Of a stretch of DNA of 64,000 nucleotides, positions 1-64,000 are shown piece by piece. The position numbers were made by a program, and so were the translations under genes. The DNA comes from Exiguobacterium aurantiacum (lineage in GTDB: Bacteria > Bacillota > Bacilli > Exiguobacteriales > Exiguobacteriaceae). The notes beneath the pieces are model-generated. The model did no database searches and had not been told where the DNA came from. It saw only the letters and a list, made by a program, of their open reading frames with translations. Each line of letters opens with the position of its first letter. The first letter of the stretch is position 1. The stretch spans positions 152,501-216,500 of the forward strand of contig NZ_CP101462.1 in the NCBI RefSeq assembly GCF_024362205.1. The letters are read 5' to 3'.

Positions 1-1009
<1,009 letters not shown>

Positions 1010-1106
1010 AGTCTAACGGTTTGTATGAATTGATGAGTCTTCAGTTTTCAGGGAACAACCCTTGAAACGTATTGACACGCCCCCAGGGCGGTGTTAATAT
1101 TCTTTT

Positions 1107-1222
<116 letters not shown>

Positions 1223-1231
1223 CAAGATCGT

Positions 1232-1306
1232 TCCGCAATAGCTCAGTGGTAGAGCAACCGGCTGTTAACCGGTAGGTCGTAGGTTCAAATCCTACTTGCG
1301 GAGCCA
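1232..1306 (+). tRNA. tRNA-Asn (GTT)
   Basis: Cloverleaf with acceptor TCCGCAA/TTGCGGA, anticodon GTT at 1264-1266, T-loop GGTTCAAATCC and an encoded CCA end. First of eight tRNAs directly after 5S rRNA. Confidence 0.97.
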
Positions 1307-1312
1307 TATTAA

Positions 1313-1387
1313 GGCCCGTTGGTCAAGCGGTTAAGACACCGCCCTTTCACGGCGGTAACACGGGTTCGAATCCCGTACGGGTCACCA
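1313..1387 (+). tRNA. tRNA-Glu (TTC)
   Basis: Acceptor GGCCCGT pairs with the 3' strand ACGGGTC; anticodon loop CTTTCAC gives TTC. T-arm GGGTTCGAATCCC and encoded CCA are present. Only six bases separate it from tRNA-Asn. Confidence 0.97.
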
Positions 1388-1390
1388 TTT

Positions 1391-1466
1391 GGAGGATTAG
1401 CTCAGCTGGGAGAGCACCTGCCTTACAAGCAGGGGGTCGGCGGTTCGATCCCGTCATCCTCCACCA
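1391..1466 (+). tRNA. tRNA-Val (TAC)
   Basis: Acceptor GGAGGAT pairs with ATCCTCC; anticodon loop CTTACAA gives TAC. T-arm CGGTTCGATCCCG and encoded CCA are present. Confidence 0.97.
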
Positions 1467-1494
1467 TTTAATTTTAACCAATCAAACCATATAT

Positions 1495-1567
1495 GCCGGT
1501 GTAGCTCAGTTGGTAGAGCATCTGACTTGTAATCAGAGGGTCGAGGGTTCGAATCCTTTCGCCGGCA
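1495..1567 (+). tRNA. tRNA-Thr (TGT)
   Basis: Acceptor GCCGGTG pairs with CGCCGGC; anticodon loop CTTGTAA gives TGT. The discriminator A at 1567 is followed by CTCC, so the CCA end is not encoded and must be added by nucleotidyltransferase. Confidence 0.96.
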
Positions 1568-1573
1568 CTCCTT

Positions 1574-1657
1574 GGGGGGGTAGCGAAGTGGCTAAACGCG
1601 GCGGACTGTAAATCCGCTCCCTCGGGTTCGGCGGTTCGAATCCGCCCCCCCCCACCA
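1574..1657 (+). tRNA. tRNA-Tyr (GTA)
   Basis: Long variable arm typical of class II tRNA-Tyr, all-G 5' acceptor strand, anticodon loop CTGTAAA giving GTA, and encoded CCA. Confidence 0.97.
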
Positions 1658-1662
1658 GGTTT

Positions 1663-1735
1663 GAGCCATTAGCTCAGTTGGTAGAGCATCTGACTTTTAA
1701 TCAGAGGGTCGCAGGTTCGAGCCCTGCATGGCTCA
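1663..1735 (+). tRNA. tRNA-Lys (TTT)
   Basis: Acceptor GAGCCAT pairs with ATGGCTC; anticodon loop CTTTTAA gives TTT. The discriminator A at 1735 is followed by T residues, so CCA is not encoded. Confidence 0.96.
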
Positions 1736-1743
1736 TTTTTTAT

Positions 1744-1818
1744 GCGGAAGTAGTTCAGTGGTAGAATACGACCTTGCCAAGGTCGGGGTCGCGGGTTCGA
1801 ATCCCGTCTTCCGCTCCA
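1744..1818 (+). tRNA. tRNA-Gly (GCC)
   Basis: Acceptor GCGGAAG pairs with CTTCCGC; anticodon loop TTGCCAA gives GCC; T-arm GGGTTCGAATCCC; encoded CCA. Confidence 0.97.
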
Positions 1819-1834
1819 TATTATTCCCTTTAAA

Positions 1835-1910
1835 GGGGCCTTAGCTCAGCTGGGAGAGCGCCTGCCTTGCACGCAGGAGGTCAGCGGTTCGATCCCGCTA
1901 GGCTCCACCA
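1835..1910 (+). tRNA. tRNA-Ala (TGC)
   Basis: Acceptor GGGGCCT pairs with AGGCTCC (one wobble); anticodon loop CTTGCAC gives TGC; encoded CCA. Last tRNA of the cluster; terminators follow. Confidence 0.97.
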
Positions 1911-1921
1911 TTTGTTTTTTT

Positions 1922-1952
1922 CTTAAGTTACTTACGACTTAAGTTTTTTTTT
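1922..1952 (+). terminator. Terminator after the tRNA cluster
   Basis: Stem CTTAAGT / ACTTAAG followed by a run of nine or more T. AT-rich but the T-tract is strong. A second terminator follows. Confidence 0.75.
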
Positions 1953-1989
1953 GCCTAAATCCATGAACCATTCACTTGAGAGTACAGAG

Positions 1990-2025
1990 AAAGGCAGCCT
2001 GCCACCATTCAGGCTGCCTTTTTGT
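1990..2025 (+). terminator. Second terminator after the rrn/tRNA operon
   Basis: GC-rich stem AGGCAGCCT / AGGCTGCCT with a T-tract. The tandem arrangement with 1922-1952 fits termination of a very strongly transcribed operon. Confidence 0.88.
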
Positions 2026-2049
2026 ATGTTTATTCATCATTGTGTGAAG

Positions 2050-2079
2050 TTGAACCACATGTTTGGTAGCGTTTACAAT
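2050..2079 (+). promoter_or_regulatory. Candidate sigma-A promoter of the arginase gene
   Basis: TTGAAC at 2050-2055 and TACAAT at 2074-2079, spacer 18. Its position means transcription would begin near 2086, which rules out the upstream TTG at 2063 as arginase start. Confidence 0.55.
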
Positions 2080-2110
2080 GAAGGTATTAAACGTTCAAGG
2101 GGGAATGGGG

Positions 2111-3013
2111 ATGAATTGGTCATATATTGAAGTACCGCTTCGCTATGGACAGGGGAAACATGGCGTAGAGCAAGGTCCATCAAAGCTACGAACACTTGGG
2201 TTGGAGACCTTATTGCCGGCAACAACGAAGCAACATACGATTCGGGTGTTACCTGAATCTGAGCTGATCAACAGTGAAGAGCACTTGAAACGAGTGGATG
2301 GGGTATTATACACGGTTCAAGAACTGGCAGAAGTCGTCGATGCGGAAGTACAGGCGAAACGATTCCCGTTAATCGTTGGGGGAGATCACAGTATGGCGAT
2401 CGGGACGCTTGCGGGTCTTGCCAAAACAGGCCCGTACGGTGTGATTTGGGTCGATGCGCATGCTGATTTAAATACAGGTGAAACGTCTCCATCGGGTAAT
2501 ATTCACGGTATGCCGCTTGCTGCGGCGATGGGGATGGGAGATATCCGTTTGACGGAAGTCGGCGGACGTGAACCAAAACTCGCGCCTGAACACTTGGTCT
2601 ATATGGCGCTTCGAGACATCGATGAAGGTGAGATTCGAGAGATCAATCGTCTAGGCATAAAAGTGATCACGGTCGAAGAAATTCGGACGCGAGGTGTCGA
2701 CGTTATGATGGAAGAAGCACTCACTTATTTGCGCGCACGTGTCGATCGTTTCTATCTGAGTTTCGACATGGACAGCTTGGACGCGAAACTTGTGCCAGGT
2801 ACGGGCACGCCGGTCGATCAAGGTCTGACGGCCGCGGAAGGAAAAGCGATCTTGGCCGAAGCGATGAAGGCAGACGATTTGATTGCAATTGAGCTGGTTG
2901 AATTGAATCCATCGCTTGACCATGATGATACGACGGCCCAGTTGGCGTTTGAACTGTGCGAGACGATTTTGAAATCCAAAGAAAACCTGTTATTGGAAAG
3001 TGAAACTGTCTGA
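2111..3013 (+). CDS. rocF: Arginase
   Basis: Binuclear manganese ureohydrolase converting L-arginine to ornithine and urea, cytoplasmic. The metal and substrate motifs are present in order: GGDHS at about residues 90-94, DAHAD 115-119, NIHG 130-133, SFDMDSLD 217-224, and a C-terminal ELNP segment. At 300 residues it has the family's usual length. The ATG at 2111 is chosen because AAGGGGG at 2098-2104 is its ribosome binding site; in-frame ATG 2105 and TTG 2063 are alternatives, the last upstream of the likely transcription start. It is followed by its own terminator. Arginase next to sigW also occurs in Bacillus subtilis. Agmatinase or formiminoglutamase is less likely given the SPSGNIHGMP segment. 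Confidence 0.95.
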   Translation: MNWSYIEVPLRYGQGKHGVEQGPSKLRTLGLETLLPATTKQHTIRVLPESELINSEEHLKRVDGVLYTVQELAEVVDAEVQAKRFPLIVGGDHSMAIGTLAGLAKTGPYGVIWVDAHADLNTGETSPSGNIHGMPLAAAMGMGDIRLTEVGGREPKLAPEHLVYMALRDIDEGEIREINRLGIKVITVEEIRTRGVDVMMEEALTYLRARVDRFYLSFDMDSLDAKLVPGTGTPVDQGLTAAEGKAILAEAMKADDLIAIELVELNPSLDHDDTTAQLAFELCETILKSKENLLLESETV

Positions 3014-3022
3014 TGACCTTAC

Positions 3023-3066
3023 AGTTTCCAAGTCCCTTTGCTACAATGGACTTGGAAACTTTTTTT
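3023..3066 (+). terminator. Arginase terminator
   Basis: Perfect 13-bp stem AGTTTCCAAGTCC / GGACTTGGAAACT followed by seven T. Confidence 0.95.
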
Positions 3067-3082
3067 GTTGTCGCGATATTTT

Positions 3083-3109
3083 TGAAACCTACATAGAAAA
3101 CGATTCGTA
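3083..3109 (+). promoter_or_regulatory. ECF sigma-W type promoter of sigW-rsiW
   Basis: TGAAAC at 3083-3088 and CGTA at 3106-3109 with a 17-base spacer. This matches the known SigW consensus and implies autoregulation of sigW as in Bacillus subtilis. Confidence 0.88.
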
Positions 3110-3152
3110 TAGAAAGATGACCGCATAGGTTGCGGAGAGGGGAAGTGGATTG

Positions 3153-3728
3153 ATGGAACGGCTGACCACCCGTTTAGTAGACGAATTGAGGTCGGGGAAT
3201 CATGATTCGTTTGCTGAGCTGGTAGAACTGTACAAGGATGGTGTCTTTGCTGTCGCTTATAAGATATTGTATGATCGTGGCGAAGCAGAAGATGCTGCCC
3301 AGGAGACGTTCATTCGGGCGTATACCCGAATTGATACGTACGATCCGCAGTACAAGTTCAAGACGTGGCTCTATCGCATTGCGACGAACGTCGCAATCGA
3401 TCGTCTCAGAAAGCGAAAGCCGGAATATTCGATGGATGCCGAGATTGCGGGCACCGACGGCTTGACCTATCAGGACCATTTGGCTGATGAAGCACCCCAA
3501 CCCGATGCCCAAGTCGTTCATCGCGAAATTCGAGGCGAGATGCATGAAGCGATCAAGCAGTTGCCCGATAAGTATCGGATCCCGCTCCTGCTGAAGTACG
3601 TGGATGATTTATCGCTTAAAGAAATCAGCGTCATGATCGATATGCCGGTCGCTACGGTTAAAACAAGGATCTTCCGGGGAAGAGAAATGTTAAAGACAAT
3701 CTTTCAAAACAGGGAGGGGTTCAATTGA
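3153..3728 (+). CDS. sigW: ECF RNA polymerase sigma factor SigW
   Basis: Extracytoplasmic-function sigma factor directing core RNA polymerase to envelope-stress promoters. Sigma region 2 spans about residues 20-90 (AEDAAQETFIRAY and TWLYRIATNVAIDRLRKRKP are recognisable) and region 4 about 125-185 (LPDKYRIPLLLKYVDDLSL, then the helix-turn-helix with PVATVKTRIFRGRE). The 191-residue length matches B. subtilis SigW. ATG 3153 is preceded by GAGAGGGG; a TTG at 3150 is an alternative. The upstream SigW-type promoter predicts autoregulation, and the downstream gene overlaps the stop codon and encodes the cognate anti-sigma factor. Identity as SigW rather than another ECF factor rests on synteny and the promoter. 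Confidence 0.94.
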   Translation: MERLTTRLVDELRSGNHDSFAELVELYKDGVFAVAYKILYDRGEAEDAAQETFIRAYTRIDTYDPQYKFKTWLYRIATNVAIDRLRKRKPEYSMDAEIAGTDGLTYQDHLADEAPQPDAQVVHREIRGEMHEAIKQLPDKYRIPLLLKYVDDLSLKEISVMIDMPVATVKTRIFRGREMLKTIFQNREGFN

Positions 3729-4360
3729 CTCCTGAAGAAAAAGTACAACAATATTTGGAAGATGGCATCCTGCCCGAAGAATCTGACGAACTACGTCATT
3801 TGTTGGAGGACGACGACTTATATGAAACGTACCTTCAATACGAACGAATAGATGCCGAACTGAAGGCCTTACCACGGCCTAAACTATCCGATGATTTTAC
3901 AGCCCGTGTCATGGCGTCCTTGCCGGAAGCGAAAGCACGGGTAGAGGTCACACCGGTGACTCGATTTGAAGAAAAAGTCCGGAAGAAACGGAAACCACAA
4001 TCCAAAGGGATGACATGGTTCCGCAAGCATCCAGGACTGATGGCTGCCGCTCTCTTCTTTAGTTTGATGTCGAGCGCGACACTCGGGCTATGGAACGAGT
4101 CGACGGAGACGATGACGTACACGAAAGTGCCGGGCATCGTTGTCACGTCGAATGAGGTCGTCATCCCAGAAGGCGTTACCGTCGAGCGGGATATCACGGT
4201 CCAAGGCGGTGACCTTCGAATTGAAGGGACGGTCAACGGGAACGCGACGGCTGTAAATGGTCGGGCTTATCTGGCTAGCGCTGGAGAAGTCACAGGAGAA
4301 ATCGAGCAAATCGATCGGATGTTTGAGTGGATGTGGTATTCGTTCAAACAAATCTTCTAA
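3725..4360 (+). CDS. rsiW: Anti-sigma-W factor RsiW (zinc site lost)
   Basis: Single-pass membrane anti-sigma factor that holds SigW inactive until regulated proteolysis (PrsW then RasP in B. subtilis). N-terminal cytoplasmic anti-sigma domain about residues 1-90, transmembrane segment about 97-118, then an extracytoplasmic domain ending in a stretch closely like the RsiW tail (DITVQGGDLRIEG, ASAGEVTGEIEQID). The TTG start at 3725 overlaps the sigW stop by four bases, giving translational coupling. Odd: B. subtilis RsiW carries H-x3-C-x2-C; here the aligned stretch reads HLLEDDDL, so both cysteines are absent and the zinc site cannot form. Function is inferred from synteny and the conserved C-terminal half. 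Confidence 0.88.
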   Translation: MTPEEKVQQYLEDGILPEESDELRHLLEDDDLYETYLQYERIDAELKALPRPKLSDDFTARVMASLPEAKARVEVTPVTRFEEKVRKKRKPQSKGMTWFRKHPGLMAAALFFSLMSSATLGLWNESTETMTYTKVPGIVVTSNEVVIPEGVTVERDITVQGGDLRIEGTVNGNATAVNGRAYLASAGEVTGEIEQIDRMFEWMWYSFKQIF

Positions 4361-4363
4361 CGG

Positions 4364-4388
4364 AGACGCCGGAGACGGCGTCTTTTTG
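4364..4388 (+). terminator. sigW-rsiW terminator
   Basis: Stem AGACGCC / GGCGTCT with a T-run, directly after the rsiW stop. It separates the sigW operon from cdaA. Confidence 0.85.
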
Positions 4389-4444
4389 TGTTCGTTTCAA
4401 TCTGGTTTCGTTTTATCGTCTGGCGATGCGCGGTTTCGGAAATG

Positions 4445-4453
4445 TGATATAAT
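4445..4453 (+). promoter_or_regulatory. Extended -10 promoter of cdaA-cdaR-glmM
   Basis: TGATATAAT: a TGn motif joined to a perfect TATAAT at 4448-4453. No good -35 box is visible, as is common for extended -10 promoters. Confidence 0.6.
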
Positions 4454-4495
4454 GTAATTTGCACGAATTGGCTAGGTAGTTGAGGAGGGGAGCAT

Positions 4496-5356
4496 TTGCC
4501 GCTACTTGAACAGGTATCATTCTTATCATTTTTTAGTCTTTCAGAGAACGTACATTGGTACGATTATTTGAATGACGTTTTAGATATTGTCGTCGTCACG
4601 TATGTCATCTATAAATTGATGATGATTGTACGTGGGACAAAAGCGGTCCAGTTGATTAAAGGGATTTCCATCATCCTTGTCAGCTGGTTCCTCAGTGGGT
4701 TCTTTGGATTGAAGACGTTACAGTTCTTATTGAATCAAATCATCACATACGGACTGCTCGGAATCATTATCATCTTCCAACCAGAACTTCGACGAGGACT
4801 CGAGCATTTAGGACGAACGAGCAATTTGTTTGGCCGGACGAGCACGAGCGATGAAGATAAGCAACGTCAAATGATTGAAGCGATCGTCAGTTCGGCGCAA
4901 TATATGTCAAAACGTCGCATCGGCGCGTTGATTGCGATTGAACGTGATACGGGCTTGAATGAGTACGTCGAGACCGGGATTCGCATGGATTCGCATATCA
5001 CATCACAACTAATCATCAACCTGTTCATTCCGAACACCCCGTTGCACGATGGGGCGATGATTATCCAAGACGGGAAAATTGCGGCTGCGGCTTGTTATTT
5101 GCCGTTGTCCGAGAGCCCGCACATCGATAAAGCGTTAGGGACACGACACAGGGCCGCCATCGGGGTCAGTGAAGTGACCGACAGCGTGACCCTCACCGTC
5201 TCTGAAGAAACAGGTGCCGTGTCGCTCGCGATTGCCGGTCGTCTGTATCGAGAGTTGGATGAGGAGGCACTTCGCAATAAATTGATCCAAGAACTCGTTA
5301 TTGAAGAAAAAGAGACGACGCTCTCGTTCTTTAATAAAAAAGGGGGGGACAAGTAA
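4496..5356 (+). CDS. cdaA: Diadenylate cyclase CdaA
   Basis: Membrane-bound cyclase making cyclic di-AMP from two ATP, an essential regulator of potassium and osmolyte transport in Bacillota. Three transmembrane helices lie in the first ~100 residues, followed by the DAC domain with DGA at 185-187 (in LHDGAMII) and RHR at 217-219 (in GTRHRAAIG), the two catalytic signatures. Length 286 is typical. The TTG start has GAGGAGGGG eight bases upstream. It is followed without a gap by cdaR and then glmM, the conserved operon in which GlmM binds and inhibits CdaA and CdaR modulates it. Confidence 0.96.
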   Translation: MPLLEQVSFLSFFSLSENVHWYDYLNDVLDIVVVTYVIYKLMMIVRGTKAVQLIKGISIILVSWFLSGFFGLKTLQFLLNQIITYGLLGIIIIFQPELRRGLEHLGRTSNLFGRTSTSDEDKQRQMIEAIVSSAQYMSKRRIGALIAIERDTGLNEYVETGIRMDSHITSQLIINLFIPNTPLHDGAMIIQDGKIAAAACYLPLSESPHIDKALGTRHRAAIGVSEVTDSVTLTVSEETGAVSLAIAGRLYRELDEEALRNKLIQELVIEEKETTLSFFNKKGGDK

Positions 5357-6637
5357 GTGATTGATCAGTGGTTACAACATAAATGGTTTCTCCGCATCAT
5401 CGCACTTGCTTTAGCCATCCTGCTTTATTTCATGGTCGCCGAGACGAGTTCGTCGACCAACTCCACGAATGCCCTCCCGATCGTCGGACAAAGTTCGATG
5501 TCGCTCGACGTCCCGGTCGAAGTGTTCTTCGACGAGGTGCAGTATGTGGCTTATAACGTTCCGGAAGAAATGAACGTTGAACTGCAAGGACCATCTAGCA
5601 GTTTAACGATGACGAAACTGGTGAAAGATTATCAAGTCTTCGTCGATTTAACGAATCTCGGGACTGGATTTCATCGTGTTCCGGTCGAGGCACGCGGCTT
5701 TGGCGGAGACGTCAACGTCAAGCTCGAACGGGATACGGTAGAAATCTATATCGACCGCAAACAGACAATCGAAGTCCCGGTATCCGTCAACCTCTTAAAC
5801 AAAGATCAGTTGCCGGAAGGGAAAGTGGTCGGTGACGCCGAAATCGAACCGGCGACAGTAAAAGTCTCGGGTGGTGCGAGTCGGATTCAAAGCGTCAAAG
5901 AGATCACGTTGAACGTCGATGTCGCCAATCAAAGTCAAACGTTCACACGAGAACTGACGCCGACGATTTTAGATGCGAACGGCAACCCGCTCAACGTGAC
6001 GGTCGAACCGAATATCATCAGCGTGACGGTCCCGGTCTACGAACAGAGCGCCGTCTTCCCGATTGAAGCAGTCACGGCCGGAGCGGTGGCCGACGATTAC
6101 AGGCTTGTCGATACATTGCTTGAAGAGACGGAAGTTCGTGTCTTTGCGCCACAAGACGTGCTTGACGCGATTGACACCGTGGAAACGGAGCCAATCGATT
6201 TGGACGGCATCGACAAGACCGGAAAAGTGACCGCTACGCTCGCCGTGCCGGAAGGCGCCTCATCGCTTGAGACGAAGCAAGTAGAAGTCCAATTGCTCGT
6301 CCGGGCTGCAGATGAGACACGGGACGACACGGGCGAATTGACGGAACGGGTCCGCTTGACAGTCCCTGTGACCGTGCGAGGGTATGACCGGACCAATTTT
6401 ACGCTCAAAGCTCCTGAAGTGATTGGAGTGACGTTGTCCGGGAAGCGATCCCTGTTAGAAAGCATCACTTCGAACAGTGTGAGTGTGACCTTGGATTTGA
6501 CAGGTCTCCCGAGCGGACTACATGGGGTCGATGTCGATTATGAAGTACCAAAAGGTGTGACCATCGTCTCGCCGAAAACAATCGACATCGAGTTGACGAG
6601 TGTTGATGAAGAAACCGAAACGTCCTCGATTCAATGA
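5357..6637 (+). CDS. cdaR: CdaA regulatory protein CdaR (YbbR domains)
   Basis: Extracytoplasmic regulator of CdaA. An N-terminal transmembrane anchor (about residues 9-27) is followed by four YbbR-type beta domains, roughly 45-130, 140-220, 225-315 and 330-415. GTG start immediately after the cdaA stop with AGGGGGGGAC upstream, so the two are translationally linked. Length 426 is close to that of B. subtilis CdaR. Direct action on CdaA is known from B. subtilis and Listeria; here it is inferred from gene order and domains. Confidence 0.92.
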   Translation: MIDQWLQHKWFLRIIALALAILLYFMVAETSSSTNSTNALPIVGQSSMSLDVPVEVFFDEVQYVAYNVPEEMNVELQGPSSSLTMTKLVKDYQVFVDLTNLGTGFHRVPVEARGFGGDVNVKLERDTVEIYIDRKQTIEVPVSVNLLNKDQLPEGKVVGDAEIEPATVKVSGGASRIQSVKEITLNVDVANQSQTFTRELTPTILDANGNPLNVTVEPNIISVTVPVYEQSAVFPIEAVTAGAVADDYRLVDTLLEETEVRVFAPQDVLDAIDTVETEPIDLDGIDKTGKVTATLAVPEGASSLETKQVEVQLLVRAADETRDDTGELTERVRLTVPVTVRGYDRTNFTLKAPEVIGVTLSGKRSLLESITSNSVSVTLDLTGLPSGLHGVDVDYEVPKGVTIVSPKTIDIELTSVDEETETSSIQ

Positions 6638-6672
6638 GGCTTTCAATCATACAAAAGTGAGGAATTGAATTC

Positions 6673-8031
6673 ATGGGTAAATATTTTGGAACTGATGGAG
6701 TCCGCGGTGTCGCGAACTCAGAATTGACAGCAGAATTAGCATATCGTTTAGGTCGTGCGGGCGGATACGTATTATCGAAGCACTTGCCAGCCGGCGAACA
6801 GCCGAAAGTCTTGATTGGCCGTGACACGCGGATTTCAGGCCACATGCTTGAAGGCGCGCTTATCGCGGGTCTCTTGTCGATCGGGGCCGAAGTGATGCGT
6901 CTTGGCGTCATCTCGACGCCAGGTGTCGCCTATTTGACGAAATCGCTTGATGCGACAGCCGGTGTCATGATTTCAGCGTCGCACAATCCGGTAGCGGATA
7001 ACGGCATCAAATTCTTCGGTAGCGACGGTTTCAAGCTTGACGACGCGACAGAAGCGGAAATCGAAGCGATTTTGGATGCGGCAGAAGACACGTTGCCACG
7101 CCCAGTCGGAAAAGACCTCGGCTTCGTCTCGGATTACTATGAAGGTGCTCAAAAATACCTTCAACTATTAAAACAGACGGTCGACGAAGATTTCGACGGT
7201 CTCCATATCGCCCTCGACTGCGCTCACGGTGCAACGAGCGGATTGGCAGCCCGTCTGTTTGCTGACCTCGAGGCGAACGTCTCGACCATCGGGAACTCGC
7301 CGAACGGGTTGAACATTAACGAAGGTGTCGGTTCGACTCACCCTGAGCACTTGGCACAGTTCGTTCGTGAAAAAGGAGCGGACATGGGTCTCGCTTTTGA
7401 CGGCGACGGCGACCGCTTGATTGCGATTGATGAGAACGGCGATATCGTCGACGGCGATAAAATCATGTACATCTGCGGGAAGTACTTGAGCGAGAAAGGC
7501 CGACTCAAAGACAATACGATTGTCGCGACGGTCATGAGTAACCTTGGTTTCCATAAAGCCGTTGAAGATGCAGGCATGACGGCGCTCCAGACGGCGGTCG
7601 GTGACCGTTATGTCGTCGAAGAGATGAAGAAGCACAACTATACGCTCGGTGGCGAGCAGTCAGGTCACTTGATCTTCCTCGATCACTCGACGACGGGAGA
7701 CGGCATGCTCTCTGGTGTCCAACTCGCGCAAATCGTGAAGACGACAGGCCGCAAGCTGTCAGAACTCGCGGCTGAGATGCCGGTCTACCCACAAAAACTC
7801 GTCAACATTCGTGTCACGGACAAGAATGAGGCGATGAACGGCGACCGTGTGCTCGCGACGATTCAAGAAGCCGAAGCAGAAATGAACGGCAACGGTCGCA
7901 TCCTCGTTCGAGCCTCTGGTACGGAGCCGCTCGTACGCGTCATGGCGGAAGCGCCGACTTCGGAAGAATGTGATCGTTATGTCGAACGAATCGCACAAGT
8001 TGTCCGCGAAGATTACGGCTTAGAAGGATAA
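6673..8031 (+). CDS. glmM: Phosphoglucosamine mutase
   Basis: Interconverts glucosamine-6-phosphate and glucosamine-1-phosphate for UDP-GlcNAc and peptidoglycan synthesis. The phosphoserine loop SASHNP is at 101-106 (Ser103 is the phosphorylated residue), the magnesium loop DGDGDR at 243-248, a sugar-binding GGEQSGH near 328, and the phosphate-binding RASGTEP near 412. The 452-residue length matches the family. ATG preceded by GAGG. Third gene of the cdaA operon; GlmM is also a known inhibitor of CdaA, linking wall precursor supply to c-di-AMP. Confidence 0.97.
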
Positions 8032-8056
8032 TTCTGTCGAAATAGGGAATAAAACA

Positions 8057-8085
8057 AGGGAATCCGTCCTCGGGTTCCCTTTTTG
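8057..8085 (+). terminator. glmM terminator
   Basis: Stem AGGGAA-CC / GG-TTCCCT with a T-run, after the glmM stop and before the glmS ribozyme. Confidence 0.8.
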
Positions 8086-8192
8086 TTTCCGTTTTGTCAC
8101 TGTGAAATTATGTGATTTTCTTGACGAATGGAGGTGTGATTTGTACTATTAAGAGCGTGACCTTAGAAACGGAAGGACACCCAGTACGAAAC

Positions 8193-8345
8193 AAGCGCCA
8201 GAACTCTTCGGAGTTGACGAGGTTGGAGGTTATCGAGTTTTCGGCGGATGCCTCCTAGTCGCCTGTCACGACTACAAGCAAACCCTCAAAACGCCCGGGC
8301 GACCGGACGGCCAAAGGGGAGCGCGTTGACAGCTCTTAGAAAAAG
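8193..8345 (+). promoter_or_regulatory. glmS ribozyme-riboswitch (GlcN6P-activated)
   Basis: Self-cleaving ribozyme in the glmS leader. The conserved core is readable: AAGCGCCAGAAC at the cleavage site (cut just before G8195), GTTGACGAGG-TTGGAGGTTATCGAG, TTTTCGGCGGATGCCTCC, and a downstream P3/P4 region with AAAGGGGAGC. On binding glucosamine-6-phosphate it cleaves its own 5' end and destabilises the mRNA, giving feedback control. The 3' limit is approximate. Confidence 0.95.
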
Positions 8346-8389
8346 CCCGTTTCCTTTTTCGAGAAATCGAATATAGAGGAGATTTTTGT

Positions 8390-10186
8390 ATGTGTGGAAT
8401 TGTAGGAATGATTGGGAATACCGGAGCGAAGGAAATCCTTCTCAAAGGTCTTGAAAAACTCGAGTACCGCGGTTACGACTCGGCAGGTCTTGCTTTGATG
8501 CATGATAACGTGAACGTGCATAAAGAAGTCGGCCGGATTGCTGCGCTACGCGAAGTCGTCCCAGCAGAAGTAGATGGCACGATTGGAATCGGCCACACAC
8601 GATGGGCAACACATGGGGTGCCGAGCGTGCCGAACGCCCACCCGCACCAGAGCACGACGGGCCGCTTCACGCTCGTCCACAACGGTGTCATCGAGAACGA
8701 CGAACAGATCAAGGCGACACTCGACGTGCCGTTCCTCTCGGAGACGGACACGGAAGTCATCGTCCAGCTCATGGAGAAGAACTTCGTCGAACTCGGCGAC
8801 GTCGAGGCAGCGTTCCGCAAGACGTTGGCTGAGCTCCACGGCTCGTACGCGATCGCGATGATCGACTCGGAGGACAAAGGACGCCTCTATATCGGCAAGA
8901 ACAAGTCACCACTCCTCGTCGGACTCGGGGACGGCACGTTCAACGTCGTGGCGTCTGACGCGATGGCGATGCTCCAGGTGACGGACCAGTACCTCGAGCT
9001 CCACGACGGCGAGATCGTCATCTTGACGCGCGAATCAGCGACGATCAAGACACTCGACGGTGACGTCCTCGAGCGTGCCCCGTACACGGCCGAGATCGAT
9101 GCGTCAGACATCGAGAAGGGCACGTACGCGCACTACATGTTGAAAGAGATGGACGAGCAGCCGGCCGTCATCCGCAACATCATCCAGCACTACCAGAACG
9201 AGAACGGTGACATCGAGCTCACGGAAGGCGTGCGCTCGCTCGTCTCGGAAGCCGACCGCATCTATATCGTCGCTTGCGGTACGAGCTACCATGCCGGTCT
9301 CGTCGGCAAGCAATTGATTGAGCGCGTCGCGGGTGTGCCGACAGAAGTGCACGTCGCTTCAGAATTCGGTTACAACATGCCGCTCCTCACGGAGAAGCCG
9401 TTGTTCCTCTTCATCTCACAATCAGGTGAGACAGCGGACAGCCGGGCCGTCCTCGTCGAAGTGAAGAAGCGCGGTTACAAGGCGCTCACACTCACGAACG
9501 TTGCCGGTTCGACGCTCTCACGTGAAGCGAACGAAACGATGCTCCTCCACGCCGGTCCGGAGATCGCGGTCGCATCGACGAAAGCATACACGGCCCAAAT
9601 CGCCGTGCTCGCCATCCTCGCCTACGACATCGCTCGTGCGAACGGCAAAAAGCTTCCGTTTGACCTCATGACAGAGCTCGCGCGTGTCGCAACGATCATG
9701 GACTCGGTCATGGCTCAAAAAGAAATCTTTGAGCAATTGGCAGACAAGTTCTTGAAAGAGTCACGCAACGCGTTCTTCCTCGGTCGCGGCATGGACTCAT
9801 ACGTCGGTCTCGAAGGTGCCCTCAAGCTCAAAGAGATCTCGTATATCCAAGCAGAAGGCTACCCAGGTGGTGAGCTCAAGCACGGACCGATCGCCTTGAT
9901 CGAAGACGGCACACCGGTCATCACGCTCGTCTCGCAACCGAACACGCACCTCAACATCCGTGGAAACATCAAGGAAGTTGTCGCCCGTGGCGCCGTTGCT
10001 TGCACGATCTCGATGGAAGGCATGGAACACGAGAGTGATTCATTCGTCTTGCCGCGTGTCGAGCCACTGCTCACGCCGCTCGTGACGGTATTACCGCTTC
10101 AACTCATCTCTTATTACGCGGCACTTGCGCGTGATTGCGATGTCGACAAGCCACGTAACTTGGCGAAATCAGTCACAGTCGAATAA
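8390..10186 (+). CDS. glmS: Glutamine--fructose-6-phosphate aminotransferase (isomerizing)
   Basis: First committed enzyme of amino-sugar synthesis: fructose-6-phosphate plus glutamine gives glucosamine-6-phosphate. The N-terminal nucleophile amidotransferase domain starts MCGIVG (Cys becomes residue 1), covering about 1-225. Two SIS isomerase domains follow ([17 protein letters not shown]), and the conserved C-terminus [13 protein letters not shown] closes the ammonia channel. 598 residues; the ATG has AGAGGAG upstream. Controlled by the adjacent glmS ribozyme. Codon third positions are strongly biased to C/G compared with neighbours, consistent with high expression. Confidence 0.98.
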
Positions 10187-10192
10187 ACGGTA

Positions 10193-10224
10193 GGCCAAGA
10201 TCTTTCGGGATCTTGGCTTTTTTT
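10193..10224 (+). terminator. glmS terminator
   Basis: Stem GCCAAGATC / GATCTTGGC with seven T. Confidence 0.93.
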
Positions 10225-10231
10225 GTTGTGA

Positions 10232-10260
10232 TTTACGTCATGCGAACCGGCTTGTATACT
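10232..10260 (+). promoter_or_regulatory. Sigma-A promoter of the leader peptide / MFS gene
   Basis: TTTACG at 10232-10237 and TATACT at 10255-10260, spacer 17. Positioned to transcribe the leader ORF and attenuator. Confidence 0.65.
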
Positions 10261-10289
10261 GAAGGTATAACGACTAAGGAGAGAACGCC

Positions 10290-10343
10290 ATGCGAATCCA
10301 ACTAGTTAACACATTCATCCTGCCGGAGGACGTGCGTTCATAA
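10290..10343 (+). CDS. 17-residue leader peptide of the MFS gene
   Basis: Short ORF MRIQLVNTFILPEDVRS preceded by AAGGAG at about 10276-10281 with good spacing. It lies between the promoter and the efflux gene and ends 60 bases before it. Its last codons (10324-10330, CGGAGGA) form one arm of an RNA switch. Known precedent: drug-inducible resistance genes such as erm, cat and some tet and MFS genes use leader peptides on which a drug-stalled ribosome remodels the mRNA. The role here is inferred from this layout; the inducing compound is unknown. Confidence 0.68.
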   Translation: MRIQLVNTFILPEDVRS

Positions 10344-10393
10344 GTTGGCCACCTCCTCCGATGATTCACTGTATCGGAACAAACTATCGGAGG
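10324..10393 (+). promoter_or_regulatory. Translational attenuator with mutually exclusive stems
   Basis: Segment 1 CGGAGGA (10324-10330, inside the leader ORF) pairs perfectly with segment 2 TCCTCCG (10354-10360). Segment 2 extended, CCTCCGAT (10355-10362), also pairs perfectly with segment 4 ATCGGAGG (10386-10393), which contains the exporter's Shine-Dalgarno. CCGAT can also pair with ATCGG at 10373-10377 (segment 3). Pairing 1:2 would leave the ribosome binding site open; 2:4 would close it. Confidence 0.65.
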
Positions 10394-10403
10394 AACCATA
10401 CAA

Positions 10404-11586
10404 TTGAAGATTCAACAGCTTTACTATGCGGTCACGAGTTCGCGCTCGCTCATCATACAGATGGTGTTCACGTTGAACGCCATCTATTATGTGACGACCG
10501 CCGAGTTGAATGCGTTACAACTCGTCTTGATTGGAACGATTTTAGAAGTATCGATTTTACTATTCGAGCTGGCCACCGGTCTCGTCGCCGATTTATATGG
10601 GCGGAAGCGGTCAATGGTCATCGGCATCGGTTTGATTGGATTGGCCCATTTGCTAGAAGGGGGCATCCCTGAATTTTGGGCCATCGCGGTCGCGTCAGCG
10701 CTATGGGGTATCGGCTGGACGTTCATCAGCGGGGCCGAACAGGCATGGATTGCCGATGAGATGGGGAATGACGGGTTAGAACAAGTGTTTTTGCGAGGCG
10801 CTCAATATAGTTCGCTCGGCCGCTTCGTCGGAATTGGGCTTGCCGTGCTCCTCGCCGAAGTCACGTCCGTCCAAACGACAATCGTGCTCGCCGGTGGGAT
10901 GTTGGTCATGCTCGCGATCATCGCATGGCGCGTCTTGCCAGAGACGCGGTTCGAACCGATCACGCGGGCCGATACCTCGAACCTCGTGCAAGCAAAACGG
11001 ACGGTTCGGGACGGATACACCCATATCCGTGGCAATTCGATTCTCGTCGGCTTGGCTGCCATCACGCTCGTCTGGGGTCTCGCTAGTGAAGGATTCGACC
11101 GGTTATGGGGTGCGCATTTGATTGAGACGTTCCAGTTGTCGGAACAGGCGGCCGTGTATTGGTTCGGCTTGTTCTATGCCGTCGCGTTTCTATTCAACAT
11201 GCTGGTGTTGAAAGGTGTCGAGCTATACGTCAAAGGACGCTATGCGACGACCTTGTTTTGGTTCAACGTGTTGCTCATCGTTGCGATGCTTGCTTTCGCT
11301 TTGGTCGGACAGTTTTGGGTGGCCGTGTTGCTGTATTGGACGATTGCGGCACTGCGCAACGTGCACTACCCGCTTATGAGCGTCATGACGAACGAGCGGC
11401 TCCCGTCGAAAGGCCGGGCCGACGATTTTGTCGATGTTCGGTCAGGTCGACGCGTTCGGTCAAGTCGCCGGGGGACCGTTGATTGGACTGCTCGCCCTGT
11501 ACACGTCGATTCAAGGAGGGCTCGGGGCAGCGGCGCTCTTGCTCCTCCCGATGTTGGTTTTCTTGAGAAAAATCAAGCACCATTGA
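10404..11586 (+). pseudogene. MFS efflux transporter, frameshifted near the C-terminus
   Basis: Major facilitator superfamily exporter of about 12 helices. The MFS motif between helices 2 and 3 reads GLVADLYGRKRSM. The TTG start at 10404 has GGAGG at 10389-10393. Around 11420-11421 an extra base shifts the frame: upstream reads GRA, and the +1 frame then continues with a hydrophobic C-terminus (LSMFGQV, GGPLIGLLALYTS, VFLRKIKHH) stopping at 11586 just before a terminator. Without correction the frame runs to 11639 through the terminator with a polar, arginine-rich tail, so helices 11-12 would be lost. Either a real inactivating mutation or a sequencing error. Resembles drug or macrolide exporters, substrate unknown. 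Translation appears governed by the upstream leader peptide and attenuator. Confidence 0.75.
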
Positions 11587-11589
11587 GGC

Positions 11590-11626
11590 AAAGACCGTCC
11601 CGTGATTCGTTCGGGGGCGGTCTTTG
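11590..11626 (+). terminator. MFS gene terminator
   Basis: Stem AAAGACCG / CGGTCTTT with inner pairing TCCCG/CGGGG. It follows the restored stop at 11586 and would be coding in the frameshifted reading, supporting the frameshift. Confidence 0.75.
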
Positions 11627-11738
11627 TGTGACGATGTGAGGAATTCTACAGTCAAGTGCCATATTAAATGATAGAACTCGTTTGATTATTAGAAAAGTGG
11701 TCAATAGGATAGTAGAGCATATAAAGGGGATGAACATC

Positions 11739-12299
11739 ATGAATATTGTTCATGGAGGTCACCGGACGCATTGGGCAATCGGGTTGTTGATCGGTTTAGG
11801 GTCGTTCCTGCTCAGCAGTTTCCTCTTCAGTCTCTTTATTGAAACCGGTGTGCTCGTCACGTTCCTCACCGGTGTCGTCGGCAGCGTCCTGTTGTTCTTA
11901 TTGCTCGGTCACCGTGAACACTTGATTCGAAATGTCGGATTGAGCACGATTGGCATGGTCGCCGCCATCTTGCTCGGGTTTGCGGTCGGCGAAACGTTCA
12001 CGGCCATCTTCCCATCACTCGGTGACACGTACGGAAACACGGCATTCTTGATTATGGTGACGACGGCCTTCGGTACGATGCTCGGTGTCATCGTGTACGG
12101 GAAGAAAGCACTTAGCTTCTTCCTATTGGCCAGCTTCGTCACGGCACTCGTGTTGACCGTTTTGATTGAAGTCACGAACGTGATGCAAGGCCAATTTTGG
12201 CAAGGGGTCGATTTGAATTACGTGCTCATCGTGACGACAATCGGAGCGGTGGCCGGTTTCGCGCTCGGACTATTCGAGGATGTGAAGCATGCGCATTAA
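11739..12299 (+). CDS. Multi-pass membrane protein of unknown function
   Basis: 186 residues with about five hydrophobic helices (residues ~10-35, 38-56, 66-88, 100-118, 124-145, 160-180 are the candidate segments). No family motif recognised. ATG 11739 chosen because AAAGGGG at 11723-11729 is nine bases upstream; the frame is open to 11682 but those starts lack a binding site. It stands alone between two terminators, so it is a single-gene unit in the cytoplasmic membrane. Confidence 0.8.
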   Translation: MNIVHGGHRTHWAIGLLIGLGSFLLSSFLFSLFIETGVLVTFLTGVVGSVLLFLLLGHREHLIRNVGLSTIGMVAAILLGFAVGETFTAIFPSLGDTYGNTAFLIMVTTAFGTMLGVIVYGKKALSFFLLASFVTALVLTVLIEVTNVMQGQFWQGVDLNYVLIVTTIGAVAGFALGLFEDVKHAH

Positions 12300-12301
12300 T
12301 T

Positions 12302-12328
12302 AAAAGATCGCCGCGAGGCGGTCTTTTA
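12302..12328 (+). terminator. Terminator after the 11739 gene
   Basis: Stem AAAAGATCGCC / GGCGGTCTTTT, four-base loop. Confidence 0.8.
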
Positions 12329-12430
12329 ATGTGTCAAAGCGATAACAAATCATCGTATCGGTCTCAAAAACGTCTCATCACCTTAGCAGCAGGGTAACGT
12401 ATACACATAAAGACGTAAGGGAGAGATTCG

Positions 12431-12991
12431 ATGAGACAGAAAAAATGGATGACGGGTTTGAGCGCGATGTTGCTCGCGACGACTTTGGCAGCTTGTGGGG
12501 ATGCCGAGGAAGAACAGACGAGCGATTCGACAGAAGAACATTCGGACCATTCGATGATGGACCATTCGGGATCAGGAGAGGTGCCGAGCGGGTTAAGTGA
12601 AGCGACAGATCCGACGTTCCCGGTCGGGTCGACCGCGATGATGACGGCCGACCACATGCCGGGCATGGATGGCACCGAAGCGACAATCGTCGGTGCATAT
12701 GACACGACCGTCTATTCGGTTTCTTATACCCCGACGGATGGAGGTGACCCGGTCGAAGATCACAAGTGGGTCATCCATGAAGAACTCGACAATCCAGGTG
12801 AGGCACCGTTAGAAGAAGGGACCGAAGCCACTCTGGCCACGGACCACATGGACGGGATGGACGGCGCCGAGGCGACGATTGATTCGGCCGAACAGACGAC
12901 GGTGTATATGGTCGACTTCACCACAAACGACGGGGAAGACGTCACGAACCATAAATGGGTCACAGAAGATGAACTCGAAGCCATGAACTAA
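12431..12991 (+). CDS. ydhK: YdhK-type lipoprotein (two DUF1541 repeats)
   Basis: Secreted lipoprotein: signal peptide with lipobox LAAC, Cys22 being the acylation site, then a His/Met/Asp-rich linker (residues ~35-47). Two copies of the DUF1541/YdhK domain follow, each with an ADHMPGMDG- or TDHMDGMDG-like segment, ATI and ending HKWV (about 65-118 and 127-180). The Met/His-rich segments suggest metal, perhaps copper, contact; homologues often sit near copper genes, but none is adjacent here. 186 residues, ATG with GGGAGAG upstream. Confidence 0.88.
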   Translation: MRQKKWMTGLSAMLLATTLAACGDAEEEQTSDSTEEHSDHSMMDHSGSGEVPSGLSEATDPTFPVGSTAMMTADHMPGMDGTEATIVGAYDTTVYSVSYTPTDGGDPVEDHKWVIHEELDNPGEAPLEEGTEATLATDHMDGMDGAEATIDSAEQTTVYMVDFTTNDGEDVTNHKWVTEDELEAMN

Positions 12992-12996
12992 GGATG

Positions 12997-13024
12997 AACC
13001 TCAGAGTAATCTGAGGTTTTTATT
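12997..13024 (+). terminator. ydhK terminator
   Basis: Stem AACCTCAG / CTGAGGTT followed by TTTTAT. Confidence 0.85.
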
Positions 13025-13043
13025 CATTTACGATGATTATTTA

Positions 13044-13072
13044 TTGATAAACGATAAAAGTGAGGTTATGAT
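13044..13072 (+). promoter_or_regulatory. Sigma-A promoter of the DUF2975/HTH pair
   Basis: TTGATA at 13044-13049 and TATGAT at 13067-13072, spacer 17. An inverted repeat ATGAAGC (13071-13077) / GCTTCAT (13097-13103) spans the start-proximal leader and includes the GAGGTGG ribosome binding site region. Confidence 0.65.
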
Positions 13073-13104
13073 GAAGCTATCAAACGAAGTGAGGTGGCTT
13101 CATC

Positions 13105-13584
13105 ATGAAACGAGAGACGGTTTTTTTACGGTTGGCCGTATTCGTTCTGGCTGTCCCGATTGTGGCGGCCTGCTTATTTTTGCTTCCGTACATTTGGCGC
13201 GAGGCGGTCGAGAGCGGGAGTTGGATTGAGGACTCGATTCGCCCGATTGTGATTGGCATGTACGTATCGGCCATTCCGTTCTTCATTGCGCTGTTCCAAG
13301 CGTTCATGTTGCTACGGTTGATTGACCGCGATGAAGGGTTCTCGTATCGGGCTGTCCAATCACTCCGCATGATCAAGTATTGTGCGTTGGCGATCACGGC
13401 CGTTTATATCGGGACGCTCCCGTTCTTCTACTGGTTCGCCGAGCGAGATGATGCGCCTGGATTCCTTCTCATCGGGCTCGTCTTTGTGTTTGCCGCGTTC
13501 GTCGTCGCCGTATTCGCGGAACTGTTACAGAAACTATTGAAGCGTGCCATCGACATGAAGCAAGAAAATGATTTGACGGTCTGA
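13105..13584 (+). CDS. DUF2975 membrane protein
   Basis: 159 residues with four transmembrane helices (about 8-28, 47-67, 88-110, 120-140) and the FSYRAVQSLRMIKYCAL stretch typical of DUF2975 proteins. No enzymatic motif. The family is regularly encoded just upstream of a small Cro/CI-type regulator, as here, where the next gene starts 10 bases after the stop. Role in the membrane is unknown. Confidence 0.85.
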   Translation: MKRETVFLRLAVFVLAVPIVAACLFLLPYIWREAVESGSWIEDSIRPIVIGMYVSAIPFFIALFQAFMLLRLIDRDEGFSYRAVQSLRMIKYCALAITAVYIGTLPFFYWFAERDDAPGFLLIGLVFVFAAFVVAVFAELLQKLLKRAIDMKQENDLTV

Positions 13585-13594
13585 GGTGAGATAG

Positions 13595-13801
13595 ATGGCG
13601 ATTATCGTAAATCTTGACGTAATGTTGGCGAAACGAAAGATGAGTGTGACCGAGCTGTCTGAAAAAGTCGGTATCACAATGGCAAACTTGTCGATCTTAA
13701 AGACGGGCAAAGCGAAAGCGATTCGTTTCTCGACGCTCGAAGCAATCTGTCAGGCGCTCGCCTGTCAGCCGGGCGACATTTTAGAATATCGGGAAGAGTG
13801 A
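13595..13801 (+). CDS. Small Cro/CI-family transcriptional regulator (YozG-like)
   Basis: 68-residue single-domain helix-turn-helix protein: VTELSEKVGITMANLSILKTGK is the DNA-binding segment (about 18-40), followed by FSTLEAICQALACQPGDILEY, the usual end of YozG/YdeA-like regulators. GAGGTGAG ribosome binding site and ATG. Co-transcribed with the DUF2975 gene, which it probably regulates by analogy with the many two-gene units of this kind. Confidence 0.9.
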   Translation: MAIIVNLDVMLAKRKMSVTELSEKVGITMANLSILKTGKAKAIRFSTLEAICQALACQPGDILEYREE

Positions 13802-13804
13802 TGG

Positions 13805-13829
13805 ACAGGGCGATCGCCCTGTTTTTTTG
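13805..13829 (+). terminator. Terminator after the HTH gene
   Basis: 16-base palindrome CAGGGCGATCGCCCTG followed by seven T. Confidence 0.92.
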
Positions 13830-13897
13830 TGGAGTTTGAAACATTTTCCATCACGTTGCATATAAGACAGGAAAGAAGAACGAAAAGGGGAAACAAG

Positions 13898-14584
13898 ATG
13901 ATTCAGACATGGAATGAACGGGCGCACAAAGCGTTAAAAGGAAAGGCAAGGCTATTACTCATCTGGTCGTTCGCCTGCTCTGTGATGTTAGAATTGGGAT
14001 TGATGGCAGACCCGACTTATTACGGTTTGACGGTGGAGTCATTGCCGCTGACCGTGCTCAGTTTAGGTGGCATCTTAGTTTATATCGCCCTTTATCCGGT
14101 TAACGTCGGATACAACTGGCTCATCTTAAAGACGGTACGAGATCAGCCGATTCGCTGGAGTGATGTGTTCGACCCGTTTCGTCACCGCTATGGAAAACAT
14201 TTGCTCGCAACAATTCTCGTCATATTGTTCCAAGTACTATGGACATTGTTGCTAGTCGTACCAGGAATCATAAAGTATTTCTCGTATGCGTTCACATACT
14301 TTATCTTACGCGACGAACCAGAACTGTCTGCTACAGAGGCAATCACAAAATCGAGAACGATGATGCGCGGACGAAAGTGGGATGCGTTCAAACTCATTTT
14401 GCCATTCGTTCCGATGTATCTAGTCGGTTTGACTTTTTATATACAACTCGACTTGGTCATCCTCGGGTCATGGATTTTCCTTGTCGCACTAGCACTCATC
14501 CGCCCGTTCATCGTCAGCCGTTTCGCCGTCATGTATGAAGACGCGCGTATCGAGTATGACGAGCAGTGGGATCGCTCGGCGTGA
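13898..14584 (+). CDS. DUF975 family membrane protein
   Basis: 228 residues with five to six hydrophobic segments. Family signatures: WNERAHKALKGK at the N-terminus, VVPGIIKYFSYAFTYFILRDEPELSATEAITKSRTMMRGRKWDAFKL in the centre (about 135-180), and a final RFAVMYEDARIE. ATG 13898 is chosen because AAAAGGGG lies eight bases upstream. Single gene; function of the family is not established. Confidence 0.88.
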   Translation: MIQTWNERAHKALKGKARLLLIWSFACSVMLELGLMADPTYYGLTVESLPLTVLSLGGILVYIALYPVNVGYNWLILKTVRDQPIRWSDVFDPFRHRYGKHLLATILVILFQVLWTLLLVVPGIIKYFSYAFTYFILRDEPELSATEAITKSRTMMRGRKWDAFKLILPFVPMYLVGLTFYIQLDLVILGSWIFLVALALIRPFIVSRFAVMYEDARIEYDEQWDRSA

Positions 14585-14652
14585 AGCGCATCGGTTCCGG
14601 CGTATGAGTCCTCGGCCATGATACAATCTTCCTGACAGAAGGGGGAATGGAC

Positions 14653-15585
14653 ATGAACATCGGTATTATTGGTGCCGGACTGAGCGGGATTGTCGCAGCA
14701 CGCGACCTTGTGCGTCACGGCCATACAGTTGAATTGATTGAGAAGAGTCGGAGCGTTGGGGGACGCTTGGCGACGAGGCGGATCGGAGACGGCAAAGCCG
14801 ATCACGGAGCTGTCTATTTCACCGTACGAGGGGAAGAACTCAAACAAGATGTCGCCGACTGGCAGACGAGAGGGTGGGTGAACGTCTGGTACGCTGACCC
14901 GTATCCGCGCTACGTCGCCGTCGATGGGATGAACGCCTTGGCCAAACGGTTGGCCGACGGGTTGACCGTCCATTTGAACGAGCGGGTCGAGACGGTCACG
15001 ACCCGAGATGGTCAGGTCAGTGTCAAGACGGATGTGACGACGCGACAGTATGACTGTCTCCTCATCACGTCGCCGCTCCCGCAGACGCTCGACTTGCTCG
15101 CAGATTTTCCAGTCGATGCGGCGTTACGTGAATTGACGTACGCCCCGACGTTTGTCGGTTTGTTCGAATTGGCAAGCGATACTCCCATCGGTCCGGACGG
15201 GATTCTCGATACAGACTTGGCGCCGAGTATCTTGAAAGTCATCAACAACCGCCAAAAAGGCATCTCGGCGACCGAACTCGTCAGTGTCTATATGGACGAG
15301 TCGTGGAGCGAGGAGTGGTATGAACGAGCGGACGAAGACACGCTTCGTGAGATTGAGCGCCTGTTGCAAACGGTGACAGGGTCGGCGGTGGTTCAATCGA
15401 GGCAGTTGAAACGGTGGCGCTATGCGCAGGCGACCGACGTCTGGAACGAGCCTTACCATCGATTGCGGGACGAGCCGATTTTCTTGGCCGGTGACGTCTT
15501 CCTCGAGCCGGATGACGCTTCAGGCCGGACTCGGTTCGAGAGCGCGTACGTCTCAGGACTCCGTGTCGCGGAAGCGATGCGCTAA
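14653..15585 (+). CDS. Renalase-like FAD/NAD(P)-dependent amine oxidoreductase
   Basis: Rossmann FAD-binding motif GAGLSGIVAARDLVRHG at residues ~8-24 with acidic ELIEKS downstream, then VGGRLATRR typical of renalase/amine-oxidase-like proteins. The C-terminal EPIFLAGDVF and RFESAYVSGLRVAEAM are the usual second FAD contact. 310 residues, soluble. ATG 14653 (MNIGIIGAG) has AAGGGGG seven bases upstream; ATG 14647 is too close to it. Known renalases oxidise isomeric forms of NAD(P)H; the substrate here is not readable. Confidence 0.85.
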   Translation: MNIGIIGAGLSGIVAARDLVRHGHTVELIEKSRSVGGRLATRRIGDGKADHGAVYFTVRGEELKQDVADWQTRGWVNVWYADPYPRYVAVDGMNALAKRLADGLTVHLNERVETVTTRDGQVSVKTDVTTRQYDCLLITSPLPQTLDLLADFPVDAALRELTYAPTFVGLFELASDTPIGPDGILDTDLAPSILKVINNRQKGISATELVSVYMDESWSEEWYERADEDTLREIERLLQTVTGSAVVQSRQLKRWRYAQATDVWNEPYHRLRDEPIFLAGDVFLEPDDASGRTRFESAYVSGLRVAEAMR

Positions 15586-15607
15586 ACCTTCTTCGGAAGG
15601 TTTTTTT
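15584..15607 (+). terminator. Terminator after the oxidoreductase gene
   Basis: Stem AAACCTTC / GAAGGTTT with TTCG tetraloop and a T-run, overlapping the stop codon. Confidence 0.9.
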
Positions 15608-15657
15608 CATGACCGTGCCGAATAGTCAGACATATGAATTGGAGAGGGGAATCAGAC

Positions 15658-16131
15658 ATGGGGATGGTTGGCGCATACATGCGGGTATCGGTCGAAGAGT
15701 TGACAGCACTGCTTCAAGAGCCGAAGCGTTTCGAGCAACTGTTAGAAGATGAGGAACGACAGACCGATATCGATAAGGCGTGGCACGGTCTTTACTTTTT
15801 ATTGACCGGGGCGACCGATTTGAACGAGATCGACCGTCATTCGCTCGGGAAGGCAGTCTTCGGAGGGGATGTCATCGACGAAGAGACGGGCATCGCCTAT
15901 TTGATGCCGGGAGAAGTCGAGGACTTGTCGACCCGACTTCAATACATCGAGCTGGAGGCGCTAGAAGCGCGCTACGACGTCGCGACGATGAACGAGCAGG
16001 AACTGTACCCATTTGAACGGGAGTGGGGACTCGAGGAAAAACAGTACTTATTGGACCAGTTCGATGAGTTGAAACGTGTCTTCGCCCAGGCGTCGAGACA
16101 GCGGGAGGCGCTCGTCACATGGATCGGGTAA
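15658..16131 (+). CDS. DUF1877 (YfbM-like) protein
   Basis: 157 residues. MGMVGAYMRVSVEEL at the start, DKAWHGLYFLLTG (about 40-52) and a final FERAS-like acidic/helical part are characteristic of the YfbM/DUF1877 family, small soluble proteins of unknown function. ATG 15658 has GGAGAGGGG upstream; the frame is open to ATG 15634 without a comparable site. The next gene overlaps it by 13 bases, so the two are probably co-translated. Confidence 0.87.
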   Translation: MGMVGAYMRVSVEELTALLQEPKRFEQLLEDEERQTDIDKAWHGLYFLLTGATDLNEIDRHSLGKAVFGGDVIDEETGIAYLMPGEVEDLSTRLQYIELEALEARYDVATMNEQELYPFEREWGLEEKQYLLDQFDELKRVFAQASRQREALVTWIG

Positions 16132-16622
16132 GCGTAAAGGCGTTACGTCTTCAAGATGAGGCGTTGCTGTATGTGTTCGAGTGCGAGAATCGCACGTATT
16201 TCGAGCGTTCCATTCCGAGCCGAGGCGATACCTACTATGAGCCGGAATCATTCCATCAGGCGTTGCAGCAACTATTGAGCGAGCAGACGAACGGGGACGG
16301 GTACTATTACTTGATTTGGCGCGACGACACAATCGTCGGGCGTCTGAACGTTCATCATACCGATGCCGACACTGGCGAGGTCGGTTACCGGGTCGGAGCG
16401 GAGCATGGGGGACGCGGATATGCCACGACGGCCCTGCGACAATTGTTGACGTTCGAGTTGCCTGGATTCAATCGATTGAGAGCCGAGACGACGAGCGACA
16501 ATGTGGCGTCCCAACACGTATTAAGGGGTGCCGGTTTTATCCGTGACGGCGAGGTACGACAGATGGAATGGGGAGGACAAACGCTGACGTTTTATACGTA
16601 TGTATATCCACTCGACCGATGA
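16119..16622 (+). CDS. GNAT N-acetyltransferase (RimJ/RimL type)
   Basis: 167 residues. The acetyl-CoA pyrophosphate-binding region reads RVGAEHGGRGYATTALRQLL (about 85-105), preceded by the beta-4 strand EVGYRV and followed by NVASQHVLRGAGF typical of RimJ/RimL relatives. Overlaps the DUF1877 gene by 13 bases. Acetylates a protein or small-molecule amine with acetyl-CoA; substrate unknown. One of ten GNAT genes in the window. Confidence 0.88.
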   Translation: MDRVSVKALRLQDEALLYVFECENRTYFERSIPSRGDTYYEPESFHQALQQLLSEQTNGDGYYYLIWRDDTIVGRLNVHHTDADTGEVGYRVGAEHGGRGYATTALRQLLTFELPGFNRLRAETTSDNVASQHVLRGAGFIRDGEVRQMEWGGQTLTFYTYVYPLDR

Positions 16623-16648
16623 AGGAGCGGCTTCATCGGTCATTTTAG
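16614..16648 (+). terminator. Terminator after the GNAT gene
   Basis: 11-bp stem GACCGATGAAG / CTTCATCGGTC overlapping the GNAT stop, followed by ATTTTAG; the T-tract is short. Confidence 0.7.
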
Positions 16649-16677
16649 TTGACCGCTCTTAGTTTAGGGCATAAACT
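16649..16677 (+). promoter_or_regulatory. Promoter of the marR-MMPL operon
   Basis: TTGACC at 16649-16654 and TAAACT at 16672-16677, spacer 17. The -10 lies inside the first operator box. Confidence 0.6.
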
Positions 16678-16705
16678 ATCTTTATCTAGTTTAGGGGGTA
16701 AACCA
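16660..16705 (+). promoter_or_regulatory. Two MarR operator boxes
   Basis: Perfect inverted repeat TAGTTTA-N5-TAAACTA at 16660-16678 and a near-copy TAGTTTA-N5-TAAACCA at 16687-16705, centres 27 bases apart. The first covers the -10, the second covers the ribosome binding site AGGGGG. Strong candidate for autorepression by the MarR protein starting at 16708. Confidence 0.78.
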
Positions 16706-16707
16706 AA

Positions 16708-17151
16708 ATGAAAGAATTGATGCGGGAGGCCGTCCAGTTGTTCGAAGAGGTCATGTTCCAAGGTGCGGAGCATGTCATCGAGGCGATGGACGGTGACGTC
16801 TGGCATGACTATTCGCGGGAACAACTGCAGCTGCTCAAGCTGCTCGAACAGTTCGGTCCGATTCAAGCCGGCCAGTTGGCCCAAAAACAAGGAGTTCATA
16901 AGAGCGCCGTCTCCAACCGGTTAAAAAAGCTCGTCGACAAAGAGCTCGTCGTCAGTCGACGCGGGCATGACCAGCGCGAGCGGTTGATTGAGTTGACTGA
17001 ATCAGGTCGTCGGGTCGTCGAAGAAGCGGATGCGGCCGTCTACCGTTACGTCGAATCGTTGCTCGACGGAAACATCGAAGAGACAGAAATCGAACAGTTC
17101 GTCCGGACGTTCCGGAAAATTAAACAGCTGCTTCGAATTGGGGAGGAATAA
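16708..17151 (+). CDS. MarR family transcriptional regulator (YdgG-like)
   Basis: 147-residue winged-helix repressor. DNA-recognition part GQLAQKQGVHKSAVSNRLKKLVDKELVVSRRGHDQRERLIELTESG (about 55-100) carries the MarR wing DQRERLIEL; the flanking helices form the dimer interface. ATG with AGGGGG, which lies inside the second operator box. The next gene, an MMPL exporter, begins four bases after the stop, the same pairing as B. subtilis ydgG-ydgH. It probably represses both and is released by a ligand that the exporter handles. Confidence 0.92.
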   Translation: MKELMREAVQLFEEVMFQGAEHVIEAMDGDVWHDYSREQLQLLKLLEQFGPIQAGQLAQKQGVHKSAVSNRLKKLVDKELVVSRRGHDQRERLIELTESGRRVVEEADAAVYRYVESLLDGNIEETEIEQFVRTFRKIKQLLRIGEE

Positions 17152-17154
17152 CAC

Positions 17155-19815
17155 GTGCATAAAATCATCCAATGGCGCTGGGGCATCTTGATCGGTCTCA
17201 TCGTCTTGACGGTTGCCTTGTTTGTGATGGCGCCGAACTTGACGAAGCAGGCCGAACAAGCCGGCAGCTTCCAATTATCAGAGGACATGGACTCGCAGCG
17301 GGCGCAGGACATCTTGAACGCCGCCGGGAAGAGCGATAAGACGATCTCGCTCGTCTATGAGTTCGAAACGCTCGGTGATGCCGAACGGGCCGATATTTCC
17401 CGGGTCATCGACGAGATGAAACAAAACGACACGGTCGTCAAAGACGTACTCGACCCGTTTGAAAGTGAAGAGACGGAAGCACAGCTCGTCTCGGAGGACG
17501 GCCGCATTGTGCTCGTCCCAATCACGGTCGAAGGGTCGATGGAAGACATCAACACCTTCGCGGACGACGTGCGGGCGAACATCCTCCCGGAAGACGAGAC
17601 CGTCTACATCACAGGTGAAGAAATCATCAACAACGATGTGAACTTGAGTGCGCAGGAAGGCTTGAAGAAGACGGAAATCATCACGGTCGTGCTCATTTTC
17701 GGACTGCTCCTGCTCGTGTTCCGCTCAATCGTGACGCCGTTCATCCCGCTCATCGCGGTCGGATTCACGTATTTATTGAGCCAATCGTTCGTCGCATTCT
17801 TCGTCGATTGGTTTGGCTTCCCGGTCTCGAACTACACGCAGATTTTCCTCGTGGCCATCTTGTTCGGGATTGGAACTGACTATTGTATTTTGCTGCTCAG
17901 CCGGTATAAAGAAGAGCTCGGCGCGGGCCACGCGATTGAAGATGCCATCGTCAACACGTACAAGACAGCAGGGCGGACAGTCCTCATCAGCGGTCTTGCC
18001 GTGTTCGTCGGATTTGCGGCCATCGGTTTCGCCGATTTCCCAATCTTCAAATCAGCTGTCGCCGTCGCGGTCGGGATTGCCGTGCTCTTGCTCATTCTCT
18101 TCACGGTCGTGCCGTTCTTTATGGCGACGCTCAAGCATCGTTTGTTCTGGCCATCGAAGAAGGCGGGCGAACATCACGACAGCCGTCTCTGGGAAGGATT
18201 CAGCCGTCTGTCGGTCAATCGACCGTTCGTTTCGATTCTCGTCGTCGCGTTGATCACGGTACCGGTGTTGTTCACGTATGACGATGCCCGGTCGTTCAAT
18301 ACGGTCGATGAGATCGGTGACGATTATGATTCCGTACGCGGCCTCAACTTGATTTCAGAAGGATTCGGACAAGGGGAGTCGCTCCCGGTCCAAGTCATTT
18401 TGAAACAAGATGGCACGCTGTCCGAAACGGACATTCCGTACATCGAGAAATTCTCGAGTGAACTTGAAAACGTCGACGGGGTGAGCGGCGTCCGTTCCGT
18501 GACGCGTCCGACCGGTGACGTCATCGATGACTTTTACGTCGACACCCAGCTTGAACAAGTGAGCGCAGGACTGACGGAAGCCGAGACTGGTCTCGGTGAC
18601 GTCCAGGACGGACTCGCGCAAGTCGAATCTGGGCTTAACGCCGTCGTTGGCCAATTGCCGGCCGGTTCAACGAATGCCGGCGCCCCGCTCGCGGAAGCGG
18701 CAGCGGGACTTGGTCAATTGAACGCTCAGCTTGGTCTGATTGGCCAAGGACTCACGGCGACGCAAAATATTCCTGCGACCGTAACGCAGCTCGGGCAAGT
18801 GTCGGCCGGTCTCGGTCAAATCGAGGCAGGCATTAACGAGGCAGCTACGGCATTGACGGCACAAGGCGCCCAAGCCGGAGAACTCGGAACGGGTCTCGGA
18901 CAACTCGCCGCAGGAGTCGGTGAAGCGAACGCAGGGCTCGCTCAAATCGAGACTGGCATCAATGAAGCGGCAGCATTCCTATCAGACCTGAGTAGCTCGG
19001 ACAGCCTGCGCGATACGGGCGTCTATCTACCGGAAGGGACGCTCACGTCAGAGGAGTTCGCTCCAGCTGTCGAGCGCTACGTGTTTGACGACGGGACGGC
19101 GACACAGCTCGAGGTCATCCTCGAGATGGACCCATATTCGCCGGAAGCGATTGACACGGTCGAGACCGTGAAAGCGACGATGGACCGGGTCGTCACCGAT
19201 ACGCCGTTCGCGGAGGCGACAATCGGATATACCGGTATCTCGAGCATTAACAGCGACTTGAATGAGACGTCGACGAACGACTTCAATCGGACGGTCGCCA
19301 TCATGCTCGTGACGTTGTTCCTCGTCTTGACGGTGTTATTCCGCTCGATGGTCATGCCGCTCTATATGATCGGCTCGCTCTTACTGACGTATTACACGTC
19401 GGCGGCCATCACGGAGCTCATCTTCGTCGAAGGACTCGGTTATGACGGCATCAGTTGGGCTGTTCCGTTCTTCGGGTTCGTCATGTTGATCGCCCTCGGC
19501 ATCGACTATTCGATTTTCCTGCTCGATCGGTTCCGCGAGGAGTCGATCAACGGGATGACGGTTCGCGATGCGCTCGTCCATTCGATGACGAAGATGGGGA
19601 CGGTCATCATGACCGCGGCCGTCATCCTCGCCGGAACGTTCGGGGCGATGATTCCGTCTGGCGTGCTCAGTCTCGTCCAGATTGCGACAATTGTTATCAC
19701 CGGACTGTTGTTATACGGATTGATTGTGTTGCCACTGCTCATCCCAGCGATCACCGTATCGTTCGGGGACGGGGTATGGTGGCCATTTAAACAAAAAAGT
19801 AAAGATAGAGACTAA
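17155..19815 (+). CDS. MMPL/RND-type membrane transporter (YdgH-like)
   Basis: 886 residues. Two MMPL halves with six helices each: helix 1 near residues 8-27, a cluster at ~175-340, and a second cluster at ~705-870, each with the GxxxDY motif (FGIGTDYCILLLSRYKEE; ALGIDYSIFLLDRFREE) where the aspartate is the proton-relay residue. Large extracytoplasmic loops follow helix 1 and helix 7. The second loop contains an Ala/Gly/Gln-rich coiled-coil-like array (about 460-620) of repeated 11-residue units such as GLGQIEAGINE. GTG start with GGGGAGGA. Exports hydrophobic compounds or lipids by family knowledge; substrate unknown. Under the upstream MarR regulator. Confidence 0.92.
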   Translation: MHKIIQWRWGILIGLIVLTVALFVMAPNLTKQAEQAGSFQLSEDMDSQRAQDILNAAGKSDKTISLVYEFETLGDAERADISRVIDEMKQNDTVVKDVLDPFESEETEAQLVSEDGRIVLVPITVEGSMEDINTFADDVRANILPEDETVYITGEEIINNDVNLSAQEGLKKTEIITVVLIFGLLLLVFRSIVTPFIPLIAVGFTYLLSQSFVAFFVDWFGFPVSNYTQIFLVAILFGIGTDYCILLLSRYKEELGAGHAIEDAIVNTYKTAGRTVLISGLAVFVGFAAIGFADFPIFKSAVAVAVGIAVLLLILFTVVPFFMATLKHRLFWPSKKAGEHHDSRLWEGFSRLSVNRPFVSILVVALITVPVLFTYDDARSFNTVDEIGDDYDSVRGLNLISEGFGQGESLPVQVILKQDGTLSETDIPYIEKFSSELENVDGVSGVRSVTRPTGDVIDDFYVDTQLEQVSAGLTEAETGLGDVQDGLAQVESGLNAVVGQLPAGSTNAGAPLAEAAAGLGQLNAQLGLIGQGLTATQNIPATVTQLGQVSAGLGQIEAGINEAATALTAQGAQAGELGTGLGQLAAGVGEANAGLAQIETGINEAAAFLSDLSSSDSLRDTGVYLPEGTLTSEEFAPAVERYVFDDGTATQLEVILEMDPYSPEAIDTVETVKATMDRVVTDTPFAEATIGYTGISSINSDLNETSTNDFNRTVAIMLVTLFLVLTVLFRSMVMPLYMIGSLLLTYYTSAAITELIFVEGLGYDGISWAVPFFGFVMLIALGIDYSIFLLDRFREESINGMTVRDALVHSMTKMGTVIMTAAVILAGTFGAMIPSGVLSLVQIATIVITGLLLYGLIVLPLLIPAITVSFGDGVWWPFKQKSKDRD

Positions 19816-19827
19816 ATTTTGCGATGG

Positions 19828-19856
19828 ACAGCACAACAATTGTTGTGCTGTTTTTA
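19828..19856 (+). terminator. marR-MMPL operon terminator
   Basis: Perfect palindromic stem CAGCACAACAATTGTTGTGCTG followed by TTTTTATTT. Confidence 0.92.
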
Positions 19857-19962
19857 TTTGTTGAGTCAATGTCAGCGAAATGGAGAAAGACGGACTTGAG
19901 ATTAATAAAAATACGCCGAAATATAATATAGATCTTTATTCTATTGAAAGTAGGCAACAATT

Positions 19963-21420
19963 ATGGTGAATCATTTTGAAAAAATGAGTTCGTTGTTTGT
20001 ATCGCGCATGGTGATTATTTTATTTTTCCTCTCTTATCCGATCATGGGTGTTTTGTATTGGATGGGGGAGCTCGCGGGGCAAGGCGCAGTCAATTTTATT
20101 CTGATAGGTGGTGTCATTCAAGCCGCATCGTGGCTGGGCCATCGCTTCTATGTGGAACATACTTGGTTGAAGTATGGGCTCGTCACGTTGATGTACATTG
20201 CAGCTTCAGCAATTATCTTGACGCTGCCAGGTACTGCGATTCAAAATATCGTCTTTCTGTATATCGTATTGATGTTGATGTACTTGAATCGGCATCTTGT
20301 GCTGTACGGCAGCATTCTCGCGCTTATCGTATCGGTCGGAGCTGTATTGATTGGGCGCTTTTCATTTGAAACGCCGCTCGATCTCGTCATTTGGTTCACT
20401 GTGCTCACAATGGCTTTGTCTGGCGCATACTTTGTGTCATTCTTTGGTGCGAAGTTGTTACATGAGACGTTCACGCAACAAGAAAAGTCAGAACAACACG
20501 CTAGCGAAATCGAGCTAACGATGGCGAAGACGACAGCGAGTGCGACCACACTTCATGGGGCCGTCTTCACGATGAATGATTCAGTCGACTCTGTCACAAA
20601 TGCTTCGGAGCAAGTGACAGAACAAATCGGTTTGATGACGAAACGGACGTCGGAACAAGCAGGTCTGATTCAAAACGTCGCTTCGCAAATTCGTTCAACT
20701 GTACAGGCGTTTGAGCGGATGCAACAACAGCTCCAGGAGACGACGTCTCAAGTGAGTGGGGTCTTGCAGGACGCTCATGTATCGCATGAAAATATGGACT
20801 CGACAGAACGGTCGCTCGCTGAACTGAACTTAAGTATCAGTGAAGTCAATCATGCGTTTAAAGGATTGGCGGAGCGTTTCCAAGAAGTGCGGACCATCAC
20901 GGGTACGATCCAGCAGATTTCGTCTCAGACGAACCTGCTGTCGCTCAACGCTTCAATTGAAGCAGCGCGAGCGGGGGAACACGGAAAAGGATTTGCAGTC
21001 GTCGCGTCCGAAATTCGGAATCTATCGGCTCAAACGGCCCAAGCCTCATCTCAAATCAATGATATTATCCAACTCGTCATGCAGGAGGTGCAAGTGACGG
21101 AACGTGCAATCGATGGTAGTACAGAACGTTTATCGACGCAGGAAGAACAAGTACGTAAGAGCGGAACATCGATTCTCTCCATGATCCAAACGACAGGAAC
21201 GGTCGCAAGCACCGTGGATGAGACGTCGACACAGCTCCAAGTCGTCGCATCAGAACTGAACAAAGTTCACCAAGTGACTTCCCAAATGTCGGCACTAATG
21301 ACAGCGCTCGAAGTGAACAGTCAAGACGTTCATGTGCTGACGATGTCACAGCAAGAAGCGTTAGCTTCGTTGAAAGATCAAATTGAAGAACTGAACGAGA
21401 TTGCGAACGAACTCGTCTAA
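19963..21420 (+). CDS. Methyl-accepting chemotaxis protein
   Basis: 485-residue membrane chemoreceptor. Five to six hydrophobic helices occupy residues ~12-160 with no sizeable extracellular domain and no recognisable HAMP segment. The signalling domain runs from ~200 to the end, with the invariant hairpin tip [20 protein letters not shown] and [15 protein letters not shown]. It would couple to CheA/CheW, sensing through its membrane helices or internally. ATG with a weak AAAGTAGG site. Upstream, GCCGAAAT near 19915 resembles a sigma-D -10 but no clear -35 is seen. Ligand unknown. Confidence 0.93.
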
Positions 21421-21423
21421 ACG

Positions 21424-21456
21424 ATGGACACGCCTTTACAAATAGGCGTGTCCATT
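21424..21456 (+). terminator. Hairpin after the chemoreceptor gene
   Basis: Perfect 12-bp stem ATGGACACGCCT / AGGCGTGTCCAT. The T-tract is poor (TTGCG), so termination is probable but not certain. Confidence 0.65.
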
Positions 21457-21522
21457 TGCGTATACATCTCTTCCAAAACGGGAACAGTTTTGCGTCAGTC
21501 CTAAAATGAGGAGGAATCGCAT

Positions 21523-21807
21523 ATGGCAATTACAATCACCGCTATCTTGAAGGCACATCCGGGGAAAGAGGACGAGTTACGGCAAGCGCTCGATGAGGTC
21601 ATCCCCTCGTCGAGACAAGAAGAGGGATGTTTGACGTATGTGCTCCATGAGTCGATCGACGCCCCAGGTACGTTTGTGTTTTATGAGCAATATGAAGACG
21701 AGACGGCGCTCGACCATCACATCAACTCACCACATTATCAAGCATACCGAAAGGCAGCCGAGACGCTGCTCGCCGTCCGTGATGTGTATCGTCTGCGTGA
21801 AGTCTGA
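21523..21807 (+). CDS. Antibiotic biosynthesis monooxygenase (YgiN-like quinol oxygenase) family
   Basis: 94-residue dimeric ferredoxin-like alpha/beta protein. AKLKAHPGKEDEL-like start, ESIDAPGTFVFYEQYEDETALDHHINSPHY in the centre (about 43-72) with the family histidine-containing HINSPHYQAY motif. ABM proteins act cofactor-free on quinols or as haem-degrading or signalling enzymes; the closest typical match is the putative quinol monooxygenase group. RBS GAGGAATC upstream, and the next gene follows 14 bases later, suggesting co-transcription with a VOC-type protein. Confidence 0.88.
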   Translation: MAITITAILKAHPGKEDELRQALDEVIPSSRQEEGCLTYVLHESIDAPGTFVFYEQYEDETALDHHINSPHYQAYRKAAETLLAVRDVYRLREV

Positions 21808-21821
21808 AAGGAGTCAATCCG

Positions 21822-22706
21822 ATGATTACCCAATCGATTATCCCGTGCATTTGGTTTGAAGGTGACGTCGAGGCGATTGCGGAGTGGTACGTGTCGAAGT
21901 TTCCGGATTCATTCGTCGACTATACGACGAAACTGACGGATACACCTTCCGGGGAGACGACGGTTGTGACCGTCTCGCTGGCAGGACAGTTCTTTCAACT
22001 GCTCGGGGCGGGTCCGTTGAAGGAACGCAACCCGTCCATCTCGTATATGGTTGCGTTCCCGACGTCGGAAGAAGTAGAGACGCTATGGAACGAGCTTGTG
22101 GAGGGGGCAGAGGTGCTCATGCCGCTCGATACGTATGACTTCAGCGAGCGCTACGGCTGGTTAAAAGACAAACACGGTGTCTCTTGGCAAATCATGCATA
22201 GCGGCGGGATGGACATCCAGACGGTGACCCCATGCTTTTTGTTCGTCGGGGACGTCTTCGGGCGCGCTGAGGCGGCCATGAACGACTGGATTTCCATCTT
22301 CCCGGATTCGTACGTGTTGGAAGACCATCTGATCCGTTACGAGGCGACAGACGGACCGGAGTTGGAAGGGAAGCTCAATTACGCCCGCTTCGTCTTGTCC
22401 GGACGCGAGTTCGTCACCATGGACAGCGCGGAAAATCATCAATTCGCCTTCAACGAGATGCAGTCGCTGATCGCGTTTTGTGAGACACAAGCCGAGATTG
22501 ATGACTACTGGGCCAAACTGTCGGCCGTCTCGGAAGCGGAACAGTGCGGCTGGCTCCAAGATCGTTATGGCGTCTCCTGGCAAATCGTGCCGTGGGAGAT
22601 GGAAGAGATGCTGACGACCGGAACAAAGGAACAATTGGCACGAGTGACCGAGGCGTTCTTGCCGATGAAGAAAATCGACGTCAAGGCGTTACGAAACGTC
22701 TACTGA
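21822..22706 (+). CDS. PhnB-like VOC protein, two domains
   Basis: 294 residues made of two PhnB/3-demethylubiquinone-methyltransferase-like VOC domains (about 1-135 and 140-285). Each starts near TPCFLF or IPCIWF and holds a WLKDKHGVSWQI or WLQDRYGVSWQI segment, evidence of an internal duplication. The family has a glyoxalase fold, but many members have no known substrate. AAAGGAG ribosome binding site and ATG. Shares its terminator with the convergent LtaS-like gene. Confidence 0.87.
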   Translation: MITQSIIPCIWFEGDVEAIAEWYVSKFPDSFVDYTTKLTDTPSGETTVVTVSLAGQFFQLLGAGPLKERNPSISYMVAFPTSEEVETLWNELVEGAEVLMPLDTYDFSERYGWLKDKHGVSWQIMHSGGMDIQTVTPCFLFVGDVFGRAEAAMNDWISIFPDSYVLEDHLIRYEATDGPELEGKLNYARFVLSGREFVTMDSAENHQFAFNEMQSLIAFCETQAEIDDYWAKLSAVSEAEQCGWLQDRYGVSWQIVPWEMEEMLTTGTKEQLARVTEAFLPMKKIDVKALRNVY

Positions 22707-22746
22707 CAAAACAAGCCGTCCCGATTAGTTCGGGGCGGCTTGTTAG
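22706..22746. terminator. Bidirectional terminator
   Basis: Stem AACAAGCCG / CGGCTTGTT with inner TCCCG/CGGGG, between convergent genes. It overlaps the last codon of the minus-strand gene. Confidence 0.8.
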
Positions 22747-24554
22747 TCGTGTTGTGTGAAGTCGGACAGGGCGTCTTTCTCAATCATTGTATCGGATAAG
22801 CGAAGCTGTTCGGCGGCCTCGTCAATATACGGCTCACATGCTTGAAGCGGCAAGTCATCACCGGTCTCGACCGAATAACACATGCCGCTGCCAACCGGCT
22901 CCGTCAAATCCGGGACGAAATAGAGGTCGTCGTAGCGGAAGGAGCCGTTCCGGAACACGGTCAAATTCGGCTCATCGTCGAGGAGCGAGCGTCCGAGCAT
23001 ATACGTCGGTGTCATCCCGAGCAAATCGAGGATGGTCGGGGCCAGGTCGACTTGCCCGCCGCTCGCCTGCACCGTCTGACCTCGTTCGAGCCCGGCCGGT
23101 TTGATGAATAACGGGACGGAGCGGTCAAGCTGAAACAACTCGACCGTGGAGTCGGCATCTGCTTTTACGGCCATCTCGTCACCGGCAGCGGTCAATCCGC
23201 TGTCGTGGTCACCATAAAAGACGACGAGGGTGTTGTCCCACTTCTCGTCTGCTTTCAATTGTTCGACCATAAGACCGACGGCGGCATCGCTGTAGTGGAC
23301 TGTGTGGTAATAGTCCTCGAGGAGCGAGTCGTCGTACCCCGACAAATCCAATCGTTTCTCCTCGTCCGGAATCTCATATGGCGTATGGCTCGTCAACGCG
23401 ACCATGAAGGAATAAAACGGCTCGTCCAACGTGTCCAAATGGTCGACTGACGTCGTCAGGAACTCCTTGTCACCGACCGCCATCCCGATGACAGGCTTCG
23501 TCGGATAATCGTCTTGATGGAAGAAATGGTTGTAGCCGATTTGCTCATAAAAGTTGGCGCGGTTCCAAAACTCCTTGTCGAATGCATGCATCGCGGCCGT
23601 GTCATAACCAGCGCGCCGTAATTGCTCCGGCAAGGCGTCGAACGTGTTCGTGGCGTATTGCGTATACACCGACCCCGATTGGACGGGATAGAGCGAGGCG
23701 TTGACGGTAAATTCCGCATCGGACGTCCGGCCCTCGTGCGTCTGATGATAAAAATTCGGGAAGTACAGCATCTCGTCGCGAAGCGCATTCAAATTCGGGG
23801 TCAGTTCTTGACCGTTGACGGTCTGGCCGATCACGGACGTTTGGAACGACTCGAGCTGAACGACGATGACGTTCGTGTCGGCTGTAGCCTCGACCGGTTC
23901 GGTCGCCAACGCTTCGATTTGGCCGCGCTCCCGTTCCGTCAGGTCGTCACCGAGGTTCAACGCGTCGCGAAGGCCACGGAACGTATCGAGCCCGTGATAG
24001 CCCCAAAATCCGAACTGATAATACTCACGCATATTCGAAATCGGGGTCTTGCGATGGTCTGCCTCGGCGTAATGAACGGCGGTTGGAACGGTAAAGACGA
24101 TGAGGCCGATCAGAAAGCCGGAAGCTGCCAAACGGCGACCGAGGCGTTTCGATTCCGTGATGGGGTGTCGCTTCATATAGACGAGGATAGCCGCGTAGAC
24201 GAGCAAATCCGTGAACAAGATGAAGTCGGGTGCTTGAATCAATGTCAAAAATCCGCCCCTGACGTCTCCCATCTGGCCGATATCAGACAGTAGGGCGACC
24301 GACAGCAAGTTGCCGAAATAGCGGTAATACCAGACGTCCGAGATGAGTAGCGTGCTGTGCAGAAACAGCGACGCGAACAAAATCCAGCGACGTGTCTGCG
24401 GTTTTACGAGTAGCGCCCAACTCGTCATCATCAAGATGGTCGCGAGGTTGATGAATAGAAAAGGTAGGTCGAACGCGCTCGCGGTCAACAGGCTGAAGAG
24501 GAACAGCTTGGCGAGGGAGAGCGATAAATAACTCCAATAATCGAGATATTTCAT
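22743..24554 (-). CDS. LTA synthase family sulfatase-type protein
   Basis: 603 residues. Five N-terminal helices (about 8-28, 33-50, 58-78, 104-126, 143-162), then an extracytoplasmic alkaline-phosphatase/sulfatase-like domain. Metal and catalytic features match LtaS: VVQLESFQ (Glu235), the nucleophilic threonine in EGRTSDAEF (Thr277), and YGDHDSG. Such enzymes transfer glycerol-phosphate from phosphatidylglycerol to build lipoteichoic acid, or prime it. The C-terminal part after ~560 is acidic and less conserved. Whether it is the main LTA synthase or a YqgS/YvgJ-type paralogue cannot be told from the sequence alone. Confidence 0.9.
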   Translation of the reverse strand: MKYLDYWSYLSLSLAKLFLFSLLTASAFDLPFLFINLATILMMTSWALLVKPQTRRWILFASLFLHSTLLISDVWYYRYFGNLLSVALLSDIGQMGDVRGGFLTLIQAPDFILFTDLLVYAAILVYMKRHPITESKRLGRRLAASGFLIGLIVFTVPTAVHYAEADHRKTPISNMREYYQFGFWGYHGLDTFRGLRDALNLGDDLTERERGQIEALATEPVEATADTNVIVVQLESFQTSVIGQTVNGQELTPNLNALRDEMLYFPNFYHQTHEGRTSDAEFTVNASLYPVQSGSVYTQYATNTFDALPEQLRRAGYDTAAMHAFDKEFWNRANFYEQIGYNHFFHQDDYPTKPVIGMAVGDKEFLTTSVDHLDTLDEPFYSFMVALTSHTPYEIPDEEKRLDLSGYDDSLLEDYYHTVHYSDAAVGLMVEQLKADEKWDNTLVVFYGDHDSGLTAAGDEMAVKADADSTVELFQLDRSVPLFIKPAGLERGQTVQASGGQVDLAPTILDLLGMTPTYMLGRSLLDDEPNLTVFRNGSFRYDDLYFVPDLTEPVGSGMCYSVETGDDLPLQACEPYIDEAAEQLRLSDTMIEKDALSDFTQHD

Positions 24555-24647
24555 GAATGGCCTCCAAACGGTACGGACAAAGTGTGTTCTCTGTCATGTA
24601 CCTGTTCGAAGGCGGCAAAAAACATGAGGGTGTGCGATTCTGTTCAA

Positions 24648-24674
24648 TAAAAAAAGTGAGGCAGCACCTCACTT
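24648..24674 (-). terminator. Terminator of the minus-strand VOC gene
   Basis: On the minus strand: stem AGTGAGG / CCTCACT followed by seven T. It overlaps the VOC stop codon. Confidence 0.88.
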
Positions 24675-25067
24675 GATGAAAAACGTGTCCCGCAGCTCGA
24701 TAATCGTGCCTTCAGGGGCTTTCAGTTTACTTAAGTGGCCATCAACGACGAAATAGATATTCCCGCCGTGCTTTGGTAGAAACGTTACACCGAGGTCCTC
24801 GAGGCGCCGCACTTCTGTTTCGAGATCATCGACATAAAGCGCGAAGTGGACCGGGCCGGCCACGTGCTTTGAATAAGGCGACAACGTCTCGTCCCCTTTC
24901 GCCGTTTGGAGCTCGATATAGAAGTCGCCGAGTTTGAGCCAGCTGTTGAATGCTCGGGTGTGGAAGTCGGGTGACTCCTGAACGAGTTCGAAGCCGAGCG
25001 CCTCATAAAATCGTTTGGACGCCTCATAGTCGGTTGTTTGAATACAGATGTGATGGATTTGTTTCAT
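24669..25067 (-). CDS. VOC family protein (glyoxalase-like)
   Basis: 132 residues, single vicinal-oxygen-chelate domain: KQIHHICIQTTDYEASKRFYEALGF at the start, PVHFALYVDDLE in the centre, and PEGTIIELRD with the metal glutamate at the end. Start ATG at 25067 has AAGGAGTGAC upstream; the frame remains open to 25172 but that extension lacks a ribosome binding site. Probably a lactoylglutathione-lyase-like or bleomycin/fosfomycin-resistance-like enzyme; substrate unknown. Confidence 0.88.
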   Translation of the reverse strand: MKQIHHICIQTTDYEASKRFYEALGFELVQESPDFHTRAFNSWLKLGDFYIELQTAKGDETLSPYSKHVAGPVHFALYVDDLETEVRRLEDLGVTFLPKHGGNIYFVVDGHLSKLKAPEGTIIELRDTFFIK

Positions 25068-25160
25068 GATGTCACTCCTTTGTTTTAGTGTATCGAATCG
25101 ACGTTCTGAACGGAACTTTTCTTCTCGTGAGACGTATAGGACATTGAGGAGGGAATGATG

Positions 25161-25661
25161 ATGCAGATTCAATATGAATTGACAGAAGACGACTATATCC
25201 GGTTCAACTTAAGTCATATTAAACGTTCGAAGACAGGAAAGCGAATGCTTCTCCTGCAGCGAATCATCGGACCACTTATCTTTTTAGGCGCTGCTTTTGT
25301 ATTGGCGACATGGCTCCAAGAGATGGACTGGTGGTTGTATGGTATATACGGGGTCGCTAGTATTCTATGGTTCCTGTATTATCCGAAATACTTTGAACGG
25401 CACGTCAGGAAGCAGACGCGACGGCTCATTGACGAACGCAACAACGAGGGCATGATTGGGCCCCATACGATGAATTTGGACGAGAACGGTCTGCGTGATT
25501 TAAATGAGTTCGGCGAGACGCGGGTGTCTTGGGCCGGGATCAAAGAAGTCGTCGAGGAGGCCGATTACGTGTATCTATACAATTCCTCGGTCAGTGCCTA
25601 TATCTTGCCGAAACGCGGGCAGGATATGGAAGAGGTGCGCCGATGGCTAACGATACGCTGA
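25161..25661 (+). CDS. YcxB-like family protein
   Basis: About 166 residues: a short N-terminal segment (QIQYELTEDDYIRFNLSH), two adjacent helices (about 33-50 and 54-72), then a cytoplasmic PH-like domain with GLRDLNEFGETRVSWAGIKEVVEEADYVYLY, the YcxB signature. Three in-frame ATGs (25155, 25158, 25161) follow GAGGAGGG at 25146-25153; the last has the best spacing. The GNAT gene overlaps its end by 19 bases, suggesting co-translation. Function unknown. Confidence 0.82.
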   Translation: MQIQYELTEDDYIRFNLSHIKRSKTGKRMLLLQRIIGPLIFLGAAFVLATWLQEMDWWLYGIYGVASILWFLYYPKYFERHVRKQTRRLIDERNNEGMIGPHTMNLDENGLRDLNEFGETRVSWAGIKEVVEEADYVYLYNSSVSAYILPKRGQDMEEVRRWLTIR

Positions 25662-26122
25662 TGATTCAACTCGTCGACGACACGAACCGGGAAGCTGTGA
25701 TCGCGTTGACCGTTGCCTCTGACCAAGCTCGCTTTATCGAAACAAACGCCGAATCGCTCCGTGAAATGGAAGTCGACATCAAATACGCATGGCAATGTTA
25801 TGCGCTCTGTCGAGACGATCGACCGATTGGTTTCATGATGATTGGGGCCGAGAATAAAGAGGAACGTTACGTCTGGCTCGATCGTTTTATGATTGATGTG
25901 ACTGAGCAAGGAAAAGGCATCGGTTCAACATGTTTACAACTTGCGATTCAGTGGATACGAGAACGCTTCGATGTCGATGACCTCATCCTCAGTCTCCATC
26001 CGACGAATGAACCGGCGAAACGCTTCTATGCGAAGGGTGGATTTGTCGACAGTGGCCTAATCGATGAGGCGAATGGAGAAGAAATTTGGGTGTATCACGT
26101 CAAACAGGGACAGCCGTCATAA
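25643..26122 (+). CDS. GNAT N-acetyltransferase (BltD/SpeG-like)
   Basis: 159 residues. Acetyl-CoA site FMIDVTEQGKGIGSTCLQLAI (about 75-95) and LHPTNEPAKRFYAKGGF (about 115-131) are classic GNAT motifs A and B. The arrangement resembles spermine/spermidine acetyltransferases, but polyamine specificity is a guess. ATG 25643 follows AGAGGTG; another ATG at 25661 overlaps the upstream stop but has no site. It ends convergently with a small membrane-protein gene, overlapping it by six bases. Confidence 0.88.
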   Translation: MANDTLMIQLVDDTNREAVIALTVASDQARFIETNAESLREMEVDIKYAWQCYALCRDDRPIGFMMIGAENKEERYVWLDRFMIDVTEQGKGIGSTCLQLAIQWIRERFDVDDLILSLHPTNEPAKRFYAKGGFVDSGLIDEANGEEIWVYHVKQGQPS

Positions 26123-26142
26123 GTCGGCCGTCCCTGTTTTGG
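26100..26142. terminator. Bidirectional terminator overlapping two stop codons
   Basis: Stem AAACAGGGA / TCCCTGTTT plus inner CAGCCG/CGGCCG-type pairing. It contains the stop codons of both convergent genes. Confidence 0.8.
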
Positions 26143-26383
26143 TGGACGCTGTGTGGTGGACAGCGTTGCCCGCCATAAAAAAGAGGACAATCGCGGCCAC
26201 CCCAAAAATCGAGATGAATACGTTTTGAAGCAGCACATCGACGAACATCGGCTCGCTCGGGAACGTACCCGTCGCAATCTGGGCATTCCAGCGGGTGAAC
26301 GTGGCGATCCGTTCGAGCGTGTACAATAAACCGGACATGAACAGGCAAGCGGTACCAGTAAGCAATAGCGTCAATCGATTCAA
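26117..26383 (-). CDS. Small two-helix membrane protein
   Basis: 88 residues with helices at about 4-22 and 50-72 and a short external loop. No family recognised. TTG start at 26383 with GGGAGG seven bases upstream. Its last codons lie in the bidirectional terminator and overlap the convergent GNAT gene. Confidence 0.68.
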   Translation of the reverse strand: MNRLTLLLTGTACLFMSGLLYTLERIATFTRWNAQIATGTFPSEPMFVDVLLQNVFISIFGVAAIVLFFMAGNAVHHTASTKTGTADL

Positions 26384-26445
26384 AAGATGACCTCCCTAAA
26401 TGATATATCCTGATTTTACCATTTACTATCAGTCGGAGGAAGGAC

Positions 26446-26934
26446 TTATCGCTTCACTGTGAGCGGTCGCAATTGCTTGACCCGAGCCAAGACGATCCAG
26501 CCGAGCACGGCCCCAGTCACACTCGAGGCAAGGAAGGCCGGGAAGAAGAACAGCGCCCCGAACTCCGTCCCCATCAAGATTTTGGCATACGGGACGGCGA
26601 TGAGCGAGGCGATGATTCCCGTCCCGATGACTTCACCGACTGCGGCGAAGGCGACGCGGCTCGTCTTCATATAAAACAAACCGGCTAGGAGCGCTCCAAT
26701 CATGCCACCCGGGAAGGCCAAGAGCGACCCGGTCCCGGTCATGACGCGGACGAGTCCGGTCACGAACGCGACGAGGACAGCCCCGAGCGGCCCGACGGTG
26801 ACGGCGGCGATCACATTCACCATATGTTGAATCGGGTAGGCACGGGCGACACCGGTCGGGATCGAGATGAACAGGGAACCGATGACAGCGATGGCGATGA
26901 GCATCGCCATCCAAGTGAGTTGTTGAATACGCAT
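26446..26934 (-). CDS. thiW: ThiW, thiamine-precursor ECF transporter S component
   Basis: 162-residue membrane protein with five to six helices and the ThiW features FISIPTGVARAYPIQHMVNVIAAVTVGPLGA and FPGGMIGALLAGLFY. As an S component it captures the thiazole precursor and works with the shared EcfA-EcfT energy module encoded elsewhere. ATG 26934 has AAAGGAG; the open frame up to 27009 is leader RNA. A TPP riboswitch and terminator sit immediately upstream, so expression is off when thiamine pyrophosphate is plentiful. Confidence 0.94.
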   Translation of the reverse strand: MRIQQLTWMAMLIAIAVIGSLFISIPTGVARAYPIQHMVNVIAAVTVGPLGAVLVAFVTGLVRVMTGTGSLLAFPGGMIGALLAGLFYMKTSRVAFAAVGEVIGTGIIASLIAVPYAKILMGTEFGALFFFPAFLASSVTGAVLGWIVLARVKQLRPLTVKR

Positions 26935-26952
26935 AGATAGTCTCCTTTCAAA

Positions 26953-26988
26953 ATGAAAACGCCACTTCTCCAAGTGGAAAAGTGGCGT
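26953..26988 (-). terminator. Riboswitch-controlled terminator of thiW
   Basis: Minus-strand stem ACGCCACTT / AAGTGGCGT followed by TTTTCATTTT. Its 5' arm (CCACTTTTCC) can instead pair with GGAAGTGG of the aptamer's P1 3' strand, giving the antiterminator. Confidence 0.78.
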
Positions 26989-27008
26989 GGAAAGACAGAC
27001 GAATCCCA

Positions 27009-27096
27009 CACCACTTCCCTACGCTGGTATGAGCCAGATCAGGTTCGAAGGGTCCGGTGTTTGCCGTCTCAGCCCGAAGGCTCCCCTAGTGGTCGT
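27009..27096 (-). promoter_or_regulatory. TPP riboswitch (THI element)
   Basis: Minus-strand aptamer with the hallmark segments GGGGAGCC, GGCTGAGA, ACCCTTCGAACCTGATCTGG and CATACCAGCGTAGGGAAGTGG split around the two sensor helices; P1 is formed by CCACTAGGG and the final GGGAAGTGG. It controls thiW by transcription termination. Confidence 0.96.
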
Positions 27097-27107
27097 TTAT
27101 TAACATG

Positions 27108-27116
27108 AGTATAGCA
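27108..27116 (-). promoter_or_regulatory. Extended -10 promoter of the thiW riboswitch
   Basis: Minus strand TGCTATACT: TGn plus TATACT. No convincing -35. Placed just upstream of the aptamer. Confidence 0.5.
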
Positions 27117-27121
27117 TACCG

Positions 27122-27442
27122 TCATTTGACGCGGTCGAGCTTTCGCGGTCTGAACGTGACATAGATGATGCCGACGAACAGGCCGTACAATAAAAGGGAA
27201 AAGACGAGATTGATGAGCCACGGGAGTGTGCCCATGAATACGGCGACGGAAGCGTTTTGAAACCAGACGAGCGCGAGCGACAGCCCGACAAAGCTAAGGA
27301 CGAGCGTTGTCCAAAAGCCGACATCCCGGCGCTTGGACAGACGCCAGACGAGCAGACCGATGATGAGACTGACGACGGCGGTCGCCCCTAAATACATATA
27401 CAAGATGGCATCGACCGGGTATGAGTAATACACAACGTCCAT
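27122..27442 (-). CDS. Three-helix membrane protein of unknown function
   Basis: 106 residues with helices at about 14-34, 44-66 and 74-95 and a basic tail RPRKLDRVK. The ATG at 27442 has AGGAGGAAACGAT upstream; the longer open frame reaching 27589 lacks a site. No family recognised. The gene ends close to the thiW promoter, and no terminator is visible between them. Confidence 0.75.
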   Translation of the reverse strand: MDVVYYSYPVDAILYMYLGATAVVSLIIGLLVWRLSKRRDVGFWTTLVLSFVGLSLALVWFQNASVAVFMGTLPWLINLVFSLLLYGLFVGIIYVTFRPRKLDRVK

Positions 27443-27485
27443 ATCGTTTCCTCCTAGGAGATGATGAAAGAAAGGGTGAAAAAGC

Positions 27486-28454
27486 ATGAGACAGGCCGTC
27501 CCATGGCGTGACCAATCGTTTCGTGAACAGTTTGAGCGATGGATTGACGCAAACGTGCCGAGTGCGACGTGGCACGTCGTCAAAGACACCGACTTGACGT
27601 ATTTGGTTGTTGGCCAGGTCGATGCGGAACGCTACTACGCCAAAGCGGTGACCGATATCAGCCGCGGCGAGACCGGACTGTCGGCGTTTCTGGCCGAGCG
27701 GCATCCGAATCTCGTCCCTGACGTCATCGCTATCGATTCAGCCCAGAACTGGCTGCTCATGCGAGACATCGGCGGAGAGGCGTTACGTGCACGGCCGGAC
27801 GTGAGTCGATACGAAACCGCGTTGCGCCAATACGCACAGTTGCAGCGGAAGGAAGTCGACCAGATTGAGACCTGCTTGTCTTACGGCGTCCCGGACCGGC
27901 GACCGGCCAAGTTGAAGGATGAAATCCAAACGTATCTGCCTGAGCTCTGCGCTGGGCTCGACCAACACCAAGCCGAGGCCGTGATCGCGCTTCAAGACGA
28001 ATTGATTACTATGTGTGACGAGCTGGCGACTGGGATACCGATGAGCCTCGAGCACGGTGATTTACACGGCGGCAATATCTTTTGGCGGGAGCAGACGAAC
28101 GAGTTGTGTATCCTCGACTGGGGCGACGCAACGGTCACGCATCCGTTTTTCAGCGTGCGCGTATTCTGGAACGCGCTCTATGATGTATTGCCGGAAGAGG
28201 ATGAGATTGCCTGGTATGAACAGATTCAACAGATGCGTAAAGTCTACTTGGAAGCGTGGAGCGGCCTCGCGTCCGAAGATGTGCTTTGGCGCCACCTGTT
28301 GATCGCCGAAGAGCTCGGTTGCGTCTACCGGGCCTTGTCGTGGCATGTGTACGTGACGAGGTACCGGTACGATGTAGCTGAGTCGAGCGATAAGCCGGCG
28401 CAATGGCTCAACTTGCTACTCGAGTTCCGGGATTTGAAACGACGCGTCCGATAA
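27486..28454 (+). CDS. Aminoglycoside phosphotransferase (APH) family kinase-like protein
   Basis: 322 residues, protein-kinase fold. The catalytic loop HGDLHGGN is at 190-197 (Asp192 base) and the magnesium loop ILDWGDATVTHPFF at about 208-221; a weaker ATP lobe precedes them (YAKAVTD). Members phosphorylate choline, homoserine, sugars or aminoglycosides; there is no basis to claim drug resistance. GAAAGGGTG upstream of the ATG. The stop is two bases from the convergent lipoprotein stop, with no terminator between. Confidence 0.86.
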   Translation: MRQAVPWRDQSFREQFERWIDANVPSATWHVVKDTDLTYLVVGQVDAERYYAKAVTDISRGETGLSAFLAERHPNLVPDVIAIDSAQNWLLMRDIGGEALRARPDVSRYETALRQYAQLQRKEVDQIETCLSYGVPDRRPAKLKDEIQTYLPELCAGLDQHQAEAVIALQDELITMCDELATGIPMSLEHGDLHGGNIFWREQTNELCILDWGDATVTHPFFSVRVFWNALYDVLPEEDEIAWYEQIQQMRKVYLEAWSGLASEDVLWRHLLIAEELGCVYRALSWHVYVTRYRYDVAESSDKPAQWLNLLLEFRDLKRRVR

Positions 28455-28455
28455 G

Positions 28456-29202
28456 TCATTTATGCTTCTCGAGCAGGTTTTCATAATCCGTCTCGTTCCA
28501 AAATAGCGGGGCAATCGACTCCGGCCCTTTGAAGATTTCACCGTCTCGGTCATAGACGATGGCGTAGCCACCCTCGACTTCAAAGACGATCAAGTCGGCT
28601 TTCACTTCCTTGACCCCGTTCCCGGCGATGATGACGTTCTCGAGCGGGTCGCGCGCGACTTTTACACCCCATTCATCGAGCTCGACGATGAGGGCGGACG
28701 TGTAGGCGTGGCGGTTATAGAGCGCCTGAAATTCATCTTCGGTCAAGACGACGTCCGTCGGTGGGGCACTCGTCCCATATTTCCGTTTCTCGATCTCTTC
28801 GACGAATTGAAGGAACGACGCTTCTTGCCAAAACAGCGGAGCGACCGACTCGGGACCGTTGGCGATATCCCCATTCTCGCTCTCATAGACGGTGGCATAC
28901 GTGCCGTCATCGAGTTTGAACGGATGAATATCGGCGTATGTATGATAAATGCCGTCACCGGCGATGACGACGTGCTCAAACGTCTCACGGAACGGGGTAA
29001 GTCCATCGTTCTCGAGTGCCTTCAAGAGCGGCGATACTTTTTCGTATTGGTCGAAGACGTCCTTGAAGTCTTCGCGCGTCCAGGCGGTGATGTCTTCGGA
29101 CGATGGCTCATTTGTATCGGCCGGGACGATTGGTCTCTCAACTGGATCCGTGCATCCGGTAAGCAAGAACACACTGAACCCGAGCAAGCCTAGGCGTTTC
29201 AT
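28456..29202 (-). CDS. Lipoprotein with duplicated domain, unknown function
   Basis: 248 residues. Signal peptide ending in lipobox LTGC, so membrane-anchored outside the cell. Two similar ~100-residue repeats: each has VIAGDGIYHTYADI- or IIAGNGVKEVKADL-like starts, a YATVYESENGDI / YAIVYDRDGEI strand and GPESVAPLFWQE / GPESIAPLFWNE. ATG 29202 has AGGAGG eight bases away. No known family recognised. Confidence 0.8.
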   Translation of the reverse strand: MKRLGLLGFSVFLLTGCTDPVERPIVPADTNEPSSEDITAWTREDFKDVFDQYEKVSPLLKALENDGLTPFRETFEHVVIAGDGIYHTYADIHPFKLDDGTYATVYESENGDIANGPESVAPLFWQEASFLQFVEEIEKRKYGTSAPPTDVVLTEDEFQALYNRHAYTSALIVELDEWGVKVARDPLENVIIAGNGVKEVKADLIVFEVEGGYAIVYDRDGEIFKGPESIAPLFWNETDYENLLEKHK

Positions 29203-29294
29203 CAATCAAACCTCCTAATAAAGTTACATTTTTTTCCTGTTATCAATGAGCGTAGCACGTTTACGATTCATTGAGAACCCGGGTACTTTCTCGC

Positions 29295-29993
29295 TCAGGG
29301 TTGTCTTCGCAAATAGCGGTCGAGTGCCTCATGAAAGCGTTGTTGTTGCTCAAACGGAATATCGTGATCGGATGCAGCACCATAGCGAATTAAATGATAG
29401 AGCGAGGCATCGATATCCGTCAGGTCGATGCGCTCGAACCAGTCGATGAGCGTCTCATTTGTCCGAAGTTTTAATTCGGGGGCGAGCGACGCATTGAACG
29501 TGATGAGCCAATCTCTCAGTTCGATGTTCGTGAGCATTGGGAATCGCTGTGCCTCACCCGATGCGTCCGTATTGAGGGACAGTGGCACCGAAGCATCATG
29601 CATCGACGGAAACGTTAATCTTTGGCCTTGTCGACGACGCAGCCATCTACGCACGCCATAGACGATCAATCCGACGATAGCAAGGAAGACGAACAATGTA
29701 CCGAGTCCGCCGGGGGAATCGCCATTCCCGCTACCAAATTTGAATTTGAGCATGTCCTCCTTTTCATGAGGCTCTCCGCGGAATTCAGTGTCTATAGGAG
29801 TATCTCCCATATCAATGCCTCCGGTTTGCCGTTCATCATCTTCTTCTTCTCTGTTCATCTCGGTCACGCTAACTGGAGATGAGGTGTTAATCGTTTGAAA
29901 CCAACTGAACGTCTCTTTGCTGACAAAGACGAATGTCACCACGAGACAAGCTGTCACGATTAAGAATCCTATAAATCGAGACGACCACTTCAT
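29295..29993 (-). CDS. Two-helix membrane protein divergent to moxR
   Basis: 232 residues: helix 1 at about 6-24, an acidic extracytoplasmic stretch (45-90), helix 2 at about 97-113 followed by WLRRRQGQR, then a soluble ~110-residue C-terminal domain. This topology resembles the DUF4129-type proteins often found with MoxR and DUF58 genes, and the C-terminal segment TLIDWFERIDLTDIDASLYHLIRYG fits such a helical domain, but the match is tentative. AAGGAGG and ATG. It is divergent from moxR by 98 bases. Confidence 0.72.
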   Translation of the reverse strand: MKWSSRFIGFLIVTACLVVTFVFVSKETFSWFQTINTSSPVSVTEMNREEEDDERQTGGIDMGDTPIDTEFRGEPHEKEDMLKFKFGSGNGDSPGGLGTLFVFLAIVGLIVYGVRRWLRRRQGQRLTFPSMHDASVPLSLNTDASGEAQRFPMLTNIELRDWLITFNASLAPELKLRTNETLIDWFERIDLTDIDASLYHLIRYGAASDHDIPFEQQQRFHEALDRYLRRQP

Positions 29994-30091
29994 ATTTCTC
30001 CTCCTTATCGAAATATTCAGACTATTTATTGTCTATATTACCATAAACAGGTAAACTTCGAATAAGACATCTACTAACGGAGGGGAACGAA

Positions 30092-31012
30092 ATGGGAATC
30101 GGAGCGGTCATGAAACAGTTAAATGAAGTGTATTTAGGAAAAGATGAGGTCGTCCGGCTCTGCTGCACGGCCCTTCTCGCCGAAGGGCACATCTTGCTTG
30201 AGGACGTACCCGGGACAGGTAAGACGTTGCTCGCCAAAGCGATTGCCGGCAGTTTTGACGGGTCGTTCTCGCGTATCCAATTTACGGCCGACTTGCTCCC
30301 GTCCGACGTCATCGGGACCGACTACTTCAATATGCAGACACAGGGCTTTGATCACCGACAAGGTCCGATTTTCGCGAACATCGCCCTGATTGATGAAATC
30401 AACCGCGCCGTGCCGCGCACCCAGTCAGCGCTGTTAGAAGCGATGGAGGAACGACAAGTCTCCATCGGCGGGAAGACGTATCCGATGCCGAAGCCGTTCT
30501 TCGTCATCGCGACGCAAAACCCGATTGAATCGGCTGGGACGTTCCCGCTCCCAGACGCCCAACTCGATCGGTTCCTCATCTCGATTCCGGTCGGCTATCC
30601 AGATGCCGCCGAAGAGCGGGAACTGTTGCTACAAGTGTTGACGGAAACCCGCAAACACATCGAAGCCGTGACGTCACTCGCCTCCCTGCAAGAAGCCCAG
30701 GCCGAGACGAGACAAGTCGCGATTCAAGACGATGTGCTCGATTACATGCTCGGTCTCGTCCATGCGACCCGGGCGCACGCGTCCGTTGAGGTCGGGGTCA
30801 GTCCACGCGGTGCGATTGCACTGCTGCGCGCTTGTCAAAGCTATGCCTATTTGGCCGGTCGACTGTACGTCATCCCGGAAGACGTCAAAGCCGTGGCGCC
30901 GTACGTGCTCGCCCATCGCATCAGCTTGACGCTCGAAGGCGGCATCAAGTCGACGAAAGCGAGCGTCATCGCACACATTTTAGACACCGTGCCCGTACCG
31001 GTCGAGGGCTGA
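30092..31012 (+). CDS. MoxR family AAA+ ATPase
   Basis: 306 residues. Walker A DVPGTGKT (38-45), Walker B IALIDEINR (about 97-105), sensor 1 FFVIATQNP (about 135-143), and the arginine-bearing GTFPLPDAQLDRF typical of MoxR. These ATPases act as chaperones for assembling complexes with VWA/DUF58 proteins, here the next gene, three bases downstream. Cytoplasmic. GGAGGGG ribosome binding site and ATG. Confidence 0.95.
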   Translation: MGIGAVMKQLNEVYLGKDEVVRLCCTALLAEGHILLEDVPGTGKTLLAKAIAGSFDGSFSRIQFTADLLPSDVIGTDYFNMQTQGFDHRQGPIFANIALIDEINRAVPRTQSALLEAMEERQVSIGGKTYPMPKPFFVIATQNPIESAGTFPLPDAQLDRFLISIPVGYPDAAEERELLLQVLTETRKHIEAVTSLASLQEAQAETRQVAIQDDVLDYMLGLVHATRAHASVEVGVSPRGAIALLRACQSYAYLAGRLYVIPEDVKAVAPYVLAHRISLTLEGGIKSTKASVIAHILDTVPVPVEG

Positions 31013-31015
31013 CGG

Positions 31016-32068
31016 ATGATCCTCTCCACACACGCTTGGTTGCAGCGACGGTTTCTGCCCGTCTATCTCGTGAGCGGAGTCATGCTCGTGTTCTTCCCGT
31101 ACGTATACGGATTGGGTTACATATGCTTCATTGTGGCGAGTGCGATTTGGATGCTCGAGCGGACGCGGGAACAACTCGAGCAAAAGATTGACCTTCAGTT
31201 CACGCAATACGAAGAACTGCTGTTTGTCGGAGACGAGAGTCGGCTCGTGTTGGTAGTTGATGGCGTGGACGAGTTGGACCGGCTCGGACTACCGCTACGG
31301 ATTCGTTTGAAGGCGAGCTCAGGAATCAGCTTTCCGGCGCATGAGCGACTTCCGAACGTGCTCGATTATGAGATCGATGTCACTCGCGCTCGACATGAAG
31401 TGGTCGTGCGCGCCGAGTATCGTGGTCCAGCCACGTTCGAGGAATGTGTCATCGCCGTCACACTCCCGTTTCGACTCGGGACATATTTGTATGAACGGCC
31501 GGTCGATACAGAGTGGATCGTCCTCCCATCGCTCCTGTTGCATCCACCGGTAGGGACGAAGCGGCTAGCGCTCGGGGATCGTCCGCTCTTGGCGTCACCG
31601 CTTCGAAATCCGTTGCAGCTGATCGGGTCGAAACCGTACGAAGGGGAGCCGGTGAAGGAAATCGATTGGTATGCGACGGCGAAACTCGGACGACTGCAGT
31701 CAAAAGTGTTTCAACAGACGACACTCGATACGTTCACATTCGCCCTGGATTTGAACGGTCCGTCCGGCTATACGCTCCATCACGACTTCGAATCGCTCAT
31801 CAGCCAAACCGCCTTCGTCACGTCACGCCTGTTAAAAGAGGACTGCAAAATCGAGCTATTCTTGAATCGATTCAACGAGGATGGGACGATGTTCCATGTC
31901 CCGTTGCAGGAAGGCGAGCGCGGCATTCGATTCATTTTGCTGCAGCTGGCGACGATTCACCCAGGCAATCGCTTCATCTCGACTGACGCGTTTACCCGGA
32001 TGGTGGAGCGAAAACGATTGAAACAAAGTCACCTCGTCTTGTTCAATCAACACAATCTGTACGATTGA
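31016..32068 (+). CDS. DUF58 domain protein
   Basis: 350 residues: two N-terminal helices (about 14-46), a beta-rich extracytoplasmic region, then the DUF58 signature LIGSKPYEGEPVKEIDWYATAKLGRLQSKVF (about 202-232; usual form GxxxYxxGDxxRxIxW) and a VWA-like C-terminal part. Directly follows moxR, the usual pair. A transglutaminase-like membrane partner, common in this neighbourhood, is not present here. Role: MoxR-assisted membrane complex of unknown function. Confidence 0.9.
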   Translation: MILSTHAWLQRRFLPVYLVSGVMLVFFPYVYGLGYICFIVASAIWMLERTREQLEQKIDLQFTQYEELLFVGDESRLVLVVDGVDELDRLGLPLRIRLKASSGISFPAHERLPNVLDYEIDVTRARHEVVVRAEYRGPATFEECVIAVTLPFRLGTYLYERPVDTEWIVLPSLLLHPPVGTKRLALGDRPLLASPLRNPLQLIGSKPYEGEPVKEIDWYATAKLGRLQSKVFQQTTLDTFTFALDLNGPSGYTLHHDFESLISQTAFVTSRLLKEDCKIELFLNRFNEDGTMFHVPLQEGERGIRFILLQLATIHPGNRFISTDAFTRMVERKRLKQSHLVLFNQHNLYD

Positions 32069-32132
32069 ACAGGGGAATGTCGGATTTTGGCGAACTCTTT
32101 ACGTATGAATTAGGTCAAAAGGAGAGAGACAT

Positions 32133-32672
32133 ATGCCAAAACGAAAATTTGCCAATCGCCGAGACTGGGAACGCATCTTGCAACATCGCTACGCGCAAAT
32201 GGAGGTACATGATGACCGTTTCTCCGGTACCGTCGCCTTATTTCAAATCGATGCGGTGCGCGCACCTCAATATAAGCTGCACAAGGGAGAAGAGTTCATC
32301 GTCGCCGATGCCGGTTACAGCTGGCTCCAATATTTCCCGGATGACGAGCCGTTCGGTGTGACCGTCATGTTTAATGATGAAGGGCACATCGTCCAATGGT
32401 ACATCGATATCGTCGAAGCAATCGGATATGAGGACGGAATCCCGTATATGGACGACTTGTTGCTCGACATCCTCATCTTCCCGAACGGGGACGTCGTCCG
32501 CAAAGACGAGGACGAGTTCGAGGAAGCGACAGAGGCCGGAGAACTGACGCCGGAACTCGTCGAGCGGGGCTGGCGTGACTTTCATGCGACGCTCGACCGG
32601 ATTGAACAGAATGACTTCATCTACTTCGAGTTGGCGAACGAGCATTACACCGAGTTGAAGCAAAAACTTTGA
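32133..32672 (+). CDS. DUF402 domain protein (nucleoside phosphatase-like)
   Basis: 179 residues. GYSWLQYFPDDEPFGVTVMFNDEGHIVQWYIDIVEAIGYEDGIPYMDDLLLDILIFPNG (about 62-118) is the DUF402 core; the aspartates bind divalent metal in characterised nucleoside tri/diphosphatases such as S. aureus Sa1684 and FomD relatives. The N-terminal RKFANRRDWERI matches the YgaC-type group. AAAGGAGAG ribosome binding site. Confidence 0.9.
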   Translation: MPKRKFANRRDWERILQHRYAQMEVHDDRFSGTVALFQIDAVRAPQYKLHKGEEFIVADAGYSWLQYFPDDEPFGVTVMFNDEGHIVQWYIDIVEAIGYEDGIPYMDDLLLDILIFPNGDVVRKDEDEFEEATEAGELTPELVERGWRDFHATLDRIEQNDFIYFELANEHYTELKQKL

Positions 32673-32721
32673 ACAGCCTGTTCCCTTTGGTACAGTGAAA
32701 GAAAAAACAGGGGGACGAATC

Positions 32722-33849
32722 ATGAAAATCATCAATCCCGAGGCGTGGTCGCGCAAGAAGCACTACGAATTTTTCAAGGCGTTCGACGCCCCGCACTTCA
32801 ACGTGACGGCGAGCGTCGATGTGACGAAGTTACATACGCACGCCAAACGGACCGGTCAGTCGTTCTTTAAACTGTTCTTGTACGGTGCCGTCAAGACGGC
32901 GAACGCCATCCCGGAGCTTCGCTACCGCATCCGCGGCGACGAGGTCATCGAGCACGACGTCGTGCATCCCTCGTTCACCGTCATGATGGACGATGACGTC
33001 TTCAACTTTTGCACAGCGACCTATAAAGACGCGTTCCCGGACTTCATGGAAGAAGTGACGGCCCGGATGAGCGGGGCGAAACGGGAAGTCGTCGTCGGCG
33101 ACGATGAACCGGACAGCCTGCTTTATATCACGAGCGTGCCTTGGGTCACGTTCACGAGCATCAGCCACCCGACGAACGACCAACAGCATGATACGGTGCC
33201 GCGCATCGCCTGGGGCAAATTCACGGAGACGGGTGGCCGGATGACGATGCCGCTCTCGGTCCAAGCCCACCATGCCCTCGTCGATGGCGTCCATGTCGGT
33301 CGCTATTACGAATTGTTGCAAGCGTGGCTCGATGACTTGAGCGACTTGGAAGTCCAAACTCCAGAAGAGAAAGGGCTCGATGAAGCGATTCGTCTGCGTG
33401 AGAACGGAGAGCTCGAACGGGCGAAGCAGCTGTTCCTGATGTTGCTCCGGCAAGACGAGAAAAATCCGCGCCTCCATGCCCATTGCGCTTCGTGTTATGA
33501 CTCGCTCGGCGAAGAGCGTCAAGCCGTCCCGCATTATGAACGGGCGATCCGGCTCGGACTCACTGGAGACGAGCTCCGTGAGACGTATATTGGACTCGGC
33601 AGCACGTACCGGGCGCTCGGCCGCTACGAGGACGCTGAGGCGTTGTTCGCCAAGGCGATTGAACAGTTCCCTGACATCGGGGCGCTCAAAGTGTTCCAGG
33701 CGATGACCCATTACAATCTCGGGCGCCACACTGAAGCGACCGGTACGTTGCTCGAACTGCTCGCCAGCCCGGAGCCAGATGACAGCATTAAACGGTATCG
33801 TCGCGCCATCGCGTTTTATGCGCGTAACTTGGACGAGACTTACGACTAA
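32722..33849 (+). CDS. CAT-like acetyltransferase fused to a TPR domain
   Basis: 375 residues. Residues 1-210 form a chloramphenicol-acetyltransferase-like fold with the catalytic HHALVDG (183-189) and LSVQAHH context; SVPWVTFTSISHP is the usual inner strand. Residues ~216-375 are a TPR unit (ARAKQLF, YRALGRYEDAEALFAKAIEQFP, YNLGRHTEATGTLLELL). ATG 32722 has AGGGGG six bases upstream. Acetyl-CoA-dependent O-acetylation is expected; CAT activity on chloramphenicol is possible but not shown. Both parts normally occur as separate proteins in this group, so the fusion is unusual. Confidence 0.88.
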   Translation: MKIINPEAWSRKKHYEFFKAFDAPHFNVTASVDVTKLHTHAKRTGQSFFKLFLYGAVKTANAIPELRYRIRGDEVIEHDVVHPSFTVMMDDDVFNFCTATYKDAFPDFMEEVTARMSGAKREVVVGDDEPDSLLYITSVPWVTFTSISHPTNDQQHDTVPRIAWGKFTETGGRMTMPLSVQAHHALVDGVHVGRYYELLQAWLDDLSDLEVQTPEEKGLDEAIRLRENGELERAKQLFLMLLRQDEKNPRLHAHCASCYDSLGEERQAVPHYERAIRLGLTGDELRETYIGLGSTYRALGRYEDAEALFAKAIEQFPDIGALKVFQAMTHYNLGRHTEATGTLLELLASPEPDDSIKRYRRAIAFYARNLDETYD

Positions 33850-33859
33850 GGAGAACTGG

Positions 33860-34294
33860 ATGATCACACTTCAACCGATTACAGACCAAAACTGGTATAC
33901 GTTCTGTCAGCTCACTCTGAGTGACGCGCAACAAGCGTATATGGAACCGAATGCGATTTCCTTGCTACAAGCGGTGTACGAGCCGACGCTCGAGGCACAC
34001 GCCATTTATGAGGATGAGACGATGGTCGGTTTCCTCATGTACAACACGGTGCTCGAAGAGTTGAACGCGCGCTGGGTGTATCGCATCATGGTCGACCACG
34101 CGCAACAAGGGAAAGGGATTGGACGCCAAGCGACCGAACTCATGCTCGAAGAGATGGGGCAACTCGGCACCGAACCAATCGTCGTCGGTTACCATCCTGA
34201 CAATACGGGCGCGCATCGATTATACGAAAGCTTGGGCTTCGTCGATGAAGGCAATCGCTTCGGGCGGGAGATGGCGGTCATTCGCCGTGCATGA
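33860..34294 (+). CDS. GNAT N-acetyltransferase (polyamine-type, BltD-like)
   Basis: 144 residues. YRIMVDHAQQGKGIGRQATELMLEEM (about 73-98) and YHPDNTGAHRLYESLGFVDEG (about 107-127) are typical motifs A and B, and the start MITLQPITDQNWYTFCQLTLSDAQQAYMEPNAISL matches spermine/spermidine acetyltransferases such as BltD. ATG at 33860 with AAGGAG, ten bases after the previous stop, so probably co-transcribed with the CAT-TPR gene. Substrate inferred. Confidence 0.88.
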   Translation: MITLQPITDQNWYTFCQLTLSDAQQAYMEPNAISLLQAVYEPTLEAHAIYEDETMVGFLMYNTVLEELNARWVYRIMVDHAQQGKGIGRQATELMLEEMGQLGTEPIVVGYHPDNTGAHRLYESLGFVDEGNRFGREMAVIRRA

Positions 34295-34295
34295 C

Positions 34296-34322
34296 AAGAC
34301 GAGGCAACTCGTCTTTTTTTAT
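34296..34322 (+). terminator. Terminator after the GNAT gene
   Basis: Stem AAGACGAG / CTCGTCTT with a T-run. Confidence 0.9.
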
Positions 34323-34334
34323 AAGACAAATTGA

Positions 34335-34363
34335 TTGACCCATCAAATTTGCCATGTTATATT
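34335..34363 (+). promoter_or_regulatory. Sigma-A promoter of the mhqR-like gene
   Basis: TTGACC at 34335-34340 and TATATT at 34358-34363, spacer 17, with a TGn extension at 34355. The operator box begins immediately after the -10. Confidence 0.7.
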
Positions 34364-34381
34364 TATCTCGAATTGAAGATA
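34364..34381 (+). promoter_or_regulatory. MhqR-type operator box 1
   Basis: TATCTCGAATTGAAGATA, an 18-base imperfect palindrome closely like the B. subtilis MhqR box (tATCTcgaAttCgAGATa). It overlaps the transcription start region of the regulator gene. Confidence 0.75.
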
Positions 34382-34426
34382 ATAAAATTTAAAGTATAGT
34401 TTTCTCTCGGCAGAGGAGGGGAACAC

Positions 34427-34861
34427 ATGGAAGAACGACAAACGTTGAAAGCGATCACGGTGTTGCTTCGAGCCTCGCAATCGATTCAAGACGTGGTCAA
34501 GCATGAAGTCGCCGAGTACGGGCTGAATCCGACCGAGTTCTCGGTCCTGGAATTGCTGTACCATAAAGGCGACCAACCGATTCAAACGATCGGCAAAAAG
34601 GTATTATTGACGAGCGGGAGCATGACGTACATCGTCGACCGACTCGAAGCGAAAGGCTACTTGATACGCAAAGCCTGTCCGAGCGATCGGCGTGTCACAT
34701 ATGCGGCGCTGACTGAAGAAGGGCATGGCCTCATGTCATGCATCTTCCCAGCCCATGAAAAACGAATGGACGAGCTGTTCGACGGACTCGATTTAGCAGA
34801 CACGATTACTCAATTGAAGACGGTCGGCAAACGCGCCGAAGCGTTAAAAAAATTTAATTAA
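34427..34861 (+). CDS. mhqR: MarR-type regulator, MhqR-like
   Basis: 144 residues. NPTEFSVLELLYHKGDQPIQTIGKKVLLTSGSMTYIVDRLEAKGYL (about 34-79) contains the winged-helix recognition region and is close to B. subtilis MhqR; the wing is PSDRRVTYAALTEEG. MhqR represses dioxygenase and reductase genes and is released by quinones, diamide and related electrophiles. Here the following two genes are precisely a ring-cleaving dioxygenase and an FMN reductase, and MhqR-like boxes lie before this gene and before the dioxygenase. GGAGGGG and ATG. Confidence 0.86.
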   Translation: MEERQTLKAITVLLRASQSIQDVVKHEVAEYGLNPTEFSVLELLYHKGDQPIQTIGKKVLLTSGSMTYIVDRLEAKGYLIRKACPSDRRVTYAALTEEGHGLMSCIFPAHEKRMDELFDGLDLADTITQLKTVGKRAEALKKFN

Positions 34862-34862
34862 T

Positions 34863-34880
34863 TATCTTGAAATCAAGATT
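34863..34880 (+). promoter_or_regulatory. MhqR-type operator box 2
   Basis: TATCTTGAAATCAAGATT, palindrome of the same type as box 1, between the regulator stop and the dioxygenase start. Suggests separate control of the effector genes. Confidence 0.75.
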
Positions 34881-34894
34881 TTAAAGGAGCGATT

Positions 34895-35890
34895 ATGATG
34901 AACCATGTAAAAGGCATTCACCACGTAACGGCGATTACGAGCAGCGCCGAGAAAAACTATGACTTCTTCACGAACGTCCTCGGAATGCGTCTCGTCAAAA
35001 AGACGGTCAACCAAGACGACATTCAGACGTACCACTTATTTTTCGCCGACGACAAAGGCAGCGCCGGAACGGATATGACGTTCTTTGATTTCCCGGGCAT
35101 CCCGAAAGGCGTGCACGGGACGAACGAGATCGCCAAGACGTCGTTCCGCGTCCCGACCGATGAGTCGCTCACGTATTGGGAACGTCGATTCGACCGCCTC
35201 GGAGTGAAGCATGAAGGCATCGTCGAGCAGTTCGGAAAGAAGACGCTTTCGTTCGTCGATTTCGACGAACAGGCGTACCAGCTCATCTCGGATGAGTTCA
35301 ACGTCGGCGTCGCGTCAGGCGAACCGTGGCAAAACGGCCCGGTCCCGCTCGAGTACGCCATCACGGGCCTCGGTCCAATCTTTATCCGCATCGCGGACTT
35401 TACGTATTTCAAACAAGTGATGGAGCAAGTCATGTTGTTCGAAGAAATCGGGCAAGAAGGCGACGCGTATCTCTTTGAAGGAGGTGAGGGTGGAAACGGA
35501 GCGCAAGTCGTCGTCATTCATGACGAGACGTCACCAGTTGCGCGCCAAGGGTTCGGAACCGTGCACCACGTCGCTTTCCGTGTCGATGACCGCAGTGTCC
35601 TCGATGAATGGACGGCGCGCTTGCAACAGTTCGGATTACCGACATCAGGCTATGTCGACCGCTTCTTCTTTGAATCGTCTTACGCACGCGTCGCGCCACA
35701 AATCCTGTTCGAATGGGCAACGGACGGACCAGGATTCATGGGCGATGAGCCGTATGAGACGGTCGGTGAGAAATTGTCACTCCCGCCGTTCTTAGAACCG
35801 AAGCGGGAACAGATTGAAGCGATGGTTCGACCGATTGATACGGTCAGAAGTACAAAAACGTTTGAGAAAGAATATGAGGAAATGAAATGA
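34895..35890 (+). CDS. Ring-cleaving dioxygenase (MhqA/MhqO family)
   Basis: 331 residues: two glyoxalase/VOC domains. GIHHVTAITSSAEKNYDFFTNVLGMRLVKKTVNQDD at the start and GTVHHVAFRVDD near 215 each provide a metal histidine; ILFEWATDGPGF (about 270) provides the glutamate. MhqA/E/O-type dioxygenases open catechol or hydroquinone rings and detoxify quinone-generating compounds. AAAGGAG with ATG at 34895 or 34898. Under MhqR-type control by context, co-transcribed with the next gene, which it touches. Confidence 0.9.
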   Translation: MMNHVKGIHHVTAITSSAEKNYDFFTNVLGMRLVKKTVNQDDIQTYHLFFADDKGSAGTDMTFFDFPGIPKGVHGTNEIAKTSFRVPTDESLTYWERRFDRLGVKHEGIVEQFGKKTLSFVDFDEQAYQLISDEFNVGVASGEPWQNGPVPLEYAITGLGPIFIRIADFTYFKQVMEQVMLFEEIGQEGDAYLFEGGEGGNGAQVVVIHDETSPVARQGFGTVHHVAFRVDDRSVLDEWTARLQQFGLPTSGYVDRFFFESSYARVAPQILFEWATDGPGFMGDEPYETVGEKLSLPPFLEPKREQIEAMVRPIDTVRSTKTFEKEYEEMK

Positions 35891-35952
35891 GCTTTTTAAA
35901 TCGTTTGTTCGGTAAACAAGAAGAACCAACCAACTCACAAGGAGGAACTAAC

Positions 35953-36516
35953 ATGTTGAAAATTGGAATCGTACTCGGATCGACTCGTGAAGGACGCGTC
36001 AGCCCTCAAGTCGGAGAATGGGTCAAAGAACTCGCGGACAAACGCGGTGACGCCAACTATGAAATCATCGATATCGCAGACTATAGCCTTCCGCTTCTCG
36101 GCGAGCCAGGTGGCGACGCAACAGGTGCCGCGGCGTGGTCTGAGAAAATCGCTGAGATGGACGGCTTCGTCTTCATCGTCCAAGAATATAACCACTCGAT
36201 CACAGGCGCGCTCAAAAACGCCCTCGACTACTTACGCAACGAATGGCATAACAAAGCAGCCGGAATCGTCTCATACGGTTCGGTCGGCGGCGCGCGTGCG
36301 ACGGAACACTTACGTGGCGTGTTGAGCGAGCTCTTAATCGCCCACGTCCGTGTCCATCCAGCGCTCTCGCTCTTCACAGATTTCGAGAACGGGACAGACT
36401 TCGCACCGAAAGACGTTCAAGTCCAATCGGTCAACGATATGCTCGACCAGCTCGTCCCTTGGACAGAAGCGATGCAGACGGTCCGTACGAAAGCGGCAGA
36501 AGCTGCGAACAACTAA
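35953..36516 (+). CDS. NAD(P)H-dependent FMN reductase (azoreductase/quinone reductase type)
   Basis: 187 residues, flavodoxin-like. GSTREGRVSPQVGEWV (phosphate loop) near the start, VQEYNHSITGALKNALDYL near 76-95 and YGSVGGARATEHLRGVL near 106-122 are the FMN-contact motifs of NADPH-dependent FMN reductases. It would reduce quinones or azo compounds by two electrons, complementing the dioxygenase. ATG 35953 has a strong AAGGAGG; the in-frame ATG 35887 overlapping the dioxygenase stop would add a 22-residue polar extension, so two translation starts are possible. Confidence 0.88.
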   Translation: MLKIGIVLGSTREGRVSPQVGEWVKELADKRGDANYEIIDIADYSLPLLGEPGGDATGAAAWSEKIAEMDGFVFIVQEYNHSITGALKNALDYLRNEWHNKAAGIVSYGSVGGARATEHLRGVLSELLIAHVRVHPALSLFTDFENGTDFAPKDVQVQSVNDMLDQLVPWTEAMQTVRTKAAEAANN

Positions 36517-36522
36517 GTATTT

Positions 36523-36553
36523 GGCCAGCCTTTTCACAAGGCTGGTTTTTTTG
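36523..36553 (+). terminator. Terminator of the mhqR module
   Basis: Stem CCAGCC / GGCTGG with eight T. Confidence 0.88.
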
Positions 36554-36605
36554 TGCGCTTTTTAGACGGGTCGTGTAGAGTGGGAGGAGAAGAGGGGGAA
36601 TGAGC

Positions 36606-37082
36606 ATGTGGGCTCGGAAAACTGTCGCGGCCTCGCTAACGGCGCCGATTTATGCGTTCTTGTTGGCGTGTGGGGTCGTCATCCTGCAGCCTCCGGTCAG
36701 TGGAGGGAGCAGTGACACGGTGAATGGGCTATTGATGTTGACGGCCGCCTATCTGGCAATCAGTTTCCCGGCCATCGTCACATACGGCGTGTTGACATCG
36801 GTGTTCAGTGACTGGTTGGCACGCCGAATGTCGAAACGGTTCGAGCCGTTCGTCTCGTTTGGCTTACATATAGGATTCGGAATGGTTCTGCTTTGGCTCA
36901 GTGTAGGGGCTTCGGTTCTATACTGGATAATCGATTGCTATTTGACGCATAAAGGCCGTCGATTTGAAACGACACAGGCGTGGTCGAGTCTCGTCATCCC
37001 CGTCGGTGTCGTAGTGACGGCTTTCGGTATCGTTTATTTGATTGGTGTGATTCAAGATACGATGCAGCGTTTTTACGGGTGA
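36606..37082 (+). CDS. Four-helix membrane protein of unknown function
   Basis: 158 residues with hydrophobic segments at about 8-28, 40-66, 80-110 and 128-148. No family recognised. AGAGGGGG lies seven bases before ATG 36606; ATG 36600 is closer to it. Single gene, followed 60 bases later by a dehydrogenase gene with its own ribosome binding site. Confidence 0.72.
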   Translation: MWARKTVAASLTAPIYAFLLACGVVILQPPVSGGSSDTVNGLLMLTAAYLAISFPAIVTYGVLTSVFSDWLARRMSKRFEPFVSFGLHIGFGMVLLWLSVGASVLYWIIDCYLTHKGRRFETTQAWSSLVIPVGVVVTAFGIVYLIGVIQDTMQRFYG

Positions 37083-37142
37083 AAGTTGGCAAGATAGGGA
37101 ACAAACAAAGGACATGTTTAGAGAGTTGAAGGAGGAATCGGG

Positions 37143-38210
37143 ATGAAATGGATGATTTATGGGGCGAACGGTTATACGGGTGAACTGATTGCCCGCCAAG
37201 CCGTGCAACAAGGGATGACACCGGTGCTCGCGGGTCGGCGTGCGGACGCGATTGCGAAGCTCGGGGAAGAGCTCGGATGCGAGACACGCGTCTTCAACTT
37301 GTCGTTCGATAAGGCGACGCAGCAATTGGAAGACATCGACCTCGTGTTACATTGTGCCGGACCGTTCGCCGATACGAGTCGGCCGATGGTCGAGGCGTGT
37401 CTCGCCACGAAGACACATTACTTGGATATTACCGGGGAAATCGAGGTGTTCGAATACATCCACTCGAAGAAACGGGCTAAGCTCGCACAAGAAGCGGGCG
37501 TGTTGCTCTGTTCGGGTGTCGGGTTCGACGTCATTCCGACCGACTGTGTGGGCCGAAAATTGAAAGAGCTCATGCCGGACGCGACGAACCTCGCCCTCGG
37601 TTTCTCGGCGGCCGCCGGTATCTCGCGCGGGACGCTGAAAACGGCCATCCGCGGACTCGGGTCGAGCAGTGCCGAACGGAAAGATGGCGAACTGACACCG
37701 TTCCCACTTGGGGCGAAACGCCGTCACATCGATTTCGGACGCGGCAAGAAAACGGCCATCGCCATTCCGTGGGGAGACGTCTCGACCGCCTACTATACGA
37801 CGGGCATCCCAAATATCACGACGTGGGTGCCGGTTCCGCCGGTCTATGCTTATGGGGCACGTCTCTTGTCTTGGTTCGGTCCGATTCTCGGCAGTGATGC
37901 AGTGCAAGGGAAGCTTCTCCGTTATGTCGATGAGCACGTGAGCGGACCGGACGAGTCGGAGCGGGAGCGATCGTCGACGTATGTCTGGGGCGAGGCGACG
38001 AACGCCTCGGGTCGTAAAGTAATCGTCCGCATCAAGACGGCGAGCACGTATGCTTTCACTGTGTACGGGGCGCTCGAGGTCGTGTCCCGCCTTGTCAGTT
38101 CAGGCCGCGTCATCCCCGGCAGTTTCACGCCGGCGATGCTGTTCGGGTCGCACTTCATCGAAGAAATCGAAGGATCGTCGTCGTTTGTCGTCGATGAGGT
38201 CCGGCTGTAA
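37143..38210 (+). CDS. Saccharopine dehydrogenase-like NAD(P)-binding protein
   Basis: 355 residues. Rossmann motif GANGYTGELIARQAV at 8-22 instead of the usual GxGxxG start, as in the trans-acting enoyl reductase/saccharopine dehydrogenase-like group, followed by AGRR with the NADP-preferring arginines. HCAGPFADTSRPMVEACLATKTHYLDITGE (about 72-101) is the conserved second segment. No membrane helix except a hydrophobic stretch near 230. Likely a soluble or membrane-associated reductase; substrate unknown. GAAGGAGG ribosome binding site. Confidence 0.87.
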   Translation: MKWMIYGANGYTGELIARQAVQQGMTPVLAGRRADAIAKLGEELGCETRVFNLSFDKATQQLEDIDLVLHCAGPFADTSRPMVEACLATKTHYLDITGEIEVFEYIHSKKRAKLAQEAGVLLCSGVGFDVIPTDCVGRKLKELMPDATNLALGFSAAAGISRGTLKTAIRGLGSSSAERKDGELTPFPLGAKRRHIDFGRGKKTAIAIPWGDVSTAYYTTGIPNITTWVPVPPVYAYGARLLSWFGPILGSDAVQGKLLRYVDEHVSGPDESERERSSTYVWGEATNASGRKVIVRIKTASTYAFTVYGALEVVSRLVSSGRVIPGSFTPAMLFGSHFIEEIEGSSSFVVDEVRL

Positions 38211-38276
38211 CGGAATCACAATCTGTTCGCAATCGAAGTATGGTAAACTCAGGGGAGATTAGAGGGAGGGAATGAG

Positions 38277-39071
38277 ATGAGACGCTTAGAACTAGCCAGG
38301 CGGATCGAACGCATCAAAGCGGAAGGGACGTCTGCCTATATTCGGCATCGTAAACAGACCCCTCCCTATGAAGGTTCGGAATTGATTGTCGAAAATAAGG
38401 GCCACGTCTTCCGGATGGGTAACACGAGTTTTGCGGTCGGCTTTGGCCTGAACCGACCGACCAGTTTTTACGATTTACATCAAATGGAGAAGTGGGTGCG
38501 CGGCAAGAACGTGTCCCGCCTACATATCGAGGTCTGCCCGCTCGCGGACATGTCGCTCATTCGGTTGCTCCAAGAGCGAAACTATACGCTCGACCACTTC
38601 CTGGACGTGTGGTTGCTCGACGTGAACGCGTTCGTGTTTCCGGATATGGAGCATGCGGTCGAACGCGTGCACACCGATAACGTGAACGAGTGGGCCCGGG
38701 CCATCGCGGCCGGCTTTGCCGAGACGGGCACGATTTTACAAGAGACGATTGATACCGCGAAAGGCTTCTACGCGTTACCCGAAAACCAGGCGTTTCTCGT
38801 CCGCGAAGGCGAGACGGCCGTCGCCGGCGGTATTCTTGCTATCCAGGACGGGATGGGCGAACTGTTTTTGACGAGCACAATCCCAGCTTACCGAAACAAA
38901 GGTTACCAGACACAGCTCATCTTGGAGCGGATCGCCGCCGCGAAAGCTGCGGGTTGTCAGTACGTGACCGTCACAACGAAAGTCGATACGGCCTCGGGCC
39001 GCAATATGGAGCGTTTAGGTTTTATCCCGTTCTATCAGAAAGCGGTCATGAAAAGCCCGATTCTCAAATAA
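38277..39071 (+). CDS. GNAT acetyltransferase with long N-terminal domain
   Basis: 264 residues. The N-terminal ~125 residues (FAVGFGLNRPTSFYDLHQMEKWV) look like the divergent GNAT half seen in tandem-GNAT proteins. The C-terminal half has the active motif FLTSTIPAYRNKGYQTQLILERIAAAK (about 200-226) and TASGRNMERLGFIPFYQKAV. Start ATG with GAGGGAGGGAATGAG. Substrate unknown. It ends inside a shared terminator with the convergent SDR gene. Confidence 0.86.
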   Translation: MRRLELARRIERIKAEGTSAYIRHRKQTPPYEGSELIVENKGHVFRMGNTSFAVGFGLNRPTSFYDLHQMEKWVRGKNVSRLHIEVCPLADMSLIRLLQERNYTLDHFLDVWLLDVNAFVFPDMEHAVERVHTDNVNEWARAIAAGFAETGTILQETIDTAKGFYALPENQAFLVREGETAVAGGILAIQDGMGELFLTSTIPAYRNKGYQTQLILERIAAAKAAGCQYVTVTTKVDTASGRNMERLGFIPFYQKAVMKSPILK

Positions 39072-39098
39072 ACAGGTCGCCCCGCGGGGCGACCTGTT
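39071..39098. terminator. Shared hairpin between convergent genes
   Basis: 13-bp GC-rich stem AACAGGTCGCCCC / GGGGCGACCTGTT, two-base centre. T-tracts are weak, so termination strength is uncertain. Confidence 0.7.
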
Positions 39099-39102
39099 GT
39101 CG

Positions 39103-39888
39103 TTAAAGCAAAGATTCGGCGCCGTCGACGTACACCTCGGAACCGGTGACGTGGCTCGACATGTTGCTCGCGAAGAACAACACGACGTCCGCGACTTGTT
39201 TGGCCGTTCCTGACTTGCCGGCGAGCGGCTGATTTCCTTCTGGGTACTCGATCGGGATGACGACTTCCTCAAGCAAGGCGTCGTCTCGGTTCGTCGAGTC
39301 ATCGATGTTCGTATCGATGGCCCCGGGACAAATCGAGTTGACGCGAATGCCGAACTGGGCGAGCTCGGCCGCTGCCATTTTGGCAAATCCGGTCTGCCCG
39401 GCTTTCGTCGTCGCATAGCCGCTGAAGCCGAAGTTTTTGAAGTAACGGTTCCCGTTGATGGATGAGGTGATGATGACGCTCCCGCCTCGTTCTTTTAAGT
39501 AAGGGATGGCGTGTTTCACCGTCAAGAATGTGCCCGTCAAGTTCGTCTCGACGACACCGTTCCAATCCTCGAGCGATAAGTGTTCGATCGGTGTGATCGT
39601 CCCGTTCCGGCCCGCGTTCGCGAAGACGATATCGATGCGGCCGAAACGCTCGACCGTCTGTTCATACGCCCGTTTCATCTCATCCTCGTTCCCCACGTCG
39701 GCGCTAATGCCGATGGCCCGTTCGTCTCCAATTAGACTCGCGAGTTGCTGTGCATCTTCCAATTTTAAGTCGACGATGGCGACTTTCGCTCCTGCCTGGA
39801 CGAATCGGATGACGGCGGCGCGTCCGATTCCGGATGCCGCGCCTGTGATGAACGCGACTTTACCCGACAACAATGTATTTGAAATCAT
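39103..39888 (-). CDS. Short-chain dehydrogenase/reductase
   Basis: 261 residues, classical SDR. Cofactor motif TGAASGIG at about 14-21, the NAG strand NAG near 91, catalytic Ser in IITSSINGN and the YxxxK motif YATTK (about 160-164). D after VAIVDLK suggests NAD preference. ATG 39888 with AAAGGAG; the longer frame to 39927 lacks a site. Resembles glucose-1-dehydrogenase or 3-oxoacyl-reductase-like proteins; substrate unknown. Confidence 0.92.
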   Translation of the reverse strand: MISNTLLSGKVAFITGAASGIGRAAVIRFVQAGAKVAIVDLKLEDAQQLASLIGDERAIGISADVGNEDEMKRAYEQTVERFGRIDIVFANAGRNGTITPIEHLSLEDWNGVVETNLTGTFLTVKHAIPYLKERGGSVIITSSINGNRYFKNFGFSGYATTKAGQTGFAKMAAAELAQFGIRVNSICPGAIDTNIDDSTNRDDALLEEVVIPIEYPEGNQPLAGKSGTAKQVADVVLFFASNMSSHVTGSEVYVDGAESLL

Positions 39889-39973
39889 TTGATTCGCTCC
39901 TTTCAGCTTCCTGTTCTCATATTCCACCGTTCTATGAAAACTATGCTCGTTTTCTGAAAAAAAGCCGTGTCAC

Positions 39974-40288
39974 TTAATCCGGTGTTACATGGATTGACAC
40001 GGCAATCTTGAGTTTGGCGTCTCGGTCGAGTTCCACCGTGACGCTTTGACCGACCCGAAGTTCTTGCACGTCGTCCGCACTCCCGGTCACTTCGGTTTGA
40101 TCATTGATTAAAATCGTATGCAACTTCACCTCACTGCCTGAGACGTCACTCGGACCAATCATCAATTGCGGGATATCGATTTGCTCAATCCGTCCCTCGA
40201 TTTGATGGTCGTCCCATGTGCTAATCCAATACACTGCCATTAAACAAAGACCGATAAACGCGAGGGCAAAGATGAGTCGTGTCCTCAT
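39974..40288 (-). CDS. Small exported protein with OB-like domain, unknown
   Basis: 104 residues: an N-terminal hydrophobic helix (5-22) acting as signal anchor, then a beta-rich segment EGRIEQIDIPQLMIGP...VKLHTILINDQTEVTG...LRVGQSVTVELDRDAKLKIAVSI that looks like an OB-fold of the DUF3221 type. Strong GAGGAGGAACATC with ATG. No partner gene nearby. Confidence 0.72.
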   Translation of the reverse strand: MRTRLIFALAFIGLCLMAVYWISTWDDHQIEGRIEQIDIPQLMIGPSDVSGSEVKLHTILINDQTEVTGSADDVQELRVGQSVTVELDRDAKLKIAVSIHVTPD

Positions 40289-40435
40289 GATGTTCCTCCT
40301 CTGCGGTATTCCGGTACGATGGTTTCCATTAGTTATTTACCCGGATAACAGGAATTGTATAGGGTTCTTTTTACAGGAATTTGAATCGGTGATGCGGAAT
40401 AAAACAAGACAATTTGATGAGTGGAGGCGCTGACG

Positions 40436-40741
40436 ATGATTTTAGTCGGGCTGGTTAGTTTGATTATTTCAGGATTGGTGGCGTTCGGATGGTGGACAAT
40501 CGGTTTTCCGCGGCGACGCATATGGGGCGGAATAATGATGTTAGGTGTCGCGTTCACCTGCTCGCCATTCCTCCTCGTCGTGAGCGGAGAACGGTTTGGG
40601 TTCGATGGCATCGTCGCGGGATTGGTCGGACTGTTTTGTATCGTTGCGGGCGGGTTCTTCTTTCTTGCACTCGGTTGGATCGGTCGGCCGCAAAAAGTCC
40701 GGAAGGTACGGACCCTCTCGGAGGACCCTGATTTGTTTTAA
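40436..40741 (+). CDS. Small three-helix membrane protein
   Basis: 101 residues with helices at about 3-22, 32-50 and 55-80 and a charged tail RPQKVRKVRTL. TGGAGG lies eight bases before ATG 40436; GTG 40421 is an alternative without a site. No family recognised. Confidence 0.7.
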   Translation: MILVGLVSLIISGLVAFGWWTIGFPRRRIWGGIMMLGVAFTCSPFLLVVSGERFGFDGIVAGLVGLFCIVAGGFFFLALGWIGRPQKVRKVRTLSEDPDLF

Positions 40742-40803
40742 GGCGGGTTGTCAGCCGACTCCTGAAACCCGTACAGTGAATGAAACGAAGCTGAGGGGGG
40801 ATT

Positions 40804-41820
40804 ATGTTGGTGTCAAATAAACAACCACCGGCGTTACGACCGGGGGATACGATTGGGATCATCACACCATCATTTCCGGCACCGGTCCGGTTTCCAGAAC
40901 GGTACGCGCGCGGGACGGAACAACTAAGGCGGATGGGATTTCTCGTTCGAGAAGGACGGTGCACGCACCGTTCAGAAGGATACCGCTCGGCCTCGATCCG
41001 AGAACGAGCCGAGGAGTTCAATGAGCTGCTGCGTGATGATGACGTGAAAGCGATCATCAGCACGATTGGAGGGACGAACTCGAACTCGCTCTTGCCGTAT
41101 ATCGATTACGAGGCGTTGCGACGACGCCCAAAAATCATCATGGGCTATAGTGATGTCACGGCACTTCTTCTCGCCTGCTATACACAGACGGGTGTGACGA
41201 CGTTCTATGGTCCAGCTATCATCCCGTCGTTCGGGGAATACGAGACGATGTTTGCGGACGGGGAGCGCTATGTGCGGGAGGTACTTTGTTTGGAGCGGAC
41301 GGCGCCTTATACGCTCGACGTGCCCCGGGAGTGGACCGAGGAGATGATCGATTGGTCGACGCAGGACCGAGAGAAAAAATTCTATCCGAATGAAGGGTGG
41401 CTCACACTTCAAGGCGGCCAGGCCCGCGGGAAGTTGATTGGTGGGAACTTGAACACGATGACCGGCTTCTTGAAATCGGACTATTTTCCCGACATGGAAG
41501 GGGCTATCCTGTTTTTAGAAGACTCCTTCAAAACGATGGCGGACGAGGAGCGTTCCCTCAGTATGCTCAAACTGGGAGGTGTGTTCAATCAAATCAATGG
41601 ACTCATCATTGGGAAACATGAACATTTCGATGCGGGCGGCGCGCCGTTCACGTTCGAGGAGTTGGTGCTCGAAGTTCTCGGAGACGTCGACTTCCCGATT
41701 TTGACGAACGTCGATATCGGGCATACATTCCCGTCCCACGTGTTCCCGATCGGCATCGATGTCATGCTCGATGCGACGGCAGGAACAATCACATTTTTAG
41801 AGGATGGAGTGACGCGATAA
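40804..41820 (+). CDS. S66 family LD-carboxypeptidase (MccF-like)
   Basis: 338 residues. Serine peptidase of the S66 family: nucleophile in MGYSDVTALL (Ser116), IGGNLNTMTGFLKSDYFPDMEGAILFLED (about 218-246) with the catalytic glutamate, and the histidine in NVDIGHTFPSHVFPIG (about 300-315). Members cleave the L,D bond of murein tetrapeptides in recycling or hydrolyse microcin C-type compounds (MccF). No signal peptide, so cytoplasmic. GAGGGGGG ribosome binding site. The next gene starts on its last base. Confidence 0.93.
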   Translation: MLVSNKQPPALRPGDTIGIITPSFPAPVRFPERYARGTEQLRRMGFLVREGRCTHRSEGYRSASIRERAEEFNELLRDDDVKAIISTIGGTNSNSLLPYIDYEALRRRPKIIMGYSDVTALLLACYTQTGVTTFYGPAIIPSFGEYETMFADGERYVREVLCLERTAPYTLDVPREWTEEMIDWSTQDREKKFYPNEGWLTLQGGQARGKLIGGNLNTMTGFLKSDYFPDMEGAILFLEDSFKTMADEERSLSMLKLGGVFNQINGLIIGKHEHFDAGGAPFTFEELVLEVLGDVDFPILTNVDIGHTFPSHVFPIGIDVMLDATAGTITFLEDGVTR

Positions 41821-42404
41821 TGGAATTCATCACGGTCGTGGACCACCGACGGAAAAAAGTTGGGTTGAAGTCACGCGCCGATGTGCATCGGGACGGGGAC
41901 TGGCATGAGACGTTCCACTGTTGGATGACGGACCAGGACCGTCTTTTCTTGCAACTTCGAAGCGACGACAAGGCAGACTTTCCCAGATTGTTCGATATCA
42001 CTGCGGCCGGGCATTTAGCAGCCGGAGAGACCGTTCGGGACGGCGTGCGTGAGATTCATGAAGAGCTCGGGCTCGAACTGACGCTCGACCAATTGACCCC
42101 ACTCGGCATCTTCGAAGACGTGATCGAGACAAAGACGTTTTTGGATCGAGAGTTCGCCCATACATATGTCTACGCGTACGCGGGAGAACCGTTCACATTA
42201 GATGAAACAGAAGTGGCCGATGTCGTCACCGTCGATTTCGCGGCGTTCCGGTCACTTTTGGCCGGGACGCATGCGGAGGTTGAGTCGATCTCGGCAATCT
42301 CAGGGGAGACACGGACCGTGACGAAGCAAGATCTCGTGCCACATCCGACAAGCTACTGGGAGCAAGTTTTGACAGGCCTTGAAGAGCTGACTTCAAGCGA
42401 TTGA
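41820..42404 (+). CDS. Nudix hydrolase (isopentenyl-diphosphate isomerase-like)
   Basis: 194 residues. Nudix box GHLAAGETVRDGVREIHEELGL (about 65-86) fits GX5EX7REUXEEXGU. The RADVHRDGDWHETFHCWM segment upstream is typical of the YfcD/IDI-like Nudix group. Starts on the last base of the S66 peptidase stop codon, implying translational coupling. Hydrolyses a nucleoside-diphosphate-linked substrate; identity unknown. Confidence 0.9.
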   Translation: MEFITVVDHRRKKVGLKSRADVHRDGDWHETFHCWMTDQDRLFLQLRSDDKADFPRLFDITAAGHLAAGETVRDGVREIHEELGLELTLDQLTPLGIFEDVIETKTFLDREFAHTYVYAYAGEPFTLDETEVADVVTVDFAAFRSLLAGTHAEVESISAISGETRTVTKQDLVPHPTSYWEQVLTGLEELTSSD

Positions 42405-42414
42405 GGCGAGTCTC

Positions 42415-42498
42415 ATGATTGATTTCATTTGGCAACTGCTGAACGTGATGCTCGTGTTCGGTTTAGGCAGTCTTTTGTTTTGGTGTTTTCGCAAGTGA
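42415..42498 (+). CDS. 27-residue single-helix membrane peptide
   Basis: Small ORF MIDFIWQLLNVMLVFGLGSLLFWCFRK: one transmembrane segment with a positive C-terminus. ATG eight bases after a GAGGCGAG, ten bases after the Nudix stop, and before the next GNAT gene. Size, topology and spacing support a real small protein, but codon bias cannot be judged on so few codons. Confidence 0.5.
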   Translation: MIDFIWQLLNVMLVFGLGSLLFWCFRK

Positions 42499-42515
42499 AG
42501 AGGGGGGATGGCGAG

Positions 42516-43103
42516 ATGAACGTTGAACATACAGATACACCGCTCCAGATTGAGACCGGGCGATTATACTTGCGGGCACCTCACGCAGGGGAAGATGCGC
42601 GTATCGTCAACGAGGCGATTCGGGAGTCACATGATGAATTGAAGCGCTGGCTTCCATTCGCGCAAGAAGTGCCGACGTTGTCCGAGACGGAAGAAAACTT
42701 GAAGCGGGCGCAGGAACTCTACGTAACAGGCGAAAGTTTTCGGTATCTCATCTTTTTACGAGACACGGGGACGTTCGTCGGAACGGTCAGCCTGTTTGGG
42801 ATCGACTGGGACGTGCGAAAGGCTGCCGTTGGCTATTGGCTTCACACGGCATATACTGGTCACGGTTATATGAGCGAGGCGGTCGAGGCAATCGTCCGTT
42901 TCGGATTCTCCCACTTTGGCTTCAATCGGATTGAAATCCAATGCGAGTCGACGAACGAGGGGAGTCGAATGATTCCAGAACGACTCGGCTTTCGTTTGGA
43001 AGGTACGCTCCGAAACGAAGATTTGTCTGCTGACGGACAGCGATTGACGGACACGGCTGTCTACGGAATCTTACCGGGAGAACTTATACCTGAAGCGCCA
43101 TGA
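42516..43103 (+). CDS. GNAT acetyltransferase (RimJ/RimL family)
   Basis: 195 residues. IETGRLYLRAPHAGEDARIVNEAIRESHDELKRWLPFAQ at the N-terminus and GYWLHTAYTGHGYMSEAVEAIVRFGFSHFGFNRIEIQCESTNEGSRMIPERLGF (about 108-160) are the RimJ/RimL/RimI-like signature. ATG 42516 has AGGGGGG nine bases upstream. The end overlaps the convergent GNAT gene by 20 bases. Probably acetylates a protein N-terminus; substrate unknown. Confidence 0.92.
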   Translation: MNVEHTDTPLQIETGRLYLRAPHAGEDARIVNEAIRESHDELKRWLPFAQEVPTLSETEENLKRAQELYVTGESFRYLIFLRDTGTFVGTVSLFGIDWDVRKAAVGYWLHTAYTGHGYMSEAVEAIVRFGFSHFGFNRIEIQCESTNEGSRMIPERLGFRLEGTLRNEDLSADGQRLTDTAVYGILPGELIPEAP

Positions 43104-43548
43104 TTCGTTGCGGCCCAATCGGTCCGTCGATGCGGCGGCCGGTATCGACAAAGCCGACCGTTTGATAGAGCGAGAAGGCTGGCCCATTTTTGAGATTGAC
43201 CGACAAGACGATTTCGTGTTTATCGGTGAAATGTTCCTGGACGTAACTTGGCAATTGACGGAGCGCCGCTTTGGCATGGCCGTTTCCTTGAACCGAATGA
43301 TTGATGGAAAACATCGAGAGCAATAACGCGTCGTCTGTCTCCGTATACGAGGCGACCCGTTCCGTGTCGTGGAGCAAAAAGAAACCGACGGGCTCATCTG
43401 TCGTGATGACGACAGGGTGCACGCCGTCTGGCAACGGCGAATCGATATCTTTTGGGAGCGTCGTATATTTCTCTTGGTCGAGCGGCAGGCTAAATGTCTC
43501 CAGGACAGGCCAATGGGCGTCACGGAGTGGTTCGAGTCTGATTGACAT
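43084..43548 (-). CDS. GNAT acetyltransferase (convergent)
   Basis: 154 residues. LRDAHWPVLETFSLPLDQEKYTTLPKD at the start, MFSINHSVQGNGHAKAALRQLPSYVQEHF (about 82-110) as acetyl-CoA motif and NLKNGPAFSLYQTVGFVDTG. ATG 43548 has GAGGAGG on the minus strand; longer frames lack a site. Tail-to-tail with the previous GNAT gene, sharing 20 bases of coding sequence. Confidence 0.85.
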   Translation of the reverse strand: MSIRLEPLRDAHWPVLETFSLPLDQEKYTTLPKDIDSPLPDGVHPVVITTDEPVGFFLLHDTERVASYTETDDALLLSMFSINHSVQGNGHAKAALRQLPSYVQEHFTDKHEIVLSVNLKNGPAFSLYQTVGFVDTGRRIDGPIGPQRIMALQV

Positions 43549-43618
43549 CCGGATTCCTCCTCGGTGTAAGTTGTCTCTTCTAGTATACTGAACTCTAACT
43601 CGAAAGGAACTGAACACG

Positions 43619-44419
43619 ATGGCGAGACCATTCATTGCCTATATCCAAAATCCGCCGCGCGCGGATCTCTACCGTGCCTTCATGGATGGCTTTTCCGATT
43701 ATATGATTCACTTTGACATGGATGAGACTCGATTTGAGGCGGTGTTCCTCGTCCGCGATCAAAACCAGCCATCCCGTTCCATCGTCGCTTATACGGACGA
43801 TCGACCCGTTGCCGTCATGTTGAGCGGTGTGGCACATCTCGATACGGGATGGGTCACTCGTTGCGGCGGCTTAGCGGTCGCGCCTGATTATCGACATTTA
43901 GGCATCGCGAACGAGCTGATGCGACGGTTCGATGAACAAGCGACGGGCATTCGTCTGCTCGAAGTCATCCAAGGGAACGAACCAGCGCTCGCGCTTTACG
44001 AACGGCTCGGCTATGAAACAGTTCGAGACATCATGTACTTCCAATCTGTATCGACCGAGACGGATGCGTCACTCGAACCGGAACCGATCACCGAGCTGTT
44101 CGAGACGTATTATCCATCCGCAACCCACCGACCGATTTGGCAAGTCGATGTTCGTACGACCCAACAACAGGCTGAGCTCGTTCGAGTCGAGGAAGGCGAG
44201 ACGACAGGGGCGCTCCTTTTCCGAGGCGACTTGCTCCTTGATGTGTTTGGTCGCGATGAGGACGCGGAATGGTTGTTGCGAGCGGCAGCCGCGGCCGGTC
44301 CGATTAAACTGACGCTCACCTCGGATCGTCCGGCCTTGGTCGAGGCAGCTCGGAAGCTCGGGTTCGTGCAGGATGACATCGCACAATTCGAGATGATGAA
44401 ATCGGGAGGGATCGTGTGA
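43619..44419 (+). CDS. Tandem-GNAT acetyltransferase
   Basis: 266 residues. The N-terminal GNAT domain carries CGGLAVAPDYRHLGIANELMRRFDEQATG (about 81-110) and NEPALALYERLGYETVRDIMYF; the C-terminal half (about 150-262) is a degenerate GNAT repeat ending RPALVEAARKLGFVQDDIAQFEMM. ATG preceded by GAAAGGAACTGA. The next small gene overlaps its stop codon. Confidence 0.86.
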   Translation: MARPFIAYIQNPPRADLYRAFMDGFSDYMIHFDMDETRFEAVFLVRDQNQPSRSIVAYTDDRPVAVMLSGVAHLDTGWVTRCGGLAVAPDYRHLGIANELMRRFDEQATGIRLLEVIQGNEPALALYERLGYETVRDIMYFQSVSTETDASLEPEPITELFETYYPSATHRPIWQVDVRTTQQQAELVRVEEGETTGALLFRGDLLLDVFGRDEDAEWLLRAAAAAGPIKLTLTSDRPALVEAARKLGFVQDDIAQFEMMKSGGIV

Positions 44420-44598
44420 TGCACCGTTTCTTGCCCGCTCTGATGGTGCTGTTGATCGTGGGGAATTTGTTCACGATCCTTGGGCTGACGACGAACTTGT
44501 CGTCAGGCAGTACGCGGTTCTTTCTAATCGGTGGACCGGCCTTGACGGTCTTCGCCGCTATCAGCATCGTCGTGATCGTATTGAAACGAAAACGATGA
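44419..44598 (+). CDS. 59-residue two-helix membrane protein
   Basis: Helices at about 4-22 and 34-55 with a basic end KRKR. ATG overlaps the GNAT stop (TGATG) and GGGAGGG lies eight bases upstream; GTG 44416 is an alternative. No family recognised. Confidence 0.7.
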   Translation: MHRFLPALMVLLIVGNLFTILGLTTNLSSGSTRFFLIGGPALTVFAAISIVVIVLKRKR

Positions 44599-44690
44599 CA
44601 GTGATAGGACGTATGAAGTTTGAGTGAAGTTTGTGGAAGGGCGATTCACCGTTTTGACATGTTCGACATACAAATGAAATGCTTCATATA

Positions 44691-44719
44691 TTGAACTTTT
44701 CAAACGTGGATGCTATATT
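44691..44719 (+). promoter_or_regulatory. Promoter of the M23 peptidase gene
   Basis: TTGAAC at 44691-44696, TATATT at 44714-44719, spacer 17, with TGn extension (TGC at 44711). The 5' leader holds a small hairpin TAGCT / AGCTA near 44729-44746. TTGACA at 44654 has no matching -10. Confidence 0.72.
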
Positions 44720-44778
44720 CGCACTTGTAGCTTTTTATACAGCTAGCGAATCATCCTATTTGGAGGTTTTATCAATAT

Positions 44779-45771
44779 ATGTGGAAACAACTACTCGTAA
44801 CCGTCGGTACAGGCGTCTTGATTTTATCAGGGACTTCAGCCGTATCCGCGGATCAGCTTACCCCGCAAGACCTCGTCAAGACGACGAAATCGCTTCAACA
44901 GACCGAACAACGGATTCAAACGTCGAAACAATCGGTCGCCAAAGCCAAACGCCGCACTGAAGCGGCTGAAGAAAAAGTGAACGCAATCCAAAAGAAAATC
45001 GATCATGCCAACGCGCAACTCGTGTCTTACGAGACGGCGCTGAATCCAGAGGCAGATGACCCATCCCTGTTCAAACAAGTGTTATCGACCGTGCTTCCGA
45101 GCGCGAAGGCGGAAGCTGCGGCATCTGAAAAGACCGAGACCGACTTGAAGGCGAAACAAGCGGCGACGGCTCGGTCGTTAGAAAAACTAGAGAACGAGCA
45201 GGCGAAAGTGGAAGCGGAGCACAAGAAGGCCCGCTCGTCCCATTCAGCCGCCTACAAGCAGTTAAAAGGGCAAGCGGCCCAATTGAAAGACTTGAAGAAA
45301 CAAACGGCGGCGCTTGCGCCTGACAAATTCATGATGCCGGCGACCGGTCGTCTGTCGCAAGGGTACGGACCCGCGAGCGGTCAGTTCGGGTACACGTTCC
45401 ATAACGGGATCGATATCGCGGCGAACATCGGCACGCCGATTTACGCGGCGGCAGCCGGGACGGTCACTGACGTCAAATCGGGCGGTCCTTACGGCAAGCA
45501 CGTCTTCATCGAGCATGAAATCGATGGGCAAAAATGGACGACCGTATACGCCCATATGCATAAAATCGAAGTGAAAAAAGGACAGGCGTTGCTTCAAGGC
45601 GAAGGCATCGGCCAAATCGGTAACACCGGCAACTCGTCAGGTCCTCACCTCCATTTCGAAGTGCATCAAGGCGAATACGCCTACTCATCCAGTTCGGCCG
45701 GAAACACGGTCAACCCGATGAACGTCACTGAAGTGCTCGGTGGCTCGTCGCCCATTAAAGCGACTTATTGA
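44779..45771 (+). CDS. Secreted M23 family peptidoglycan endopeptidase
   Basis: 330 residues. Sec signal peptide (cleavage expected after SAVSA, residue 24), then long coiled-coil stretches (about 30-85 and 115-175), then an LytM/M23 domain with zinc ligands in FHNGIDIAANIG (HxxxD), and HLHFE near the end; GYGPASGQFGYTFHNG precedes. Coiled-coil plus M23 resembles EnvC-type or CwlP-like activators and hydrolases that cut peptide cross-links. GGAGG and ATG, preceded by an extended -10 promoter. Acts in the cell wall. Confidence 0.94.
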   Translation: MWKQLLVTVGTGVLILSGTSAVSADQLTPQDLVKTTKSLQQTEQRIQTSKQSVAKAKRRTEAAEEKVNAIQKKIDHANAQLVSYETALNPEADDPSLFKQVLSTVLPSAKAEAAASEKTETDLKAKQAATARSLEKLENEQAKVEAEHKKARSSHSAAYKQLKGQAAQLKDLKKQTAALAPDKFMMPATGRLSQGYGPASGQFGYTFHNGIDIAANIGTPIYAAAAGTVTDVKSGGPYGKHVFIEHEIDGQKWTTVYAHMHKIEVKKGQALLQGEGIGQIGNTGNSSGPHLHFEVHQGEYAYSSSSAGNTVNPMNVTEVLGGSSPIKATY

Positions 45772-45801
45772 CGCAACGAAATTTGTTGCGTCATTTTTTT
45801 G
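45769..45801 (+). terminator. M23 gene terminator
   Basis: Stem TGACGCAAC / GTTGCGTCA, overlapping the stop codon, with seven T. Confidence 0.93.
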
Positions 45802-45813
45802 TGTGTCCATTCT

Positions 45814-46281
45814 TCAAGTCTGCTCGTCATGTGTCGTTCGCAGTTCGAACAGTTTTTGGAACGCCTCGTCGCGATCGAACGTGCTGAACCATCGGAAATC
45901 GTCGATATCTAGAATTCGATAATGCTGGCTGACCATGTTTTGTTGAATCCGGTATTTCCCTTGATGTTCGATTGTCGTCCACCAGACGTGCCCGCCCAAT
46001 GTCTTTGTCGCGAGGCTAGAGTCGGTATGCGCGACGAGGCGGATGAATTCAATCGGATGGTCGCCAATCAATGAGTGCAGATAGGGACTTTGATTGAACA
46101 AGGCACAGATGGCGACGGTCGTCGTCCAGTTCGCGTTCGAACGTCGCTTTTCGATTTGAATCAACGTCTTTTTTGAGATGCCGACAAGCGTACATAGTTC
46201 TTCTTGGGATAGCCCTTGTTCCGTCCGAATTAATTTGAGTTTGCTGGAAATCAGCTCGGAAAACGTTTCTTTTGTATGCAT
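45814..46281 (-). CDS. XRE family regulator with C-terminal domain
   Basis: 155 residues. HTH at about 14-68: LKLIRTEQGLSQEELCTLVGISKKTLIQIEKRRSNANWTTTVAICALF, close to Xre-type repressors. The C-terminal half (LGGHVWWTTIEHQGKYRIQQNMVSQHYRILDIDDFRWF) is of unknown fold and may bind a ligand or oligomerise. GGAGAAG and ATG on the minus strand. Target genes unknown. Confidence 0.88.
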   Translation of the reverse strand: MHTKETFSELISSKLKLIRTEQGLSQEELCTLVGISKKTLIQIEKRRSNANWTTTVAICALFNQSPYLHSLIGDHPIEFIRLVAHTDSSLATKTLGGHVWWTTIEHQGKYRIQQNMVSQHYRILDIDDFRWFSTFDRDEAFQKLFELRTTHDEQT

Positions 46282-46373
46282 AACTTCTCCTAGAGTGTAT
46301 TTTTACACAGTGTATCATGCGGTATGGCAATGGGGAAGATAAAGGGTGGGGAAGTCGACTTTATTTGGTCAGC

Positions 46374-46403
46374 AAAAAGCGGAAGGAGATGGACTCCTTC
46401 CGC
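46374..46403 (-). terminator. Terminator of the yteA-like gene
   Basis: Minus-strand stem GCGGAAGGAG / CTCCTTCCGC with T-run. Confidence 0.9.
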
Positions 46404-46419
46404 GCACTCGATGCCGAAC

Positions 46420-46962
46420 TTATTCTCCTGTCGGGTCGTGATTGCCTTCGCTATCGGCGATCGTGTCTGAACTCCCGAAATCCTCGACTTGGCTGAACGC
46501 GTCGGTGCTTTGGCCAGGATCATCCGTCCCATCGAGCTGTTTGCGGGCGGCTGTCTCGGATGGGTTGAGCACGTCCTCTTCGACCGGGCGCTCACGGTCG
46601 GTCTGATGCTCGTCTTCTTCTTGTTCACGCGCATGTTTGATACAGAGCGTCGCTTCCGGGATGACCTCTAGGCGGTCCAACTCGATGTCTTCCCCGCACA
46701 CCTCACACTTTCCATACGTCCCGTTCTCGATGGCGAGCAGTGCCTTGTCGACATCACTCAAGAAATCTTCGTCAAGTTCCGTGAGTGCTTGGTCGCGTTC
46801 ACGTAAAAAGAGTTCTTCGCCGGAATCGGCCGGGTGATTGTCATAATGTGACAACTCCCCTTCGTCATATACCTCTTCTCGATTTTCCATATATCCTTCG
46901 GTCTTCGCTTTTTCTTTTAAGAGACGCTCCTTGAACGTATCGATCTGCTTCTGTGTCAACAT
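46420..46962 (-). CDS. YteA-like TraR/DksA zinc-finger protein
   Basis: 180 residues. N-terminal helix QIDTFKERLLKEKAKTEGYMENREE, then GELSHYDNHPADSGEELFLRERD (about 37-60), the family signature with the HPAD motif, and a C4-type finger KCEVCGEDIELDRLEVIPEATLCIKH. DksA-like proteins act in the secondary channel of RNA polymerase. In B. subtilis the YteA group is assigned to sporulation-related expression. ATG 46962 has GGAGAG about ten bases upstream; GTG 46971 is too close to it. Acidic, unusually long C-terminus (from ~125). Confidence 0.87.
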   Translation of the reverse strand: MLTQKQIDTFKERLLKEKAKTEGYMENREEVYDEGELSHYDNHPADSGEELFLRERDQALTELDEDFLSDVDKALLAIENGTYGKCEVCGEDIELDRLEVIPEATLCIKHAREQEEDEHQTDRERPVEEDVLNPSETAARKQLDGTDDPGQSTDAFSQVEDFGSSDTIADSEGNHDPTGE

Positions 46963-47117
46963 ACGGTTCACTCTCCAGTTCTGTTTTCATTAGTATTAGC
47001 ATTTCCCATTTTGGGTCGTGACAAACCTTCCCGTCGGCAGGGCCGGTTTCTAAACGATTCGTAAAACGGGTATGATGAAAGAGAAGGAACGAATTAGCCG
47101 AAGGAGGGATTTGGACG

Positions 47118-47642
47118 ATGAGAAAAGTAGAGGTCGTCCCATACGATCCGATATGGGCGACGAAATTCAATGAAGAGGCGGCCAAGCTTCAGCGATTGTT
47201 CGAAGCTGAACTCGTCGCGATTCATCACATTGGCAGCACGTCGGTCCCCGGACTCGATGCGAAGCCGATTATCGACATCATGCCGGTCGTGCGGCAAATC
47301 GAGCGGATCGACGACTGGGTCGGTCATATGGAAGCGCTCGGCTATCGGAGTTTCGGTGAGCACGGCATACCGAGACGCCGGTTTTTTGCGAAAGGTGAGG
47401 AAGTGCGGACGATTCATGTCCATATGTTCGAGGATGGGGATGAAGGCGTGATCCGGCACCTCGCGTTTCGCGACTACTTGATCACGTTCCCGGACGTGCG
47501 TGACGAGTACGCGGCGCTTAAACAACAGTTGGCGAGCCAACATCCGGACGATATTGAAAGTTATATCCAGGGCAAACAAGACTGGGTGTCGGCAACAGAG
47601 CGAACGGCTACAATATGGTATGGATCTAGAGAACATATTTGA
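47118..47642 (+). CDS. GrpB family protein (UPF0157)
   Basis: 174 residues. YDPIWATKFNEEAAKLQRLF at the start and IHHIGSTSVPGLDAKPIIDIMPVV (about 35-58) with the nucleotidyltransferase-like GS...D-D motif, followed by YRSFGEHGIPRRRFFAKG and RHLAFRDYLITFPDVRDEYAALK. GrpB proteins share the nucleotidyltransferase fold; several act on tRNA or coenzyme pathways, but the member here is unassigned. GGAGGGA ribosome binding site. Confidence 0.92.
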   Translation: MRKVEVVPYDPIWATKFNEEAAKLQRLFEAELVAIHHIGSTSVPGLDAKPIIDIMPVVRQIERIDDWVGHMEALGYRSFGEHGIPRRRFFAKGEEVRTIHVHMFEDGDEGVIRHLAFRDYLITFPDVRDEYAALKQQLASQHPDDIESYIQGKQDWVSATERTATIWYGSREHI

Positions 47643-47696
47643 AACCTATTTCCATTTCCCCCGTATAGAATGGTAATTCATTAAGGGGGAAACGGA

Positions 47697-48014
47697 ATGA
47701 AACAATTTCTTGGCAAGTGTATCGAGTACGCGTTCGTCGCCATCGTGTTCGTTGGTTTGTTTTTCGGACTGCGTTATGGAGTCAATCACTTCGTCTTAAC
47801 AGCCGAGGAGTCTTATTTTTATGTCTTTCTCGGCACTGCATTTATCGTCTTTCCGGCTTCTCTATTTGGAGGTTACTGGCTGGCCCGTCCCATTCAGCGC
47901 CGTTTGAGCGGGAAAGAGACGGTCAGTTCGAACCACATGTTGCGCGGTAATGAAAAACCGCACGGAGTCACTGAGACACGAGACTACGGGAACGAGGGAT
48001 CGGGATCGTTATGA
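47697..48014 (+). CDS. Two-helix membrane protein with charged tail
   Basis: 105 residues: helices at about 8-28 and 40-62, then a hydrophilic tail RRLSGKETVSSNHMLRGNEKPHG. No family recognised. Overlaps the following GNAT start (ATGATG) by four bases. AAGGGGG and ATG. Confidence 0.7.
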   Translation: MKQFLGKCIEYAFVAIVFVGLFFGLRYGVNHFVLTAEESYFYVFLGTAFIVFPASLFGGYWLARPIQRRLSGKETVSSNHMLRGNEKPHGVTETRDYGNEGSGSL

Positions 48015-48475
48015 TGCAGTTGAAACGAACCGGCGATGCGGCATTGGTTGCGACGTTGAACCGTCCCATCCATGAACATCATCTTCAACTGGCGCCGGCT
48101 TTCTTTGCACCTTACGATCATGCGGCGATGAAAGCGGCGTTTTCGGAGATGATGGCGCGAGACGATTACCATTTCTTCACAGCGGAGGCCCATAGTGACA
48201 TGGTCGGATACGTCTGTTTTCAAGAGCGGGTGAGTGAGGCGAACGCATTTCGGCAAGCTGTTCGAACACTTTACGTGCATCAAATCAGTATCAACCCGGA
48301 AGCGAAGCGAAAAGGTTATGGACGTTTGATTATGGATGAGGTGGAACGCTATGCCATCACGCACGGATTTCTGTCCATCGAACTGGATTATTGGACGGCG
48401 AATGAAGGGGCAGCTGCTTTTTATGAACGAGTCGGATTCCGAGCGAAACGTCAAATCGTCGTGAAGCAGCTGTAG
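48011..48475 (+). CDS. GNAT N-acetyltransferase
   Basis: 154 residues. Motif A IHQISINPEAKRKGYGRLIMDEVERYAI (about 92-119) and LDYWTANEGAAAFYERVGF (about 127-145). The N-terminal MQLKRTGDAALVATLNRPIHEHHLQLAPAFFAPYDHAAM matches YitI/AttT-type GNATs. ATG 48011 or 48014; the first overlaps the previous gene by four bases. Substrate unknown. Confidence 0.9.
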   Translation: MMQLKRTGDAALVATLNRPIHEHHLQLAPAFFAPYDHAAMKAAFSEMMARDDYHFFTAEAHSDMVGYVCFQERVSEANAFRQAVRTLYVHQISINPEAKRKGYGRLIMDEVERYAITHGFLSIELDYWTANEGAAAFYERVGFRAKRQIVVKQL

Positions 48476-48491
48476 AACGGAGAGACCGGTC

Positions 48492-48623
48492 ATGGCCCGG
48501 CGGATCACCTTGTTCATCGTGTTGACGTTTAGTCTGTCATGGTCGTGTTGGGGTGTGAACATCTGGCTTGTCCGCACGACGGGCATCTCGTCTTGGCGCG
48601 CCGCTATGATGCGCAATTTTTGA
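48492..48623 (+). CDS. 43-residue membrane or exported peptide
   Basis: Small ORF beginning MARRITLFIVLTFSLSWSCWG: one hydrophobic segment and a basic C-terminus. GGAGAG lies about eight bases before the ATG, 16 bases after the GNAT stop and 21 before the next gene, so the spacing suits a real gene. No family recognised. Confidence 0.55.
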   Translation: MARRITLFIVLTFSLSWSCWGVNIWLVRTTGISSWRAAMMRNF

Positions 48624-48644
48624 AAGTGGAATGAGGAGGATTTG

Positions 48645-48947
48645 ATGGAAACAGTCATTTTAGTCATCGGTGTCATCGGGACGATTTCGCTCATGCTATT
48701 CATGTCGAACCAGTGGTTGGGTTATGGCAAAGGGAACATCGTCATGACGCTAGACGAGCATTATACGAATTTAAATGAGTACGTGCCGGCAATCTTGACG
48801 AAATTGTATGAAGACGGGAAGTCGGCCCATTACCTCGGCGACCGAAAGTTTGAAGTGGACGGGAAACGCTACGTCCTCGTCGAGCGGACCGTCCCGATTG
48901 GTCGGATTCCAACACAGCAGACGGTGCTCATGCCGGACAAACAATAA
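48645..48947 (+). CDS. Small membrane-anchored protein, unknown
   Basis: 100 residues: one N-terminal helix (5-22), then a soluble part LDEHYTNLNEYVPAILTKLYEDGKSAHYLGDRKFEVDGKRYVLVERTVPIG. TGAGGAGG and ATG 48645; TTG 48642 is an alternative. Its stop codon lies in the following hairpin. No family recognised. Confidence 0.72.
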   Translation: METVILVIGVIGTISLMLFMSNQWLGYGKGNIVMTLDEHYTNLNEYVPAILTKLYEDGKSAHYLGDRKFEVDGKRYVLVERTVPIGRIPTQQTVLMPDKQ

Positions 48948-48976
48948 GCCACGCCTCAGGCGCGGCTTATTTTATT
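48943..48976. terminator. Terminator between convergent genes
   Basis: Stem AATAAGCC / GGCTTATT with inner CGCC/GGCG and TTTATTT; usable in both directions. Overlaps the stop codon of the + strand gene and abuts that of the pirin gene. Confidence 0.82.
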
Positions 48977-49829
48977 TGACGGCGGGAGGACCGAACACAC
49001 CAGCATGATAATCGCGGAACGCTTGGCGAATCTCGTCTTCGGTGTTCATGACGAACGGGCCGTGGGCGATATAGTCTTCTCGAATCGGTTTTCCCGAATA
49101 GACGAGCAATTTCGTGCGTGACGTCGCTTTTATGCGGAGTCCGCTCTCACCATCGGCCGTCTCGTCGAACGTGAGCGTCGCCACGTGCGTCTTCTCGAGC
49201 GGAGACGCTGATGTCCCGAGCTCGACCGCACCGGCGAGGATGTAGACGAAGGCGTTATGGTTCGCCGGGATGACGTGCTCATAGACCGCACCTTCCCGTA
49301 AGCTCACTTCACTCATCGTAATCGGGACGAGGCTATCCATCGGGCCTGTCGCGCCGGCGACCTCACCCGAATAGACACGGACTTGCCCCCCGTCGATTGG
49401 AACGATCGGGGCGTCTTCGACGTACACGTTTTGATAAGACGTCGTCGTCGTTTTGAGCGCTTTCGGCAAATTGAGCCATAGTTGCAGCGTGTGGATCAAG
49501 TCATCGGCGACGGCCTCCTCGGCGTGTCGGGCCGCCCAGCCTGCGTTCATGTACTGGACGTCTCCGGCATCTAAAATCGAATGCCCGCCATGGTTGTCGA
49601 TATGTTCGAGTCGCCCGTCAATCACATAGGTGATTGTCTGGAAGCCGCGATGGGGGTGGTCTGAGAACGTGCCTCGTTTGAACCAATCTTCGGCCATCAA
49701 GATGAACGGGTCGAACTCGTCTTTTCGCTCAGGGGGCAAGATCCACCCTTGTTGCACGTGTGGATATCCAGGTTGCTTATAGGCGACTGGCCAATGTGTG
49801 GCGACGTCGCGCTCGAATCGATTTGTCAT
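48972..49829 (-). CDS. Pirin family protein
   Basis: 285 residues, bicupin pirin. The iron-binding N-terminal cupin reads FSDHPHRGFQTITYVIDGRLEHIDNHGG (about 54-81) with the His/His/Glu pattern, and IPANHNAFVYILAGAVELGTSA is the usual C-terminal cupin stretch. Pirins have quercetin 2,3-dioxygenase activity or regulatory roles. Start ATG 49829 with AGGAGAGG; TTG 49832 is an alternative. Followed by the pirin/small-protein hairpin. Confidence 0.92.
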   Translation of the reverse strand: MTNRFERDVATHWPVAYKQPGYPHVQQGWILPPERKDEFDPFILMAEDWFKRGTFSDHPHRGFQTITYVIDGRLEHIDNHGGHSILDAGDVQYMNAGWAARHAEEAVADDLIHTLQLWLNLPKALKTTTTSYQNVYVEDAPIVPIDGGQVRVYSGEVAGATGPMDSLVPITMSEVSLREGAVYEHVIPANHNAFVYILAGAVELGTSASPLEKTHVATLTFDETADGESGLRIKATSRTKLLVYSGKPIREDYIAHGPFVMNTEDEIRQAFRDYHAGVFGPPAVK

Positions 49830-49911
49830 CAAATCCTCTCCTTTGCACCGTTTGCTGTCATTGTCGCATAGCGAACGATGGATGCTTCCCGATTTTGCCT
49901 AGAAAACGTGC

Positions 49912-49944
49912 AAAGACAGACTGGCGTGAACCAGTCTGTCTTTA
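49912..49944 (-). terminator. Terminator of the 49954 lipoprotein gene
   Basis: 13-bp stem AAAGACAGACTGG / CCAGTCTGTCTTT. T residues are part of the stem, so strong. Confidence 0.85.
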
Positions 49945-49953
49945 GGAAGGGGG

Positions 49954-51225
49954 TTAGCCCTTTTGCTTATTGAATAGGTCATGCCAGCGTTCGGCATCGG
50001 TGCGGAGCAGTTTGAAGTGTGATCCTGTCAACGTATTCGTCAAAAAGACATCGTCCCCGTTATAGCTGACGTCGAACGTCTGCGCACAAATACCTTCAAA
50101 GACGGTCAAATAGGGAGTCGGGGCCGGGGTTCCGGCCGTGGCGACAGCCTTTGATCGATCGATCGCTTGGAACACGAACTGAACGGTCTCGGCATTGGCG
50201 TGATGCAAGAACGATGCGTCTTTGGACTCCGTTCCGAGCAGCGCCAATTCATGCGTCACGACATGGCGGCGGTGGGCGAATTGTTGGCGCATTTTCGTTT
50301 TTAACCGATCGCCGCGAAGCAATGTTTCTTCTCGATAGGTGATCGAGACGACTTGTTTATGCGCTTTTCCGTCGCGGATGAAAGAAAAGCTAAACAAAGG
50401 GTAGCGCTCATTCGGAACGAGCTTCATCGGGAGCGAGCTCGCCTGGCGAGCGCCAAGTAAGCGGTCGAAATTCGCATCTTTCGGTCGAAGGACGTCCTCG
50501 TATAAGGTTTGGTCCGGTGACATATGAAGTCCGTACTGTTTCGCATCTTGAGTCACCTCGGTTCCTAAGCCGAGGGAGAGAAAAGGTTGGCGCGAAGATT
50601 CGTCAATCGGCAACGTGATCGTCTCGCGCGATTCCGGTGATTCGAACGTAAACTCAAAAGAACCGTTGAAAGGCATCGTCACGTGAACGAGCGTCTGTTC
50701 GAAGGCGCTCCGTTTCGGATACGGCTCGTTGCCGACGGGTTTAGTCATTTCCTCTGTGAAATGAATCCGTTCGTGCGGTTGGGCGTTTCGTAGTTTTGAC
50801 GTTTCCGAAGACGGGACAGCGTGGTCACGATACGCAATGAGACTGTTCGGCAACGTGTCGATTTGTTTCATATATGTGATCGTATCGGCTTGGCACTGGA
50901 CGTAGGCTTGATTGTCCACTTCAAAAAAAGTGGCGGTCGGAAAGACATCGGTTGAGGTCGTTGTCGTCAACGGTTGGGTCAAAGTGACCGTCCCGATCAA
51001 TTGACGCTCTCCGTCAGGAATATCGGGAATCGCGTCCTCCGGATAGCAGGCATCGAGGACGTTCGTCCGATCGGACTCGGTCATCTCGATTTGTTGCCCT
51101 GACGGCAGGGTGGCGCGACCTTGATAGTACTCTGGAGCTGTATGTAAACGAAATGCATGTTCTTCTTCACATCCAAAAAGGACGAACAACATGGCGAGCG
51201 TACAAAGAATCAAGTACTTTTTCAC
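49954..51225 (-). CDS. Large lipoprotein of unknown function
   Basis: 423 residues. Signal peptide with lipobox LFGC (Cys19). The rest is hydrophilic with a beta-rich character; conserved-looking elements include LIGTVTLTQPLTTTTSTDVFPTATFFEVDNQAYVQC. No catalytic motif recognised. GTG start with AAAGGAGTG. Preceded by a ~290-base intergenic stretch. Anchored at the outer face of the membrane. Confidence 0.75.
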   Translation of the reverse strand: MKKYLILCTLAMLFVLFGCEEEHAFRLHTAPEYYQGRATLPSGQQIEMTESDRTNVLDACYPEDAIPDIPDGERQLIGTVTLTQPLTTTTSTDVFPTATFFEVDNQAYVQCQADTITYMKQIDTLPNSLIAYRDHAVPSSETSKLRNAQPHERIHFTEEMTKPVGNEPYPKRSAFEQTLVHVTMPFNGSFEFTFESPESRETITLPIDESSRQPFLSLGLGTEVTQDAKQYGLHMSPDQTLYEDVLRPKDANFDRLLGARQASSLPMKLVPNERYPLFSFSFIRDGKAHKQVVSITYREETLLRGDRLKTKMRQQFAHRRHVVTHELALLGTESKDASFLHHANAETVQFVFQAIDRSKAVATAGTPAPTPYLTVFEGICAQTFDVSYNGDDVFLTNTLTGSHFKLLRTDAERWHDLFNKQKG

Positions 51226-51512
51226 GAGGGTGCACTCCTTTGATGATTAACTTTCATCATTTTAGCACCATTTTTTTGTGACTTTAGTCTTAGGAAAATT
51301 AATGTGTTTTTTTAAAAAAAAATCAAAAAAACCGCTCAACTTGAACTGAGCGGGCTTGTTTTACACTTATGGATATGAAATGGAATTTCACTATTTTGAA
51401 CATGTCGATTTTTGACGAATGAACGTTGGAATGGCCACGTTCTCAAAAAATGACTAAACTATTAAAAAAACAAGGATGAGATTAACTGGGTTTTATTTGT
51501 TTATTTTTACCT
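51226..51512. other. Intergenic stretch with poly-A/T runs
   Basis: 287 bases between two minus-strand genes. It holds the terminator of the aldo/keto reductase gene (51323-51353) and otherwise AT-rich sequence in which only a weak -10-like TGCTAAAAT (minus strand, near 51260-51270) is visible. No ORF with a ribosome binding site was found. Confidence 0.6.
51323..51353 (-). terminator. Terminator of the aldo/keto reductase gene
   Basis: Minus-strand stem CCGCTCA / TGAGCGG with loop, followed by a long T-tract. Confidence 0.88.
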
Positions 51513-52409
51513 TTAATCAACGTCGCGGCCGCGGGCCGCCTTCAAAATTTCGAACCATTCTTCACGTGTGAGCTCGATATCGAGCGCGCCGACGGCGGTC
51601 TTGACTCGGTCAATTTTCCCAGATCCGACGATCGGCATGATCTTGGCCGGATGCTTCAAGAGCCATGCGTAAACGACTGCATCGATGCCGTCCGCTTCAT
51701 GGCGGTCACTGATGTCTTCGAGTTTCTCGCGAAGAGGCGCATACTGTGACTCGGTGAACAGTTGTCCGCCGGCGAGAGGACTCCACGCCATGAGCGGCAT
51801 CTGCTTCTCGTGACATAGGTCGACAGAACCATCTTCGAAGTGTTTCAATTGCATCGGTGAAAGTTCAAGCTGATTCGTCACGAGTTGGAACGGCAAGCGT
51901 GATTGGAGCAACTGTTGGGTCGCCGGTACGTGGTTCGAGACACCGAACGTCCGGACTTTTCCACTTCGTTGCAACGTGATGAACGCCTCGGCGACTTCGT
52001 CCGGGTTCATGAGTGGGTCGGGACGGTGAATCAACAACGTGTCAATCTGGTCGATGGCGAGCTCTTGGAGTGAACGCTCGGCTTGACGGATGATATGTTC
52101 TTTCGTCGTGTCATAGTGGTTAATCGTTTGACCTGGGTTATAAGAGCCTGTCAATTTGATACCGGTCTTCGTCACGATCTCGATTTGATCTCGGAGTGAA
52201 GGGTTGAGGCGCAGCGCTTCCCCAAAAAGTCCTTCACATGTATAGCCACCGTATATATCGGCGTGGTCGAACGTCGTGATCCCGAGCTCGATACATTGCT
52301 CGATGAACGTGAGACGTTCCTGCGGGCTCATGTCCCATTCGGCGAGACGCCACATGCCGTGGATGATCCGTGAGAATGATAAATCTTCTGTCAGTTCGAT
52401 ACGTTGCAT
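51513..52409 (-). CDS. Aldo/keto reductase (YdhF-like)
   Basis: 298 residues, TIM-barrel NADPH oxidoreductase. Catalytic tyrosine in DHADIYGGYTCEGLFGEAL (about 52-70), lysine in IVTKTGIK, histidine in LLIHRPDPLMNPDEVAEAF (about 126-144), and the C-terminal cofactor region PIVGSGKIDRVKTAVGAL. ATG 52409 has GAGGAGG; the extended frame to 52469 lacks a site. Substrate unknown; likely a small carbonyl compound. Confidence 0.93.
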   Translation of the reverse strand: MQRIELTEDLSFSRIIHGMWRLAEWDMSPQERLTFIEQCIELGITTFDHADIYGGYTCEGLFGEALRLNPSLRDQIEIVTKTGIKLTGSYNPGQTINHYDTTKEHIIRQAERSLQELAIDQIDTLLIHRPDPLMNPDEVAEAFITLQRSGKVRTFGVSNHVPATQQLLQSRLPFQLVTNQLELSPMQLKHFEDGSVDLCHEKQMPLMAWSPLAGGQLFTESQYAPLREKLEDISDRHEADGIDAVVYAWLLKHPAKIMPIVGSGKIDRVKTAVGALDIELTREEWFEILKAARGRDVD

Positions 52410-52562
52410 GATTGGTTCCTCCTCATTGTCTGTCGCTTTCATTATAGAGATAAACGGGGGATGCGTCACTTATTGGGCGTATCGGACGGACGCCGACCGA
52501 GTCAAATGAAAGTGATTTCAGTTATGATAGGAAAGAGATGAACTGAAAAAGAGGAGTATCTT

Positions 52563-53174
52563 ATGAATCATTATGAACAATATGCGGACGTCGCGTTTGA
52601 GCGACACGGGCAAGACACGCGTGTGACCGCCTATCATCCCGACCTCGAACTGCACGGGATCGGGCGCAGCGCTGCCGTATTCCGCATAAAAGCTACGCGA
52701 CTCGTCATTAAAGTATTTTTTCCCGGCTATACGCACATCGCGGCCGAGGAAGCCATGATCTATCGGACGCTTGAGGGATTGCCTCAATTCCCGGGTCTGT
52801 ACGACGCAGGTCCGACCTATATCGTCATCGACTATATCGAAGGGAAGACGCTGTTTGAGTGTTTGATTGAAGGCATTTGGATCGACCCCGCGTACATCGA
52901 GCAAGTCGATCAGGCGCTGATAGCGGCCCGGAGACTCGGGTTGACCCCGTCCGACGTCCATTTACGCAACCTCATCCTCACGCCGGACGGCCGCATCTAT
53001 TTGATTGACTTGGCGCGGTTCCGACAAGGGCAACAAATCGATCACCAATGGGAAGATTTGAAGCGGATGTATCGGCTCTATCGCCTCCGCTTCATGCCGA
53101 AGCGGTATTCGGAGCGCTGGTTGAACGGTGTCGCCTATTTATATCGCACGTTCGTGAACGACCCGAGACGTTAG
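52563..53174 (+). CDS. RIO/YrzF-like atypical protein kinase
   Basis: 203 residues. Kinase-like elements: VIKVFF (lysine), EEAMIYRTLEG (alpha-C glutamate), hinge TYIVIDYIEGKTLFE, catalytic loop SDVHLRNLIL (D-x-H-x-x-N form) and IDLARF in place of DFG. This matches the YrzF/YbdM group of small bacterial kinase-like proteins. GAGGAG ribosome binding site. Targets unknown; may be a pseudokinase or small-molecule kinase. Confidence 0.83.
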   Translation: MNHYEQYADVAFERHGQDTRVTAYHPDLELHGIGRSAAVFRIKATRLVIKVFFPGYTHIAAEEAMIYRTLEGLPQFPGLYDAGPTYIVIDYIEGKTLFECLIEGIWIDPAYIEQVDQALIAARRLGLTPSDVHLRNLILTPDGRIYLIDLARFRQGQQIDHQWEDLKRMYRLYRLRFMPKRYSERWLNGVAYLYRTFVNDPRR

Positions 53175-53257
53175 TCGACGGTCGTTTTTCTTTTGGAGAT
53201 TAGGGAACAACAGTAACGTATTGTCGTTGTGTAGTCATTCAAAAGGAGGACGAATAC

Positions 53258-53587
53258 ATGGCTCATCGAATTTATGCGAACGAACTGGAAACGTTGCACG
53301 ATTGCGTGGAGACGTGCAATTACTGTCTTGAATCTTGTCTCGAGGAACATGACGTGAAGATGATGGTCGACTGTATCCGACTCGACCGTGAGTGCGCCGC
53401 AATCTGTTCGTTCCTCGCCGAGGCGATGACCCGGGATTCGGCGTTCGTACCGGAACTCGCCCGGGCTTGTGCGGTCGTCTGTAAGGCGTGCGCCCAAGAG
53501 TGCGAGAAACATAAGCACGAACATTGCCAAGAGTGTGCGCGTGTCTGTTTCGAGTGCGCGTCGATGTGTGACCGCTTGGCAGCATAA
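53258..53587 (+). CDS. Cys-rich four-helix bundle copper-binding protein (Csp-like)
   Basis: 109 residues with 16 cysteines in helical spacings (CNYCLESC, CAAIC, CAVVCKACAQEC, CQECARVCFECASMC) and no signal peptide, the pattern of cytosolic Csp3/DUF326 four-helix copper-storage proteins. AAAGGAGG and ATG. It would sequester copper(I) in the cytosol. No copper regulator or ATPase lies nearby. Confidence 0.93.
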   Translation: MAHRIYANELETLHDCVETCNYCLESCLEEHDVKMMVDCIRLDRECAAICSFLAEAMTRDSAFVPELARACAVVCKACAQECEKHKHEHCQECARVCFECASMCDRLAA

Positions 53588-53590
53588 TGT

Positions 53591-53623
53591 GAAAAAGTCA
53601 GTCAAAACGGCTGACTTTTTTTA
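53591..53623 (+). terminator. Terminator of the Csp-like gene
   Basis: Stem AAAAAGTCAG / CTGACTTTTT with a T-tract. Confidence 0.9.
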
Positions 53624-53699
53624 TGTGGCAGTGAATCGTCACGTGTATTTTGAAATCGAGATAAGTATAATGAAGAAAACGTATGAAAGTGGTGTATGT

Positions 53700-54212
53700 A
53701 TGATTCGTAACTGCCGTCGAGACGACCTTCAGGCCGTCCTACATATTTATAATGATGCCATCGTCAACAGTACCGCCGTCTACCATTACGAGCCGGTGAC
53801 GCTGCAAAATCGTATCGCGTGGTACGAAGAGAAAAAAGCGGCCGGACTTCCAATCATCGTATGGGAAGAAGGCGATGTCGTGATGGGCTTTGCCACGTTC
53901 GGTCCGTTCCGCCCTTGGCCGGCCTATCATTATACGGTCGAACACTCGGTGTACGTCCATCCCGGCTACCGGGGGAAAGGCATCGGCAACAAGTTGCTCC
54001 GTGAGATTATCCGCATCGGTGAGGAACGGGAAGTGAAGACGATGATCGGTGGCATCGATGCCGCCAACATCGCGAGCGTCAAAGCGCATGAAAAGTTAGG
54101 ATTTGTCCATTCCGGAACGATTAAACGGGCCGGCTACAAGTTCGGGAAGTGGCTCGACTTATCGTTTTATCAACTCGATTTGAAAGGTCCTGAGACTCCG
54201 CAAGAAGGCTGA
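53700..54212 (+). CDS. GNAT acetyltransferase, phosphinothricin N-acetyltransferase-like
   Basis: 170 residues. ILDIYNDAIVNSTAVYHYEP-type start (here LHIYNDAIVNSTAVYHYEP), FGPFRPWPAYHYTVEHSVYVHPGYRGKGIGNKLLREII (about 69-105) and GIDAANIASVKAHEKLGFVHSGT are the PAT/YncA signature. Bacterial PAT relatives acetylate phosphinothricin or methionine sulfone-like molecules and amino acids. ATG 53700 has only a weak GAAAGTGG site; in-frame ATG 53670 is an alternative. Confidence 0.92.
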   Translation: MIRNCRRDDLQAVLHIYNDAIVNSTAVYHYEPVTLQNRIAWYEEKKAAGLPIIVWEEGDVVMGFATFGPFRPWPAYHYTVEHSVYVHPGYRGKGIGNKLLREIIRIGEEREVKTMIGGIDAANIASVKAHEKLGFVHSGTIKRAGYKFGKWLDLSFYQLDLKGPETPQEG

Positions 54213-54278
54213 CCGCTAGCTGTCGACGTTCCGAAAATACGGTATACTGGGGACAGTGAATCGAATGGAGGAATCAGC

Positions 54279-54617
54279 ATGACAGAACTACCGAATTGTC
54301 CGAAGTGTCAATCGTCTTACGTGTATGAGGACGGGAGCTTGCTCGTCTGTCCGGAATGTGCGTACGAGTGGTCACCGAGCGAGGCGGCCGAGGCAGAAGC
54401 GGACGCGCAAATCAAAGACGCGAACGGAAACGTGCTCCAAGACGGGGACACGGTCACGGTCATCAAAGATTTAAAGGTGAAAGGGACGTCGCTCGTCGTC
54501 AAACAAGGCACGAAAGTGAAAAGCATCCGTCTCGTCGACGGGGACCATGACATCGACTGCAAGATTGACGGCTTCGGTGCGATGAAGCTCAAATCAGAGT
54601 TCGTGAAAAAAATCTAA
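54279..54617 (+). CDS. yjdM: PhnA/YjdM-like zinc-ribbon protein
   Basis: 112 residues. Zinc ribbon C7-x2-C10 ... C24-x2-C27, followed by a C-terminal SH3-like beta part ([32 protein letters not shown]). Historic name phosphonate protein PhnA, but no phosphonate genes are near and YjdM has no proven role. GGAGG and ATG. Ends at a bidirectional terminator. Confidence 0.93.
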
Positions 54618-54657
54618 AAAAAGCGTGTTGATCCGTTCACGGACCAACACGCTTTTT
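54616..54657. terminator. Bidirectional terminator
   Basis: 10-bp stem AAGCGTGTTG / CAACACGCTT with A-run before and T-run after, between convergent yjdM-like and ALDH genes. Confidence 0.9.
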
Positions 54658-54662
54658 GCTGT

Positions 54663-56120
54663 TTATGAGAAGAATGGTTTGTATTCGCGGCGTTCGTGCA
54701 TGACGGATACCCATTGGAGCGTCGTGAACTCCTCGAGCACCCATTCGCCGTTGAAACGACCGAGACCAGAATCTTTCTCACCGCCGAACGGCAAGTGCGG
54801 CTCATCGTTCACCGATTGGTCGTTGACGTGAATCATCCCCGTCTCGACTTGGCGGGCGAACTCGGTCGCGCGATAGATTGAACCGTGGACGGCACCGCTC
54901 AGTCCGTACGGCAACTCGTTCGAGAGTTTTAGCGCCTCGGCGTCGTCCTTGAATGACAGAATGACGGCGACCGGTCCGAAAATCTCATTTTTCGCGAGCG
55001 GCATATCATTCGTGACACCGCTCACAACGGTCGGCTCGAGCACGTTCCCGTCAGCGTTGCCGCCGACCTGGAGCGTCGCACCGGCATCGACCGTCTGCTT
55101 GATTTGGTCAAGGATGCGCTCGACTTGATCGTGGTCGATGAGCGGGCCGACTTGTGTATCCGATTCGTTCGGATTGCCGAACTTCAAGGCGCGGACCCGC
55201 TCGACGAATTTTTCGAGGAACGCATCGTGAATCGACTCGGCGACAAGAATGCGGTTCGTCGACATACAGATTTGCCCTTGGTGATAGAACTTCGAATAGA
55301 CGGCTGATTCCACGGCACGGTCGATGTCGGCGTCGTCCAACACGACGAAGACGTTATTCCCGCCGAGTTCGAGCGCTGTCTTTTTCAACAGGCGTCCGGC
55401 CTTTTCGGCGATGCCTTTGCCTACCTCGGTCGAACCGGTGAACGAGATGAGTTTTGGCACTGGGTGCTCGACGATCGCGTCCCCGATCTCCGAACCGCGA
55501 CCGACGACGACGTTCAAGACGCCTTTCGGTAGGCCTGCCTCCTCAAATAACGAAGCGAACAAGAGACCTCCTGTGACCGGTGTCGCCGTCGCCGGTTTGA
55601 CGACGACGGTATTGCCCGTCGCGAGTGCGGAGACGATTGAGCGGACCGCGAGGTGGAACGGGAAGTTCCATGGGCTGATGACGCCGATGACGCCGAGCGG
55701 TTTCCGGTAAACCCGGTTCTCTTTGTTCGGGACGATCGACGGTTTGATGAGCCCGTCCATGCGGAACGGGAACGTCGCAGCTTCTTTGATGATCGCCATC
55801 GAGGCTAAAAATTCGCCTTCTGCTTTGATGCGCGTGCTGCCCGACTCTTTGACGAGCCACTCGACGATATCTTCTTTATGTTGTGACGTCACCTCGGCGA
55901 ACTTCTCAATCAAGGCGCGTCGGTTTTGCGGGAGCATCGTCGCCCATTCGACTTGTGCTCTTTTGGCGACCTCATAAGCCTTGTCGAGATCGGACTCGTC
56001 GGCGGACCGGATGGAGAATAACGTCTCGTCCGTGAACGGGTTGACGTTGTCGATCGATTTGTCGCTTGATCCTTCAACCCATTGGCCATCAATGTACATC
56101 TTTGTAAAATCGGTATGCAT
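54663..56120 (-). CDS. Aldehyde dehydrogenase
   Basis: 485 residues, NAD(P)-dependent ALDH. ALELGGNN (general base Glu, about 255), FYHQGQICMSTNRI (catalytic Cys, about 290) and GVIGVISPWNFPFHLAVR (cofactor) are all present; the C-terminal LPFGGEKDSGLGRFNGEW is typical. Resembles betaine/vanillin-type dehydrogenases; substrate unknown. ATG 56120 with AAAGGAG; TTG 56126 is too near the site. Divergent from the padR operon, whose operators sit in the shared region. Confidence 0.94.
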   Translation of the reverse strand: MHTDFTKMYIDGQWVEGSSDKSIDNVNPFTDETLFSIRSADESDLDKAYEVAKRAQVEWATMLPQNRRALIEKFAEVTSQHKEDIVEWLVKESGSTRIKAEGEFLASMAIIKEAATFPFRMDGLIKPSIVPNKENRVYRKPLGVIGVISPWNFPFHLAVRSIVSALATGNTVVVKPATATPVTGGLLFASLFEEAGLPKGVLNVVVGRGSEIGDAIVEHPVPKLISFTGSTEVGKGIAEKAGRLLKKTALELGGNNVFVVLDDADIDRAVESAVYSKFYHQGQICMSTNRILVAESIHDAFLEKFVERVRALKFGNPNESDTQVGPLIDHDQVERILDQIKQTVDAGATLQVGGNADGNVLEPTVVSGVTNDMPLAKNEIFGPVAVILSFKDDAEALKLSNELPYGLSGAVHGSIYRATEFARQVETGMIHVNDQSVNDEPHLPFGGEKDSGLGRFNGEWVLEEFTTLQWVSVMHERREYKPFFS

Positions 56121-56200
56121 ATTCAAACACTCCTTTATCTTTTTGATTCACCTTAAGAAGTATTCACCTGATTTGAAAAAATAAACCTCTCGATGCGCAA

Positions 56201-56267
56201 CTAACTTGTTTTACAAAGTAGTTGAAATTGGTAGTGCCTTCCATTACTATTGTGTATAACAAGTTAG
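56201..56267. promoter_or_regulatory. PadR-type operators flanking the padR promoter
   Basis: Imperfect 21-base palindromes at 56201-56221 (CTAACTTGTTTTACAAAGTA) and 56247-56267. Their outer halves CTAACTTGTT and AACAAGTTAG are perfect inverted repeats of each other. They flank TTGAAA (56222-56227) and overlap TACTAT (56245-56250), spacer 17. Suited to autorepression, possibly also of the ALDH gene. Confidence 0.72.
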
Positions 56268-56290
56268 TTTGGTGAAAGTGAGGTTACGCC

Positions 56291-56644
56291 ATGGCGATGA
56301 GTCAAATGTTAAAAGGACTACTCGAAGGTTGCCTGTTGGCCATCATCGATAAAGGCGAGACGTACGGCTACGAGATGTCGGAGAAGCTACAGGCGTATGG
56401 ATTCACGATGGTGAGTGAGGGCAGTATCTATCCGGTCTTGTTACGGATGAAGAAAGACGGCTGGGTCGAGACGATTCAAAAAACACTGCCGTCCGGAGGG
56501 CCGAAGCGAAAGTATTACATCTTGACGGAAGCGGGACAGCAAGAATTGCTCGCCTTCAAACAACGTTGGGCGGAAGTGTCAAGCGGTGTCGACCGCGTAC
56601 TCGGAGAGGGGAATGAAGATGGAACTTTCAAAAAAGAGTCGTGA
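56291..56644 (+). CDS. PadR family transcriptional regulator
   Basis: 117 residues. Winged helix: LKGLLEGCLLAIIDKGETYGYEMSEKLQAYGFTMVSEGSIYPVLLRMKKDGWVETIQ (about 7-63) with the PadR-specific GSIYPVL and YYILTEAGQQEL. GAGGTTACGCC and ATG 56291. Members repress genes for phenolic-acid, drug-efflux or membrane functions. Overlaps the next gene by 26 bases and likely controls it; operators lie directly upstream. Confidence 0.92.
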   Translation: MAMSQMLKGLLEGCLLAIIDKGETYGYEMSEKLQAYGFTMVSEGSIYPVLLRMKKDGWVETIQKTLPSGGPKRKYYILTEAGQQELLAFKQRWAEVSSGVDRVLGEGNEDGTFKKES

Positions 56645-57374
56645 CTTTTTGGATGATTTGGCGGTATATCTCATGTCGAGCGGGAAGTCGGAAGATGAAG
56701 TGAAAGACGTTGTCGAGGAGTTGAAAGATCACCTTGAGGAGGCGGAACGGGCAGGGAAAAGCGTGGACGATGTCGTCGGCCAAAGTCCGAAAGCCTACAT
56801 GCAGCATCTCGGTCGTGAGATGGCGTTCGATGGGAAAGGGTTTTTCAAAATCATCGCGATGATCATCCCGAACGTGTTCGCGTACATCATCATTTCTAAC
56901 TTCATCCAAGGTGAGATGACGTTCTCAACGGTCCAGTTGATTGGGTTCCCACTCGTCGCCGTCCTGTTCTTGCTGGCCGCCGCACAAGCGTTCCGCAACA
57001 TGTCGGTTCGCTCAAAAGAAAGTAAAATCAAAAATGGGGCGACGTACATCGCGCTCGCGGCGATGCCGATGACGTTATTCCTCGGGTTGATGATACTCGA
57101 CATCTTCGTCGAGACCCCGACGATTGTGTTCGGCCCGACTGGCCAACTCGTGTTGCTCGGCCTTGCCGTCGTCACGTTGCTCATCGTCTCGGTTTGGACG
57201 AAAACATGGATCAATCTGATCATTCCGATTCTCTTGTTCGGGCCACAATATGCGTTCGCTCAGACGAGCTTGCCGCTCGAGCAACAACTGATTTTCTCGA
57301 TGTTAATTTTATTCGTCGGGATGGGGATCTTCTTGTTCGTTTTGTGGAAAAAGAATCAACAAGGACAAGCCTGA
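56619..57374 (+). CDS. DUF1700/DUF1129-like membrane protein with HAAS-type domain
   Basis: 251 residues. N-terminal helical module (about 5-68, SRDFLDDLAVYLMSSGKSEDEVKDVVEELKDHLEEAERAGKSVDDVVG) typical of HAAS/DUF1700 proteins that are paired with PadR regulators, then about six helices (83-250). ATG 56619 has GAGAGGGG seven bases upstream. PadR-HAAS pairs commonly regulate membrane functions; the mechanism is not established. Confidence 0.86.
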   Translation: MELSKKSRDFLDDLAVYLMSSGKSEDEVKDVVEELKDHLEEAERAGKSVDDVVGQSPKAYMQHLGREMAFDGKGFFKIIAMIIPNVFAYIIISNFIQGEMTFSTVQLIGFPLVAVLFLLAAAQAFRNMSVRSKESKIKNGATYIALAAMPMTLFLGLMILDIFVETPTIVFGPTGQLVLLGLAVVTLLIVSVWTKTWINLIIPILLFGPQYAFAQTSLPLEQQLIFSMLILFVGMGIFLFVLWKKNQQGQA

Positions 57375-57730
57375 TGCGGGGGCGGATCATCTTAGTCGGT
57401 CTCTTGTGTCTGCCGTGGGGCTTTTTCGTGACAGCGGCAGACTTTCTGTGGGGGAATGCGCTCGGTTATCTCGTGGTTCCGGCCGTCATGTGGTGGAACG
57501 TGTGGCGGTTTAGTCGGCGCGGATGGCTTCGATGGATTGCTTTAGGGCTTATCATCTCCTATTTCATTTCTACGGCAATGGTCGGGTACATCGATGGGGC
57601 ATGGGATTACTTCTTCAAGCCGTTCAACCAGTCGATCGTCATGAACATATGGACCGTCGTGTTCGCGAGCGGGGTCGGCGTGGGGTACGTGTATCGGTGG
57701 GCGTTTGAAAAAGCACGTGAATCTGCTTAA
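57374..57730 (+). CDS. Four-helix membrane protein of unknown function
   Basis: 118 residues with hydrophobic segments at about 4-22, 26-42, 50-70 and 90-110. Its ATG overlaps the preceding stop codon (TGATG), so it is translationally coupled to the HAAS protein and is the last gene of the padR operon. No family recognised. Confidence 0.76.
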   Translation: MRGRIILVGLLCLPWGFFVTAADFLWGNALGYLVVPAVMWWNVWRFSRRGWLRWIALGLIISYFISTAMVGYIDGAWDYFFKPFNQSIVMNIWTVVFASGVGVGYVYRWAFEKARESA

Positions 57731-57789
57731 GGTCGGACGCGGCTGGGAATAGGCAACTGTACGCCTAAAAGAGAAAGAAGGGATTCCCA

Positions 57790-58737
57790 TTGCCAGTCAA
57801 TCCGACGATTCAATTTTATTTGAACCAGTTTCAAAATCAGCTCTCGACCACATATGACCAATTGGATCCGTTCGAATTAAGACGACAAGAAGACGCAATG
57901 ATGACCCGGTTTCAACATAAAGAGCACGTGCATGAAGTTGAGGAGCGCGTGATTGTGCTACCGGACCGCTCGCTCCCGATCCGCATCTATCGGTCGGGTC
58001 GAACGATCGCGCCAGCACTCGTGTATTATCATGGAGGCGGATATGTCACGGGCAGTCTCGACACCCATGATGCGATATGCCGGACGATCGCGAACGAGGC
58101 CGACTGCACCGTCATCTCGGTCGGCTATCGACTCGCTCCGGAACATAAGTTTCCGACAGCCGTCTACGATAGCTATGAGACGCTCGTTTGGATTGCGGAT
58201 CATACCTCTGAACTCCAGATTGACGCCGAACGTCTCGCGGTCGGCGGTGACAGCGCTGGCGGGACACTCGCCACGGTCTGCGCCTTGATGGCGATCGAAC
58301 GAGGTCGCCCCCTCGTCATGCATCAGTTGCTGTTTTACCCGGTAACCGGGACCGAGGAGAACTTGCCGCTGTCATTGATTGATTACGCGAACGGTTATCT
58401 GCTCGATGAAGGGCTCATCCGGTGGTTCCAGCAACAATACTTCCATGATGAGTCGGAATTGATGCATCCGTACGCCTCGCCGATTTTTTCGGACCATTTG
58501 GGGGACCTTCCCCCGACGACGTTGTTGACGGCCGAATACGACCCGCTCCGAGATCTCGGACGCGCATATGCCAACAAATTGATTAGTCTTGGTGTCCCGG
58601 TGATGTATCAAAATTACGATGGCTTGATTCACGGGTTCGTCAACTATTACACGTACGTCCCGGAAGCGAGACGAGCCGTCAAAGAAGCGGCACAGTCGCT
58701 CGGACACGCATTCCATACACAAAAAACTCGCCCCTGA
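57790..58737 (+). CDS. Alpha/beta hydrolase of the HSL (hormone-sensitive lipase) family
   Basis: 315 residues. Oxyanion motif YYHGGGYVTGS (about 76-86), nucleophile GDSAGG (about 155-160), catalytic Asp in TAEYDPLRDLG and His in DGLIHGFVNYY (about 284). TTG start with AGAAGGGA upstream. Esterase or lipase of short acyl esters. Its TGA stop lies in the loop of a terminator hairpin, into which an IS has inserted. Confidence 0.9.
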   Translation: MPVNPTIQFYLNQFQNQLSTTYDQLDPFELRRQEDAMMTRFQHKEHVHEVEERVIVLPDRSLPIRIYRSGRTIAPALVYYHGGGYVTGSLDTHDAICRTIANEADCTVISVGYRLAPEHKFPTAVYDSYETLVWIADHTSELQIDAERLAVGGDSAGGTLATVCALMAIERGRPLVMHQLLFYPVTGTEENLPLSLIDYANGYLLDEGLIRWFQQQYFHDESELMHPYASPIFSDHLGDLPPTTLLTAEYDPLRDLGRAYANKLISLGVPVMYQNYDGLIHGFVNYYTYVPEARRAVKEAAQSLGHAFHTQKTRP

Positions 58738-58745
58738 GGCGAGTT
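58725..58745. repeat. Left copy of 21-bp terminator duplication
   Basis: Identical 21-base palindrome to 60511-60531: an eight-base arm AACTCGCC, five-base centre CCTGA and the reverse arm. It is the hydrolase terminator hairpin, preceded by AAAAAA but followed by IS sequence instead of a T-tract. Confidence 0.9.
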
Positions 58746-58773
58746 CAGCTTGTTGACTAACCTCAATCGAATC

Positions 58774-58894
58774 GCTCGTCCTTTCGGCGCCCACGCTTTC
58801 CGCAGGCAATCCCGGAGCCGCATCGCGACTAGCGTCGCTGCTGGGTCTCCGTCGGATTGCTCTCCTGCAGGAGTCGGGGCGCCGTCGGACGAGC
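58774..58894 (+). ncRNA. Structured region in the IS left end
   Basis: Long inverted repeat: GCTCGTCC (58774-58781) and CGGCGCCC pair with GGGCGCCG and GGACGAGC (58876-58894), with inner pairs such as GCAATCC/GGATTGC and an apical GCGAC/GTCGC. No ORF. Reminiscent of a GC-rich hairpin module I recall near transposase genes in Bacillaceae. Whether it works as RNA or as a DNA cruciform is unknown. Confidence 0.45.
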
Positions 58895-58898
58895 AACT

Positions 58899-58934
58899 CA
58901 AACGGTCGCCATCTGGCGGCCGTTTGTCTTTTTC
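58899..58934 (+). terminator. Inward-facing terminator at the IS left end
   Basis: 12-bp stem CAAACGGTCGCC / GGCGGCCGTTTG (one T-G) followed by TCTTTTTC. It would stop read-through from the hydrolase gene before it reaches the transposase. Confidence 0.8.
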
Positions 58935-59044
58935 TGAGGCCTCGATGGCCGAAGAAAAAGCCCAGATATGTTCTTCGAACCGATGAAAACGGGAAACGGT
59001 AGGTATGGACCGTCACCGCCTCCGAACAGGAAGGGGAATCAATC

Positions 59045-59620
59045 ATGTACCGAGCCCACATCGCCAAACGTCATGAACCGATCCACACCGCGGCCTCGTT
59101 GGACCAGTTGGTCCCGAAAGACCACCTTGTCCGAAAGATCGACCGCCATGTCGACTTCTCCATCGTCCATCGTCTGTGTGCACCGCTCTATTCGAACACC
59201 GGGCAGCCCGGCATCGATCCGGAGATCCTCATCAAGATCATCCTCCTCGGCCCGTTGTTCAACATCCGGTCCGTCCGCCGGACCATCAAGGAGATCGAGA
59301 CGAACCTGGCGTACCGATGGTTCCTCGGGCTCGGGATGGACGAGAAAGTCCCTGACCATTCGACGATCAGCCAAGCCTACCGGCGACGGTTCGCCGGGAC
59401 GGACGTCTTCCAACAAATTTTTGACGACATCATCCACCAGGCGGAGGCGCATCACCTCGTCTCGGGACGGATCCTCCTCACGGATTCGACCCATATCCGG
59501 GCGAACGCCAGCAAGAAGAAGTTCGACAAGACCGAGGTCGACGCGGTCGTCACTGCGGTCGAGGACGAGCTGTTGGCGCGCGTGAACGAGGATCGGTCCG
59601 CGCACGGAAAAAAGCGCTAG
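59045..59620 (+). CDS. IS1182-family transposase, N-terminal frame
   Basis: 191 residues. N-terminal DNA-binding part (LDQLVPKDHLVRKIDRHVDFSIVHRLCAPLYSNTGQPGIDPEILIKIILLGPLFNIRSVRRTIKEIETNLAYRWFLGL) and first catalytic aspartate in LLTDSTHIRANAS. AGGAAGGGG ribosome binding site and ATG 59045. The frame stops at 59618-59620 right after A AAA AAG (59608-59614). A -1 slip there continues into the second frame at 59614 and yields a full DDE protein. Alone it lacks the last two catalytic residues. Confidence 0.9.
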   Translation: MYRAHIAKRHEPIHTAASLDQLVPKDHLVRKIDRHVDFSIVHRLCAPLYSNTGQPGIDPEILIKIILLGPLFNIRSVRRTIKEIETNLAYRWFLGLGMDEKVPDHSTISQAYRRRFAGTDVFQQIFDDIIHQAEAHHLVSGRILLTDSTHIRANASKKKFDKTEVDAVVTAVEDELLARVNEDRSAHGKKR

Positions 59621-59689
59621 AGCCCGCCGAGCCCAGCGAACCTAAAAAGAAGGTGAGCAAGGTGAGCCGGACCGATCCCGAGGCGGGCT
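59608..59689 (+). promoter_or_regulatory. Candidate programmed -1 frameshift signal
   Basis: Heptamer A AAA AAG at 59608-59614 in the correct phase (GGA AAA AAG), then an 8-bp GC-rich stem AGCCCGCC (59621-59628) / GGCGGGCT (59682-59689) starting seven bases downstream. Matches the layout of IS frameshift signals. Confidence 0.65.
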
Positions 59690-60657
59690 ATATGTATCGG
59701 ACCCGGAAGCCGGAAGGCTTCTTTTGGCTCGTCCACCGAACGGTCGACGCAAAGTATAACTTCATCGTCGATGCCTACGTCACGCCGGGGAACGTGCATG
59801 ACAGTACCGTCTATCTGGAGCGTCTGGACTACATTCTTCAGCATTTCGCCTTCCCGCTCGAGGCGGTGGCGCTCGACGCGGGCTATTTCTCAACGGAGAT
59901 CGCCAAGTCGCTCGTCAATCGTGGCATCTATAGCGTCATCTCGAGACGCCGCTTCGGCGGCAAGAAAGGGAAGTTCCGAAAGTCCAAATTCACCTACCTC
60001 GCGGATGAGGACGCCTATCGCTGCCCGGCCCGCCAAATCCTCCGTTACAGCACGACGACCCGCCAAGGATACCGTCAATACGTGTCCGACCCGAAAGTCT
60101 GTCAAGACTGCCCGCTCCTCGAAAAATGCATGGAGAACGAGACGAACCGTCGGATCATCACGCGCCATTTGGACGAGCCGTTCCTCGAAGCGGTGAACAG
60201 AAATCGATTGACCGCATCCGGTCAATACCTATACCGTCTCCGGCCACAGACCGTGGAGCGCTCGTTCGCTGACGCGAAGGAGCTTCATGGGCTCCGTTTC
60301 ACGTTCTACCGTGGGCGTGAGGCGGTCCAGCGCGCCAACCTGGTGGCAGCCACCGCACAAAACATGAAGAAGCTGGCCAACCTGTTGGCCTGGAGAGACC
60401 GTATACATACCATTTTTTCAATCTTGTGCCGGGCAGAGCGCCTCAAGCTCATCGAACCTAAAAAAAGACGAACCAATCCGCGAAAAGCGAATTGGTTCGT
60501 CAACAGCCTGAACTCGCCCCTGAGGCGAGTTTTTTTCATGCTTTCGATAAATAAGGGAAGCGACAGCCTTCCGGGAAAAATTGTCCTTCGTTCATGCGAA
60601 TCATCCATTGGCCGTCGCGGGACGGACGTTGTTCCACGCCGTCCAGATCGGGCGTGA
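59653..60657 (+). CDS. IS1182-family transposase, C-terminal frame
   Basis: Frame -1 relative to the first ORF. Contains VDAYVTPGNVHDSTVYLERL, the second acidic residue in ALDAGYFSTEIAKSLVNRGIY, a Cys cluster (CPAR, CQDCPLLEKC), and the final glutamate in TVERSFADAKELHGLRF. No stop occurs inside the IS: the frame passes the right end at 60510 and terminates at 60655-60657 in flanking DNA, adding about 48 host-coded residues. GTG 59653 is only the first internal start; expression most likely comes by -1 frameshifting from 59614. Confidence 0.82.
   Translation: MSKVSRTDPEAGYMYRTRKPEGFFWLVHRTVDAKYNFIVDAYVTPGNVHDSTVYLERLDYILQHFAFPLEAVALDAGYFSTEIAKSLVNRGIYSVISRRRFGGKKGKFRKSKFTYLADEDAYRCPARQILRYSTTTRQGYRQYVSDPKVCQDCPLLEKCMENETNRRIITRHLDEPFLEAVNRNRLTASGQYLYRLRPQTVERSFADAKELHGLRFTFYRGREAVQRANLVAATAQNMKKLANLLAWRDRIHTIFSILCRAERLKLIEPKKRRTNPRKANWFVNSLNSPLRRVFFMLSINKGSDSLPGKIVLRSCESSIGRRGTDVVPRRPDRA
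60460..60501 (-). terminator. Inward-facing terminator at the IS right end
   Basis: Minus strand: perfect 11-bp stem GACGAACCAAT / ATTGGTTCGTC followed by seven T. It overlaps the right inverted repeat. Would stop transcription entering from the minus-strand GNAT gene. Confidence 0.82.
60511..60531. repeat. Right copy of 21-bp terminator duplication
   Basis: Identical to 58725-58745; here followed by TTTTTT (60532 on), so it is the half of the original terminator with the T-tract, now separated from the hydrolase by the IS. Confidence 0.9.
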
Positions 60658-61378
60658 ATTTAAAGACGATTTCGGTGATGCCTTCAAAGGAGAGGCGGGC
60701 CACGACGTCACGCATATCGACAGGTCGCGGCGACAGCACGGCATACAAATTTAAGCGCGAGCGCTCAATCATATAAATGACATGGACGTCATCGAAACGA
60801 TACACGTCCTCGTCCATCCCTTGATAGTAATGAAACATCCAAATGTGCATGTCGTCTGTCGTATACAGTCGCGGTGAAAACGGGAGCGACTCCAGTTTGA
60901 AACGACGCCACTGTTCGGCATCGACGTCGACGCGTTCAAGCGCGGGCGCTGATCCCGACACTGAAACGAAGAGCTCCGGTTCGGGTTGGGCGGTGAATCC
61001 TTGCTGCTCGTAAAACGGTTCAACGCTTTCGTTGCAAGCTAGGAAATAAGGCAACCCATCCGTGTCGTGCTGCTTGAACAAATGCTTAAAAATGCGGGTG
61101 GCGAGCCCTTGTCCTTGTCGGATCTCGTCCGTCATGACCGTTCCGATTTGATACGCTTCGCGCGCGGTTCCGTCCATCATCACTGTCATCCGGCTCATCC
61201 CGACGTTCGAGATGACATTCCGATAGAACGTCAATGAATAACAGCGATAGTGGTCAGTCCATTCGCCAGCGTTGTACCACTCGCGAAAATCGATGCCGAA
61301 TGTCTCGTCGGCCAAATAGAAAAACGACGCGAGTTCTTTATCGGAATACTCGAGGTTGCTGATTGGTGGTTTTGGCAT
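60536..61378 (-). CDS. Tandem-type GNAT acetyltransferase
   Basis: 280 residues. N-terminal part AREAYQIGTVMTDEIRQGQGLATRIFKHLFKQH (about 75-107) holds the acetyl-CoA motif, with NESVEPFYEQQGF, then a second region (PDLDGVEQRPSRDGQWMIRM) typical of two-domain GNATs of the YnaD/DUF4081 kind. ATG 61378 with GGGAGTGAG; longer frames lack a site. Convergent to the IS-interrupted hydrolase unit. Confidence 0.86.
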   Translation of the reverse strand: MPKPPISNLEYSDKELASFFYLADETFGIDFREWYNAGEWTDHYRCYSLTFYRNVISNVGMSRMTVMMDGTAREAYQIGTVMTDEIRQGQGLATRIFKHLFKQHDTDGLPYFLACNESVEPFYEQQGFTAQPEPELFVSVSGSAPALERVDVDAEQWRRFKLESLPFSPRLYTTDDMHIWMFHYYQGMDEDVYRFDDVHVIYMIERSRLNLYAVLSPRPVDMRDVVARLSFEGITEIVFKFTPDLDGVEQRPSRDGQWMIRMNEGQFFPEGCRFPYLSKA

Positions 61379-61450
61379 GTGGCTCACTCCCTGTTTTGAA
61401 CTTCTCGGCCCATTCCTGTACATTAGAGGCAGAGAGGGGTAATACAGATC

Positions 61451-62161
61451 ATGAAACGATATGAAGCGATTTTATTCGATGTCGACGATACATTGCTCGA
61501 CTTTAAACAGAGCGAGCACGTCGCCTTGGAGCAGTTGCTCGCTGCCCACAACGTTCGGATGACGGATGAATTGAAACAGCAGTATGTGACGATCAATAAC
61601 GGATTATGGCGCGCCTTCGAGCGCGGCGAGGTCGGACGGGAAGACGTCTTGATGGGCCGACACACGCAACTGTTCGATACGCTCGGCATCACGATCGACG
61701 CGCATGAAGTCGAACAGCGCTATCGCGACCATTTGCACGACGGGGTGCACATCATCGATGGGGCACTCGAGCTCGTCCGAACGCTCAGTGAACAGTATCC
61801 GCTCTATATCGTCACGAATGGTGTGACGGAGACTCAGTTCAAGCGGCTCGAAGCGTCGGGACTGCTCCCTTATTTCCAGGACGTGTTCGTCTCGGACGCG
61901 ACCGGTTCGCAAAAGCCGATGAAGCCATTTTTCGACTATGTATTTGACCGAGTTCCGAACGTGGCACCGGAACGCGGACTCATCGTCGGGGACTCGTTGA
62001 CGGCAGACATCGCCGGCGGTCGCATGTATGGGCTCGACACGTGCTGGTACAATCCGCACGAGATTGCGGCGTCGGTCGAGACGACGTATGAGATTCAAGA
62101 CTTGCACGAGTTGAAATCGATTCTGTCCGGCTCAGCGGTCGATAAAGTGGGGCGGCAGTGA
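61451..62161 (+). CDS. HAD family hydrolase, YjjG-like nucleotidase
   Basis: 236 residues. HAD motif I LFDVDDTLLDF (about 8-18; Asp10 nucleophile), cap with NNGLWRAFERGEV, motif II IVTNGVTETQ (about 117), Lys in ATGSQKPMKPFF and motif III GLIVGDSLTADIAGGRMYG. The VTN form and length match YjjG-type noncanonical pyrimidine 5'-nucleotidases. GAGAGGGG lies somewhat far from the ATG. Overlaps the convergent Nudix gene by 30 bases. Confidence 0.92.
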   Translation: MKRYEAILFDVDDTLLDFKQSEHVALEQLLAAHNVRMTDELKQQYVTINNGLWRAFERGEVGREDVLMGRHTQLFDTLGITIDAHEVEQRYRDHLHDGVHIIDGALELVRTLSEQYPLYIVTNGVTETQFKRLEASGLLPYFQDVFVSDATGSQKPMKPFFDYVFDRVPNVAPERGLIVGDSLTADIAGGRMYGLDTCWYNPHEIAASVETTYEIQDLHELKSILSGSAVDKVGRQ

Positions 62162-62578
62162 TTGCGGCAACGCGTAGAGCGTCTCTGGGAAGAGTTTCAA
62201 GTCCCGGAGCGCGTCGAGCGGCTGCCAACGATAGATGAGGTGATTCCCTTCTGGTCCATGGAAATCTCCGTGACGGAGCGGGAGGTCACCCGATACATAA
62301 AAGTACATGCCGATTTCATGGACCGTGCGCTCCAAATACGTGAAGAAATTTTTGGAAACGAAAGCGAACGTCGTTCCCGTCAGTGTTGCTTCGAGTTCTT
62401 CTTGCAGCTCACGCGTCAAAGCGAGCTCGGCCTCTTCGCCGATGCCGACGCGTCCACCCGGTAACGCCCAAAAGTCATCGTTCACGTTCCGATGAACGAG
62501 CAAATGACCGTCTTGGACCCAGATGCCGGCGACGCGATAATTGAACGTGCCGTGCTCGGTCGGAAATACGATATCCAT
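62132..62578 (-). CDS. Nudix hydrolase
   Basis: 148 residues. Nudix box GGRVGIGEEAELALTRELQEELE (about 42-64) fits GX5EX7REUXEEXGU with variation at the end. VAGIWVQDGHLLVHRNVNDDFWALPGG is the usual preceding strand of ADP-sugar or dNTP-cleaning Nudix proteins. Start ATG 62578 has GGAG eight bases upstream; ATG 62584 is an alternative. Confidence 0.9.
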   Translation of the reverse strand: MDIVFPTEHGTFNYRVAGIWVQDGHLLVHRNVNDDFWALPGGRVGIGEEAELALTRELQEELEATLTGTTFAFVSKNFFTYLERTVHEIGMYFYVSGDLPLRHGDFHGPEGNHLIYRWQPLDALRDLKLFPETLYALPQSLPPHFIDR

Positions 62579-62631
62579 TTTCATCACTCCATTCCTTAAG
62601 CTACATCAAGTATACGCCAAGGAGGCAGATC

Positions 62632-63234
62632 ATGTTTCAATCAAATGAGAGTTATAAAGGCGAGGACTTCCGCGACGAGACGCTCCGTGACATCCAACTC
62701 ACGCAGACGACGTTCGAGAACTGTCGCTTCACCTATATCGATGCGACCGAGTTCGAGACCGAACAGTGTCGTTTCATCAACTGTGACTTCACCGATTCGA
62801 AGTGGAACGCTTCACGCCACAGCGGCAGCTCGTTCCTGAATTGTCAGTTCAACGGGGCGAACCTGTTTTTAAGCGAGTTCGACCAATGCAAGATGACGGG
62901 TTCGTCGTTTGAGTCATGCACGTTTGAAGGGGTCGTCGTGCGCGAGGGTGATTGGTCGTTCGTCAATCTGCGTCACGCTCCGCTCCGGAAGATGGATTGG
63001 TCCGGTGTCCGTTTGACCGAGGCCGATTTATATGGTGCAGACTTGAAAGAATCACGCTGGACGAACGCCGTCTTGTCACGTGCCGTCTTGCAACATGCCG
63101 ATTGCACCGGTGCTGATTTTGTAGGGGCCGAGATGGATGGGGTCGATTTCTCGGACGTCATTCTGAAACAAGCGACGCTTGACGTCATGCAGGCCGTTCA
63201 AATTGCCCGTTCGCTCGGGGCAAACGTCATATGA
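62632..63234 (+). CDS. Pentapeptide repeat protein
   Basis: 200 residues: almost entirely A(D/N)LXX-type repeats forming a right-handed quadrilateral beta-helix (FENCRF, FINCDF, FLNCQF, FESCTF, ADLYGADLKESRW, AVLQHADCTGADFVGAEMDGVDFSD). No signal peptide. Qnr/MfpA-like members protect DNA gyrase from quinolones, but only some do so; here function is open. AAGGAGG and ATG. Followed by ATGA overlap with the ANT(6)-like gene. Confidence 0.92.
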   Translation: MFQSNESYKGEDFRDETLRDIQLTQTTFENCRFTYIDATEFETEQCRFINCDFTDSKWNASRHSGSSFLNCQFNGANLFLSEFDQCKMTGSSFESCTFEGVVVREGDWSFVNLRHAPLRKMDWSGVRLTEADLYGADLKESRWTNAVLSRAVLQHADCTGADFVGAEMDGVDFSDVILKQATLDVMQAVQIARSLGANVI

Positions 63235-64000
63235 CCAATAAGCAAGTGCTCGAGTATTTGACGTCATTGGCCTTGGAGCGGGAAGACGTCCGCGTCCTCG
63301 TTTTGAACGGGTCGCTCGTCAATCCGAACGTGTCGACAGACCGCTTTCAAGACGTGGATATCACTTGTTTCGTGAAAGACGTGACCGCGTTCATCGAAGA
63401 TCGCTCTTGGCTGGTGCCGCTCGGGGATGTGTTGATCATGCAGACGCCAGACGAGGTGCCAGGAGACGTCGAGTATGAACATTACGCGTTTCTCGTCCAG
63501 TTTGCAGCGGGACACCGCGTCGATTTGACCGTCCGCCCGCTGCGTGACGTGGAGGCGACGATTCAAACGGATTCACTCAGTATCGTCCTCGTCGACAAAG
63601 ACAGCATCGCCGGTCAACCGATTCCGTCCGATCATTCGTACCGCATCAACCGGCCGAGCCGATTCGACTATGAGCAGTGCTGGAACGAGTTTTGGTGGGT
63701 GTCACTTTACGTCATCAAAGGGATGCATCGGAAGCAACTGCTGTACGCTTTCGACCATTTGATGATCATGCGGACGATGCTCCGACAGATGCTCGCGTGG
63801 GAAGTCGGTTTTGCGACAAACTTTACAGCGAACGGAGGAAAGTCCGGGGATGGGCTGGAGAGATATCTGGCCCCTGAAGTATGGCAAGCCTATCTCGATA
63901 CATACACATCAGCCGAGACACTAGCGATGGAAACGGCCCATGCGACGTTGGTGGAACAATTTGAGCGGGTCAGTCGCCGCGTGGCCGACCAAGCCGGATA
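63231..64000 (+). CDS. Aminoglycoside 6-adenylyltransferase family protein, 3' end outside window
   Basis: Truncated by the window; 256 residues seen, no stop. Nucleotidyltransferase motif NGSLVNPNVSTDRFQDVDITCFV (about 25-47; GS...DxD) and DLTVRPL (about 95) supply the metal ligands; WNEFWWVSLYVIKGMHRKQLLYAFDHLMIMRTMLRQML (about 156-195) is the AadK/ANT(6) C-terminal signature. ATG overlaps the pentapeptide stop by four bases. Chromosomal AadK-type enzymes can modify streptomycin; activity here is not shown. Confidence 0.9.
   Translation, partial: MTNKQVLEYLTSLALEREDVRVLVLNGSLVNPNVSTDRFQDVDITCFVKDVTAFIEDRSWLVPLGDVLIMQTPDEVPGDVEYEHYAFLVQFAAGHRVDLTVRPLRDVEATIQTDSLSIVLVDKDSIAGQPIPSDHSYRINRPSRFDYEQCWNEFWWVSLYVIKGMHRKQLLYAFDHLMIMRTMLRQMLAWEVGFATNFTANGGKSGDGLERYLAPEVWQAYLDTYTSAETLAMETAHATLVEQFERVSRRVADQAG

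Follow-up and report, generated by a model that had tools for sequence, protein, structure and literature searches.

The window analysed here, a stretch of 64,000 nucleotides, comes from an Exiguobacterium chromosome, as judged from relatives in the genus and from named homologues. It carries an MFS exporter gene preceded by a short leader ORF, and this unit lies 3' of glmS, whose glmS ribozyme is found at 8183-8334. The features of the locus are:

10192..10219, + strand: intrinsic terminator of the upstream glmS (terminator scan; 12-bp stem and T run).
10232..10260, + strand: predicted sigma-70-type promoter TTTACG-17-TATACT, ∼30 nt 5' of the leader ATG (a weak prediction, as the consensus scan found no more sites than chance).
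10276..10281, + strand: Shine-Dalgarno (SD) sequence of the leader ORF, AAGGAG (read from the sequence).
10290..10343, + strand: leader ORF of 17 codons, MRIQLVNTFILPEDVRS followed by a stop (read from the sequence).
10298..10303, + strand: possible protector arm CCAACT, which pairs with AGTTGG at 10343-10348 (MFE fold).
10324..10330, + strand: strand 1, CGGAGGA, an anti-anti-SD within leader codons 12-14; its GGAGG occupies leader nt 36-40.
10354..10362, + strand: strand 2, TCCTCCGAT, an anti-SD located 3' of the leader stop and common to both exclusive helices (read from the sequence).
10386..10394, + strand: strand 3 (numbered 4 in the initial annotation), ATCGGAGGA, the exporter SD, with a 9-bp pairing to strand 2 (read from the sequence).
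10404..11586, + strand: MFS exporter gene with a TTG start (Pfam MFS_1 and NCBIfam matches, comparison with loci L002-L004, and ORF list); the end given is the frame end of intact relatives, and the opening frame as sequenced reaches 11639.

The glmS terminator sets the leader-exporter unit apart from glmS. A terminator hairpin is also present 5' of the gene in loci L002-L005, and the promoter sequence is near-identical in loci L002-L004. The initial annotation had described a 17-codon leader with its own AAGGAG ahead of the MFS gene, and the positions of both were confirmed. It had also placed a perfect pairing between 10324-10330 and 10354-10360, which is exact: CGGAGGA is the complement of TCCTCCG. 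The second pairing, annotated as 10355-10362 with 10386-10393, is real but one base longer, extending over 10354-10362 and 10386-10394. Both helices, 1:2 and 2:3 (2:SD), use strand 2 and are mutually exclusive, as had been claimed. The exporter TTG lies 60 nt from the leader stop and 9 nt past the SD strand. In the MFE fold of a leader that carries no ribosome, the pairing of the protector arm encloses strand 1.

Both strands of the window were scanned for this architecture (an SD, a leader of 8-30 codons, a 7-mer pairing after its stop, and a rival pairing that involves the SD of an ORF at least 100 codons long). The leader-exporter site was the sole match, and 60 first-order Markov sequences of 64 kb gave none. 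Free folding of the 170-nt region was not unusually stable (z -0.51), so that stability alone does not flag the site, and the evidence lies in the specific architecture and its conservation. Transcription attenuation was ruled out, as there is no T-run terminator between the leader and the exporter gene.

The exporter matches Pfam MFS_1. Its best NCBIfam model is the tetracycline efflux protein TetA(P) (3e-62, 210.8 bits; cut-off 750), followed by Tet(40) (2.6e-55, 188.2 bits; cut-off 800), and both scores fall far short of the cut-offs used for naming. Its identity to a plasmid TetA(P) is 32%. TetA(P) has in its second membrane segment a pair of essential glutamates with a spacing of seven residues; the pair is kept in the exporter, whose LEVSILLFE aligns with LELACFIFE of TetA(P). 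From its sequence, the protein is likely a tetracycline pump, and since TetA(P) and Tet(40) are the nearest curated families, tetracycline is a likely inducer. Relative to three relatives (L002-L004), the window exporter has an extra C at 11419/11420, which causes a +1 frameshift past ∼339 codons and may reflect a genuine lesion or an error in the sequence. A second Exiguobacterium exporter (L034/L006, in G014) is split by a one-base deletion at about codon 243.

Contig and genome searches yielded homologous exporters of 53-97% identity, which together with the window gave 35 distinct upstream regions. The set spans at least nine genera: Exiguobacterium, Bacillus (B. mediterraneensis) and, among the Planococcaceae, Paenisporosarcina, Indiicoccus, Psychrobacillus, Solibacillus, Lysinibacillus, Rummeliibacillus and Kurthia. 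Loss of the leader from homologues that keep the exporter had been put forward as a sign against the switch; instead, the leader ORF was present in all 35 regions (counting L072 and L087), preceded by a G-rich SD in all homologues, and in 33 of the 35 the layout is compact and strand 1 is present. Leader length ranges from 16 to 19 codons, and the distance from the leader stop to the gene start is 36-68 nt among the compact-layout loci. While leader length varies by up to three codons, the position of strand 1 is constant: in 34 of the 34 loci that have it, GGAGG (GGGGG in one) lies at exactly leader nt 36-40, and most leaders of the set have GGAGGG at nt 36-41. This anatomy, its conservation and the fixed ruler are directly visible in the aligned upstream regions.

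Two loci have an unusual layout. L072 was considered as a leaderless locus and rejected as such; its leader is intact and has been displaced ∼200 nt farther upstream by an insertion of that length (∼1240-1430), which bears inverted repeats and separates the leader from strand 2. In L087 the leader has 18 codons and lacks the strand 1 GGAGG, the spacer is longer, and the SD hairpin CACCTCCGT / ACGGAGGG is kept in the last 170 nt before the exporter. Exporters of 42% identity or less were without this leader. Locus L068, 5' of a 35% identical exporter, may have an unrelated leader, MSKNYTWILNENTEGTIISK, in which GAGGG comes one codon later than in the leaders described here.

When 399 Bacilli genomes were searched with a covariance model of the leader region (R1), only the ten upstream regions of this exporter and one marginal chance match were recovered. 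The other matches of the model in the window (32115 and 61345) were at chance level and were discarded. No Rfam family matched over the leader at gathering score, the weak matches seen at E values up to 10 being at chance level, and we found no published description of this leader family.

The leader peptide is not conserved. Among codons with a single change, 216 were nonsynonymous and 66 synonymous, with no third-position bias, and codons 2-11 change mostly nonsynonymously even among close relatives. No common stall motif was visible among the leader peptides.

The two helices were evaluated in a gapless three-strand alignment of 29 distinct core sequences. In the 1:2 helix 81.7% of cells were paired, against 36-52% in slid registers. 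In this helix 21 cells had changed on both sides, where shuffles gave 8.8, and the covariation score was 0.246, where shuffles gave 0.175; neither value was reached in any of 500 shuffles. In a swap test, strand 1 flanks fitted the strand 2 of their own locus better than that of other loci (p 0.00025). Shared ancestry inflates both shuffle and swap tests and is not removed by shuffling, hence the sequence support for the 1:2 helix is good but not conclusive. The 2:3 helix was paired in 77.7% of cells. Its covariation was not above shuffles among the 29 core sequences, and strand 3 flanks fitted their own strand 2 no better than swapped ones. This is because its core is an invariant SD/anti-SD pair: the CTCC core of strand 2 is nearly invariant, and the exporter SD GGAGG is invariant. 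Thus, of the compensatory changes that the initial annotation had proposed to look for in relatives, those of the 1:2 helix are found, while the 2:SD helix is supported by invariance, not by covariation.

To follow the effect of ribosome position, 29 loci were folded with ribosomes placed on the leader, and the probability that the exporter SD is free was computed. In these equilibrium folds, which ignore co-transcriptional kinetics, the median SD-free probability on an unoccupied leader was 0.11. It was 0.15 for a ribosome arrested at the start codon (front edge +17), reached 0.45 for front edges between +23 and +29, and fell to 0.02 once the ribosome stood at the leader stop. The opening at +17 is thus small, and becomes clear only from about codon 2 onward. 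The mean 1:2 probability rose in parallel, from 0.31 with no ribosome to 0.65 at +17 and ∼0.9 at +23 to +29. For the window's own site, in whose equilibrium folds the 2:SD helix dominates, the SD was free with a probability of 0.00 with no ribosome, 0.07 at +17, 0.14-0.28 at +23 to +29, and 0.00 at the stop. In six loci (L035, L040, L073 and L089-L091) the 1:2 helix was paired even without a ribosome. A codon-shuffle control indicated that strand 1 is hidden above expectation on average (mean quantile 0.28), not at every locus and not at the window's own; a protector effect of local leader hairpins on strand 1 is therefore suggestive. The three computed states suggest that early arrest opens the exporter and completion of the leader closes it. 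The claim that an early stall would expose the SD and passage of the ribosome would favour 2:SD has thus passed the tests that can be made at the level of sequence, namely leader retention, 1:2 covariation and ribosome-position folding.

We consider it probable that the leader is a translational attenuator that senses early ribosome arrest, most likely by tetracycline, without a stalling peptide. When no drug is present, ribosomes would reach the leader stop and cover strand 1, leaving strand 2 to pair with strand 3 and keep the exporter silent. A drug that arrests ribosomes on the first few codons would leave strand 1 free to pair with strand 2, strand 3 would be released, and the exporter would be made. 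On a leader that carries no ribosome, strand 1 would tend to be masked by local hairpins, with a mostly off exporter as the predicted outcome. The dynamics in the cell, the inducer and the exporter substrate are parts of this reading that we infer. Tetracycline blocks the entry of tRNA into the A site. It fits as the inducer on two grounds: the nearest exporter families are tetracycline pumps, and in vivo the drug causes ribosomes to arrest at start codons (PMC4909307; PMC12121999).

The plasmid tet(L) leader, said to take part in the inducible tetracycline resistance of B. subtilis (PMC9387203), has the same anatomy. It has 20 codons, with GAGGG at leader nt 37-41, within the GGAGGG position of most leaders described here, and in both cases codons E13-G14 are used. 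A CCCTC follows the leader stop, and the gene SD is GGAGGG. The pairing strands expected of a tet(L)/tet(K)-type leader (GAGGG, a CCCTC-like strand after the stop, and the gene SD as its alternative partner) are present at our locus. Folding is also similar, the tet(L) SD being free with a probability of 0.20 on an empty leader, 0.37-0.59 when a ribosome occupies codons 1-6, and 0.19 when it has reached the stop. The tet(L) leader differs in that it precedes another MFS family (Tet(L)/Tet(K)/Tet(45) type), and its peptide is unrelated to those described here except for the E-G codons and their position. The R1 model did not match the tet(L) leader in L097 and so lends no support to common descent of the two leaders, although a class defined by function would not call for sequence homology.

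A search of plasmid records with the 20-residue tet(L) leader placed 289 of 347 in the 95-99% identity band, which corresponds to one mismatch. In this commonest class, all 13 records sampled (L112-L116 and L119-L126, from enterococcal and lactococcal plasmids) had the leader cut short, by TGA or TAA at codon 3 or by TAA at codon 5. The sampled plasmids have tet(L) annotated downstream of the truncated leader, at full length wherever a complete prediction is given. If completion of the leader represses, these leader-truncated alleles, which are common on enterococcal plasmids, are predicted to be constitutive, whereas under an erm-like rule they would be off. The truncated leaders hence favour the polarity proposed here. 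An alternative for the stops is relaxed selection, as these plasmids often also carry tet(M). Other tet(L) leaders have no stop of their own and run into the tet(L) start region (L097, 1601-1700; L118, 151-260), and in L117 (151-200) a deletion fuses the leader to tet(L).

It can be asked whether the same architecture could work in another way. One model, proposed for tetA(L) of B. subtilis, is that the internal GGAGG of the leader holds ribosomes that have completed it, and that these are passed to the gene start by re-initiation or transfer when the RNA folds 1:2. In the 17-codon leaders GGAGG lies 8 nt upstream of the last sense codon, an SD-like spacing that is found in the tet(L) leader as well, and the ruler has a fixed length counted from the start of the leader. 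Nevertheless, the stop-to-start distance of 36-68 nt is variable and long for coupling, leader length varies while strand 1 stays in place, and the common tet(L) leaders that stop at codon 3 or 5, where the internal SD would not be reached, are nonetheless followed by a full-length tet(L). We regard this route as unlikely for the leaders studied here.

Slightly less probable still is peptide-dependent stalling of the classical erm/cat type, in which a macrolide, a phenicol or another drug would arrest the ribosome at a defined leader codon. The general anatomy of a leader ORF and a hidden SD is the same, and leader length is nearly constant; but codons 2-11 are free to change, the peptides share no evident stall motif, and the exporter is outside the macrolide and phenicol families. 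As the peptide is not conserved, an erm-type peptide-specific stall is unlikely. A comparably low probability is given to the view that the SD hairpin merely lowers basal translation of the exporter, with the leader a passive relic of a unit that is decaying in this strain. The invariant 2:SD hairpin, its dominance in the window's folds, and the frameshifts in the window exporter and in G014 speak for it, but it leaves unexplained the fixed strand 1 in 34 loci, the covariation of the 1:2 helix and the retention of the leader in every region. A broader and clearly more tentative extension of the attenuator reading is that the leader may be a peptide-independent sensor of ribosome position, with strand 1 as a ruler at nt 36-40 from the AUG, off when untranslated, on upon early arrest and off upon completion; that this design may be common to unrelated tetracycline exporter families; and that single early nonsense mutations, of the kind widespread in plasmid tet(L), may render it constitutive.

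The proposed logic is that of trp attenuation shifted to translation initiation, for which a special stalling peptide is not needed. In the trp-operon attenuator of enteric bacteria, an early stall favours one helix and a ribosome at the leader stop the other. Here too, ribosome position would choose between the helices, and the state computed without translation is off; the trp attenuator acts on a terminator, whereas the leader described here would act on an SD, without a terminator T run. In attenuators of the ermC and cat type, the translation state of a leader ORF likewise decides whether the ribosome binding site of the gene is hidden (reviewed in PMC5418344), and our locus shares with them the hidden gene SD and the alternative fold. 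These systems use drug- and peptide-specific stalling; at our locus the conserved stall peptide is absent, the peptide varies freely, and strand 1 acts as a competitor that needs to stay uncovered. In the toiL uORF of E. coli topAI-yjhQ, ribosomes held at the start codon of the uORF by tetracycline unmask a downstream SD (PMC12121999). In that case the SD is paired with the uORF itself, a pairing disrupted by the stalled ribosome, whereas here the leader carries an anti-anti-SD; and toiL regulates a toxin-antitoxin system rather than an exporter.

The initial annotation had invoked erm and cat leaders as precedents. The attenuator logic is supported, but the tet(L) leader is the better match, given that the peptide varies and shows no evident stall motif. 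Attenuation at the level of translation is already known for tetracycline resistance, tet(L) being the closest case; what is new is the leader family, together with its exporter, its phylogenetic range and the ruler. These data add a conserved regulatory RNA, absent from Rfam, ahead of a chromosomal tetracycline-type exporter of environmental Bacillales, and give a testable account of how a leader could sense a decoding-blocking drug without a special peptide.
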